A DNA stretch of 64,000 nucleotides, taken from assembly GCF_041381155.1 (NCBI RefSeq), contig NC_091135.1, positions 55,875,997 through 55,939,996 of the forward strand, written 5' to 3'. This stretch comes from Argopecten irradians. Its lineage: Eukaryota > Mollusca > Bivalvia > Pectinida > Pectinidae. Numbering within the stretch: position 1 is the first letter of the stretch; the number at the start of each line of letters is the position of its first letter. The notes below the pieces were generated by a model, which ran no database searches, was not told the origin of the DNA, and was given only the letters and a program-made list of their open reading frames with translations. The position numbers and the translations under genes are program-made. Below are positions 1 through 64,000 of this stretch, in pieces.

Positions 1-52
1 AGAAAAATCGATCAGACACGCGGTGCAGCGAGTATCATTAGTACGTGTAAAG

Positions 53-174
53 ATGTCGAAAATGATCCGACTTTATGTAATCGCTGTCGGCTTTACCATG
101 GTATTACTATGTGTTCTGATTTATCGCATCGATAAAGTAGTGGACATGAAATTTATGGGAAAAGCGGTTCATGA
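53..174 (+). CDS. First coding exon of a predicted type II membrane protein (partial gene)
   Basis: An ATG at 53 with A at -3 opens 40 codons plus two bases and ends at a consensus splice donor, GTAAGT at 175-180. The peptide starts MSKMIRLYVIAVGFTMVLLC and continues with a short hydrophobic run to about residue 24, followed by YRIDKVVDMKF. A short basic N-terminus, one membrane segment near residues 7-24 and a polar stem are the layout of a signal anchor, as in Golgi glycosyltransferases and sulfotransferases. That family assignment is inference only, because no catalytic domain is present. Bases 1-52 would be 5' UTR. No convincing second coding exon was found downstream, so the intron must be long or the next exon is outside the window. 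A chance ORF is possible but the start context, membrane segment and donor agree. Confidence 0.5.
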
Positions 175-180
175 GTAAGT

Positions 181-2300
181 ATTTTTTATTCCTGCAGTAC
201 TTTATACTTTCATTGGTGAAATGCCGACCGAAACTTTTAACACAATCCTCAATATTTGTAAAAAGCCATATCAAGTTCAGTTCCGTCGAAGTATACATAT
301 TTTTTGTTTTGATATTTAAAGTGAGATCATTGTGTGTTAATTGCATGATGAAAATGTTGCTTTAAATGATAGTAAGGTCATTACTTCTTACAGCAGAGTG
401 ATATTATATACAGAAACTAAAAACACCCGAAACATGGTATAGAGTCAAACCTTGTTGATAAAGACCATCCAATGGACAAAGGGAATATGGTCTTTAAAGG
501 CAGTTTGTCTTTATACACATGTTAAAATTGGTCCTTTTGAACTATAGGAAAGCGGTCGCATTAAGCAGATGGTCTTTATACAGAGTTGGCCGCTATGACA
601 GGTTTTCTGGTCCACTACGTTTACGAAAAGAAACAATAAAACAATTATAACGCAATAACACCATACAAATACAAAATTCCCGTTATAAACATTAGTTACA
701 ATGAAGGTGTCTTTTGTTGTTTTGCTGTGTGATGTAGTAATAGTCAAAACCCGTGTCGTAATTAAAATGACCCAAACAATAAAATAAATTACAGTTATCT
801 CTTTAAAAATGTTCGGAAAACTTAACCAAATTATCCAATTCGTCTTACAGTTTAAGAATTAAGAGTCGTTTTGCTTAAGTATGTACCTTTAAATGTTATT
901 TCTTACATATCTGATTTGATATTTCTTGGTAATTATAAATATACTTACTAAAATTGCAATATTATTAAAATAAGTTGACGTGTACTTTGTAATGATATTG
1001 ATTTACATGTCATGCAATTGAATTTCATTGGATGTGTATCAATATATTACATACATTCCAAAACAAATAAAATGTTAGAAAACAAACGTGTGTACCATTA
1101 ATACAACCTGAGTGTTACATACTAAGTGACTTCGGAACACCGGTATTTAGTAAGCCATTACATTAACTTCTTTGATGACAGAATGCGTTAACCAGCAACG
1201 ATTAATGAGCTGTCAGAGCTGAGGGGCTTAATATTGGGTATGAAAACTTATTTTGATACAATATTTGCAAAATGTGTGAGAGAAAAAAACGTTTAAGAAA
1301 AGTAATCGAAATATGTCCTTGGATAGAATTGAATGAGAAGTTGAATGAAAGCAATTTCTATAGAAGAAAAATGAAGAGCATCATTTATCAATATCATTTA
1401 TCAATTTCGTACAATTCATCTAGCTCTATACTAGTGTATAAGCAGTACTCTGTGACATCAAGAGCGATACAACGCCAAAACGTAAAGTTTTTCATCACAT
1501 AACGACCAAGGTTCACACTCACCTTGAATAAACAAAGATCAATACATGATAACGGACATTTATGCTTGCTTTTCTTTTACATTAAACGTAATATTCAAAC
1601 GTATACGAACTCCCTATATATTTATGTACATAGTCATTACTGTTTGTCATCAATTCGGTTATTTATTTCGTATTTGCTGTTTAGTTATCTTATTTTCGAA
1701 ATAAATTGTGAAAGGACATTTATTTAGAAAACAATTTTCACATAAAATCAATACACATATTCTAATTGATAATCTTTTTTATTATATTCACTATCATAAT
1801 TAAAGATTTCACTACGTGGCAAACAACAGATGGCTGTCCAATTTGTTCTGACAATTAAAAATTGACCGTAACTCATCAATGTATCTACGTAATATTGACA
1901 TACTTTTGTTTGTATGATTGTTAAGGTTTTACGGCCCATTGATAACTAATGTCATTTAGGGCCAAACTACAAGGCAGGCATTAGTATTAGAATATAGACA
2001 AGGACTGTATCTAAAAGATCAGGATAAGAAAAAGGCAAGTAAAAACTAAAACAAAATTATAAATATTGATTTAATAAAAAGAGTTGCACAGGATAAAATA
2101 GTTTTCACTAAAACACATGAGAAAACGCATGCACTATGTTGATGAAACGATGAGTGTTGCGTTGATATGAATATTAGATAAATCAAGATGAGAAAACGTT
2201 CAAATTTTGTTGAAAATGCCGAGATAGTTGAAAATACGATTATGTCTCACGGCATGGAACAAAGTGTACATGTCGGAAAACTTCATAATTCTTATCTTCG
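181..2300. other. No gene recognised; probable intron sequence
   Basis: AT-rich sequence after the splice donor at 175. Short ORFs here show no domain and no coding bias. The stretch about 430-600 repeats phrases such as 'tggtcttta' and 'tggtctttatacaga', which looks like a decayed interspersed or low-complexity repeat. Nothing else could be supported. Confidence 0.4.
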
Positions 2301-2817
2301 TTTGTTTGTTTGATTAAGTAACGTCATATAAATAGATATGGTCATGTAAGGACGGCCTCCCATGTGTGTGGTGTGCTGCGTGTATGTTGTGCGAGGTGTG
2401 TGTTTTGGGAGACGGCGGTATATTCATGTTGTGTTTTCTTGTATAGTGGAACTGTTGCCCTTTTTATAATGCTATATCACTGAAGGATGCCGCCGAAGAC
2501 ACCAAGCAACACACCGAACTCCACATTATACTGACAACGGGCGAACCAGTCATCCCACTCCCTGTATGCTGAGCGCTAAGCAGGAGCAGAAAACTACCAC
2601 TTTAATAGACTTTGGTGTGTGTCTCGGCCAGGGGACAGAACCCAGAGCCTTCCTCACAGGGGCGAACGCTCAACTCAAGGCCAAAAAATAGGCAGTGCCA
2701 AGGGAGGCATTAGGAAAGATAGAGTCAGTTAGGAAGAAGAGAAAAGACAAGATCCTAAATTTAGTCGCCTTTTACGATCATGCAATAAGGGCAGCAGGTG
2801 CAATTCTAACGCCCTAC
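2301..2817 (-). mobile_element. tRNA-derived SINE, copy 1
   Basis: About 517 bp, read on the minus strand. It is the same family as the copies at 3146, 3868, 54068 and 60737. In the sense direction it has a 5' block beginning GTAGGGCGTTAGAATTG, a tRNA-like region with a degraded box A (TTGAGTTGAGCG) and box B (GGGTTCTGTCCCC), a conserved central domain, and a 3' tail of CAAA repeats, here TTTG repeats from 2301. It abuts the RNase H part of the LINE fossil at 2818. No clear target duplication was found, so one edge may be lost. Confidence 0.75.
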
Positions 2818-3145
2818 GGTAGTTTCAAATCTGTTTGTGCTAGGCGAAGAGCTGTCTGAAGAGCTGTTTTAACGGCCTTTTCATTCCCCTTTATACCCAC
2901 ATGACTGGAAAACAAGAGGTATGTAATTTGAGTTTTAGAAGATAATCGAAATGTTCGGATTAATGTGTTTCTAGGGTTTCTTTATTTCAAAGCCTGCATG
3001 ACCGAAAGAGAGTGGGAACAAATGGTTGCCCTTTCAATGCGGTGTTATTCGATATGGTCAAGCGCCAGATCGATAGCACATGCTTCCGCAGAGAAAATGG
3101 AGGCAACATCCGGGAGTCGGATAGAGGAACAGTGATTAGATATAT

Positions 3146-3607
3146 CTCATCTTTTCTATTCTTCCTAACTGACTTTATTCTTCCTAATGCCTCCCTTGGC
3201 ACCGCCTCACTTTTGGCCTTGAGTTGAGCGTTCGCCCCTGTGAGGAAGGCTCTGGGTTCTGTCCCCTGGCCGAGACACACCAAAGTCTGTAAAAGTGGTA
3301 GTTTCTGCTCCTGCTTAGCGCTCAGCAAAAAGGGAGTGGGACGACTGGTTCGCCCGTTGTCAGTATAATGTGACCGGGTGGGGTGTGTTGCTTGGTGTCT
3401 TCGGCGGCATGCTTCAGTGATATAGCACTATAAAAAGGGCAAAAGTTCCACTATACAAGAAGACACAACATGAAATATACCGCAGTCTCCCGAAACACGC
3501 ACCTCGTACAACATACACGCAACACACACCACATACATGGGAGGCCGTCCTTACATGACCATAGCTGTTAATAGGACGTTAATTAATCAAACAAACAAAC
3601 AAACAAA
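3146..3607 (+). mobile_element. tRNA-derived SINE, copy 2 (5' truncated)
   Basis: Sense-strand copy of the SINE family. It lacks the first 70 or so bases seen in fuller copies and starts within the block reading TCTATTCTTCCTAACTGAC. The tRNA-like boxes, the central domain (GGTGTCTTCGGCGGCATGCT) and the CAAA tail ending at 3607 are present. It sits between the two parts of the RNase H domain of the surrounding LINE fossil, so it inserted into that LINE. Confidence 0.75.
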
Positions 3608-3867
3608 GTACAGCATGCTGCCGCAACATATCACCATCTTTTGAGCCGTCAGTGAAGATATGAACATGGTCAGGGAAAGCCCTAATACACTCTCGAAAGG
3701 AGGATTTGTGTTCTTCTGGTAATGCATTGGACTTTGTCCTCTCATGTAGAGATAAATTTATATCAGGTGTCTGAATGAGCCATGGTGGTACATCCGTTAC
3801 GGTGTACTCGTCAATGATGTCGAAATTTATATTTAGTTCCTGCAAAAAACAAAATGAAATTCTTATG

Positions 3868-4393
3868 CTAATTTTTGTTTGTTTGTTTGATTAGTTTAAC
3901 GTCCTATTAACAGCCAGGGCCATGTAAGGACGGCCTCCCATGTATGCAGTGTGTAACGTGTGTGAAGTGCGTGGTGCGTGTTTTGGGAGACTGCAGAATG
4001 TTCGTGTTGTGTCTTCTTGTATAGTGGAACTGTTGTCCTTTTTATAGTGCTATATCACTGAAGCATGCCGCCGAAGACACCAAGCAACACACCCCACACG
4101 GTCACATTATACTGACAAAGGGCGAACCAGTCGTCCCAGTTTGCTGAGCAGGAGCAGAAACTGCCACTTTAATAGACTTTGGTGTGTCTCGGCCAGGGGA
4201 CAGAACCCAAAGCCTTCCTCACAGGGGCGAGCGCTCAACCAAAGGCCAAAAGTGAGGCTGAGCCAAGGTAAGCATTAGGAAAGATAAAGTCAGTTAGGAA
4301 GAAGAGAAAAGATAAGATCCTAAATTTAGTCGCCTTTTACGATCATACAATAGGGGCAGCAGGTACAATTCTAACGCCCTATCTGCAGGGCCA
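3868..4393 (-). mobile_element. tRNA-derived SINE, copy 3, with likely 7-bp target duplication
   Basis: Minus-strand copy, about 526 bp, including TTTG repeats at its low end and the GGGCGTTAG block at its high end. TCTTATG occurs at 3861-3867 and 4394-4400, directly outside the element, and is the probable target-site duplication. It splits the LINE fossil between its reverse-transcriptase end and its RNase H domain. Its similarity to copy 1 shows both belong to one family. Confidence 0.8.
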
Positions 4394-5594
4394 TCTTATG
4401 TTGGTATGAGCTTTTGATACTGTAAGGATAATTTCTTTCGTCGATTGTCTAGAGATGGTTCATTAGCTTCTACATGGAGACTCTTCACAGGTGTTGTTCG
4501 AAAAAACTCCAAGTGCGAGACACAGTCCCTGATTCTAGATAGGGTCAGGCATCTGTAGATAAGAGCTGCGAGCCGATCCATAGACAATCGAGTCGTAGTC
4601 AAGTTTTGATCTAATAAGTGCCCGGTAGATACGCAGAAGCATTTCACGGTCTGCACCCCAATTAGAATGGGAAAGAACACGTAGAATTGTCACCGCCTTC
4701 GAGCACTTATCCTTCAGATGTTTTATATGTGGAACTAAGGACAGTTTCGAATCAAAGGAGGTGTTGCATATAGGGTAAAAATCCGCCCACGATAATTTTT
4801 TGATTTTTGAATTTAAATTAGTTAATTGCATTAATACACATATGTCTATAATACTTAAAACCCGATTGGACCATTATTAGGACTACAGCGCCCCCCTACA
4901 TTAACACTGGTAAATTTAAAGCCAATTGGGCCTTTTACCTGGCATAAGTCATAGTAAAAACACTTAAATCACGTTTTTCTTATGATTTAAAAATACCACA
5001 TAAAATTGCCTTTATAACGACATATCACACTTGGCTGTATCATATATATTATTTTATCATAAATGGAACGTAAATATCAAATTTGACAGAAAATACGACT
5101 TTTTGAAGTTTTAAATTTTTCGTTTTAAGCAACAGAATAAGTAAGGCACTGCTCGAGTACCCTAAAATTTTGATATATAAAATTATATTTAGGTTACCAT
5201 CGTTTCATCATAAACAGCTCAAGTTGATGAATCACTGGATATGCCACGTTTTTTAGGTTTATTTCGTCTACCCCCTGTTTTTTCCATAATTTTAAAGTAC
5301 TGAGAGTACACTGTCAAATATTACCGACTTTACTGTAAGAGTAGAATGTGATGATGAGTTGCGTATTTCAACCAAACCTTGAAGTTATCATCATAAACTC
5401 ATGTTTATAATGTTTTTTCAGAAATTCTACTTTTCTGTTTTGGAACAGTGGGACATATAATACTGACAGTTAAGATTTAACATATACACAATGCCATGTT
5501 GCATTCCAGAAACTGTATAAGCATTAAGGTAATAAATATGACAGTATGTGTCCTTTGCCCATTGTTAAAGGAGCCATCACTGTTGCCATCGTTT

Positions 5595-5659
5595 CAGGTA
5601 GGATGTTAGAATTGCACCTGTTATACCCATTGCATGATCGTAAAAGGTGACTAAATTTG
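5595..5659 (+). repeat. SINE-related 5' block inside TIR copy X
   Basis: The block starting CAGGTAGGATGTTAGAATTG and running to GGTGACTAAATTT matches the 5' end of the SINE copies but without the tRNA-like or central parts. The equivalent place in copy Y (61771-61834) holds the same block, so it belonged to the ancestor of both TIR elements. Confidence 0.6.
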
Positions 5660-5847
5660 GTACCTTTTTGCTTTTTTGCTAGCGTCAATCAGACATCAGA
5701 CGAGGTGCTATGTCTCATTTTACCTTTAGTATCGCGAAATAATACCATCAAAAAGTCTACCAGGTACTGATTACAAATTATTTACAAAATTTTTCTCATC
5801 CAACATCCTTCATGAAAGTGCATGCTTTCTAGATTATCTAATGAAAG

Positions 5848-6188
5848 TTCTAGAAACGCTCTAAAAAGTTCTAGAACTGTTCTACAACTGTTCCAGAACG
5901 GTTCTACAATGTTAAATGAGACTTTTTCAGAAATGTTCTGAAACTATTCTAGAAATGTTCTAGACCTGCTCCAGTTTTCAATTCCAGAATATTTCTAGAA
6001 TTGTTCTAGAACATTACTCTAGTACACTGTTCTAGAACAGTTCTAGAAAAACGTTGTAAAACGATTGAAGAATTCCTTTAGAATAATTCTAGAACAGTTC
6101 TAGAACTGTCCTAGAACTCCTCCAGTTTTAAATTCAAGAATAGCTCAAGAATTGTTCTAGAACATTATTCTAGAACATTGTTCTAGAA
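5848..6188. repeat. Dense array of TTCTAGAA / TTCnnGAA palindromes
   Basis: By eye there are 12 exact TTCTAGAA octamers and at least three further TTCnnGAA sites (TTCCAGAA twice, TTCAAGAA once) in about 340 bp, many within GTTCTAGAAC. TTCnnGAA is the core arrangement of heat-shock elements, in which HSF binds inverted nGAAn units. The array lies in the middle of TIR copy X and is absent from copy Y. Whether it is functional or is just an amplified palindrome is unknown. Confidence 0.75.
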
Positions 6189-7190
6189 AAGTCTCATTTA
6201 ACGTGACTTACGAATGAAATCCTAGTCATCCATGACATGTTATAAACATCAAAACAACAGTATATCATTTTGAGAAATATCTAAGGTCAACATATAAGTT
6301 ACATCGATATACGTTTCGCTAAACGGAATTTGCTTAGTAATAAGTTGATAAACCCATGAAGACAGAAATAGGAAAAAATTCTGACGATTGGTGTAGGAAA
6401 CATAAGTCATATTGACCTTATTTTGCTTATATAACATATTGTATAGTTCCATATATGACCCTAAAATTAACTTTTTGTGACATATGGGCAAAACAAGGTT
6501 TTATTTAGATGTTGGTCATATGTCAATAAACATGTCAGTTTGACCGAACTTTGGTACACCAACTTACATGGGATACATTTTACTCAACTATGACGTCGCT
6601 AAAGCGGCTTTTGATACATGATAGAGTCGAGAGAAGGACAGCTTTCGGTTAACATTTTTAACTCTCAGTACTCTCAGTACTTTGATATTGGGTAAGACAT
6701 AAAGGGGGTAGACGTACAAAAGTGCCAAAAAGTCGGCATATCCAGTGATTCATCGGCACAATATTTTCATGAGTCAATAAATGATATATGAAGATATTTT
6801 TGATTGCTAAAATTTTAGGGTACTCGGGGTTTGTCATTGTTATCTAAGAAATTAATTAAAAACTAATGAAATGAAATGAAATTTCTCTATTTTCATGAAA
6901 AATTAGAAGCAAAACTGGAAATTGCAAGAAAACCCCAACAGATCTGATGAAATATTGTATATCATTACAAAGATACGAAATACGAAATGCTATGTTATTA
7001 CACCAAAATGATTTATCTTTGGGTTTTGTATGCCTAAATATGATATATTAAAGGCACACAAGTAGGAATCGGACGTAAAACTTTCAAAAGGTGGCACTGT
7101 AGTCGCATGATTAATCTATTCATGGAATAAGTACTGTTCCGATACGTATTATGTGCCGATTGATGTATTCGCACCAAAAAATTAAAAATG

Positions 7191-10100
7191 GGTTTTTTTT
7201 TTTTGCCTAATTGATATAGTCTATATATTAGGCAAAAAAAAAATTTAAAAAAACCTAATAATATAGGCAGGTTTAGCGGACTAGAAAGACTGTTGATATT
7301 TTCTCTTGGTTTCACAACTCTCGTTTTACTTCGAGATTGTCGCGACGATGTTCGGAAGAGTTCGGAATGATTCGGCATCTTTAGAGCCTATTTTTCACGT
7401 GTACACGTTAAAAAGATGTTTTACTTTTATAATTAAAGATACTTCCAGTGCTGCAACTTTATAAAAAGTGGTAAAATTAGAAAGTTTAAACCTCAGACAG
7501 ACGGAGAAAAATATGTATAACACTTACACAGTTTTCACTATGACAAAAAGAGCGAAAGTTATAGACCATACAACTTAAAACACTCAGGATTACTGATGTG
7601 CTTGACTGTAACCAATAGTATGAATGAAGAACATTTTTATGTATCATTTGACAATCATAATTATGGTATTATATTGATAATAAATCTCATCTTATTCCCT
7701 TTCAACTTAAAATGAGAACTGCAGATGAAAATGTCGGGACATATTTATGATTAAGAAGACATCAATTTAAAGCAATAAATTGTTTTATATTTGTTTTTAC
7801 CCAAATCAACATGGTATATCCATTGAAACCAATGTAAACACTTCACCTCTTTCACACCTGACGAGTAGACCAGTCCATTATGAAATTTCAGGGGTGAATG
7901 AGTTGTTAACACATGATCACGCGAGCTTACCTTTGCAATCATATTCTCTAATACTAAATTTCGCGAGCGTCTATTTCACTGGTGATTCTCCTTTATTGTT
8001 GGTACTCTGGATTGTAAATATTGCATTAGATAATCTTATATTGCCCCAACACCATGCATTCTAAAAGAACTCGCCATTGATGCCAAGGGACAAACGTATT
8101 GGTCATTTTGGAAACAGACAATTATTATATTTGAAAAACGCTAAAACGAGGAAAGGCGATGTAAATGGCTAAAGTATTTGGTAATAACGGCGATAAAAAA
8201 AAATTGAATAATAATTTGGTTCTAAACTGAAAATAACAAATCTGACAATGGATGCATTTGAGATTAAAAAAAATAAAATGACATGTTTCAAAAATCGATT
8301 ATTTAAATTCTTTATTTTTTTTTAATCTCAGTTGAATGCTTTTTAACTTGCATTTCAGCTTGAAGAAATATTCTGGATCGTGTCACTTTTGATATGAGCG
8401 TTACGACCAGGTTATTGTATTCCTAGGGACCTCACAATGCGCAGCGGTATCGCCTACTGGTTATCACAAGAACAACATAAATCTTTGTGGGTAAGCTTAA
8501 ATATTTTATATGTTATAAAGTAAATTGTCTTGTTCGATGACTGGGGTTTCCAAATCATTTGACCAAATGGTACTTATCATTGGGTGCATTACGGTTTAAG
8601 AATGCAAGCGTCATAACTGTTACTGCACCATGCGCAAGTGTTGCCGCCCTCCCGAAATAGTCAGTAGATCAAACAAAATGTTAAAGATAAAAGGAATATT
8701 TCAACCGGAACAATATTTCTTGTTAATAGTGAGTCCCGTAAAAAACAAATGTGTCTCTAGAGTATAATGGATTTTTTCTTAATATTAGTTGTTTAAGCCT
8801 TCAACATGAGTATGTCTACCATTACTTCTAAATACATGTATCTCATATAATCTGTCTTAGTTGTTTTATGATCCAAGTTTAATAGTTACTCTTAATATTG
8901 CTGTCGAATCCTAGGGCGTAAAAGTCGCGCTGCTAATAAAGTAAAAACAATTATGAAGATGCTTAATGACTTTTGTATATTTCTTTGTCAGATTCAAAAT
9001 ATGTTTATCTTATATCATTGATACGACAATAAGGCAGAAAATTAGTATTGAAACGCACTTTTATTGATGGCATAGATGGCAAAGTGTTTGTGTGGTTCTG
9101 AACAAAAACCAAAAGGTCTAATGAAATACACACAATGAGAGGCGACATATACAAATATAAATGGTGGTATATGGATTCTGTGTTTGTTTCCTTACGCACT
9201 AACACCTTTCGGTTGCCAGGTATAAGTTCATGTTTTTTTAATTGATATCCGGGAGTTTGTTCTATTTATACAAACATATTTCCTTTATTAATCCACTGCT
9301 TAATTACTTGCTCAACGATCCGTGGTTTTTACTGTTTCACACTTGACCTGTCGACACGATAAAACTAATTGTCTTTGTATGGTCGCACAATTTTCGATCC
9401 AAATAAACCAGTATCTGGGAATTTTCCAAAACAATTTCTATTGAGTCGATTCCTAGTTTCTCATCTGCGTAAATTTAGCGTACAAAATGATAAATGTACT
9501 AAATGATATTTGTTTGATTTACTTTAGTGGATAGTTTGGACAGCACCCTAACCAAGTTATGTCCCTCTAGGAATCTTTATATCTTACTACAGGATGGTCA
9601 CAGGCAAGATGGACTGTCCATAGTAGTAATGTATACCTTATTTGAAACTAATAATGTCTTAGTTATGAGGAGTTATGTCCCTTGCAATAGTATATGACTT
9701 CGACGTAGACCTATTTCATATGTAATTAAACCAGCATCACTTTTTATTGATATATTTGTGGTTTACATTTGGTTGCCTCGTACGATGTATAATACATTAT
9801 TGTATATGTTTTATTGATAACTGTAGATGTTACTTACAAATATCTATAAATACCTGTAACATGAACTTGACTGCTGATAATTTTCATATGTATATAAATA
9901 GTTTATAGAATGATGTAGATGTTTTATATGTAATTTTAGATGTATTATAGATACACGGTTGCATATATATTTTTATATAGATACTTTTAAGCCTTGATGA
10001 CACTATATCTTTTTTTAACTTGAACAGACTATTGTTTTTGCAAACAAAATACATTTCATAACCCGATGAAGTTAAAAAATACTTACATCAATGCTTATAA

Positions 10101-10435
10101 TTAATTTTTCAGACTACTTGATAACATAAAACACGTTTAAACATATGATTCCACTGACTTTCCAATGGATTATTTTTTTTCCAAATCAATACGCAAATCG
10201 ACGTCTCTGTTGTGACGTCATGTTAACGTCGGGTTTTCGCGCCATTCTCGGATTTTTTTCTTCATAGTATATGAAGAAAAGTATCTGCCAATCAGAAAGT
10301 TAGATTTAGTATGAAAACAAGAAAAAAATGATTATAATGCTTTGAGTGACTTGTTATAAGATAAATTTGGACGTTTATCTAGGCTACGTTATTTAGAATT
10401 GGATTAAATCTAGTATAAAGCCTGATAAGATAATA
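7191..10435. other. Intergenic or intronic, no gene recognised
   Basis: AT-rich. A poly-T stretch near 7191-7205 and poly-A near 7232 form a small hairpin around TTGATATAGTCTATATA. Homopolymer runs are common. A block near 10200-10300 containing TGACGTCATGTTAACGTC and 'cttcatagtatatgaag' looks like an interspersed repeat. Apart from the candidate exon at 8359-8490 nothing was supported. Confidence 0.4.
8359..8490 (+). other. Candidate 132-bp exon, probably non-coding
   Basis: A good polypyrimidine tract and CATTTCAG precede 8359, and a GTAAGC donor follows at 8491. All three frames contain early stops, so it would be a UTR or non-coding exon. If joined to the exon at 53-174, only 11 more codons would follow before a stop. 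A short open stretch starting MRSGIAYWLSQEQHK runs into the donor, so it could instead be a first coding exon of another transcript. Based on splice-site appearance only. Confidence 0.2.
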
Positions 10436-10852
10436 CATACTCTCTAACACTAACGACAGAGATTGTGCTTCAGGAATCATGAATAGTGCATACTCTCTAA
10501 CACTAACGACAGAGATTGTGCTTCAGGATAAATAGTACATACTCTCTAACACTAACGACAGAGATTGTGCTTCAGGAATCATGAATAGTGCATACTCTCT
10601 AACACTAACGACAGAGATTGTGCTTCAGGAATCATGAATAGTGCATACTCTCTAACACTAACGACAGAGATTGTGCTTCAGGAATCATGAATAGTGCATA
10701 CTCTCTAACACTAACGACAGAGATTGTGCTTCAGGAATCATGAATAGTGCATACTCTCTAACACTAACGACAGAGATTGTGCTTCAGGAATCATGAATAG
10801 TGCATACTCTCTAACACTAACGACAGAGATTGTGCTTCAGGAATCATGAATA
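10436..10852. repeat. 53-bp minisatellite, eight copies
   Basis: Eight head-to-tail units start at 10436, 10489, 10538, 10591, 10644, 10697, 10750 and 10803. Each has CATACTCTCTAACACTAACG near its start and ends AATAGTG. Most units are identical; the second is 4 bp shorter, with a small internal deletion. The near identity points to recent expansion or homogenisation. Nothing in the unit suggests coding or a known site. Confidence 0.95.
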
Positions 10853-13833
10853 GAAATATTGATATATCCATTAGTTAAACTTTTTATATTATAAAATCGT
10901 TCATGTTGATAAATGAAGTGAAGATTTTATTGCATTTAATTAGGTTTCTCTAATGAACTTGAAAATTCTATTAAAATTCAATATTAAAGGGAGTATCCGT
11001 ATCTGATGATGAATTGATTTTATGACGTCAATTAATTAATCTGATCAATTTGAATTAACATTAAACTTTAAACTAATGTGAAGTAAATTTGCATTTTAAA
11101 AATTTTGAACAATTATCAAAACTCTATATCAATCTATTTCGTAAATACCGTATATCTACAATAATATTCTAGTATCAATACATTGATTAAGTGGCTCAAA
11201 AACCAATGATGAGACACTATCAATCGTCCAACAAGATGCCGATATGATAACAAACCCTTAGTTTATTAGGATCTACTCTGATGAGAAGTCAACATTGGTT
11301 GTTGCTAACTGTTTCTCTAATATTTTTGGACACAGGAGTTCATACCAAAATTGAAAACGGAAGAAAATAATATGTCGGTGAGCTATTCAAATATAGCTAT
11401 TTAACAATGTATGTGAGTTTACCGAAATTTACCAACACATCGCTATTGTAATATCTTCCAAATCAGTTTTCTGATCAGTATGACTGTTTGCATACTTGAC
11501 AAACCAGTGTTTTCTGTTAAGAATAATAGTAACACACAGTCAACGTGTTTTATTTGATCATTATAGCAGCATTTGTTCCTCCTACCTCGTAAATTATGAA
11601 GATAAAAATACCCATTTTTCACCATTTTTGACAAATCCAACGCTTTATGTAAACAGTTCTGATGACTAACGTTTTCAAAGGGTTTGCAGTTTATGGATTT
11701 TTCCTAAAGATGTTTAAGTCTCGTTGAAATCTCATTTCTATCCTGATTAAAGAGTTTTGTGATTTTTCATACGAAATATGTGACATATATTTAGCTTGAA
11801 GTTCATTATTACTGTTAATCTTTTGAATGTTATCTTTGATGAAAATATTAAGCATTTAGAGGTGAAATTGTAACAAATTGCTTTTTTATTTTTACTTTTT
11901 AGTGCAGTTCAAGTATTTTGAACTATTGACAAGAAATAGTGAAAATAACATATATAGTAACGGGACAAAACATCAAGCACCCTGTGCCTATTTTTTAAGC
12001 CGGTTTTAGAAACAGCAACCTTTTATCGTTTAAGTTGGAAAATGTTAGAAAACGTTAGTCATTAGAACTTTTGTGTGAAGCTCCAAATATGTGAAAAATG
12101 GTGGAAACCTGGGTATTTTGGTCTTCGAAATTTAGGTCATGCTGGTATTCTGAGCAAATAAAATAGATTGACGCCGTGTTATTATTATTTTATTAAATCA
12201 TCGTTGTAAATTATGCAAACAAACATATCTATCAGACAACTTAAATATACAAAGTTGCTCTAACCTGTCGTGTGTATTGCCAAAATAGTTAAATTCCGGT
12301 AAAATCTCACATAGTGTCAAAATGCTTTGATTCATATTAGTTCAAAATCAAGCACACTAATATATGATTTTAGTGTATATTCAACATAAGTCCTATTCCA
12401 AAAAAATATAACAGAAAAAAGTTAGTCATAGGACAATTTTGTTTTTTTTTAAGCAGAGAACAACAAAAATGATAATATCTCTTACCGGCATAAAATTGGG
12501 GTCAGTGTCCTTGATATTTTATGCCATTACAATATTTGGCTAAAAATAAACAACAAATCTAAATATTTCAACGACAATAAACTGTGAAAATTAAATACCC
12601 TAACACTACAAGGAAGAGAAGTATATTTTTCGCCACTTTTGTATACGACATCTGGCTTCAAACAGAGACCGTTAATTATTGTTTGAATATCTTTCAGTTC
12701 ATCACTAACAAGGGAGAGCACGTGTATATGCATGCTACCTGTTGCCCAATTAAAACATTTGACTATAAAGTATTCTGAAATGATAGCATAAGCATCAATT
12801 GTTCGAATTATTGATTATGATGACTTTATCGTGATGAGAGAGTAAAAATTTGCCTGCGAGACATAAAAGATTTCGATACCACAGACTGGTCTCTATAATC
12901 CCCATCGGAATTCCTTGTCAATTTCTCCACATCTAGTTTATGTTCGCAGAATGAGCGAGGTATTCCGACTGTCAATCACCCCGCACATCCCAATTCATGA
13001 CGAGTTATATTTCAACAATAAGTCAACTGATGTTACGAAAATTGTAATAACTATAAGAAAAACAATAAAAATCCTCAACTCTACTTAACCCTTTGAAGGT
13101 ATGCGAGGGTATACTACATTGTATTTTGCTTTTATTTTATTATGGAAGAATAGAAGAGCTTACTGTGTTCTTTTGGTATGCAACATATTTAAAAATAAGG
13201 TGTTATTATAGATTGTTTCATATGTATCGTTCAATAAGGAAAATACAGAGAATTTCAAACTATAGGGAGAGCGTATCAAAAATTGATATTCTGAGTATAT
13301 TAAAAAGACTTACTTAGTTAAGCTATTATTATAAAAAAGAAAATAACCGTTTTTTCAAATTCTGCAAATATTCATACACATCAAACAACATTTTGGGAAA
13401 TACTACAAAATCTAGGTATAGTCACATCAAATCCTTTCATTGAACAAAAAGTTTTAAAGGCGAGCTCATGGACATATTGATTCTTTCATTTTTTCACTAT
13501 TTTCAAAACTCGAATCTGCAAGAGAAACATGTTGTATACAGGACACTTTTGACATATCAAAGAGTACATCCTTCAGGTACCTTTGGATGCTAAATGTTCC
13601 GGTTTTATGACTTTCTGGACGAATAGTAAACACATGTAAAAGATTTGAACAAGAATCACTATTGTAAATCTTTTCTTACATAAGTATCCAAATGAGATGC
13701 AGATATATTAACTTATTAATATTGATTGAGGAACTAAATTTTATTAACTACTACATATCACTACATATTAAATAATAAGAATAATCTGTCAAAATTTTAG
13801 CACAACTGTAATCTCATTGTCACCCTAACCGCC
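10853..13833. other. Intergenic, no gene recognised
   Basis: AT-rich sequence with short ORFs lacking any recognisable domain. A slightly GC-richer patch at about 12880-13010 could be regulatory or an old repeat, but no specific site was recognised. Confidence 0.4.
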
Positions 13834-14610
13834 CTTGCATGGGGGTGTTCTCTGAACGCCAACATATTTATCAACAATAGGCAGGTGTTGTTTAAGGGAA
13901 CAATAGGAAGGCAATTATATACTGTTTCATATAAGCTGTCATTATATTTTCACCTGTATAGTCACCTAAGATTTACCTGTATTTCAATCAGTATCATAGG
14001 TAATATTGGTGGGTTTTGGAAAATAATTCCTTCAATATATATCTTACAATATACAATGTAAATTATTAATTAAAGATAATCGGTGCTATAATATATAAAA
14101 ATCATAAACATTGTAATACACTGTAAATTTTTTTTTATTGGACTCAGTTCAGATACCTCTCGCGAGTCAAGTAACCTGTGTCAAAAATAGATCGAGGAAA
14201 AATCCCTTGAAATGTAACGTCATAATCACTTTTGACGTCAAGTCGTACCCAAATATAGTGTAACAGGAGTTTCCCTCATTCAATGACGTCGGGATTATCA
14301 ATTGTGAAGTCAATATCATAGTCGGCAACATATATGGCGGAAGGCAGCAAGTTTACTGCGATCAACGGTGACAACTGCAAACTTCAATTTATGGAAAACG
14401 TTCAAGAATGCCAGACGGGCTGCAGTTGATACAATATTCCAGTTCTACCAGTCTAAACCGTTAGCAAGAAGCATTTGGATATTTACCATATACTACATGT
14501 AATTGCTTTTGTAAACAGAAAGTTTGCAAATATTATCTTGTTTTTTGTAGTTTTAAAAGTCTTTTTGAAGAGCCGGGTTAATATCATGTAAGTGTCATAT
14601 AATAAAACAG

Positions 14611-14745
14611 TTATCGACCTATTTTCAGGTGGATACGGTGAGTTTTCAACCCTCGAAAATGATATAACCCTCAGCCTCCGGCCTCGGGATATATCACTTA
14701 CTCGGGTTGATAACTCACCGTATCCACCTGAAAACAGGTCGATAA
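14611..14745. mobile_element. 135-bp foldback MITE
   Basis: TTATCGACCTATTTTCAGGT at the left is mirrored at the right by ACCTGAAAACAGGTCGATAA, and the arms extend through GGATACGGTGAGTT with its complement. About 40 bp pair on each side around a loop containing CCTCAGCCTCCGGCCTCGGG. It lies inside the 13842-16692 element and so inserted later. No target duplication could be fixed. Confidence 0.75.
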
Positions 14746-15413
14746 TTGTATAGTAACTGTATTCTGTATTGACATAGGAGTTCTACAGGGCTACATTATT
14801 CTTAGCCAACTTTCATCTCTTGTGACCGTGCATGGTTGATTTCTGTTTTCGCATAGACGTACACCGTTGAGTATTTAATTTGGTTAGAAAATGAGTGGAG
14901 AAAAAATATCATAAAAGTTTAAATTAATTTTGTCGGAAATTTTGACCTGTTGATTATAGTTTAAGTTCTTTATCTATTGAAGCCGACACAAACACACATA
15001 TATGACGTTTTACAAACATTGGTAATAATATATCATTGGTTTTAAATGCTCTATATGTATTTTAGATACAAAATATTTTAAAAAATATCACGTTTCAACA
15101 GGCAAAAGGCTTATATTATTTCAAACTTGTAATGGAATTGGTGTTACACTAACTTTTGGGTTTTTTTCGTCGATACTACTGGATGGGAAAGTTTACTTCC
15201 ACGTGAAATAGGTTTCAAAGAATTTTGCTTGATTTTAGTATCAATCTATTAAAAATCTAATGAGATTTATACCAGAGATTTTAGATATATCAAGGAAATC
15301 TTTAAAATTCTTGAAATCAAATCACTGTGAATTTAATATAATTTCGTTCATAGATTCTATTGTTATATTTTCATAGATATTAACAGAAACATATGTTATG
15401 TATATATGTATCT

Positions 15414-16488
15414 CACAGGGACCTGGCACGACTTTTTTAAACTAAGAGTATACATATATATACTATAGTATCAAGGGTATGAACTCGGCGGTCGAGAAAA
15501 ACGGACCTACTTTTTTTAAAACCGTGATTATTTCAATAAATGGGTTCTATACAACATTGACAGATATAGTACCTTAAAGAGAAATAATTTATCTTTTCAT
15601 TGAGTGCTTGATGAACAAAATTGGCCAAGTATTGGCGAAGTTATGGCTTGATGCATCGGGAAATTTACGAAAAATATGCTAGGTAGACATTTCCTGTCCG
15701 GTCGAAATGTCGTCTCGGCTCTAATGGGTACCTCAAAAACCAAGCAAAAATCACAAAATCAACGCTTGTGGCGGTAAACACTACCCATAGCTGTGTTCAT
15801 CCACAATCTCCGTTGGAGGTGTCAAGACCCGTACTTTGTAGAAACTCCATTTAAACATCGTGTAGCTCACTTACTTTAACCGTGACCGCCATGTTCATTT
15901 TTCTCTCGGAACGCTTCTCGACTTTACATATCGTGACTACATTATGCAAATTATGTAATGTTGTGCTTGTGGGTAAACTCGAGAAGCGTTCCGAAGAACA
16001 AATGAACATGGCGGTGACGGTTAAAGTAAGTGAGCTACACGATGTTTAAATGGTGTTTCTACAAAGTACGGGTCATGACACCTCCAAAGGAGATTGTGGA
16101 TGAACACAGTTATGGGTACTGTTTACCACCACAAGCGTTGATTTTGTGATTTTGGCTTGGTTTTTGAGGTTCCCATTAGAGCCGAGACGACATTTCGACC
16201 GGACAGGGAAATGTCTACCTAGCATATTTTTCGTAAATTTCCCGATTCATCAAACCACAACTTCGTCAATACTTGGCCAATTTTGTTCATCAAGCACTCA
16301 ATGGAAAGATAAATTATTTCTCTTTAAGGTAAGATATCCGTCAATGTTGTATAGAGCCCATTTATTAAAAAAATCACGGTTTTAAAAAAATAGGTCCGTT
16401 TTTCTCGACCGCGGAGTTCATACCCTTGATACTATAATATATATATATGTATACTATTGGATAAATTTTTTTGTGCCAGGTCCCTGTG
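15414..16488. mobile_element. 1,075-bp near-palindromic TIR element, hAT-like, with exact 8-bp duplication
   Basis: The ends read CACAGGGACCTGGCAC and its complement GTGCCAGGTCCCTGTG. ATGTATCT lies directly outside each end (15406-15413 and 16489-16496), an exact 8-bp target duplication. The two arms of about 520 bp are inverted copies that meet near 15950: for example CTCGGAACGCTTCTCGA left of centre is mirrored right of centre. Terminal CA..TG and an 8-bp duplication fit the hAT superfamily. It has no transposase and would need one in trans. An RNA read through it would form a very long hairpin. Open frames inside are by-products of the palindrome. Confidence 0.9.
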
Positions 16489-16700
16489 ATGTATCTGATA
16501 TCAAATCTGAACACTTATTGAAATAAAAATGAATCAATATACATTTAGATAAGTATCAACCCAGGTAACTTTTACAGGTAAATTTACCTGTTGGCATTGG
16601 GACTCCTTTTAGGAAAAAGACTATAACCACTGTCACAACAAACTACCCTACAGGTAAATCCTCCAAAATGTTGGCGTTCAGAGATACACCCCCTTGCATG

Positions 16701-19700
16701 TATGTTGCATACACGAGTACATAGAAACGTAATTGTATCGACAGAACAATGTGCTCACTGAATTAGCATTACACAGTAACTTTGATGTCGTCTTTTGTTG
16801 GAAAGTACATTAATAAGTTAATTCCCTTGGTTACTTCCAAAATGTGCCAGTATACTGGTATAAAGTTATTTCCAGGGGCAGAACATATTCGGACTTGTTA
16901 GCTATGACATTACTTATCTTTTATGAGGCTGGTTAACGATATATTAAACGTCTAATATTGGATTTTGCGCAAGAAACTTTAGAAGACCCGTTGATCTGAC
17001 ATTCAATTTAAATTATCGTACCTATTACCAAGAAGTTGAAATATACAAAAAGAAGGGAAAAAACAACTCATTGTTAAGTCGTCTTTGATTAATTTGGGAA
17101 TTAATAAAAAGTTCAACGGTGTATTGCAGTATAAACAAACATCTAATTATGTATATCTATTTGACATATATTTGACAAAATAACCTCGTCAAAATGTATT
17201 ACGTGGATGGAATGACAGTTTTATAACCACATTCTACCACAAATATAGCCACGGTGGTCGTAGACAAGACAGTTTTATAACTAAACTCTCTGTTCTAAAT
17301 CCTTTGTTCTCACAAGTGAATTAATTATAGCTTAGAAATTTAATTTCTGAAGGTGTCTGATTAGCGTGATCGTGTTCGCTGTATCATCAGTGATAATTTT
17401 TTTACCTGTACAGTTAACGCCTAGTTAGCGTTGTCAGACCACATCTTGAATTCCCACTTAACAGTGACATGTGAAATATTATAGATGTACGTATGTCACA
17501 ATGGCACTTAAACCGTCATACTATCCACTATCATGTTTCTCTGTAGCTGACAGGTATTGACAACATTCTATTGTTTATTGCTGCTCCCTACTAGTAAATG
17601 AAATAACATGTCATATGGAGCATCTTTAATGTACTTCTGCTTTAAAGTACTATTCTCTTATCCCCAGAATACACGAATGTTCTGATTATAATGGCATTAT
17701 CCATTAAATGACTAGGCACATTTTTGTTATTTCTAGACATATTGACTGTGACGGTAGTTAAGAGTACTGGTAATTTAAAGGCAATATCTGTTTGTTCATT
17801 TACATATCAGTCCTTTTAAGGGAATCATCGTGGAATCATAATATGTAGAATTTTGTATCAATGGACATCAGGGTGATATTACATTATTGTCAGTAATTAA
17901 GAAGAAAAGTATGTAGTCATTGATGGTAGTAGACTTTATGATAGTATGGTCTTTTTTTCGGTGATTTTGTTCTCTTCAAGGAAGGCGGACAATAAAATAA
18001 GAACATGTTTGTGAAATATATATTTACATATTGATATTGGTTACAATATCATTTCTGATGGGTAACGTGACTTTTAGGTGAATACAGATTATCCACCAAG
18101 AATCATAGAGATATGAGCAACCTAGGGTTTGATTGCCGCTATTTTCAAATTAATTTTTGGAATTAGTTTGTAATATTGCACTATTTTAACCATAGGTATC
18201 TTGACGATGTTCTTTCTTTTAATAATAAAAATTGCCATGCCAATTTTATAAATTGTATAAATTGTACGAGATTTTCCAATAAAAGTAGCTTACCATGATT
18301 TATCTTCCAACGTTCGTTGCAGCCTGAAGCAGCCATATACTCATTGTGATGGTATTATATTCTCCGGTAACTTTATATTTCCAGATGGCAGTATTCCCGC
18401 ATTCCTCATGTACATGCTTTATACATCTTATTTCAGTAATGGATAGAGGTTTGTTAATATCACGATTTCCTAAATGATGGATAATGATCTTTTTAAGTGG
18501 ACATCTTGGCCCCAGTTTGATACTTGGCCGCATGTTTCATGTTTTTTTTTAACATTCTGTATACCGTCTTATTTTCGTTACCGACAATCATGCAGTTATA
18601 TTTATGTTATTTAAACATTAAACTATCTTCCTATGGCATCTATGGTCTATATAGATGTCAGAGCTTTGCAGACAATCGTCATAATGCGCATAAACGGTGA
18701 TCAGTTGACGTCACCACGTCAACATTAGTGACGTCATTATGGTCACGTTTTGGGTGTCAGTTATACCGTCATATACTTCAATTTGCCTTTGGGTAGTTTA
18801 TATAGTAGAAGTGACAAGGAAATGTAAATATAAGAGACTCTAACCGACAATCGTGCAGTTATATTTCGTTTATACAAATATTCGCGAAAAAATGGAATTC
18901 GAGTTCAAAATTCAAATAAATCATGTCTCCGAAATTAATGCGGTTTAGAGTATTTTTCAGGTACCCGATGGTAATTTGATCATGTCTATATAAGGCTAAT
19001 TAAGTTCACGAGAATGTCGTTTGGGTAACGTTGTGTAATCAGGATTTCGGCATTCCACTTGGAGGATGTTACGTCAGAGCTGCCAGAAACGTGTATTTTT
19101 TTTGTTGTTACCCAACGTTTCTTCACAGAATTGGTACTTTTCTTCTCGATTCTTTTCAGGAGTGTCAGCACAAATGCATAACTATTTGTCTGACATGAAT
19201 TCTAAAGGGTTGTATTGCCCTGAGATTAATGAGTTTAATATTATGATTGAGTGATCATATTTGTATTGAAAGTAAATAACCGTTATTACAGAGTATATGT
19301 ATATGTATGCCATATTGCTAGTGCTTTAACTACCAATGCATTTTTTTGATAAACGTGTTTTCCCTGACAATCATATTAGTGTAATAACTGCCGTCTTACC
19401 CTTCGTTTGTTATTTTAATTCTTTTGATTTATTTTGTATTTTCATACCCAAATAACATAAATTTTCAATTAAGGAAAATTATTATTCATGAGTGTTAACA
19501 ATCATATAAATTCCAACAGAACAGTTTTTGTATGTATATGCATTTAAGGAATTTTGACTTGTGAACTAAAATATATGAAGCGTTTTGATTAAATGCTGGG
19601 TACTTTTAACATTTTACTATATGCGGTTCAGATAAATAAGGGTAACATATTTATACAATTGGTGTCATGTTAAACTAGCCAGCGCATGGCTACGTAAATG

Positions 19701-19954
19701 ACGCGTATTTTCGTATGAAAATATTTTATGGGAAATTACAGTATTTCTTATTTAATGATTTTGTCTTAATTTCGATCTTACATACTAAAACATTTCTTTC
19801 ACAACATTGTATGAAATAAAAATAAAGCATTAGAAATTGAATGGAAAGGATTGCGCAATAGATAAATTGCGTTTTATATAAACATTTTGTTTATCTTGAT
19901 TAGATGAAATAAATTGTTTGCGTTACAGTGTTATTTTAATAAAACTGAGACGAA
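16701..19954. other. Intergenic region downstream of the tyrosinase-like gene
   Basis: AT-rich, with short ORFs lacking domains. Two similar phrases, CCGACAATCATGCAGTTATA near 18580 and a one-base variant near 18844, mark a short local duplication. TGACGTCA-like sites occur near 18708-18735 but have no gene next to them. Nothing else was supported. Confidence 0.4.
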
Positions 19955-19974
19955 ACAAGAGTACATAATTATAT

Positions 19975-19980
19975 TTTATT
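19975..19980 (-). terminator. Probable polyadenylation signal of the tyrosinase-like gene
   Basis: AATAAA on the minus strand about 206 bases after the stop codon at 20186, in the context CTTAATAAAATATAATT. It is the first canonical signal seen beyond the stop. Cleavage is expected near 19955-19960. Confidence 0.55.
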
Positions 19981-20185
19981 AAGTTTATACAATATAAATA
20001 TGATTCGTATGAAAACTAGAATGAGAACCCATTGACCAGTAGATCTCTGATAAACAGCGTTAATACTACTGATATGTAGAGTAAGTAATGATAAACTGGG
20101 ACAGTCGGTTACAAATCACAGGATGGAGACCTCAACACACACAGATACACTGGACATACTGTATATCATTTATAATGTTCTGTTC

Positions 20186-23100
20186 TCAGTGAGGCAATGT
20201 TCTTAGACGGCTGAGTAATGATTCGAGCACTCCTATTGTCCGCGACACTGTCGATGTGGAAATGGTAGGCGTAAATGTGTGGAAAGCTTGCGAATTCATG
20301 ATCGGTGATCGCACTGATGATTGGCTCTGACCTGAAGTTGGCGACTGGAAAAGTTTGAAAACAAGACTTGACAATTCCGCTGGAGACTGTGAAGCCGGTG
20401 AGTGGAATGCTCTATTTTGGTGCCGTGTTGGGGCATGGAGAACAGTTTGTACAACCCGAGGCCTTTCTCCAAATGCCATTGTTTGTTCGGCAATCATCTG
20501 TCTATTTGGTCCGACATTATTTGATGGGTTAACGGTTGATTGTTTTGAAGTAGCGAACGGTGTTGCTACGATAGCGTTGACCCTTTTGATTTCATTCGTT
20601 TTAAGCCGATCCGAAAGTGCTTCAAGCACAGATGTAATCATTTTTGGTGCCTCTTTAATTTTTTTAACCGCCTTTCCAGCTCGATATATAGCTCGGATAT
20701 CCTTCAGTGGGGCTACGTACTTAATCCTTGGTTTTTTAGGCACGGGTGAATTCAACGGCGAGTGTAATGGGAAATTCATGGGTGAATTTAATACATCTGC
20801 GACAATTTTAGCACTGGTTTGATAGTCCGGGACGACAATGAAGTCCTTATCGGTGCCCTGTCCGGTAACACAGTATTCTCTATCCGCATCCCACATCAAG
20901 ACGCTTCTACGTTTCCATGCGGGATTGTTACATTCCCATGGCTGTGCGGCCTGAGCCGGCGAAGGACTATAATGGGCACGGACAGACACATGCTTGGTGT
21001 AGGCGTCACTGTTCATTAGAGGGTAACGGCTGTCGAACGGAAACTTGGCCAGGATCTTAGCTGGGTCCTGAAGAGGGTTGGTGATGGACGAATCGTATGG
21101 GTATTTCTCCGGGGACTGCATGTTTTGACGGATATCCTCCCACAACTTATCTATGTAACATTGGGCGAAAAAGTAGATAGGGTCGGAGGGAGCGGTAAGC
21201 AGTCCTGACATGGTGCCGCCGACCCAAGCCTGTACTCCATTGTGGTACTCCTCCAAGGCAATATTGGTCGTGTACACCAGTTCGTGGTTAGTCTTCCTGC
21301 TCATTAACGAATCCACGTTTTCTCGAGCTATTAAGGACCCGGCCTGTCCTATACTTCGAGATATAGGAGTACCGTCTGGTTCAGTGAAATTCATAAATTT
21401 TCCAATCTTGACAGTTCCATCGCCGTTCCCAAAATAATACTTCGTCCACAGAATCGACTTGGTTGGGTCTGTTATATGGAAGTCCAACGTGCAATCCCAG
21501 TAAGGAATGGGGACATGTAGATAAAACTCCAACCTGGAAGGAAACATTGACAACAACTAAGTTAATAATATTAAATGTGGGGACATGGCGATCACAGGTA
21601 AATACTTAACTAAACCAGGAAAGCCTGTCAGGACATTTCGTCAATAGTGAATCTAATAATAATAATAACATCCAATCGTGCTTGCTGATGACGATTTCGA
21701 TTTTGAAATACCGGATACTTGTTTGTTTTTATTCATTCTTGTTCTTAAGTTATTTATTTTGAGTGAGGGAGGGTATTAGTAGTCTGTGATGGCAGTAGTC
21801 TGTTAATTTCAAGGTGTTAAGGAAGACAAAAGAATTATCAAAAACATTGAAATCATTGGAAGACGATGGATATTTACCATAACAAAACTACTTTGTGCCA
21901 GCCAAGGAAAGCAGGTCCGCCATTAGTTCCAGCAATACTCTCGTCCGAAAAGAAATCCACGATAGTCTTATAGAACTGTTGAATAAAATGGACAATTATT
22001 ACTTTAAAGAATAGCAGAGTAGTGCAAAGCGCACTCACAATATAAAGTGACTATTTAGTTTAATTCGTGTATCAAATATATATCAATTATGGACCTTTGT
22101 TGAGGTCAATATTGTGTTATATTGCCCGAGTAGAATAAATAATGACCGAGGGCGTAGCTCGATGTCATTTTTTGAAATTTTACAAGGGCAATATAACACC
22201 ATATGGACCGAAACAAAGGTCCTTAATTCTTATATTAGATATGAGAATTATTTTAAATGTTTGCTTCGTCCTAAGTAATATAGAAATGAATGGAGAATGT
22301 CTCGACTACATCTTTCCGAAGAACTCGACGTCGGGGTATTGTGACATCATAATCGCAATATCGACCTGAGTGACAATAGTAATATTGACTCGGTGTTTCT
22401 AAAAATTAAAACTAAAAATATCGCCCTCGCCTGACAGTGTATTAGCCAATGAGAGTGGCGGAAAATCGGAGCATATCTAATACATTTAAATATATGTACA
22501 TCTACATGTATATAGCTGTTTGGAAATAGCTATTAATTATATAAAACATTTCACGCTGTTTTTATTCAAAATTTGAACTATCCGTACTCTTCTTTCCTAA
22601 AACAATTAAAGATAAATATCTTGAACGGCCATCCTTAAATACATACGTGTTTGATAATGAAACTGATTTAACTGCTTACAACCTGAAGATTTCGATAAAC
22701 TCGTATTACAAGCGGGAGGTGGGTAATCAAATGGTTGTGATAACCTTTGCTCATTACTCATTAGAAATTATACATAGTTAGAGATACGGACATTCACAGG
22801 CTCAAAGCATGCATAACTGACGGGTTCAAGAGAAATGTTGCTTATTTCTTTTGTATACTTGTTTAATTCTTAGGAAAATAGCATATTTAGTAAAAGTATA
22901 ATGCCAAAAAACAAAGCAAAACAAGCTTACTCACCCCATTTTCCCGCAGTGAATTAAAGCGGTCTCTAAGAAGATTCCATTCCGGAGGTGAAAGCATTCT
23001 GATTTCCCTACGGGGCTGGGCCTCGTTAGAAACTTGCCTCTTCAACCTCCAGTGTCCAGTTTTCATCTGCCGTAAAACAGCGTTAAACTGATTCACCTTC

Positions 23101-23339
23101 TCCTGCTTCATTTTCGGTGCCATCTTTTTGATACCGCCATTCCCTAAACAGTCGATGAGCGAGATGATATTCTGTTGCTCCTGTTCTTTGCTCACCTTTC
23201 CCAGAGACAGGCCCTTGTCTCCACATGTAAACTGGTACTTTTCATGGGTGGCCACCTGGAGGTCGGACAGCCGGTCAAAGGTCACGACAGACCAAATATG
23301 GGCAATGCATAGCATGGCACAGAATACCACGGACCTCAT
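20186..23339 (-). CDS. Secreted tyrosinase-like protein with lost copper ligands (three coding exons)
   Basis: Coding exons are 23339-22935 (135 codons), 21975-21878 (98 nt) and 21533-20186; together 616 residues. Splice sites are TTTTAG/G before the start exon, GGG/GTGAGT, CAACAG/TTC, ATG/GTAAAT and TTCCAG/G. Residues 1-20 form a signal peptide (MRSVVFCAMLCIAHIWSVV). RREIRMLSPPEWNLLRDRF near residue 110 is the conserved entry to the di-copper domain. The CuA signature is GGPAFLGWHK: the ligand at residue 162 (WH) remains, the preceding one is Asn153, and no His occurs in DFFSDES where the first ligand would lie. PYWDC is at 178-182. In CuB, YHNGVQAWVGG keeps His265 but has Gln at 269, and DPIYFFAQCYID has Gln292 in place of the third His. 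So two of six ligands remain. The core ends near residue 405; a tail of about 200 residues is rich in Ser, Pro and Lys. Mollusc tyrosinase families of this kind act in shell, periostracum or byssus. Oxidase activity is unlikely; a matrix or scaffold role is inferred. Confidence 0.9.
22091..22222. mobile_element. 132-bp foldback MITE in an intron of the tyrosinase-like gene
   Basis: GGACCTTTGTT at the left is mirrored by AACAAAGGTCC at the right, and GTTATATTGCCC pairs with GGGCAATATAAC further in. With the flanking AATTA/TTAATT the inverted repeat may reach 22085-22228. It lies in the intron between the first and second coding exons. The target duplication is not clear. Confidence 0.7.
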
Positions 23340-24479
23340 GCCTACAGCCTAAAACGAGAAAGGGAAACTACAGTCAACCTATTTACCATTGATCTCTATG
23401 TTAATGTGGGTGATTTAAAGATCACCATTGCATTACATGGAATATCCATGTGTATTTAAAAAATGAAAGGTTGTCTTGTTAAGTTTTTGTGAAAGGTGTA
23501 CAGAAAGCCTTTATTATGAAGTCGGATACAAATGTGAATGCATCAATGCCCTATTGATATCTAAAATTGGTCAAGATTTTAGAGGCAGAGGAAAATAGAA
23601 ATACCCATTGAAAAATTACTGACCAAAGGTCAAAATCCTGACAAGTTTTCTATGTTGGTTCAAACTTGCGATGCACTGGTATAAATTCAAACTACGTTGT
23701 CAGAAAGATAATGGTTTGATTGAAGTAACATATTGAAAATATCACACATATTTTGCAGAAATAGGTAAGCTCACAAGAGTTTTAATAAAAGTGCTAAATG
23801 ATCAAGATTATTAATTATAGTAAATTGTATTATACATAAAATGTATGTATATAAGCATTCAAATTATATAGAAAAAATCTAATTACTAGTGCCTGTTTTG
23901 CTGATATTAACACTTTAAAAATTTGCATAATCAACTTTTTATCAAATCAGTCTAGCTAATTGGCATATATCTATCAAAATTATAATTGATTGATATACAA
24001 TTTTGATCAATTTCTTTTACACATTATCAATCAGTGCTGTTTTTTTATAGTTAACAAGCGTTATCGTATCTTAACGACGTGTTTAGAAATGAACTATTGA
24101 GTAAAACAGTTCTGGTAAAACAGATTTATCAAAGTGTTCAAATATCATCTTATTATTTTTTTCTTCATGATTTATTCCAGAAGTAAAATTCACGGATAAT
24201 AAATTGATTGGAAATTTCTATTACAGTATAGATATAGATATCATTTCGTGGAATGTTAAAGAAAATGATGCTCCGGAGCCATTGTTACAAATCAAAGAAA
24301 TAATTCAAACAGTGTGGACAAAATCGATGAATGTGATGTATAAATATAACAGTTAACCTTACGCTATCATATTACTGTACATGCTTTTGCATAATTATAT
24401 CTGTGAGAACAGTACGACTTTATCATTATAACATATAACTGTAGATTTACCAGTATAATATTTGTCTGACATTACTCAC

Positions 24480-24680
24480 CATATTTGTTCCGTGATCCTA
24501 ACCTTGTCTGGCAGATACGAGATCTGTTGGAGTTTTGTATTAATCTTCAACCATTTAAACAATTCAGATAGATTACAATAAATACGATAAAAGAGGCTCC
24601 GCCTTCCATTACAGCCACGCCTTTCTTCGTATAATTTTAGACATATACAGTATATGGACCTGTCCCGCCCACTCAGCACG
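24480..24680 (-). promoter_or_regulatory. Probable 5' UTR exon and promoter of the tyrosinase-like gene
   Basis: On the minus strand, sequence ending CGGAACAAATATG is followed by a GTGAGT donor (24479-24474). This pairs with the acceptor CGTTTTAG just before 23348, which leaves only nine bases before the start codon; an upstream untranslated exon is therefore needed. Upstream, in reading order, are CACGTG (an E-box), GGGCGGGA (GC box-like) and TATACTGTATATG, within about 24630-24690. The transcription start is not fixed. Splice-site logic is good; the promoter elements are by appearance only. Confidence 0.45.
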
Positions 24681-24699
24681 TGTCACTTAGATGTGGGCT

Positions 24700-27059
24700 G
24701 ATTAATCGTTTTCAATTACTGTATAATTTCCTTGGATGTGCAAATAAATCAATTAACGATTGGAATATTATTGATATGGTGCATAAACTTAATTGATGTA
24801 CTGTCATATTTAATGCAATTTCTACATCATCATCTGATTGATATCAATGCAGCTATTGTTAATTTAATTTAAAAAAGAGTACATATGATAGAACCAGTAT
24901 TAGGCCTTAATTTTTCAGGCCGAAAAATATTAACTCTGATCCACATCAATTTCACATCAATAAATACTCTCATACTTGCCATTCATCGAAACATAACTTT
25001 TTATAATCATGTACACGATGTGCTCCACCTATGACGTCATCAATGAGGATTTTCCTCTTCTCGCCAAATTTTGCTAGAAATTCATCATCTTTAGGTTAGA
25101 AAAGGCTTGAAATGGATTTGGCCGTCACCTTGGAGCAACTTTACATTTTGCATGGATATGCGTAACTACACGATACATAACGTGTGAAAATCTCTTTCTG
25201 CTCCACGAAGGCGGCCACATTCATTTTTAGAGAAAACCACTCAAAAAGTATGCTTTTCAAGGATTTTTGTGAAAAATGGCGTGAAACTGCATGTTGATGA
25301 CGTCATAGTGAACATAATTGGCATATGCGGGATATTTTCGGGATATAATGTGTTAGCAAATGTATTCAACTGTTATATGGCAAAATACGTTGTTCTTTAC
25401 CGGAGAATTAATTTTGCGGCCATATTCGAGTCTTAACGTACCTTCTTCTTTTAGCTGGGAAAGGCACACTCTTTTATATTACAATAATTCATACGAGAAT
25501 TTGAAAAAAAAAAAATAAACCAATGTTCCCCAAAAGCCATAAACATCGTCAGTGCAGATATGTTTTCCAGTCATATCATGGGATGTGGAAAGATGTGAGC
25601 CCAAGTAAATATTACAAAGACGAAGAAAGCGATTCAGTAATGCATTTCGTTTGTAAGCATTAAGGGCGTGTGTTGATTGAGGCGTCTGCGCGAGGACATA
25701 CTTGTATCAGGTATGATACGTATTACTTGTAAATACAACAATAGATCTCTGAAAAAAAGTAACTTCGGATATAACAATATCAAATGAATGAAATGTATGG
25801 TTTCATGAACGTCACTAAAACGTTTAAGAAATCCAATCTGATTTTGATATATGATGTGGTGGTGTCTAGGGTAATGTTTAATTCATAAGGTGATGGAGAT
25901 GTATAACGTGACCAGCTGACATGGGGTTGTCGATTTCCATTTCGACTGTGAGGTCGTAAGAATATATTATATACATGACAAGGAGATTTTTAATTGTTTT
26001 TTCTAACACCTGTTGATTAATGAATTACATCAAGAAAATGACGGAACTTAGATTTAGTCTGCACTTTTGATTAGATTGCACTAGTGAACGGCAAGAGTGT
26101 CATACACCAGGAACTTCATTTATCAACATTCATTTTAACTAATATTGTGTAGCATTATAACAAAATATTAATTAATATTGTGTATAATAATAGCCAAATA
26201 TTAACATCGTGTGGATAATAGCAAAATATTAATTAATGGCGTGTAGAATTATAACAAAATATTGATTAACATCGTGTAGAACTATAGCAAAATAATAATT
26301 AACACCACTTGGAAAAATAGCAGAATAGGCTCATCATTTATCTATACATTCTAGGTATACGAGATAGGATGGAATTGTTGACTTTTAACACAAGTAAAAT
26401 AGAATATGTTTAGTTTTCAGTCTTTCTCAAGAGATTCCATTTAGATATGAGCACAATTTAAATTCTCCCATTGGTATGTAATGGGAATAAAAACCACACA
26501 CTTAAGGTATCAATAACAGATTTTACTGCTGAATAAACTAACAACCCTGTTTTAGGGGTTGTCTTTTTAATTTCTAATTTCGGTAGCTGCATTGAGATAA
26601 GTGCATTTGTATATATTGTTTACTTTGTATTTGTATATATACTTTGATGAAGCTATAAAAATGATAAAGAATCCTTAAAATTAAACTAATATTTCAAAAT
26701 GTGTTGTTTTTATCGGATTATAATAAGCAAGGTAGGGAAAGAAAATGCACTATATAAAGCTGACAATGCAAGTTAAAAGCTATCCTGTTTTCAGATATTT
26801 TTTCTTTTCTTTTTTTTTGTAAATTTGTTTGCAGTTGCCTTTCGTGATATCTGTTATCGTTTCTAAGGAAGTGATCGTCATTTGTATTTAAGGCCACCTA
26901 GTAACCAGTACTAGGTGGGTATAAAATGAACGGGCTACATGGTCGATCTAGTTTTCATTTCAATGTCATTATTGAGTTGTAATGCGGAAATTTGGGGGTT
27001 TTATGAAGCCTTAGATATAGAAAAGGTTCATTTTAATTTTTGTCAAAAAAATACTATGG
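24700..27059. other. Intergenic, probable old interspersed repeats
   Basis: No gene was recognised. The stretch about 25020-25470 contains TGACGTCATCAATGAGGA and a second TGATGACGTCATAG some 250 bp later and reads like a decayed repeat. The rest is AT-rich with chance ORFs, apart from the short tandem repeat at 26140-26310. Confidence 0.4.
26140..26310. repeat. Degenerate AT-rich tandem repeat, about 32-bp period, five copies
   Basis: GTGT(A/G) followed by an AATTATAGCAAAATATTAATTAA-like phrase recurs, with GTGT at 26147, 26180, 26209, 26241 and 26274. Spacing is 29-33 bp. Units differ at many positions, so the array is old. Confidence 0.75.
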
Positions 27060-27984
27060 GTAAAAAAGAGCACTTGTAAGAATTTAATATATTGTGAACT
27101 CTGAAGATTGCCATTGTCAACATTAAGAAAATTACGTATGATTAAGTACTGACTTAAGATTCGTAAGTCAAATAACTGTGTATTAAGAGTTTGCTACGAA
27201 GATAGAATACGATCTAATGACAATTGGATTTTAAACATACGGAAGTAAATAAATTAGGATTAACATATTTCTGGAATAATTCGACAGTAGATGATAAAAT
27301 TATTGAGAATAAATTTTACGATGTTTATAGACAAGAACTAATTTCAAATATACAAACGATATCGAAAGGGTTTCTTTATAGACATTTTACAGATAAATGC
27401 ACTCTTCAATTAACGAAATCAATTAATAATTCACATAAGAAGAATATTGCACGTATAAGACTTAGTTCACATAACTTGAATATTGAACAAGGGAGGTATA
27501 GAAATCGTTAGAGAATTCGAAGATTGTGTGAGGTCGGTAATGCTAATGACATTGAAGATGAATTTCACTTTATACTTATATGCAATTGCTACTCTGATTT
27601 AAGAAAAAAATATATCTAATCATATTATTATAGATGTCCTAGTGTGTTTAAGTTGGTACTTTTATTATCGACCCAGAATATAGGGGAATTAAACAGGTTA
27701 AGAAAATATATAGATTTGGCTTTTAAAGCTACGAGATAATTTAATTTCTAATTTAAGTTAATTAATATTGCAAGGTTTTGAAATGTGCATTATAAGTTAT
27801 TGATATTATGTCTTATGAAATGGTATATATACATAATTAATCATACAATGTACCTGTTTTGTTATGCAAAATGTAGTTACAATGTATATGTTTCTCCAGC
27901 ACTGTCTGCATTGTTATATTGTATATGTTTATGTCAACTCTCCAATGTGTTAAGAACAAGGAAATAAAATAATCTGAATCTGAA
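27060..27984 (+). mobile_element. CR1/L2-like LINE 3' fragment
   Basis: The translation shows the C-terminal region common to many mollusc LINEs: RVCYEDRIRSNDNWILNIRK, GLTYFWNN, ARIRLSSHNLNIEQGRY and, after a stop, ANDIEDEFHFILICNCYSDL, a zinc-ribbon-like end (His and Cys spaced as in zf-RVT). Several in-frame stops make it inactive. The 3' end near 27965-27984 has AATAAAATAATCTGAATCTG, a short repeated TCTGAA tail, as in CR1/L2-type elements. Reverse-transcriptase catalytic motifs are missing, so it is a 5'-truncated copy. Confidence 0.7.
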
Positions 27985-28157
27985 GGCCATTTATACGGAG
28001 TCCAACATTGGTAACTGCATGTATGTGGTCGTTCACGTAAATGACCGTCACTTCCCTAGCAACTACCATCAATATATTAATATCTTAAGGCGTCTGCAAT
28101 CTATTAATTTTATCTCAACACATGATTTTATGAAGTTGCATTTTCTGCTTTAATAAC

Positions 28158-28415
28158 TTATTTCACGTCAGGGAGGTTTTCTATATAAATTGCTAGATTC
28201 TGAATTGTATAAGTTATATCCTGTATCTTTAGCTTTTCAAAAATCAACATCAACAGGTAGGCGTGGGTAGACCTAAGAGAGTTTCCTGAGGCGTCGGTCC
28301 CAAAGACAGCGCTGTCATTAATCGACACGTGAACAACGATATCAGTCCAAGCATAACGTGTAAACATAGAGGAAATATTAAAATTTGATGGACATATGTT
28401 TATCGTAAATGTCAC
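28158..28415 (-). other. Protein-like open stretch of 85 codons, function unknown
   Basis: The minus-strand frame includes SMFTRYAWTDIVVHVSINDS and AVFGTDASGNSLRSTHAYLL, with mixed composition that looks more like protein than the chance ORFs around it. No splice site of good quality flanks it and no family was recognised. It may be a fragment of an old element or a chance ORF. Confidence 0.2.
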
Positions 28416-28430
28416 GTTCCTATTTAACTT

Positions 28431-29479
28431 ACATATTTATGAATATCACTTAATCCTTCACATGAAAGCGGAGACGGAACCGCTATTTAATCTTTGTTTC
28501 ATATGCATATTGCTGTGTGTTGTAGTACGCAATTTAGTTCACTTTTGTTATAAATTAATTATTTGATAATAGTTTTATTTTCTTTCCTTAAAATTCAATA
28601 CAGATGATTGATATGATTTAAAGTAATACACCATGCTATACAGTCGATTAATTGTTTAATATTTAATGGTAATTCGCCATACATGAACATGGTAATGAAT
28701 TTTAAAATGTGAAATGTTATGACAACAGTGAACTTCTGGTATCCCTTTTTAACATGAACATACTTTCTCTAGTTTTAGAAAACAGTAGCGATCTGATCCA
28801 AATGAATAATCGGTTAAACAGCATTTTTGAGGCTAAACTGTTTTTTTTTTTTTGTTTTGATGCTAGAAATCTGACATCCTGTGGGACCGACTGATTGTGT
28901 CGGACAAGACATTGTGTCAGTAAAGTCGGTGTCGCGATTACTGACGACAAATGAAGCAACATAGAGTCTTGTATGGACCTGGTAATTACAATTTATTTCA
29001 GAATAAACAAAAGGCAAAATTAGTTAAAATGCAGAGTACGGAATACGAAAGTAATAAAATGAGAAGAGAAAGAGAAAAAATATGCAATTCAATAATTCCT
29101 TATGATCTTGTAATAGATGCATTGTGTTTTACATGACAAACCTATATAAAGGCCGAATCCAAGCATGATTTTCGAAAACCCCCAACTATAACAGGGAGTA
29201 TAATGTTTGTATCAAATTGCTGTGGCATCAAACAACAGAGGCATAGAGACAACATATAAGAACTGAAATGAAACTATATCAAGCTTTATAGCTATACATA
29301 TACACCGTATTTCTGCTTTATCCTAATAGATATCACCCTAAAACTGCCATCAGAATCCGAATGTCAATAATACATTAACAAATAGTGTCATACTATTGTT
29401 TCCCTGCAGAGCATACTTTCCAAATAAGGTTGATTAAACTCTATATCTCCTGTTTGTGATGCATAGTTTAGTGAGTTCT
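28431..29479. other. Intergenic, no gene recognised
   Basis: AT-rich sequence with a poly-T run near 28843. Small open frames are chance. Nothing specific was seen. Confidence 0.4.
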
Positions 29480-29620
29480 ATTTTATGTCGCCTTTTCAAA
29501 ATAATGGTAGTGAACCTCTTATTCATTTTAAAGTGCTATCTCAGTGAACCATACTACCAAAAGCATCAATCAGCAAACACACCCATTATACTGACATCTG
29601 ATTTATCACTACCACTTGTA
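29480..29620 (-). repeat. Diverged copy of the SINE central domain
   Basis: Minus-strand match to the SINE central domain: AAGTGCTATCTCAGTGAACC, then AGCATCAATCAGCAAACACA and ATTATACTGACA, in the same order as GTGCTATATCACTGAAGCAT, ACACCAAGCAACACACC and ATTATACTGACA in the younger copies. Flanking SINE parts are too worn to place. It is an old relative and shows that this domain outlasts the rest. Confidence 0.5.
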
Positions 29621-29715
29621 AAGATTATTGTGGGACGATGAAGGTGAAAGACTCCTAGACGAGGAAAGATAGTTACAAGAATTATGTGACTATTTGCAGC
29701 AGGGCTGAGTACAGG

Positions 29716-32700
29716 TGTCAAGAATAAGCCAACTGTTATGTATTAAGTTTGCTATGATCCGGATTTATATAGTTTTGTTCCAGTCATTAGTTACGCTCTG
29801 CGTAAGAATACAACCTGTCTGTCTGTTAGTCAATAAAAAGTAGTTCTATAATGGCGAACAGGTGTTGTTGATGTTTGTCATCAGCCCCAAACACATTTCT
29901 GGCGACGAGGATTGTGGTACAACCTACGACAATGGGTGAAAACGCACCACAACGTCACAATCGATCTATTGGTAAGATCGGACAATTTGATGACTCAATC
30001 GAGTCATGGGAAACATATGTTGAACGGACAGAACTCTATTTCACCACAAACAACATTGACGGTGATGTTAAGGTGGCTTCGTTTCTCACAGTAATTGGTG
30101 CAAAAACTTACGGGTTATTGAAAAACCTATGTGCTCCAGACAAGCCTGCTGATAAAACTTTTGATGATATCATTGTTATATTGAAGAACCACCTATGCCC
30201 CAAGCCGTCAGAGATCGCCGAGCGTTTTCGTTTTCATAAACGGGATCAGCGTTCGGACGAGAGCGCCATGTCATATATCGCAGAGTTACGGAAACTTTCG
30301 ATACACTGTAATTTTGGAGACCACTTGAAGACCACATTACGCGATCGTTTTGTATGTGGTCTCCATAAAGACAACATACAACGGCGGCTACTTGCTGAGA
30401 CAGAGCTTAATTTAGAAACGGCTGTTAAAACTGCTGTCGCTATGGAAACAGCCAGTCGTGATGCACTCGAGCTACAACACAAACGTTCAGAACCTGTAAA
30501 TAAAATAAATTCCAATACACAACGTCGGGGGAAGGGAGGTAACTCCAATCACAACAATCAGACTAGTGGAGCAACAGGGGGCCATATGAATAAATCTACT
30601 CGTACTTTCAAACCCTGTTGGCGATAAGGAGCAACCACACACAAATTCGACAAATGTAAACATGTGAACTCTACGTGCCATTTCTGTAGCAAAAAGGGAC
30701 ATATTGTTGCTGTATGTATGTCTAAGAAGAAATCTGGACATGGAAAAACAGTGAGGTATATAGATGATGGTCCTGGGGAGGAGGGATATGATACATTTGA
30801 GCCCATGTTCCAAATGGACACTATTAACAATGTAAACACTGTCAACCCTATCATAGTGAAACCTAACATAGGTGGCAGCACTATTCCTATGGAATTAGAT
30901 ACAGGATCCTCAGTATCCATCTTACCCGAGGTGACCTATAAACAACATTTCAGCAACAGGCCTCTCCAGCGTAGTACAATTAAACTACGGACATACTCCG
31001 GGGAACAAATAATACCTGTGGGAGCTTTGAGGATACCAGTCAGTATCAATGACCAAACTGCTGAATTAGACGTACTAGTAGCACGACAGAAGGGACCAGC
31101 ACTTTTCGGAAGGGACTGGTTACAACATTTCAAGCTTAATTGGAAAGAAATCAAGAATTTGAAGGCTTCAAAACAACAGGATAAAAACACTTCACATACA
31201 GAGAAGGAACTACAGGCAATACTTGATAAACACAAGACTGTGTTTACTGGAATGGGAAAGCTTAAGGGTATTAAGGCTCAGCTGTTCTTGGAGGAGAACG
31301 CACAACCTAAATTTCACAAAGCTCGTACCGTACCATATTCATTAAAACACAAGGTAGCAGCTGAACTACAAAGACTACAGGATAGTGGCATCATTAGTCC
31401 TGTACAGCACAGTGACTGGGCGTCTCCTATTGTTCCTGCCTTAAAGAAGTCTGGACAAGTGCGCGTGTGCGGTGACTATAAGGTCACAATCAATCCAGTG
31501 ATGAAGGTAGAGCATTATCCTCTACCGAAGATAGAGGATATCTTTTCATCTCTGGCTGGAGGCAAGAAATTTACAAAGATTGACTTAACAAATGCATACA
31601 ACCAGATGGAAATGGAGGATAGCTCGAAGGAAATGCTCACCATAAACACTCACAAGGGTCTGTTTAGGTATAACAGATTACCATTTGGAGTTTCATCTGC
31701 TCCAGCTATATGGCAAAAGGCTATGGACCAAGTCCTACAGAACATTCCATTTACTTCATACATATTGGATGACATGATCATTAGTGGTAAAACTGATGAA
31801 GAGCACTTACAGAACATTAACACTGTACTCGATCGGCTGGAGAGCTACAACCTTACAGCAAACTTGACAAAATGTCATTTCTTTAAAGAGAAGATCACCT
31901 ATTGTGGCCATATCATTGAGGGCGAAGGACTCCACAAATCTCCAGATAAAGTCGAGGCAGTCGTGAAAGCCCCTAAACCAGAGAATATGACACAGCTGCG
32001 TTCATTTTTGGGATTGGTAAACTATTACCGCCGATTCCTTCCTAACCTAGCAACTGTGGAGGCACCACTGAATCAACTACTACAGCATGACAACAAATGG
32101 TGCTGGACAGACGAGTGTGATCAATCTTTTCAGAAGGTAAAAGAACTGATCACGTCGGAACAAGTTCTCTGTCATTATGAACCTAAGCTTCCAGTAAAGC
32201 TAGCATGCGACGCTTCACCTCATGGATTAGGGTGTGTACTTTCCCATATCACAGAGGACGGAACAGAGCGACCTGTGGCATTCGCTTCACGATCACTGAC
32301 AAAGGCTGAGACAGGATATTCACAGATCGACAAGGAGGCCTTGGGTCTCTATTGGGGTGTACAAAAGTTCAACACCTATCTCTACGGTCGTCATTTTACC
32401 TTAGTGACAGATCACAAGCCACTGGTCAGCATCTTACATCCAAACAAGTCGATACCTACCATGACCGCAGCAAGATTACAAAGGTATGCCATGTTTCTTT
32501 CTGGACACACCTACAGCATTGAGTATAGGAACACTCATAACCACGCAAATGCTGATGCACTCAGCAGACTTCCTTTAAAGACTCAGGGTGACTATACAGA
32601 CACCTCATCTTTGTTCTATACCTCACAGATAGAACAATTACCTGTGTCGGACACACAAGTACGCAAGGAAACAATGCGAGATCCAGTACTGTCGAAAGTA

Positions 32701-33960
32701 TTGGAGGCTGTTCTACAAGGAAGTACAGAATTTCCATGTAACGATGTGTACAAACCTTTTCGTAACCGTGCTACATAACTGAACGTACATCAAAATGTAT
32801 TGTTATGGGGCAACCGAGTTATCGTCCCTAACACGCTACAAACAAGAGTACTACAGGAAATTCATGATGTGCATGTGGGCGTAGTCAGGATGAAATCCAT
32901 TGCTCAAAGTTATGTGTGGTGGCCAAACATTGATTCGGACATAGAGAACATGTGTAAGTCCTGCTCTGGATGTCAATCTACGAGTAATACGACGCGAGCC
33001 GCACCAGTTCATCCCTGGGAGTGGCCAACCACCCCTTGGGATAGGCTCCATATTGACTTTGCCGGGCCGTTTCTCAACAGTATGTTTCTCATCATTGTTG
33101 ATGCTCACAGCAAATGGCCTGAGGTCTACCCAATGAATTCTACAACAGCCACACACACCATTGAGAAATTACGAATCTTATTCTCTCAACAAGGTATGCC
33201 ACGACAGATTGTCTCGGACAACGGGTCACAATTTGTAAGTGAGGAATTCAAACAATTCCTGAAACAGAACGGCATTCAACACACTACTTCAGCACCGTAC
33301 CATCCACGGACAAACGGACTTGCCGAACGTTTCGTACAGTCCTTTAAACAGGCTATGAAACAAGCCAAGGGAGACAACCGATCTCTCCAACATAAACTTA
33401 GTAACTTCTTACTCAAGTACAGAACCACACCACACGCTTCAACAGGCGAAACCCCAGCAAAATTACTGTAAGGTAGAAGTCTGAGGACTCGATTAGACTG
33501 TCTCAAACCAAATGTATTCGCGAGAGTTCAGAAGGGACAGGAACGAATGAAGATATCTTCTCACTGTGGGTCTAAAGTACGCCAGTTTAAGACCGGCCAG
33601 CAAGTTTTGGTTCGCGACTATCGCGGAGGGGGAAAGTGGATTGCAGGTCAGATTATACAACAAACTGGTCCGATTTCATACAAAGTTGGTACTGGCAATG
33701 GTAGTATTTGGAGACGTCACACAGACCAAGTTCGTGCAACACAGATCGCTACGGAACCGGAACCAGAAGTAATGGTGACATCATCTGCACCGACACCACC
33801 AGTCAGCTTAGCACCATCGACTATCCCGGTACCAACAACTATCACGGCTCCCCCAGCCACACTGGAGGTAGTGACACCGCCTGCCAACTCAGTTCCAACA
33901 GAGACACGACGCTATCCAAAAAGTGAGAACATTCGTGCCTCTGTGAAATTAGATTTGTGA
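29716..33960 (+). mobile_element. Ty3/Gypsy LTR retrotransposon fossil
   Basis: A Ty3/Gypsy element of the type often annotated as K02A2.6-like. In order: a probable left LTR (about 29716-29895, ending shortly before a primer-binding-site-like TGGCGACGAGG at 29900), a Gag-like region (about 29.9-30.6 kb), a CCHC zinc knuckle (about 30.68 kb), an aspartic protease (LDTGSS, about 30.9 kb), reverse transcriptase and RNase H (about 31.2-32.6 kb), and an integrase with zinc-binding, catalytic and C-terminal regions (about 32.8-33.8 kb). The order protease, RT, RNase H, integrase defines Ty3/Gypsy. Long stretches remain readable, so it looks fairly young, but it is broken in a few places and no right LTR was recognised. 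It should be treated as inactive. Confidence 0.9.
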
Positions 33961-35368
33961 ACTACTATATTGTTATCAATAGGGATAAAACCTGATTGGC
34001 TCTGTGTATTTGGGCATAATAATCCCTGTGCAATCAGTCAAGACTAAGTCTTGAATAGTACTCAAATTACATACTTAAGTCTAGTCTTTATGTGTTATCT
34101 AGTTATCATAAGAGTGTAATAAGGTTAGATTTTATTAAGACAATTATTATCTCTGATTTAAAAACTGGAAACATGAGCTCAAAATATTATTAAAAATTAA
34201 TATTATGATGCTATATTTACTCAAATTACTTGTATACAAGACTCCACAACTGACATGAACTTAACAAAATTCTTGTTTAAGTTATATTAGAGGACTCTAT
34301 AACTTTCTATTGAAATTATTGCATATTTTGTTAAATTTTAAATTAACAGGACCCAATATTTGCTAGTCATCCACAGCAGACTCAAAATGTTGAAGAATTG
34401 AGATTATCAAGAAGCAGTGAAATAATACCGGGCATATAACAACTAGCTGCAATGGCAGATATATAAAGTTCTAGACAACTTTGTCGTCAGATCTAGGGTT
34501 ACAAATCTGTCCAATTGACCGTAGTGTTGCAAAACATCTAATGATGAACACGACATAATTAGCGGCTGCAGGTTTCAAGTAAATTTGCAATTGAACAGAT
34601 TTACGGTATGTAAAAAGCATATCAAAATGCATACGTTCAAATGGACATGTATCACTAAAGAATAAAATAAAAATAATGTTTTGTTATGTTATGCTATATT
34701 ATTTTATTCAAGTATTTTTGAATAAACGTAATTAAACACAGTTCACTTTGTATTTTGATGCAGCAACCAATTCTTTATAGGACAATTAACCCTTAGTTTT
34801 TAGTTAGATAATCTGACCTGAAGGGTAAGGATGACCTATAGTAGATGTTTAACGATTCACATGGATGCATCAATGTATTGCATCCCTTGGTGGTGCATCA
34901 ATGCATCGTGTACAATTTATTTGTATTGTGATACCTAAAAATAAAAAAATTGAACAGTGGATTTCTCCCTTGGTCAATGTCAGCAGAACGTTTGTTAGTA
35001 ACAAAATTGTAGAATCACACGAAAAGCAAAACACTAAACTTTTGTCAGCGCCTGTCACCTATAAGTCCACTAGCTTATTTCAAGTTTCTATCTATAAAAC
35101 TCACGTCTATCTAATGTAGTGAGTGTAAGCAAAAAATTAAAAAAAAATCCGGAAATACAACAAACCTAACAACACATTTACAACAGCACCACGACAGTCG
35201 AAGTGTCTATCAAAATATCGTGATACGTATCGTATCGTGAACCCTGTATCATGATATGTATTGCATCGTCAGATACCTTGCGATACACAGCACTAACCTA
35301 TATTCATCATGCACCTTCCGTCGTCGTGCATAATTTTTTTCACTCAAACAACTTCTTCTCAATATCAG
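33961..35368. other. Intergenic after the Gypsy fossil
   Basis: AT-rich and without a gene. Phrases such as GCATCAATGTATTGCATC near 34870 and ATCGTGATACGTATCGTATC near 35217 are simple, partly self-complementary repeats, possibly from an old DNA element. Nothing else was supported. Confidence 0.4.
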
Positions 35369-35990
35369 AAAGGCCCAGGGTACTAATATTTGGTCTGCGG
35401 CATGCTAGGAAGAAGGGCTACCGAGTGTGTTCAAATGATTTACCTTGATCTACATTCAAGGTCACAGCTAGGGACCAAAAAGGTTAAAAAGCTTTAAAGA
35501 TATGCGTGGATAAAAGGATTTCAAGTTTGTTTAAATGAATGACCTTGACTGCCGTTCAATGTCACAGGGGTCAAAAACTATAATATTAAAAAACTTTTTG
35601 GGAATAACTAAGAGGCCTAGAGAACTGACATTGGGCTTGTGACATGCTGGAATGAAGGGCTACCAGGTTATTCAAATGAATGACCTTGGCCGCCATTTAA
35701 GGTCACAGGGGTCAAATAGTCTTTTTATAACATCTTGCGAATAACTAAGAGGCTCAGAGAACTGATATTGGGCCTGTGACATGCTAGGATGAAGGGCTAC
35801 AATGTTCAATGGCCGTGACTGCAATTTAAGGTCACAGGAGTCATATAGGCATACATATTTAAAATGACGTGTTGTGAATAACTAAAAGGCCTAGACACCT
35901 GATATTGGGTCTGTGACATGCTGGGATGAAGGGGTACCAAGTTTGTTCAAATGAATGACCTTGACCTTCATTCAAGGTCAAATAATCAAA
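35369..35990. repeat. Degenerate tandem repeat of about 135 bp containing GACCTTGA...TCAAGGTCA
   Basis: Five units each carry GACCTTGACTGCC-like sequence followed by ATTCAAGGTCACAGG, near 35443, 35546, 35681, 35810 and 35957, along with CTGTGACATGCTGGGATGAA. One interval is shorter (103 bp); the others are 129-147 bp. A related, inverted set lies at about 59930-60725, so the family is dispersed. Confidence 0.75.
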
Positions 35991-36509
35991 TTAAAAAGTT
36001 CTTTTTGTTGCCTTAATTATTTGCCATTACTATTTTTTTGAAATATTGTATTGTGCCAATAGTCAGATGATCATTACGACCCATGATCCTTTTGTTATTA
36101 CTTGCATTTAATTTCTTGTCTTGATAACTCTTTTAGTATCTGCCTTTCCTTTTATAGTTGATCTATACCACTGAGTTCATCTAAAAAGTTTTACATGTAA
36201 ATTTTAGATATTGCATATAAAAAATGTAGTTCCTTATCAATGCTATCTGTAAACAACATTTAAGATAAAAGCCATGAAACTTGTGAAAAGCAATATCATT
36301 ATCTGTTTTCATACACCATATAGGGATAGACAGGTGTCAGATTTTACTTCGTTCTTTAATTGAGTCTTCAGGTAAAGTTAGCTTGTTGTCATTTTCTAGC
36401 AAATAGCTTTTAGCTGTATGTCTCCATGACCTTGTCCTCAAGATCAATAGTCAAATGATGTTAATTACACTTTTACTTCTCTCTGGGGAGAGTATTTGGA
36501 TAGGAACAC

Positions 36510-36544
36510 TTTTTTTTTTTTTTTTGTTAACATAAAAGTTTATT
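36510..36544 (-). repeat. Oligo-A tail with AATAAA: possible retroposed 3' end
   Basis: On the minus strand AATAAACTTTTATGTTAAC is followed by a run of about 17 A. That spacing is typical of a polyadenylated RNA copied back into DNA. The sequence before it was not recognised and overlaps, on the other strand, a candidate spliced transcript. It could also be a chance poly-T tract. Confidence 0.3.
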
Positions 36545-36649
36545 CATAATAGGCATGTTATTATACATTTAGTGTCCTCTCACAGGAGGAGATCCATTCA
36601 TCATTCCCACTTTCATACATAACTAGGCCTAGAACCTAAAGATTTATGT

Positions 36650-37485
36650 CGTGATACCTTATATTAAGGGAGGTAACTCTTAATACCACCCGGAAGTCAG
36701 TAATTTCACGCGAAGCACAGTATCCACATGTTGGCGTCTACACGTGGTCCACTAATTATAAGCTAGCTATAGTCTACACTTTGGTGGTAAAGATAAACAG
36801 TTGTCTACTATTTCAGGTAAGTGACCTGCTTAATTTATATTATTATAAAAAGACCCTTTTTCCAAATACATTTTTGTATTGTTATTACCATTTCTAGCAC
36901 AGGGTCCTGGGAGTCTAGTAAGCTTACACTCTAGCCCTGGCTGCTCTCTACATGTAAATAAATCTTTCATACTCCAGCAGTCTAAGATACAAAGTTACAA
37001 ACTACCGGTAACTTGTTATTTAAATAATTTCTAGGTCAATATCCAAAGTTCCTGTACAGTTTATACCAATTAATGTAAACAAAAGTACTTCACAGTGAAT
37101 GTTACACATTGTCATACATGCAACTAAATGTAGTTCATATGAAATAATACAAAATTATATTCAGTTTAAAATTAAATGTAATTGACACTATAATTATTTT
37201 GATTTGCTATTATTTCTTTTCAGCAACAGTTGGATTTATTCTAAAAAGTGCCTGTTGAAGCTATATCGATGCTGTTTGTTATTTCAAGTGATCCATTGCC
37301 ATTGGGATTTATTTTCTTAAGAAGTTAGTGTTGTTGATTCTACAGACGAAGATCGGTGTATATCAAGTGGATATTCAAAATTGCAGCTGAACAATTAGTT
37401 TATTACTTTGTATCACAATGTATGCTAATTATAATAGACCAAGTTGACTGAAATTCTTAGAATAAAATGTCAAGTCTGCTATAAA
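36650..37485 (+). ncRNA. Candidate two-exon non-coding transcript
   Basis: A first exon would end at 36816 with CAG/GTAAGT. A polypyrimidine-rich acceptor TTTCTTTTCAG ends at 37223, and the second exon would run to an AATAAA at 37461-37466. No ORF of note spans the exons. Evidence is splice-site and poly-A appearance only; the first exon start is a guess. Confidence 0.3.
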
Positions 37486-37498
37486 CATACTATATATG

Positions 37499-39283
37499 TC
37501 AAGAATTTTTTTGCCTTTTGTCACTGACATAGTAGGATTTATATATTGTGTATCCTGCAAGTGCAAGCAAAAAATTAAATTGTTTACACATCTTATTTTC
37601 TGGATAATAACCCAAAACTATATATTTCAGAGATCGTACATTTATAAATATTCCTATTTTATGAAGATTCATTGTCAGTTTATTCCAAAACATTTCCACA
37701 TGTGTGCATTCTATGAAAAAATGTGTGTTGTCGTCAACCTTATTACAATATGGACACAATTCCGAATTTTTCTAGTTGGAATTATATTATGAATCAATTT
37801 CCATTTGAAATTTTTTAATGAATTGTCATGTAAATTTTTTAAATTGAATTTCAAAATTTCACAGAACTCATTGATATCACACCGAAAATGATATCTCCAT
37901 TTTTCTAATAGGTTTGGTTTTTCTATTTTATGATTAAGTAAGGTTTTATATAAGAATTTGTTTGTATGTCCATTCAATACTTGAATTTCATCTTTATTTT
38001 TACTTGGCTCTGTTCTTACTTGTGTTTTCATTTTTTCTATCCATGTTTTCGGTATTGATTTTTTTATTTTGATGAGTTCTGCAATCCAGTTTGCTTTGCA
38101 AACTAGTTTTTCATAAATGCTAGCATCATTTATATTTCCAGTTTCATCAAATAAATCTTTTATTTGTATTATATTACTGTCGATCCAATTTTTAAAAATA
38201 ATAGATTTACCCTCGTAAGTAATGCTGGAGTTACCCCATATTATCTCATTATGCACGTATGTTGGTAAAGCATTTCGCTCTTGTGATCTAAATCTAATCC
38301 AAGACTGTAGTATTTTTATATAAAAAGCTGGGATCTCTTCAATATTATGTATCTTTTTAAGTGATTTGATATTCATTCTGAATATTAGCGAAGTGTTAAC
38401 AAATTTATCATAATAGAGTTTAGGTATTATTGTCCAGTTCGAAAAAGTATTTTTTGGGTCAAATAGTCTTTTCACCCATGTAATCCTAAGCATTTCTATA
38501 TGCGTTTCAATATCTCTTATGTTCACACCCCCATTATCTATTTCATTTATCAGTACATTTCGCTTAATTTTGTCTGGTTTATCATCCCATAAATATCCAA
38601 ATATTATTTTTTCCAGTGTCTTTATTTGATCACTATTTATATGTTGAACTGTTGCCAGGAAAGTTATTTTAGGTATGATTAATGCATTTATTATAGTAGC
38701 TTTTCCAATTAGTGTCAGTTTTCTTTTTTTCCAGTTTTTTATGAGATAATTGATAGCATTTATATTTTTTTCCCAGTTCATTTGCTCTACTTCTTTATTT
38801 TTAACACCAAAAATCACACCTAGAGACTTGATGTTTTCTCTTGTCATCTTTATACCATAAACCTCTTTTTTGTTCTTGTTTTTACCTAGCCAAAGACCTT
38901 GTGATTTTTCTTTATTAAGCTCAAGCCCAGAATGTATACCAAAGTTCTCAATTTCTTTTATTGCTTCTTTTATATCACTTGATTTTACAAATAATGTTGT
39001 ATCATCTGCTAATTGGGAAATTTTTATTATTTTTCTTTTAATTTTAACCCCTTTGATGTTTTGGTTTTCTCTTATATTTATTGCCATAATTTCAACTGCA
39101 ATCACAAAGATCAAACAGCTCAATGGACAACCTTGTCTTATTCCGCGTGAGATTTTATATGAAATATATCCGTATATATCATAGTACAGTGTCTGTACCC
39201 AAGAGATAAAAGATTTTCCAAAACCAAATTTGTCTAAAGCTTCTAGCATGAATACCCATTCAATAGTATCAAAGGCCTTTTTT
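37499..39283 (-). mobile_element. Tx1/L1-like LINE, 3' part: reverse transcriptase from motif A onward
   Basis: A long minus-strand frame starts at KKAFDTIEW (39283) and includes RGIRQGCPLSCLIFVIAVEI and the catalytic LADDTTLF, then the thumb and C-terminal regions (KRKLTLIGKATIINALIIPK). A frameshift near 37750 leads to a C-terminal zinc motif, CPYCNKVDDNTHFFIEC, ending at 37499. The LADD box and zinc-rich end fit the L1/Tx1 group. The 5' part is not next to it but appears at 47573-48854, exactly complementary at motif A (FLDF, then KKAFD). Confidence 0.85.
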
Positions 39284-39829
39284 ACACAGCGCTATAGCAT
39301 AGCGCTTGGGTTTATGCCGTCTGGTTTGACCCGATTTGTAAGACATAGTAGGACTTGCCCCACAACGACATCTAGCGGTGATTTTGCGAACCATTTCATT
39401 CATAAACTTCCATTCATAAATTTCCGTTCATTCCTTTCAACCAATCAAAATGCTGTCTTCCAATTACTGCTTTACTAATCATTTAATTGATTGCGTTAAA
39501 TAAGTAAATAAAATCAATAAAACAACAATAAGTGTTTGCTGTATTTTATTGAATGCAGATTAGCATCGTAATGTGAAAAATGCGTATTTAATATATTTCA
39601 ACGGAAACCTTACACTAGCTAGACCGTATTACAGTCATATCGTTACCTGAAATATAGTTCAGTGTTCTGCACATGCAACATTATTATTGTGCACGGAGAT
39701 GAATTACGGAGAAATCAAATTACATAATAAATTAAATGGTAAAATTGTTAATCGGGTAGCCTAATGTGTATAATAATTATTCGTACATGTTAATAACTAA
39801 TTTGCCATCGCGTATTAATTTTAATCAGT

Positions 39830-42800
39830 CTTCGCTGCCATCCCGAACTCATCGAGTGTTATCGCGAGAATATATTCTTATTCCCCGAGGAGTTCCGGAT
39901 GTCTTCGCTGCAAGATTCTTCCACCTTCGACCCGGACGAAATATCCACTAACATCACATTTATTTGCATCATCGACTGCTAAAAATGTAAGTAATGTATT
40001 AGAAAACATTTTGTGTACCATATTTTACATGCCTGGATATTGTATTTCATTAATAATACTTTTGCGAGATCCATTTTATCGCACATTTTCAACATCCAAA
40101 GTTATTGACAGTTGACTGAGGTACCGTTGACTGATGCTGTTTATCAACATTCAGCTAGATCTATCACAGTATCTAACGTTGTGTTAGTTTAGTTAATGAC
40201 GATAATTTTTTGACATTTGCCCAGTTCTGATAGGATTCGACTGAAAGACGATTGATAAGTGCAGGTGCTCGTTTGACGACATTTGTCATCTAAATTAACG
40301 CCGATTTGTCGACATTAACTCTCGACTAATCAACGTGCCTACAATGTACGCATACTACTTAACTTGGACCCAACCAGTAGTCGTTACGGAACAGTAGTCG
40401 TGATTGTGTACATATTCTGTTGTGAATCCAGATTTCCGAATGGCTGGAACTACTGTCAAAAGCTTCATGATAGTGTTGTTTTGTTTATGTGGAAATAATG
40501 TGTTTCATCAGAAACATATATCTGGTTTCATGAGATGCTTAGGAGACTGGCTACCATTCTCTAGAATATTAAACAAACAAAAAAATTGGCTTGATTATTT
40601 TTGTTTCTACTACATGCCTGATCCTAAGTTTTAAACTAGGGGGAGATAATCTAGTAAAGAACTCTGCTGAGAAAGTCTTATCAGCAACTTAGGGTCTGGT
40701 GGCCAGTCTAGATGCTTAGCTAAGAATTAAATTTTGTCCAAATCATGACTACTGTATGTTCGTTCATGACTACAGCATCCCAGTAGCCTATTCTATCTTT
40801 AGCTAGAATTTAAATAGTTAGTGTTTCAGTTGTAATCCCAATACACATGTATTTGACAATGTAAATATGCAACCAGATGTTCCATTTTGACATGTTTTCA
40901 GTGCCAGTTTACCCCATCTTGTTTCTAGGGACAAATTAATTTTGATTTTAACCACCTCACTGGAATCTTATTGTGTTATTCATTGGTTATTTTTAGTCCT
41001 GTACTAGAATTTACAAATGTTAAATCATATTTATTTTTGGAGAAATGTAAACTGCATCTATTTGATGAATGTGAATGCATCATTCATTCATTTGAAATTG
41101 TTGTGCATGAATTGTCAGAATAATAATCTGGCTAATTGAAGCAGAACTCAAGATTAAAGTTTATATAATAATAGACCATCAAATTTTCAAATGACATTTA
41201 ATTTGTGGTGTACTTTCATATTTAAGACATCTTCAGTCTACTTTGTCATGTTTTCATGTTTTTCAGAGATGAAATTTATATTCTTATAACCAGATATTGA
41301 AATTGTAATTAAATCATGATGTGAATTTAAAATTAGTCCATATAATATTTGATTTACGATTATACCTGAGCAAAAAGGTGTGTTATTTGGCTAACAAAAT
41401 ACAAAACAGGTTGAAAACACACAAAAAAACTGTCCAATCTTATTCAATTAATCCTTATGATTATCATTATCTTATCAAAATTCAAATATGATTCTAATAA
41501 CTGATCAGTGATAATGATTGGCACTAAAATGATAGTTAAAAGATGGATCTAATGTACAGTACATCTAGATAGACTGATATATGTCATGAACAATATTGAC
41601 CAACAGAAAGCTGACATATATATACCTAGTGTTGGGAATCGATTGAAATTCATGGCCCAATCACAGGGGCCCGTAACTACTGTATATATTAATTATAAGA
41701 TATATTTTCAATCACTGGGTACGTTATATATCACAGTATTGGGACTGGATATAACATACGTATACCCATTGACTGAAAATATATATCATAATTAATATAA
41801 ACAGTAGTTACGGGCCCCTGTGGTCCTCATCAGTTTTATTTAAACCAATCAATGATCGATTAGAATTTATTATTTTATTCCTTGATGTGTAAACAATTCT
41901 CATATAAATAATAGCCTTCAAAGGCAAACTGGCTTATGATCGCGAGGCCTCTCTAGATCTGTGCTGTTATGTTTTCATGTCAATTATTTTCTTTACAAAT
42001 CATGCTCATCTGAAGATTTAGATTACTACGTAGTGCTTATGCGCTCTTCAACATTTAAAATTTGAAATGATATGAGTGACAACCACATACAAGCGAACGA
42101 TTTTAACGAGCTGTCTATGATTTTTTTTTGCATGTTTTACTGATCAGCTACCTTTATACTTTGGTTTATCATGGTGTCGTAAAATTTCCACCTCAAACCT
42201 TACGATACTTGACAAACTCCATTAATCTGAATACCACTATCATCATATAATGATACATTTTTATGTGTTTATATGCATGTGAACCCTGTTTTATGATGTT
42301 CAAATAGTGCATATGTTTGTTAAAAGTTTTGCTCAGATCAAAGTGAAAATGTGTTTCTCTTGCATTCTACCAACCGGCAACCCTCTGTCTTAGTGTTTCA
42401 GTATAACTAAAGTGCTAGCTACCTTTGGCTTTGGGAATATTTATTATCCTATCAGTGCAGTGTTTTCCATCTTTTAACAGATCCAGAAACCTGAGAGCAA
42501 GATGCTTGAACAGTTCGGCAGATCAATATATGAAGGTGGCAAACAACCACCTTCACATGATCAGATAACCTGGTCCATAATTCAACTACTGGTGATGCGA
42601 CCCAGCATTACTGAAGGAAAGGACCATGGAACTATGGAATCCTTTCACCATTGAGGAAATTTATCCTCGGAAAGATCACAGATCAAGAGATGTCTAGATA
42701 TTTTAGCCGCCAGATGTCATCATATCTTGCCATATCAACAAGTGGCAGAGACAAGGTCTCAAGGTAGATATAGTCCATATAAGCTAATATTAATTTGCAT

Positions 42801-44250
42801 GCGAGGGAAACATCTGTTTTACAATGTCATTTAGGATACTTTTATCATGGAAAGTAGACAATAATAAAAGATATGTTAAAGTATACTACAAATTGATATT
42901 TTTTTAGCACTGCATATCACTTGTTTTAAGGTATGTTAACAATTCATTAAAGATATCATAATAAATGATACTACCAGTCATTTCATTCTAACAATTCATC
43001 TTCTTTCATTTCAGCACAAATACTTGTTTTGGAGAATGGTACGTGACTTGACAACAACATGAATAGATAAATCCCCTTTAAAATTCATAAGGAAAATTCT
43101 ATATTGGTAAGTATTACAAAACTTTTTTTTTCCGAACTTACATGTTAATTTTAATGTATAAAAAATGTTGCTAAAAGTAATATATTTGAGCAATTGTTTG
43201 ATGCATTTGCAAGACATTCCCAGACTTTCACAAAGTGATAGCAACAATAGGAAACTAATGTGTTTATAATGATGCATATTTGACTCATTGAAAACTATTT
43301 CTTTTCTTCCAGATAAGAAAGATTAATGAACTGGAACCACAAACTTGACAGGTCAACAATTCTACCCTTGTGAGACTGAACAATGACCTAACATAAATAA
43401 TAGAAAATTTTACGAGACAATTTATCAACTAGCAGCAAAAGGAGTTCAATTTTATCATGGAAATAATTTATTCTTGGCCGGAGTGAAAATCATTATTAAT
43501 TGCTTGAGAAGAATCTACATGATTATTATTAATTTCCACTTAATGATATTGCAGCTATAATTCTGTAATAAGTATGTAATTGTTACATATTAAATTCTGT
43601 GAATTGAACATTTTATTGAAAGACATGTGTACCAATATGCATGTAATCCATGAAGCATCTCTTTTTGTTAATTTCTGAATTGTATGTATTTAGGCCAATT
43701 TCCACAATATCAATAACAAATATCAAAAATTGAATGGCATGTTAAGATCATGTTACAAGAATGAGGTACATATCAATTTACCTTCTATATGTTTAACTAA
43801 ATAATGTTGTAGACTTGAACTAAACAAAATATGCTATTCTTAACAGCAGTGTTATATAAGCAGAAATTTGACAGCGCAAAATGCAACATTTACACAATTC
43901 AACAATAACAGAAATATTACATATCATATTAAATGTTAATGTAAATGTATGGATAGATAAAATGTTATACATATGTACTTAAACAATTAGAAAGTACTGT
44001 GGGTATGTGAATGCAAGTTTAATGACCAGGAAAGAATCTAAGCAAGTAAGAAGAGTGTTTTGTGTATGTATATTGATAATCTATACAGCATGAGAAAAAG
44101 CTATGCACGAGTGTAAGGGTACATGTATGATTACACACGTGGGAAATAGTAAATATATATGAAGTATGTATGATGATCATTGATCACCGTTATCTTGTGT
44201 ACATTACATGTATTGATGAAAAACTGAATAAAATGTAAATTATAAAAAAA
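39830..44250 (+). ncRNA. Candidate four-exon transcript, probably non-coding
   Basis: Proposed exons: about 39830-39986 (donor GTAAGT), 42481-42762 (acceptor CTTTTAACAG, donor GTAGAT or an earlier GTCTCA), 43015-43106 (acceptor CATTTCAG, donor GTAAGT) and 43313 to about 44250 (acceptor TTTTCTTCCAG; AATAAA at 44227-44232 followed by an A run). The first exon has a small ORF, MSSLQDSSTFDPDEISTNIT, ending just before the donor; the second is open for 57 codons from its first base with no recognisable domain. Splice and poly-A signals are consistent, but there is no expression evidence. It lies wholly within the 8.3-kb insert. Confidence 0.35.
41662..41822. mobile_element. 161-bp MITE with CACAGGGGCCCGTAACTACT termini
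   Basis: CACAGGGGCCCGTAACTACT at the left is mirrored exactly at the right, and the inner arms pair imperfectly through TTAATTAT and TATATTTTCA. Flanks GGCCCAAT and GTCCTCAT share five of eight bases, so an 8-bp duplication may have decayed. The CACAGGG start resembles the hAT-like palindrome at 15414. Confidence 0.8.
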
Positions 44251-46115
44251 AAAGATATATTACATGGAAATACAATAACCTTGTGACTACAAAACTGTGC
44301 ATAACATGTTATTTAACCGTAGTACAATTGTGATGTTATCCTTGTCTGTGATTTCTATTTGTTTCAAATATGCAGGATATTTACAGTGATGCTTATCATT
44401 GATAATTCCATATTGTCGATGTTTACATTTAATAAGTATTTAAAGACTTTCTTGATGGCAAGTTAACTTAAGCACTCGTAAAGGTATTGCTTCAAATTCC
44501 GTCTATGTAAATGTATTATAAATGCATACATTTACATTTAAGAACAATTTGATGCTAAATGTGTGAGGTTTTACATTGGCTGATATTTTCAGGCATTATT
44601 TGCAAGAATTTGAAAATTGGTTGCAAAGGCTGCAGCATTATTTATATCCTAAAACTGAAAATATATTCATGTGTTCCTTTAATATAATATAGATGTAAAA
44701 ATAAATATGCAATACATGAACAGATTAAATTTCTTTGTTTTTTACTATTATCATTTCAAATTTTCTTAGTTACATCACATATTGACCAAATAGGTTACTT
44801 GCAGGAAGGTTACAGTGATTTCAACTTCCATTCAAGCAACAAATACATCTACTTCAGATATGTATAATTGAGTCCAATTGCATTATCCTAACCTTTAACT
44901 ACAAGGACATGATGGTCACATCGCATAATTTTCGTTCACCTTGTAATCAGTTTAATAGGCATATTGATTTCTTTAATGGCTGTCTCCACATAATTGAGTT
45001 TGAAACCTTTAAAGGTGCTCCACTGTGAACAACATAAACAGTACTATTAATGTTAACAATAATTGCAGGGCAAGAAACTTATTTTGAAAACCACTTGCCC
45101 GAATTTAAGATTTCATTCTAACTATACCCAAAACAGGGTAATTTACATTAAAATCGGGCAAGTTTACACCAATTTTCACTTGCCCTGGAGGATATTTTAC
45201 TGGTCTCGGGCCATCGGACCTGGGATATTTCTTGGCCTGAATTGGTGTTCATTCTGTTTGTATATGTCTAATTAATACAAAAAATAATATAAGATAGTTT
45301 ATTTGGCTTTTGGAGCATGCACAATGACTATTAATTCAGTAAAGGACATTGTGCCATGGATCTTTTACAGGATGCAATTAATTGTTTTTAATGTTATTTT
45401 TATCTTTAGTAGAATTAGAAGCTCAAACTTTCCTGTGGTGGTAATGATGTAGAGTAAGTAACTGAAGAAGAATGCTTATTTGTCGTCTTTGATAGAAAAA
45501 ACATACCATTTTCAGCGGTGGAGCATCTTTAAACCGTAATGATAATTCTCTATACTACTAAGTATTATATATACAGTTTGTATGTCATACACAACTGTAA
45601 ATGATCCATTGAAACATTTAAATTTGAAAGGAAGTTTAAAGAGACAATTCAGTCGAAGAGTACTTTAAAATTTGCATTGTATCGGAAAGAAACCAATGCT
45701 AACGGAAGTTAGATTAGTTGGTTAAACTGCCAAACCCTGGCCCTTGTCAGCGTAGTAAAGAAAATTCTGTCTAGAACTATTCAAATCTTTCTTACAGAAG
45801 TGTGTTTAGATGCATGTTCTTGTCTAAATCTAATTTCACCAACTCCTCAGTGTATTGCATTTGTTCAATTACGTGACTTTGGCTCGGGTATGGGTACAGC
45901 ATACATGTTATGCCTGAATATCATATTGATCAACGGTTTAGAATTTCATCGATATCAATTAAAATACTTATGAAATTTAGCAATATTTTTTTTTTATATG
46001 CTTTATAAAGAATGTAGAAACATACATTTATGTCATATTTTGCTTCGTGGTTATGTAACGGGATTAGCCTCATTTGTATTGTCCTTGTAGTCACTCTTAT
46101 AAAACATGCATTATT

Positions 46116-46279
46116 ATATAGGGATTGGATTTCGTTTTTATGTTAACCATGCTTGTATGGAGCAATTCCTCTAAGAATATATTCTATGGGGCGCGTTAGC
46201 GCCCCATATTGAATATATTCTTAGAGGAATTGCTCCATACAAGCATGGTTAACATAAAAACGAAATCCAATCCCTATAT
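46116..46279. repeat. 164-bp near-perfect hairpin
   Basis: Arms of about 80 bp are almost exact complements, from ATATAGGGATTGGATTTC at the left to GAAATCCAATCCCTATAT at the right. The centre pairs too: GGGGCGC GTTA GCGCCCC, with a four-base loop and only a small bulge. The near identity of the arms suggests a young insertion or strong selection. It may be a foldback MITE. Confidence 0.9.
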
Positions 46280-47572
46280 TTACACTCACACGACTTTTTA
46301 TTTATATTTTATGCAATAAAATCGTCATTTGAAAGTGACGTAATTATTCAATAAAAGTCGGTCAAAAGTGGGAGGAGCTTACTCAATTGAACAGCGAATG
46401 ATGACGCTTCACGTAAGGTAGAATTATTCATCCGCGACGACAAAAAAGTTCAATATTTTAGTGTAAAATAAACATGACAAACAAAGTAAATTTCAGAGAT
46501 AATTTTATTTAATCAGATCAGAACTTTAAATATATATTCAATTTTGCTAAAAGTTAATATATAGCGTAATAACATAAAGAATTTGTACACGGCCACATGT
46601 GTGAACTCGGTGACCGTTAGATTCTATTGTGCAGCGAGGCGAAGCTGACGCACGCTTACACACTTTACGTTGCCGAAGTTGTGAAAACACCGATTTTCAA
46701 GTAGCTCAATGTGTTTGAGATGTCGTCTGACTTGACGATATTACATCCTTGGGAGCCATGTGATTATATAATCTACGCTTAGATCCATATCGCCATCGAT
46801 AGATGAAACAAATTCACTTGTGTTCGATGGATACAATGTATTTGTGGTGACGCGGAACTGTCAACACGTGGATTATTAGCGGTGCATGTTTTATAATACA
46901 CATGATTAAATACTCAAAGAACAAAGACAAGAGGATATGTTTATAACTGACCTCTATCAGAGGGTCTCACACCCGTCCACCCCAAAGGCTCGATCGTAGG
47001 ACGAACATAGGCACAGAGGTAATGTTTACATTCGACACCCATCATTTTTAACAAAAATGAAAGCACGTCGCCCCGGTCGGGATATTTTTCCGTTTCTTTA
47101 TACAGTTGTTAATTTAAAAATTGTTTGAATCATATTTAAATATAAAACATGTATATATTGTTTACATTTTTCCAAAATTCTATGAAAAACAACAATATAC
47201 ACGTAATGTTTCGTCAAAATGTAAACAAAGCCATGTGTTTCTTTAAAAAAAAGTAGTCCTTTTACGTTGCACAGAACATTTCCTTACGCAAGTTCAAAGT
47301 TCAATGTTACCATGCAGTTATGGTAAACAAAATCGGCTAGTATTAGCGTATAGTGACCAAGCCTAGCAAGTGTAAATATATAGATATGGTTATACAAGTG
47401 TATGCATATATGAATGTATAAATACAGAACATGTAATCAAACAATTGCAATATATATGGGCAAAATTGTTAAAAAATAATGGCTCATGTATTCTAATTAT
47501 GAAAAGACATTTTATTTCATTTAATTTTTTCTCTTTGTGTAGCGCTGTGTTTTCAGTACTTTCAGTACTTTG

Positions 47573-48854
47573 ATTAAAATCTAAAAATAAAATTGCGCTA
47601 TCTGTTCCAAATTTTTCAGCATAGTCTATCACATCTTGTATTTGTCGTATATTAAACCCAATAAACCTATTTTTGATGTATCCATTTTGATCTGTATGTA
47701 AAAATTTAGGCATTATTTTTTTCAATCTTTGAGCTAATACAAATGCTGCAATTTTATAGTCTATATTTAGTAAGGTGATCGGTCTCCAATTTTGTAACGA
47801 AGTTTCATCACCCTTTTTGTATATTAAAGAAAGTAAACCTATTTTTTGTGACTCTGACATTTCTCCTGCATAATACCCTTCATTTAAGGCGTTGATTACA
47901 TCATCTCCAATAATACTCCAGAAATGCTCGTAGAATTCTACTGTTAGACCGTCTAAACCGGGGCTTTTATTTTTTTCATATTTTTGATAGCATGTGTACA
48001 TTCAGATTTTGTTAGGGGTCCATCACAAATAGCTTTTTCCGATTCATTTAGGGTGTCTTGACAATTTGTATTTCTGAGATATTGCTTTATAGATTCTTCA
48101 TTAGGATTTTTACTTTTGTATAGGTCTTCGTAAAACAGACGAATAACATCCAGAATTTTACTCTTTTTCGTTACTAATTTATTATTCTTGTCTTTAACCT
48201 TATGTATAACTTTTTTAGCTTGTCTTTGTTTTTCTAAGCCCAAAAAGTATTTATTTGGTTTCTCTCCCTTTTTTATGTATTGACATCTTGACCTAATTTG
48301 TTCACCCTGTGCTTTGTGTTCATAATATTCTTCTATTTCTTTTTCCAATATAAGGATTTGCTCTTCATTTTCTTTTTCTGATTTACTTTCATTTCTTTCA
48401 TGAACCATTTTAAGTTTTTCTTCAAGGTATATAACTTTATCCTTCCTCTGTTTACTTTTTACAGTAACCAATTGTTGCTTCTTTAATTAGAATTTTTATA
48501 TAATCCCATGTTTGCCTTTTATTTAGATTACTCCTTCGACATTCTTTTTTCGCATTTACAATTACATTTTTAATTTTTTTCAGTATAGTTTATGTCTTTT
48601 AGCACACTGTTGTTCATTTTCCAAATTACCTTTCCGCGTGTTTCGCCTACATTTATCAGTTTTAGTGATATAGCCATATGATCAGTTGAGCGTATCTGAG
48701 CTGGTCTTATATCACAGGAGTTAATTCTATTTAAGAAATCTTTTGCTATAAGCCAGTAATCTATCCTGCTTGCTTCTTTTCCAGTTTTTCTTCTCCAACA
48801 CTTTTTTTTTGAGTTGTATGTTCCATTGATTTTCATTATTGCTACCATTGTCAT
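47573..48854 (-). mobile_element. Tx1/L1-like LINE, 5' part: endonuclease end to reverse-transcriptase motif A
   Basis: On the minus strand the 48854-48570 region has WRRKTGKEASRIDYWLIAKD and IRSTDHMAISL, the end of an apurinic-type endonuclease with its SDH-like motif. Then comes a charged linker (48471-47953) with CQYIKKGEKPNKYFLGLEKQ, and next the reverse-transcriptase start: KSPGLDGLTVEFYEHFW, QNWRPITLLNIDYKIAAFVL and AILFLDF at motif A, ending at 47573. There are a few frame breaks. The remaining reverse transcriptase lies at 37499-39283. On the other side a CR1-like LINE begins at 48855 on the opposite strand and the endonuclease N-terminus is absent. Confidence 0.85.
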
Positions 48855-51469
48855 ATTTTTATGAATGATATTTTTACTTTTGTTGACAAATGTGTTTTAT
48901 ATAATTATGCAGATGATAATACTCTCTCTAAGATAGGTGATAGTTTTTCACATATGAAAGGTTGCTTAGAAAAAGAGAGTAAAGTTCGAATAGACTGGTT
49001 TAATTTTAATGGTATGAAGGCCAACCCAGAGAAGTTCCAGGCTATATGTTTTGGAAAGAAGACAACAAATTCTATTAAATCTTTTAACATCGATGGCCTT
49101 GAGATTATGTGTGAAGATACTGTAAAACTTTTAGGTGTAGATATTGACTTTGTTCTTAAATTTGATGCACACATATCTCGACTCTGTAGAAATGCTGCCA
49201 AACAACTTGCTGTTTTAAAAAGACTGGGAAATAATCTTACAAAGAAGGGGAAAATTACCATTTTTAAGTCTTTTATACTTTCAAATTTTAACTATTGTCC
49301 ACTTGCCTGGCACTTTTGTACATTGACTAATACTAGGAAAATGGAAAAAGTCCAGGAGAGAGCACTTCGTTTTATTGACAATGACTATGTTTCCCCAGTC
49401 TTCGATATTTTAAGGAGGCACAAACTTGATTTTTTACATGTTAAGCGTATGAAAGATATGGCCTCTGAAGTTTTTAAAATTTTAAATGATATTTCTTCTC
49501 ATATTTTACAAAATCTTGTTGAGAAGAAAGAAGTTTTTTAGGTCACCTGAGACGAAGTCTCAAGTGACCTATTCTAATCGCCTTTTGTCCGTCGTCGTGC
49601 GTCGTGCGTCGTGCGTCGTGCGTCGTATGTCCGTAAACAATTTACATTTTCAACTTCTTCTCCAAAACTGCTGAAGCAATTTCAATGAAATTTTGCACAA
49701 ACCTTCTTAGGCATAAGGCCAATCAAAATTGTGAATTATATGGTCCCCACCCCCCAGGGGGCTGTGGGAGGGGCCAAAAGGGGTAAAATTGAGTAAAATT
49801 TCAAAAATCTTCTTCTCTACTCACAGATGTGGTAGAATCAAATACTCTTCATAGATAGAAAGGTCTTAAGGTCCTTTACAAAAATTGTGAATTATATGAC
49901 CCTGGGGTCTCTAGTTTCCCCCTGGGGAGGGGGTTAAGTTTACTATAGTTTATATTGGGAAAACACATTTTTGCGGATTATTTGGTCATTTGTAATAGGA
50001 AATGAGTCAAATGTTGTCAGAATTATCAGTATGAGATGGCCATTTAATCCTATTAACAAATTTTCTATGACTGACCCCCAGGGACTTTAGGGGCGGGGTC
50101 AAAAGGGGTCAAATAGGCTAAAACTTCAAAAATCTTCTTCTGAAATTCTGGAAATGGTAGAATCAAATACTTTTGAAAGGTCTTAAGGTCCTTTACAAAA
50201 ATTGTGAATTATATGACCCTGGGGTCTCGCGTTTCCCCCTGGGGAGGGGGTCAAGTTTACTATAGTTTATATAGGGAAAACACATTTATGAGCATGTTTT
50301 GCTCAATTTTCATTGGAAACGAGTCAAACTTGGTTAGAATTATTAGCCTGAGATAGCATTTTAATATCATATCCACATTGGTCCTGGCCGACCCCCTGGG
50401 GGCAGAGGGGCGGGGCTAAAAAAGGGTCAAATAGGCTAAAACTTCAAAATTCTTCTTCTGAAATTCTGGAAATGGTAGAATCAAATACTTTTCATAAATA
50501 GAAAGGTCTTAAGGTCCTTTACAAAATTTGTGAATGGGCAGGACCAAAAAGGGTCAAAATTATTAAAATTTCAAAAAATACCTCTAAGTTCACAGGTTTG
50601 ATGGAAGCAAATACTCTTCATAGTCTAAAAAGTGAAATTTATAAATCACTGACCAACTTCAAGGACCAGCATATAGTGTTTATATGTCTTTAATTTGTTT
50701 CATTATATATTCTAACTCAGGTGACCGTTAAGGCCCATGGGCCTCTTGTTTTATAATCTTAGACAGGACAACCTGGTAAAGATTCCAAGGGTAAACACCT
50801 CCACTTATGGTAAGAGATCTTTTCGTTTCGCTGCTTCTCAGGTGTGGAACAGTTTGCCAAATGAATGTCGGCAAGCTGAAAACTACAGTTCGTTTCGCAG
50901 ACTGCTTCACACCTGGGATACACAGATCTGCTCCTGTACCATCTGTACACACCATATAGGATGAGTTGTTCCCCTTTGGAATCTACCTACTTGTAATTAT
51001 ACCATATAACCTGTGATATTTCAAACCTTTTCAAAGATCATTACTTTTATAAATCTTTTTTTAGCTTTTGTTTTCTACCTATGACTTCAATATCTACTTT
51101 TAATTCACACTATGTTAGTGTATATCCTGTAAATTTTTACACTTTGCTATATTAGCATTTATGTACATTACACTTCAGTGTCTTAACCTTTTTTGTGTAA
51201 CATTTGTGTGATATACAAGTGTAATTATTAAGTTATTACCTTTAAATTAAATTTTTTTATTTCTGCTAAACTGTGATAGCTGTTTCCATATCATGTATCT
51301 ATTGCATGCTTGCTATAGTTAAATTGTTGTCTGTCTATATATATTTTACCTGTTTGTACTGTGATATTTTACATATGTTTGTCGCAAGAATAGCACTACA
51401 GTGCTAATGTTATTATGTTCCCCATGTATGCGACTCTAAATAAAACTTCTTGACTCTTGACTCTTGACA
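48855..51469 (+). mobile_element. CR1-like LINE, 5' truncated, with nested insertion
   Basis: The frame from 48861 shows the reverse-transcriptase box LYNYADDNTLS, then DWFNFNGMKANPEKFQAICF, KLLGVDIDF and FILSNFNYCPLAWHF, a typical CR1-group ending. It is interrupted after KKEVF at 49540 by a 1.2-kb element and resumes at 50749 with YNLRQDNLVKIPRVNTSTYG and SFRFAASQVWNSLPNE. The 3' UTR ends near 51469 with AATAAAACTTC and three TTGACTC-like repeats, the short tandem tail typical of CR1/L2 elements. The endonuclease is missing at the 5' end. It abuts the Tx1-like LINE, into which it probably inserted. Confidence 0.85.
49541..50748. mobile_element. 1.2-kb non-coding element nested in the CR1-like LINE
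   Basis: The element starts GGTCACCTGAGAC, which folds with GTCTCAAGTGACC just after it, and ends with the exact palindrome AGGCCCATGGGCCT followed by CTTG. TTTTA flanks both sides (49536-49540 and 50749-50753) and the LINE frame joins cleanly across it. A GTCGTGC microsatellite lies near 49593-49625. Inside, a unit of about 320 bp repeats, with AGGTCTTAAGGTCC at 49861, 50178 and 50504. A 5' hairpin, a 3' hairpin with a short tail, microsatellites and no coding capacity resemble Helentron-related elements (DINE/pearl type), but the 5-bp duplication would argue for a cut-and-paste mechanism. Confidence 0.75.
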
Positions 51470-53109
51470 TTCCAGGATGATAGCTATTATAATCGGTTGC
51501 TTTGCCTGTCATGTTGTTGGGATTTCACATGGTTATAAATAGTCTGTTCACTTTGATTGGCTGGTCAAAAACAATTTACGTGTGTTGATTGTGCATGATT
51601 ACTTGTTGTTGAAGATTTCATGTGTGTAAGGGGTACCTGTTGGGAAATTATTGCAAACAAATTATCATTAGATAAACCCAGAGAAGTCCTAATGTTTTTT
51701 CTGGTTGTCGGACAATATTCTCAGAAATCACACAAGGTGACGCTACACGTATTGAATAGAAACATTGTCGGGAGCGTGTGGATCATCTATATATAACCTA
51801 ACTATTGATCATGACCTACTTGTAAAAACCGTCTGTACATGGGAGATGCTGAAACAAAGTTAGGCTATACTTAGGGGATATTTGTGGAACTGTATGCGCT
51901 GAGTAAAGTACAGTTTTAACCGAAACGTTATGCTTGTTTTTATGGTATACTATGTATTTCACCAACTTGTCCAAGTACATGTAAATGTATATCAGTATAG
52001 TGTACATTTGACGGAAAACTTGTTAGCATAAGGAAAAGGCCCACTTCACCTTCTGAACAACTTTATTGAAATAAATAAAACGTTAAGTTTCATAACGCAG
52101 GTCGTATTATGTTCCTGGCATCGTCATAATAACAATGCGTTAGTTGACCATTTCTATGACACACGACAAAACTTCAATTTATTATGTTATAATTGTTATA
52201 AAAAGACTACTTTCTGTTTCGGAAAGATAGTCTAGTGGCCCTTTCATGAATATCATGAAGTTGATAATCTTTTACATTGAATGTGAAAGCATTTGAATTA
52301 TCATTCTTCAAAAAGGAATTGTCATAAGAACTATGGCAGCTAACTGTGAAAAGAACAATTCGTCAAGCTTTTCTATCATTGCTTCCTAATAAACAATACT
52401 GTATGGTAGTCTTCTTAGCTTTTTGGGAAGCTAATACTTGTTTTTTTTATGTCTACTCGTCTGAATACCTGCAAATTAACTTTCATCACACTTGCCTTAA
52501 GCTCTCAGTACTTTCAGTACTTTGATTATACATGTGAAATGTCCTGACTTAAACTGCCTATTCTTGACTACTTGAACCCTGTTTTATAAACTTAACTTAT
52601 ACTATCGATTGTTCCATCAAGTTCCGCATAGATAACACTGAAGACATGTATATTACAGATTATGCATATCCATGTAGTCTTGAGAAGTCACAGCTCCCTG
52701 ATCGAGGTGTTCATCCCATATATGCCTAAACCTTGGCTGGCCTTGCTCATGCGTTATGTTTCCTTTATGCTATGAGGTAAGTATAAGTGCATTGGTTAGT
52801 GTTTTTTTTTACAGTACTTATAGTTAAGATTTGCTGGTCTCGGTAACAATCATACACACACCGTTGGGTAAGCTGTAATAGAGTGTGCTTCCTGATTCCC
52901 ACCCAGGATAATATACAATGATGGCCCTCTGTAGATGTATTAATCTATAATTATCTTCAAGGAAAGAGTTGTTTGCTCGTTAAAGCCCGGGTGAAAATAA
53001 ATATTTCCATGGAGTTATGACCTACATGATTCCACGTTTGTTTGTCAGTGCCTCTAAGTCTTGAATGGCCTTCAATTTTTCCATTATCGATGGATGGCAG
53101 AAGACGTTG
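51470..53109. other. Intergenic, no gene recognised
   Basis: AT-rich. At 52504 it holds a 24-base phrase beginning TCAGTACTTTCAGTACTTTG that is identical to the one at 47553. Nothing else specific was recognised. Confidence 0.4.
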
Positions 53110-53373
53110 GATTTGTGATTTCGTGCTGTGTAGTGAACATTGGATTTGTGATTTCGTGCTGTGTAGTGAACATTGGATTTGTGATTTCGTGCTGTGTAGT
53201 GAACATTGGATTTGTGATTTCGTGCTGTGTAGTGAACATTGGATTTGTGATTTCGTGCTGTGTAGTGAACATTGGATTTGTGATTTCGTGCTGTGTAGTG
53301 AACATTGGATTTGTGATTTCGTGCTGTGTAGTGAACATTGGATTTGTGATTTTGTGCTGTGTAGTGAACATTA
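53110..53373. repeat. 33-bp minisatellite, eight copies
   Basis: Eight units of GATTTGTGATTTCGTGCTGT plus 13 more bases. The first seven are almost identical and the last has two changes. Because 33 is a multiple of three, open frames persist on both strands (units ICDFVLCSEHW, GFVISCCVVNI and, on the minus strand, MFTTQHEITNP). No start context or flanking exon supports coding. Confidence 0.95.
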
Positions 53374-53410
53374 GAGGAATTCCAACTACCTCCTCAGGTG
53401 TTTGTTAGGT

Positions 53411-54059
53411 GATCACAGGCGAATCCTTGAAGGAGAACGTGTGGGTTTTCTTTTCCTTTTTTTCTTGTTTACAAATTTCCATCTCGCAATTTTAGTTAAT
53501 AGTTTAGTTACTCTTCCTTCCTTATGATTAGGAATAATCTTGCCTAGCAAAATGTTTCATTTCGGGCGTTCATTACCCATTTTCCTAAACATGAACTTCT
53601 GTAACGTCCTGTTTTCAATGAAGTCTCTATTTGGCTGATGATGCCTGATATTACCTGGCGTCCTTCGGCCTTTGTCTCTCTGTTTGGATGCTCATCTTCA
53701 ACTATAGAATAAATAAACCGACGAGTATATTGCTGTGACAGAACGGCGATAAAAACGTTACGATTTCCAATGGCTACTGCAGGCAATACCATAACACATA
53801 AAGACAATGTAATAATGACTGCAAACGGACACTTTGACTAAAGGGAGATAACGCCTACAGGATATCCAAGCTTAAGTGATATGTCAATTGAGATATACAC
53901 AAATGATGTTGTTTATTACCACTAGGTTAAGTAACACAGTCATTTTAACCAGCATTATATCCATCTTTATATATTATAGCGAACCTTTAATATGTTTCTC
54001 AATGCCAAAGGTAACCAGCAATCTATTAAAAATACAATTCTTACTAATCGTGAGTTTGC
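53411..54059. other. Intergenic, no gene recognised
   Basis: A minus-strand open stretch of 87 codons (53807-53544, starting MSLCVMVLPAVAIGN) has a hydrophobic start but no domain and no supporting splice sites. It is more likely chance. Confidence 0.35.
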
Positions 54060-54067
54060 AAAGAGAA

Positions 54068-54594
54068 ATAGTGTCCTTCAGGTAGGGTGTTAGAATTGTG
54101 CCTGCTGTCCCTATTGCATGATCGTAAAAGGCGACTAAATTTATGATCTGATCTTTTCTATTCTTCCTAACTGACTATCTTTCCTAATGCCTCCCTTGGC
54201 ACCGCCTCACTTTTGGCCTTGAGTTGAGCGTTCGCCATTGTGAGGAAGGCTCTGGGTTCTGTCCCCTGGCCGAGACACACCAAAGTCTATAATAATGGTA
54301 GTTTCTGCTCCTGCTTAGCGTTCAGCAAACAGAGAGTGGGACGACTGGTTAGCCCGTTGTAAGTATGATGTGACCGGGTGGGGTGTGTTGCTTGGTGTCT
54401 TCGGCGGCATGCTTCAGTGATATAGCACTATAAAAAGGGCAACAGTTCCACTATACAAGAAGACACAACACGAACATACCACAGTCTCCCAAAACACGCA
54501 CATCGCACTTCACTCACGCTACACACTGCAAACATGGGAGGCCGTCCTTACATGACCCTGGCTGTTAATAGGACGTTAAAATAATCAAACAAAC
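54068..54594 (+). mobile_element. tRNA-derived SINE, full-length reference copy
   Basis: Sense-strand copy of 527 bp with a likely 8-bp target duplication, AAAGAGAA (54060-54067 and 54595-54602). Parts in order: 5' block with GGTAGGGTGTTAGAATTG; tRNA-like region with box A-like TGAGTTGAGCG at 54220-54230 and box B-like GGGTTCTGTCCCC at 54254-54266; central domain at about 54394-54471 (CTTCAGTGATATAGCACTAT); LINE-like 3' region with CTGTTAATAGGACGTTAAA; and a CAAA tail. This is a pol III-type SINE. The central domain may belong to one of the broadly shared SINE superfamilies of molluscs, but which one cannot be set here. Confidence 0.85.
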
Positions 54595-54602
54595 AAAGAG
54601 AA

Positions 54603-56689
54603 TTAGGAGCCAAAATGAGTTTTGATAGTATTGTCAAACATCAGGATATTTTCAAATGTCTAAAAGTGAGTTCAAAGTGGCTTGCAACCTCATTTCCTAT
54701 TTTAACGCTTTAGATTCAGTTCTCATCAAAACATATATAGTACATCAAAAGTAAGAATTTCGACAAAGAATAGTGCTTATAGGGCAGTGTAATGTCTGTC
54801 GGTGGTTTCTAATGATTATAATGATTTTAAACGTTTTCTTTCATCAAAACTTGTGTCAACATTTTCAGTCTGTTATGTCAATAACGTACACAAAATCATT
54901 TGACAAAATTTGTGACCTTACTTATGAGCCAATTATTTGCCAAAAACTGGACAAAATGAAGTAATATCTTCCAAACAGGCTGTCAGATGTCTGCTGAGTA
55001 TATAACTGTATCCAAAGTGGATGTGGTCTTAGTTTGCTGTTAAAGAATGATAATTGCACAGAGTTAATTATTACGATCGCTCAGAATACAAAGTAACAAT
55101 ATTTCCTTATTTGATATTTTGCAAGTTAAAGGGTAAAATTTGCGTTTTAAAACCGAAAAATTCAAATCGCTTGAACTATACTATGAAATGAAAAATGAAT
55201 TAATGAATTAACAGCTTATAGACAGGGGGTCGAACGTGTCTCGGTACTGTAAATTCATCGATTTCTCACAGTGGAAACAGAGTAAACATTGTTTGATTGG
55301 TTAGTTTACAGAATTCTGTCTATCATACGGCCGTTCTAATGAACTACAATTTCACATTCAGTCAAACTAAGTCATGTACTATACACAGGTGATGTTTTTG
55401 TGGGAAAATCGCGTGGTTTTTCTTAAATAGATTTTTAACTAAATGAAGACAGTAATCATCTCTTGAATTTTTAGAAACTTCAATCATTTTGTCACCGAAA
55501 CGCAGTTTCTATAAGAGTGTTGCATGAAGCATAGAAGAGACATGAGTGATTTCCCAATCACTTTGCATACCAATGTACACCTTCGCATACCGAGACACGT
55601 TCAACTCCCTGTATATATCAATTCAAATGATTTGTTTAAATGGCTTTCCACAAAGCGTAAGAGTCACCCAGGTTATACTTTCCACGTGTCAATTTGTTAA
55701 AAATTTAGTCATCCTCTATTTAAGTTGATTAACGATCTCAAAGAAGAAAGAAAACAGAAAATTATACTTGTTAACAAGAATTAAGAAAATGGCATTCTGA
55801 TGCGATCACACCAGAGCGTCAGTAAATTGAATTATCGGCCCTACACCACTGTATATTATATGACATCTTTTTTTTCTGTGACTTACCTGCATGATGAATT
55901 TTGATTTTGGAAAATCTTTCAAATATTCGTTTGAGATATAACTTTGAGCACTAGATCAAATACAATTTGCCATATATTGTAGTGATTTCCACCTGGACAC
56001 TATCACAAAGCTTTCGTTACAAAGAAGAATCCGAAAATAATACTGAAAAGTGTGAAAGGTGGTGTTCAAGCTAATGTTAAAAATCCCATAGAAACTGCCC
56101 ACAGCCCAATTTTCTTGAAACTTTGCATATTGAAAGTACTACTAATTGTCCCTTTAAAATGACACTTCTTTTTCCTTTTGTGATTTTGAAAAGGCCCAAA
56201 GGGCCTGAATTCTTTGTAGTCATTTTCATTAAAACTACCTGCACAAACATGCCTAAAAAGGTTAGCCTTTGTTAAATATTCTACATTTTTTATTCATAAA
56301 TCATTTGAGTAGATCGTATACTTTATATTTAAGTAATTTCTTTTAGATTTTTAACAGAGAATTTAGTTTGAAATAATATTTTTTACGAAAAAGTAACACT
56401 TTTTGGAAAAAACAAAAACGAAACATTGCTCTTTGTCATCTCATTTTACCCTGTTTTTGTCCACAATTTTAACCCCATTTAAAAATACTCTCATGACATT
56501 TTCTGTCAATGTGTAAATTAGGTTCAAAATTAAAATCCGGGAAAACTGTTTTTGAGTGACTTCAAAATAGAGAGTGCATGTAGCAACGGACCACTTATTT
56601 GTTAGTATACCTAGTTATACATTTCCAGTTTATGATTCCAGAGTCCGATGTAAGTGAAAATCAGTGTACAGTTACAATTTTTGATGCTA
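54603..56689. other. Intergenic, no gene recognised
   Basis: AT-rich with chance ORFs. No recognisable repeat apart from low-complexity runs near 55869 and 56390. Confidence 0.4.
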
Positions 56690-57010
56690 AATATAATGAT
56701 AACACCTTTTAAAATATTGGTTGCCATGGTAACAAAACGGAGGCCTCTGAGTGGCTGAAATTTAAATGATGTCAGAATGAAGTGAAAATTGGTATATAGA
56801 GGTTACGAGGTATGCTGAATAACATGGTAACACTTTCAAAAATATTAGTTGCCATGGAAACAAAATGGAGGTCTCTGATTGGTTGAAATTTAGATATTAT
56901 TAGATATTAGTGAAAATTGGTATATATGGGTTATGGGGTATGCCGATTGAACTAGTGACAGTTGTAAATACATTGTTGCCCTTGTTTCGAAATAAAAGCC
57001 GTCTGATTGC
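56690..57010. repeat. Degenerate tandem repeat of about 130 bp with X-box-like palindromes
   Basis: Two clear units and a decayed third. Each has AATATT(G/A)GTTGCCATGG then (T/A)AACAAAA(C/T)GGAGG, CTCTGA(G/T)TGG(C/T)TGAAATTTA and GTGAAAATTGGTATATA. GTTGCCATGGTAAC at 56720-56733 is a full X-box-like palindrome of the kind bound by RFX factors; 56848-56861 has one change (GGAAAC). Coding is not likely. Confidence 0.7.
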
Positions 57011-57795
57011 TCAAAATTAAAGGATTTGTGCAGTCAAAAATGATAATTTCAGTTTATGCTGGAAATGGCTTTATTAGCACGTGTAGAAACCTCTCCGTGC
57101 CGCGCGCGACCGGAATAACCTGTAAGCCGTCGATATAGAGGTCAAATTTTCTGACCACCCGATTATGCATATTTTCTAGCTCTAAACCGTGTGACGTCAC
57201 AATAGTCCATGGCTTATAGCAAGCTGTACTATAACTGATGTGCTATCACTTATATCGACGGTCACAGGAAAAGCCGACCAACATTTTTTTTATGATTACT
57301 TTTGAGTGAAGTTAATCGTACAATAACTTTGGCTCGAATGTAAATAACTAAAAGAGTGAAATTCGATGTTTCAAATACTCTAATTTATGCTTTAATAGCA
57401 GGTATCTTCGTGTAATTATGAAAGAAAATCCGCACAGAAATAAAGTTTCGGATTTTTTTTTTGTCGAGGAGTTCGTCAACGAATAAGCTTTAATTAGATA
57501 ATATTTTCCTGTAGTCTGTATCTTTGATACATTGTGAATTGCAAAGTTTGTGACTGTAAAATGAAATTTTACGTAACAAGTAAAGAAATCCTTGATTAAA
57601 GCATCGAGAATATGATGCTTGACGTACGTACACACCGATGATTGATCATTACAAACATTGTGTTGTGTGTTGCTAACCGAATAAATTGAGATACATTTAT
57701 TACAATACCGTAATACGTTTCAACATGTGGTAGAAAGAATTTAAATTTGATATTATAAAAGACCAAAATATTGAAATATTAAGCATTAACAAACT
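57011..57795. other. Intergenic, no gene recognised
   Basis: Contains short imperfect inverted phrases, such as TATCGACGG near 57254 against CCGTCGATATA near 57128, which may mark an old foldback element. A minus-strand open stretch of 95 codons at 57348-57635 has no domain. Confidence 0.4.
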
Positions 57796-57801
57796 ATTTT
57801 T

Positions 57802-58203
57802 TACGGAAGCGTATTAGGCTCACGTACGACAATATTTTTCAGGATAACGAAAATGTTTTATTTGGCGGCCGCCATATAATTATCTGGCGGCCGCCACTCA
57901 ATTTATCTGGCGGCCGCCACTTAATTATCTGGCGGCCGCCACTGAATTTATCTGGCGGCCGCCATATAATTATCTGGCGGCCGCCACTTAATTTATCTGG
58001 CGGCCGCCAAATAATTATCTGGCGGCCGCCAGATAAATTAAGTGGCGGCCGCCAGATCAATTAAGTGGCGGCCGCCAGATAATTATATGGCGGCCGCCAG
58101 ATAATTATTTGGGGGCCGCCACTTAATTATCTGGCGGCCGCCAAATAAACATTTTCGCTATGCTAAAAAATATTTTCGTACGTGAGCCTAATACGCTTCC
58201 GTA
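57802..58203. mobile_element. 402-bp TIR element filled with palindromic NotI-type sites
   Basis: TIRs of about 70 bp start TACGGAAGCGTATTAGGCTC at the left and are mirrored at the right. ATTTTT lies directly outside both ends (57796-57801, 58204-58209), a possible 6-bp duplication. Between the TIRs are 13 units of TGGCGGCCGCCA with 10-13-bp AT-rich spacers; 12 keep the full GCGGCCGC and one reads GGGGGCCGCC. Spacer orientation flips near 58025, so the array itself is an inverted repeat. The unit is far richer in GC and CpG than the surroundings. The repeated WRPPDKLSGGRQ reading on the minus strand is a by-product. Confidence 0.9.
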
Positions 58204-58753
58204 ATTTTTAGACAGTGCGGTCGCTTTCAATTTTTAATTGATATATGGATAGATACACCGATATAGTTATATAATTAGCCACGCCTTTGGTTTGATGGTT
58301 ATGTAATACCTGGACCAGGATGTGGTTTACCTGTACACAACGCCATTCATCGAACTCACCTATAATTACCTGGCCGCGGGCAATTTGCTATTTGGTGGAC
58401 TATATCGGGTATTTGGTATTGTATTACTGTCAATCAGGTTAGGACATCCGTTAATTGGATTGTGATTTGAATTATGGAAACTCCGTACATCTATATCTTG
58501 TTTTTTTATTGTCACCTACATTTTTAAAATGAAGATGTAAAAGCAAATGGAAATAAAATATCCCTGATCATACCTAGGAATATATATTACATATATATAT
58601 ATGTCGTACACAGGTAAAACAATAATGGAAGTTGACTTATTCAGAAACAAAAATGGTTCTAAGAACTATTTCAACTTAAGGTTTAACCTTAAAAATTATT
58701 CCAGTCAAGTACTGTAATAACGGAATCGTGGCATATATAGCAATCATCCGTAA
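58204..58753. other. Intergenic, no gene recognised
   Basis: AT-rich DNA between two TIR elements. Nothing specific was recognised. Confidence 0.4.
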
Positions 58754-59929
58754 GGAGGTGTTGCATGGCCGCCCACGATCGATTTTTTAATTTTTTGGTG
58801 CAAATACATCAATCGGCACATAATACGTATCGGACCAGAACTTATTCCATGAATAGATTAATCATGCGACTACAGCGCCACCTTTTGTAAGTTTTACGTC
58901 CGATTCCTACTTGTGCGCCTTTAATGCATCATATTAAGACATACAAAACCAAGAGATAAATTATTTTGGTGTAATAACATAGCATTTCGTATTATCTTTT
59001 TAACGATATACAATACGTCATTAGATCTGTTGGGGTTTTCTTGCAATTTCCAGTTTTGCTCTTAATTTTTCATGAAAATAGAGGAATTTCATTTCATTAG
59101 TTTTTAATAAATTCCTTAGATAACAATGGCAAACCCCGAGTACCCAAAAATTTCAGCAATCAAAAATATCTTCATATATCATTTATTGACTCAGGAAAAT
59201 ATTGTGTCGATGAATCACTGGGTATGCCGACTTTTTTGCACTTTTGTACGGCTACCCCCTTTATTTCTTACCCAATATCAAAGTACTGAGAGTATTGAGA
59301 GTTAAAAATGTTAAACGAAATCTGTCCTTCTCTCGGCTCTATCATGTATCAAAAGCCGCTTTAGCGACGTCATACTTGAGTAAAACGTATCCTATGTAAG
59401 TTGGTGTACCAAAGTTCGGTCAATCTGACTTATATATTGACATTTGACCTACATCTAAATAAAAACTTCTTTTGCCTATATCACAAAATGTTAATTTTAG
59501 GGTCATATATTGAACTAGACAATATGTTAAATAGGGTCCTATAATATTTCCTACACCAATCGTCAGAAGTATTTCTGTCTTCATGGGTTTATTTACTTAT
59601 TAATAAGCAAATGTTCCGTTTAGCGAAATTAAGGTATATCGGTTGACATTAGATATTTCTCAAAAGAATATACTGTTGTTTTTATGTCATAAACATGTCA
59701 TGGATAATTTGGATTTCATTCTTCAGCCAAACAGCCCATCTCGGACTATTATTCACACAATAAAACATAGTCAAACTATACAGTAATGAAAAAAGAATAC
59801 AGTGGACTGAAATTGCTTAACTTTTTGGGGCACCAAATAAGATATTTAACTCTAGGAACTCTTCAATTGACGTTCTTGGTGTCTGATATATTTAAAAACT
59901 GTTACTATGAAAGTAGGTAAAGTAAACAA

Positions 59930-60725
59930 ATCATGCGGAATATTACAGACCCACTATCTGAGTTCTTTAGGCCTTTCACATATTGAAAAGCTGTTTGAAG
60001 ATTTGAATATTTTCATATATTTGACTTGTCTGAAGCCCGTTATTCCAGCATACTGCAAGGCGTCTTAGTTATTGTCAAGAAGTCGTTTATGTTTGCCAAT
60101 TTGAACCCTGCGACCTTCAATTAACGTCAATGTCATTCATTTGACAAACAACTTAGTAGAACTTTATTTAAGAATATGTTAGGTCTAACATCATGTTTTG
60201 ATGCCTTCCAATTATTGACAAGTCGTTTGAATGAAAAGTTTATGAACGACGGCGCACGAAGTACGATCACTCAAGGTCACCCTGACCTATCGGGCAGGAT
60301 GATTTAGGAACATTTGCTACATGTACAATACCAGGTGTCTAGTCCTTTTAGTTATCCACAAGAAGTCGATTAAAGTTTTTAGCCTATTTGACCCTTGTAA
60401 CATGCCAGCATACTTAATCCATCAGGTATCTAGGCATCATAGTTATTCACAAGAAATCGTTAAAAGATTTAGCCTTTTTGAATTCTTTGACCTTGAATGA
60501 AGGTCAAGGTTATTCATTTCCACAAACTTGGTGGTCCATCATTTCAGCATTCTACATGCCTAATATCAGTTTCTTGGGCCTTTCGGATATTGAGAAGAAG
60601 TTGTTCGAATGAAAAGTTTATACGAACGACGAAATGCGAACAGTGCACGACCATGGACAAAGCATGTTGACTGTAGGTCATCCTGACCCTTCGGGTTAGA
60701 TGACCTTATGACATTAAAATGAAAT
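59930..60725. repeat. Degenerate GACCTT-type repeats inside TIR copy Y
   Basis: Phrases such as CTTTGACCTTGAATGAAGGT, GGCCTTTCGGATATTGAGAA and GAATGAAAAGTTTATACGAA recur. They resemble the inverse of the tandem units at 35369-35990. Units are too worn for clean boundaries. Confidence 0.5.
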
Positions 60726-60736
60726 AACGATGAAAA

Positions 60737-61237
60737 TGCGGCCCTGCAGGTAGGGCGTTAGAATTGTACCTACTGCCCTTATCGCATGATAAGAAAAGGC
60801 GACTAAATTTAGGATCGTATCATAGCATCTCTTCTTCCTAACTTAATTTATACTTCTTAACGTCTTCCTTGACACTGTCTCACATTTGGCCTTCGGTTGA
60901 GAGCTCGCCCCTGTGAGGTAGGCTCTGGGTTCTGTCACCTGGCGGAGACACACCCTGCTTAGCGCTCAGCATTAAGGGAGTAGGACGAATTGTTCGCCTG
61001 TTGTCAGTATAATGTGACTGGGGGATGTGTTGATTGGTGTCTTCGGGGGTATGTTTCAGTGATACAGCACTATGAAAAGGGCAAGAGTTCCACTATAGAA
61101 GAAGACACAACATGAATATACCGCAGTCTCCCATATCGCACACTACGCACTTCATACACTCAGGACACTGCATACATAGGATGCCGTCCTTACATGATCC
61201 TGGCTATTAATAGGGCGTTGATTTAATCAAACAAACA
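60737..61237 (+). mobile_element. tRNA-derived SINE nested in TIR copy Y
   Basis: Sense-strand copy of about 501 bp. ATGAAAA flanks it at 60730-60736 and 61238-61244, a likely 7-bp target duplication. It has the 5' block GGTAGGGCGTTAGAATTG, tRNA-like boxes, central domain and CAAA tail, with more changes than the 54068 copy and a shorter tRNA-like 3' part. It inserted after copy Y was in place or while the family still moved. Confidence 0.8.
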
Positions 61238-61770
61238 ATGAAAACAATTTTATAGAGTCACGAATGCAGGAATTGGTCTACTGCAAAAGTAAACTGGTTG
61301 ATTCGCTGATTTTTATTGACGTACTTCTACAGCTATGGTCATTTAAGGACGGCATCCCGTGTATGTCCTTTCATATATTCTATGGTGTTGCCCCATCAAA
61401 GGACAGAACCAAGATATTTCATCAAAGTTTTTCCCCCATAATTAATTTAGCAACAATAGTATTTTTTTTTTTTTTTTTGGAAAATAGCGAATCTGATATA
61501 AACATTGACCGACCAATTATAATAAACTCATGATATAGGTATTTCGGTCTTTGTTCTAAGAAGTTAGACGAAAATATCTAGCAAAATGAAGCTGCTAGAA
61601 ATCATGCACTTTCATGAAGGTTGTTGGATGAGAAACAAACTTATAACTTGTAATCAGTACCTGGTAAACATTTTAGTGGTATTATTTCGCGATACCTATA
61701 GGTTACTAAAGGTAAAATGAGACATAGCGCCTCGTCTGATGTCTGATTGACGCCAGCAAAATAGTTACCA

Positions 61771-61834
61771 AATTCAGTCGCCTTTTACGATCATGCAATG
61801 GGTATAGCAGGTGCAATTCTAACGCCCTACCTGA
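61771..61834 (-). repeat. SINE-related 5' block inside TIR copy Y
   Basis: Reads on the minus strand as CAGGTAGGGCGTTAGAATTG to GGCGACTGAATTT. It lies at the equivalent place to 5595-5659 in copy X and is thus an ancestral part of this TIR family. Confidence 0.6.
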
Positions 61835-62160
61835 GACGATGGCAACATTGATGGTTCCCTTTAAATAACAATGGGCAAAGGACACATACTGTCCTCTTTA
61901 TGCTTATGCTTAATGCTTATACAGTTTCTGGAATGCAACATGGCATTGTGCATATGTTAAATCATAACTGTCATTTTTATGTGTCCCACTGTTTCAAAAC
62001 GGATAAGTAGAATTTCTGAAAAATATTATTTAAACATGAGTTTATGATGATTATTTCAAGGTTTGGTCGAAATACGCACCTCATCATCACATTCTACTCC
62101 AACAGTAATGTCGGTAATATTAGACAGTGTACTCTCAGTACTTTGATATTATAGAAAAAA

Positions 62161-62181
62161 GGGGGGGGGGGGGGGGGGGGG
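62161..62181 (+). repeat. Run of 21 G
   Basis: An uninterrupted poly-G tract in copy Y. The matching place in copy X has only five C on the given strand (GTCTACCCCCTG near 5266), so the run expanded here. It could fold as a G-quadruplex and is prone to sequencing length error. Confidence 0.9.
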
Positions 62182-62690
62182 TAGACGAAATTAACCTAAA
62201 AAACGTGGCATATCCAATGATTCATCAACTTGAGCTGTTTATGGTAAATCGATGATAACCTGAATATAATTTTAAACATCAAAATTTTAGGGTACTCGAG
62301 TAGTGCCTTACTTATTCTGGTGCTCGAACGAAAAATTGAAAACTTCAAAAAGTCGTATTTTCTGTCAAATTTGATATTTACGTTCGATTTGTGATCGAAT
62401 GATATTGGATACAGCCAAGTGTGATATGTCGTTAAAAAGGCAATTTTATGTGGTATTTTAAATCACAAGAAAAACGTGATTTAAGTGTTTTTACTATGAC
62501 TTATGCTAGGTAAAAGGCCCAATGGACATTAAATTTACCAGTGTTAATGTAGGGGGCGCTGTAGTCCTAATAATGGTCCAATCGGGTTTTAAGTATTATA
62601 GACATATGTGTATTAATGCAATTAACTAATTTAAATTCAAAAATCAAAAAAATATCGTGGGCGGATTTTCACCCTGTATGCAACATCTCC

Positions 62691-64000
62691 TTTCTAAGGT
62701 ATTAGTAAGAATTCTAAGCATGTATTAGAAGGGTTACAGCATTACCATACTAAATATACTTATTTAAATATCACTAAGTATGTTCATATATCAACACTAT
62801 TTAAATCTCGGTATGATATACAAAAGTATCGACAATGAATACGCTATTTTAAGGATTTAGTATAAATTTGAAATAATGATTTTTTTTTTAAATCTACACG
62901 TATACTATAATTTAAAAACATACATCAGAAATATCATTGATGTATTTCTGCTTTTTAGTAAACGTTATGGATACAGTTTCCAAGGCAACAATATAGATAT
63001 ACATATTATTTTCGGTATATGATCGGTACTGTTACTCTAATATCACATAACTGACAACCGTCCACATTTTATTTTTACTCAAAAACTGTGCCTTGTTTGC
63101 ATCGTTATGGCAGAAGTTTGAAATAAAAACACGCATTCTAGATATGTTCATGCTTATTTTAGTGATTTTACTCGTAAAAAGATAGTGTTACATTATACTG
63201 TTTTTTATTACACAGAAATTTACAGAATATGCTATCTAAATCTCAGTCCAGACTGATCCGAACATCATTTTGATATCGCTATCAAATTGGACTGTTTATC
63301 TAATCTAAAGTTAGATATATGCTTGTTTGAAATGGTGTAAATGGAATGTTTTGAAGCTGAAAATATCTACATCATATAGCTAGAATAACCATTTACTCGA
63401 AAAACTCAAATTGTAGATCTAACGTATACGTATATGTGCTGTATATATGTATAGTACTAGGCTTACCTTGTGTAGCCGCGGACTACTGTGACATCACATG
63501 ACCACGTGACCGCCTAGCTCATTATCTCTGAACCGTGTAGTTGACACTACCCGTAAATCACGACCAAAACCAACCGATAGCGCTAAAAGCTAGGCGATTC
63601 GTTGGGTGGGACTTGATTTTTCATTCATCCAAAGCAATATCCTGACGTATTATCAAAAAAAATGTTGGCTGCACAAATCCTTTAAGATTGTAGCCTTTGT
63701 GGTGCTGGTATTACTTTTAAATTATACATACTTTATTCGAAAATCAAATGTAACTCTGTTTCCCTCTTTCATCATTTTTAATTCAATTAAAAAATAGTTT
63801 TTATTTACATAAGAGAGATGGATAATCTTAATTTGTATCTTTTGCATTTAAGTTGCTGACGAAAATATGTTTCTTTCCAATAATTATTTGATTTTTGATA
63901 TGAAAAGAGAAACTATTTGTTTTACTCAAGAGCATATCTAGTTGTTAGGCTTTTTTGTACTGTTAGGGAAGATGCATGAATAGAATTGCAATAATGTTAG
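62691..64000. other. Intergenic, no gene recognised
   Basis: AT-rich. A GC-richer patch at about 63465-63610 (with CACGTGACCGCC and TAGCGCTAAAAGCTAGGCG), followed by GCACAAATCCTTTAAGATT near 63674, is partly the inverse of AAAGGATTTGTGCAG near 57021 and may be a dispersed repeat. No gene was recognised. Confidence 0.4.

Follow-up and report, generated by a model that had tools for sequence, protein, structure and literature searches.

An intact tyrosinase-like gene of Argopecten irradians with four of six copper-binding histidines replaced

The window, which is the whole stretch of 64,000 nucleotides that was analysed (C2:55875997-55939996 in the 846-Mb assembly), contains a tyrosinase-type gene with three minus-strand exons, GT-AG borders, and 616 open codons. 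A myosin heavy chain gene on C5 also points to Argopecten: its first 65 residues agree with PDB 1b7t/1kk7, striated muscle myosin of the bay scallop Argopecten irradians, at 65 of 65 positions (131.2 bits), whereas 2ec6 and 2os8, from another scallop, score 119.5 and 118.8 bits. Exon 1 (22935..23339, 405 nt) encodes residues 1-135, exon 2 (21878..21975, 98 nt) the CuA half, and exon 3 (20186..21533, 1348 nt including the stop) the PYWD motif, the CuB half, the C-terminal part of the core, and the tail. The gene model reproduces all the coordinates, the codon number, the splice borders, and the motifs of the original prediction. The broken frame, splice site, or start that would mark a pseudogene is absent. 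The Pfam tyrosinase domain PF00264 is recognised at residues 154-300 (55.1 bits; cut-off 22.6). Among solved structures, the sequence matches hemocyanin chains best and tyrosinases next (28 distinct sequences, E ≤ 0.01). Elsewhere in the window, we named by eye a retroelement-like coding stretch (29872-33960, plus strand), gag-like at first and then reverse transcriptase and integrase-like, which consists of four end-to-end open stretches in one frame separated by stop codons. LINE-like reverse transcriptase frames, also named by eye, lie at 37711-39291 (minus), 47390-48486 (minus), and 48813-49541 (plus).

The nearest other gene by protein search is S39, which lies outside the window on the same strand (matched exons C2:55963340 to 55966483), with the end of its last exon about 63 kb from the window gene. 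The two genes are grouped in the tree with support 100/100 and their cores are 52% identical. The S39 motifs SFH, AHDGP, WHR, YH, PHVW, and FHH contain all six copper ligands. We aligned the ligand columns of the window gene to S39 and 21 intact paralogs, and additionally set the HA2, HB2, and HB3 columns against hemocyanin chains of known structure. In exon 2, histidine is replaced at HA1 (Phe144, TTT) and HA2 (Asn153, AAT) and kept at HA3 (His162, CAC). In exon 3, it is kept at HB1 (His265, CAC) and replaced at HB2 (Gln269, CAG) and HB3 (Gln292, CAA). Columns and codons thus confirm the loss of four of six ligands claimed at the outset, with the same replacements at residues 153, 269, and 292 and the same two surviving histidines; the proposed marking of the six columns was carried out against paralogs of the same genome. 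Counted from the codons, the four replacements took at least five base changes in total. Without HA1, HA2, HB2, and HB3, the protein would not be expected to form a type-3 dicopper site, as is established for the family.

Exon 1 begins with a hydrophobic N-terminus, judged by eye in the translation, and contains Cys39, Cys64, and a proprotein-convertase-like site, RLKR, at residues 98-101. Sites of the R-x-K/R-R type were found in exon 1 of paralogs at 4 of 13 loci by pattern search and, by eye, in three further paralogs (L039, L045, and L046). The tail (residues 411-616) has 27 Lys and Arg versus 10 Asp and Glu, together with 25 Ser and 19 Pro, in line with the basic Ser/Pro-rich tail described earlier. 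Its pI is 11.2, versus 6.0 in S39, and the two tails are barely alignable (24% identity). The structure prediction of residues 169-420, made from exon 3 alone and with no alignment, had a mean pLDDT of 35.5 and is of no use.

A search of the window for an alternative exon supplying the missing ligands, which the original prediction named as evidence against itself, turned up none. The queries were 50 core segments, taken from the CuA and CuB regions of 25 genes with the window gene among them, searched at E ≤ 5 with the best match per 300-base bin reported. E values below 0.01 occurred at exons 2 and 3 of the gene itself and nowhere else. The whole-genome PF00264 search likewise gave one place in the window and no second.

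Genome-wide, 42 PF00264 places are listed, some of which are pieces of one gene. The six columns are readable in 26 genes, which are fewer than the whole tyrosinase family, and all six histidines are present in 22 of them, namely S39, 20 others in the alignment, and L052, whose copper-site stretches are identical to those of L051. CuB alone was read at L025, L037, L038, L060, L062, and L064, with three of three histidines each, and at L048, also with three of three but with a stop (TAA) in the exon. The CuB of L063 and the places C9:15053558 and C4:26332561 were left out of the counts. The tyrosinase genes L051 and L052 (C2:44753001-44765000) lie in tandem, separated by about 5 kb; the identity of their matched stretches suggests that one copy arose by recent duplication or that the assembly repeats the region. 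L048, L061, and L065 are probable pseudogenes, being tyrosinase copies that carry stops or lack parts.

The four genes short of six histidines are the window gene, the L023 gene on C9, and two neighboring L057 genes on C1. The L023 gene (C9:12227750-12231196; CuA near 755, CuB near 1863) has H,Y,N,Q,H,R in the six columns, and its core exon is open over 276 codons. Like the window gene it has lost four of six ligands, but the ligands are partly different and it belongs to another clade (with g15, support 59/86). On its branch, the codon model gave an omega of 0.34, not distinguishable from 1 (2ΔlnL 1.21 versus omega = 1 and 6.86 versus the one-ratio model), with silent sites likewise saturated. 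The L057 pair (C1:44486500-44496000; 1079-3031 and 7839-8813, minus strand) consists of divergent tyrosinase-like genes, one of which has lost five ligands and the other two. By our reading their columns are H,V,L,S,Q,L (one kept) and H,N,H,L,H,H (four kept), the first column being less certain owing to a short loop to the second. The pair falls outside all others in the tree, for which one member is the chosen outgroup. The L057 gene with five ligands replaced ends in many GYDRxGY-type repeats. The window gene, the L023 gene, and the L057 pair stand apart in the tree, so the ligand losses would amount to at least three separate events, provided that the L057 genes descend from an ancestor with a complete site.

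The core around the lost site is well kept. The window gene retains 16 of 17 invariant non-ligand columns versus two of six ligands (Fisher p=0.008), and the sole changed column is Phe to Tyr. At 95% conservation, 24 of 26 columns are kept (p=0.006), and at 90% and 85% the counts are 30/39 (p=0.049) and 36/48 (p=0.056). The contrast between ligands and other columns weakens at these looser thresholds, so constraint is somewhat looser outside the copper site too. Column conservation was set from 21 paralogs chosen for intact sites, a selection that by itself guarantees invariant ligand columns. The contrast of the window gene with S39, which kept 32 of 42 columns and all six ligands in the leave-one-out test, is independent of this choice.

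For the pair of the window gene and S39, omega = 1 is rejected (2ΔlnL 155.7, 407 codons), a result that speaks for the pair and not for the window-gene branch. The pairwise omega values of 0.044 and 0.039 were obtained with the fitted divergence at its upper limit and should not be taken as numbers. The protein branch of the window gene is about 1.35 times as long as that of S39 (0.45 versus 0.33). Tajima relative rate tests with six single outgroups gave ratios from 21:21 to 30:15, one of the six with p < 0.05. Where three outgroups agree, the window gene has 18 unique changes versus 4 in S39 (p=0.004). In the branch codon model (187 codons, seven genes), a free omega for the window gene did not differ from 1 (2ΔlnL 1.10), the estimate lying at its upper bound with silent sites saturated. 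A raised omega on this branch fits better than the common value of 0.028 (2ΔlnL 11.68), a weak result at the same saturation, and the test leans to relaxed constraint on the window gene. So the gene appears to have been constrained for most of its history, more loosely than its sister S39. The description of the protein as conserved but copper-free accordingly stands in part: the gene is intact and has lost the site while retaining most of the conserved core residues, whereas a dN/dS below 1 on its own branch was not obtained.

We simulated neutral evolution from the window gene with histidines restored in the ligand columns, at seven divergences with 3000 runs each. No run combined the loss of at least four ligands with the absence of a stop, and at the highest divergence zero runs kept an open frame. 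The analytic maximum for neutral loss with an open frame is about 4.4e-5, at 0.044 substitutions per base, an approximate value that ignores indels. It is improbable that neutral decay would have left the frame open, and a protein rate only modestly above that of S39 likewise speaks against neutral evolution of the gene. A young pseudogene, the other finding that the original prediction had named against itself, is judged unlikely given this maximum, the conservation of the invariant columns, and the rejection of omega = 1 for the pair.

Relaxed constraint on a gene that is en route to a pseudogene and has no present function is the explanation to which the excess of unique changes at conserved sites and the branch omega not distinguishable from 1 (silent sites saturated) would fit. 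The same genome also holds decayed relatives, namely L048 with its TAA and the pieces L061 and L065 with stops. However, the 616 codons have neither stop nor frameshift, though about 4.5% of random substitutions create a stop. The frame is still open after the base changes in the four ligand codons, and all but one of the invariant columns are kept, and we consider the explanation unlikely. An assembly or gene-model artefact could be suspected in a single assembly, but it would have to produce four separate codon changes, spread over two exons and involving five bases or more. The gene is clean in all other respects, with consistent splice borders and no alternative exon found in the window, and we regard an artefact as scarcely credible.

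The function of the product may also be read differently. The protein may still bind metal through His162 and His265, one histidine being left on each side of the site, assisted by Gln, Asn, or other side chains; in principle, both Gln and Asn are capable of ligating metal. Phe144 is unable to do so, however, and 22 of the 26 genes read retain all six histidines, and we regard metal binding as very improbable. The protein might instead regulate active tyrosinases or assist their assembly as a non-catalytic partner, and not serve as matrix; this would be a sub-case of the pseudoenzyme interpretation that we prefer, and its odds overlap with it. Such a role agrees with the retention of most core residues and of the cleavage-like site in exon 1 and with the many paralogs that have a full copper site, although a core just 52% identical to the nearest paralog speaks against it; we take it for a minor possibility.

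We think it reasonably probable that the window gene is a duplicated alpha-type (secreted) scallop tyrosinase that lost its copper site and was retained as a pseudoenzyme, acting by binding or as matrix. The gene is intact, keeps nearly all strictly invariant core residues, and has diverged far from S39 without stops or frameshifts. In the pseudoenzyme interpretation, the protein would be secreted and cut at the RLKR site, and its tyrosinase core would fold without copper. No dicopper-oxygen species would form and the protein would act by binding; the basic Ser/Pro tail supplies charge that the S39 tail lacks. We infer a secreted non-catalytic protein because the reading frame, the cleavage-like site of exon 1, and the majority of core residues are kept. 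Its most likely use would be in a matrix or in adhesion, or else alongside catalytically active members of the tyrosinase family.

Bivalve tyrosinases are commonly treated as shell and byssus hardening enzymes. Chlamys farreri has an expanded set of tyrosinases with expression in the foot, and mass spectrometry of byssal plaques identified tyrosinase among their proteins (PMC5700196); tyrosinases are also listed among conserved bivalve shell matrix proteins (PMC5379566). Because of these parallels, a byssus or shell role of the window gene product is plausible by analogy. A bolder proposal, which we advance as speculation, is that scallops repeatedly made copper-free binding proteins from duplicated tyrosinases, at least three times in one genome (the C1 pair, the C9 gene, and the window gene). 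The resulting class of pseudo-tyrosinases in byssus or shell might bind phenolic side chains unoxidised or tune active enzymes. If expanded copies are indeed kept without a copper site, gene counts would exceed enzyme counts and the tyrosinase fold would have a second, non-catalytic use. The sister pair, one with a full site and one without, offers a direct test.

Compared with molluscan alpha-subclass tyrosinases, the window gene has the same central PF00264 domain and similar CuA and CuB surroundings, as do paralogs of the same genome, and it shares their descent, joining the intact S39. Its ligand-column spacing of X(8), X(8), X(3), and X(22) is close to the H-X(8)-H-X(8)-H and H-X(3)-H-X(21)-H given for HcTyr2 (PMC7045039). 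It differs from the subclass in the replacement of four of the six copper-binding histidines and in the basic tail.

Loss of copper ligands is also known from hexamerins and cryptocyanins, which belong to the arthropod hemocyanin lineage and are not PF00264 tyrosinases. Cryptocyanins are descendants of type-3 copper proteins that lack copper ligands and serve other roles such as storage. Both groups share the ligand loss with the window gene and differ from it by their lineage. Among matches listed, no copper-free bivalve tyrosinase was found in titles and abstract openings, a weak negative with most subscription journals outside the scope; nor did those matches show a tyrosinase-derived copper-free case recurring in one genome. 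PMC5201427 describes arthropod hexamerins as type-3 descendants without copper ligands and with other roles such as storage, and Biomphalaria Hcl-1 and Hcl-2 as hemocyanin-like proteins retained with canonical histidines replaced, so the principle of histidine loss in retained type-3 proteins is already known. Hcl-1 and Hcl-2 resemble the window gene as mollusc type-3 copper proteins with replaced histidines, but they are multi-domain and hemocyanin-derived, and in Hcl-1 a single canonical histidine is absent per unit, compared with four in the window gene (PMC5201427). As a type-3 family gene that is intact but has lost ligands, the window gene is a candidate member of the copper-free type-3 descendants.
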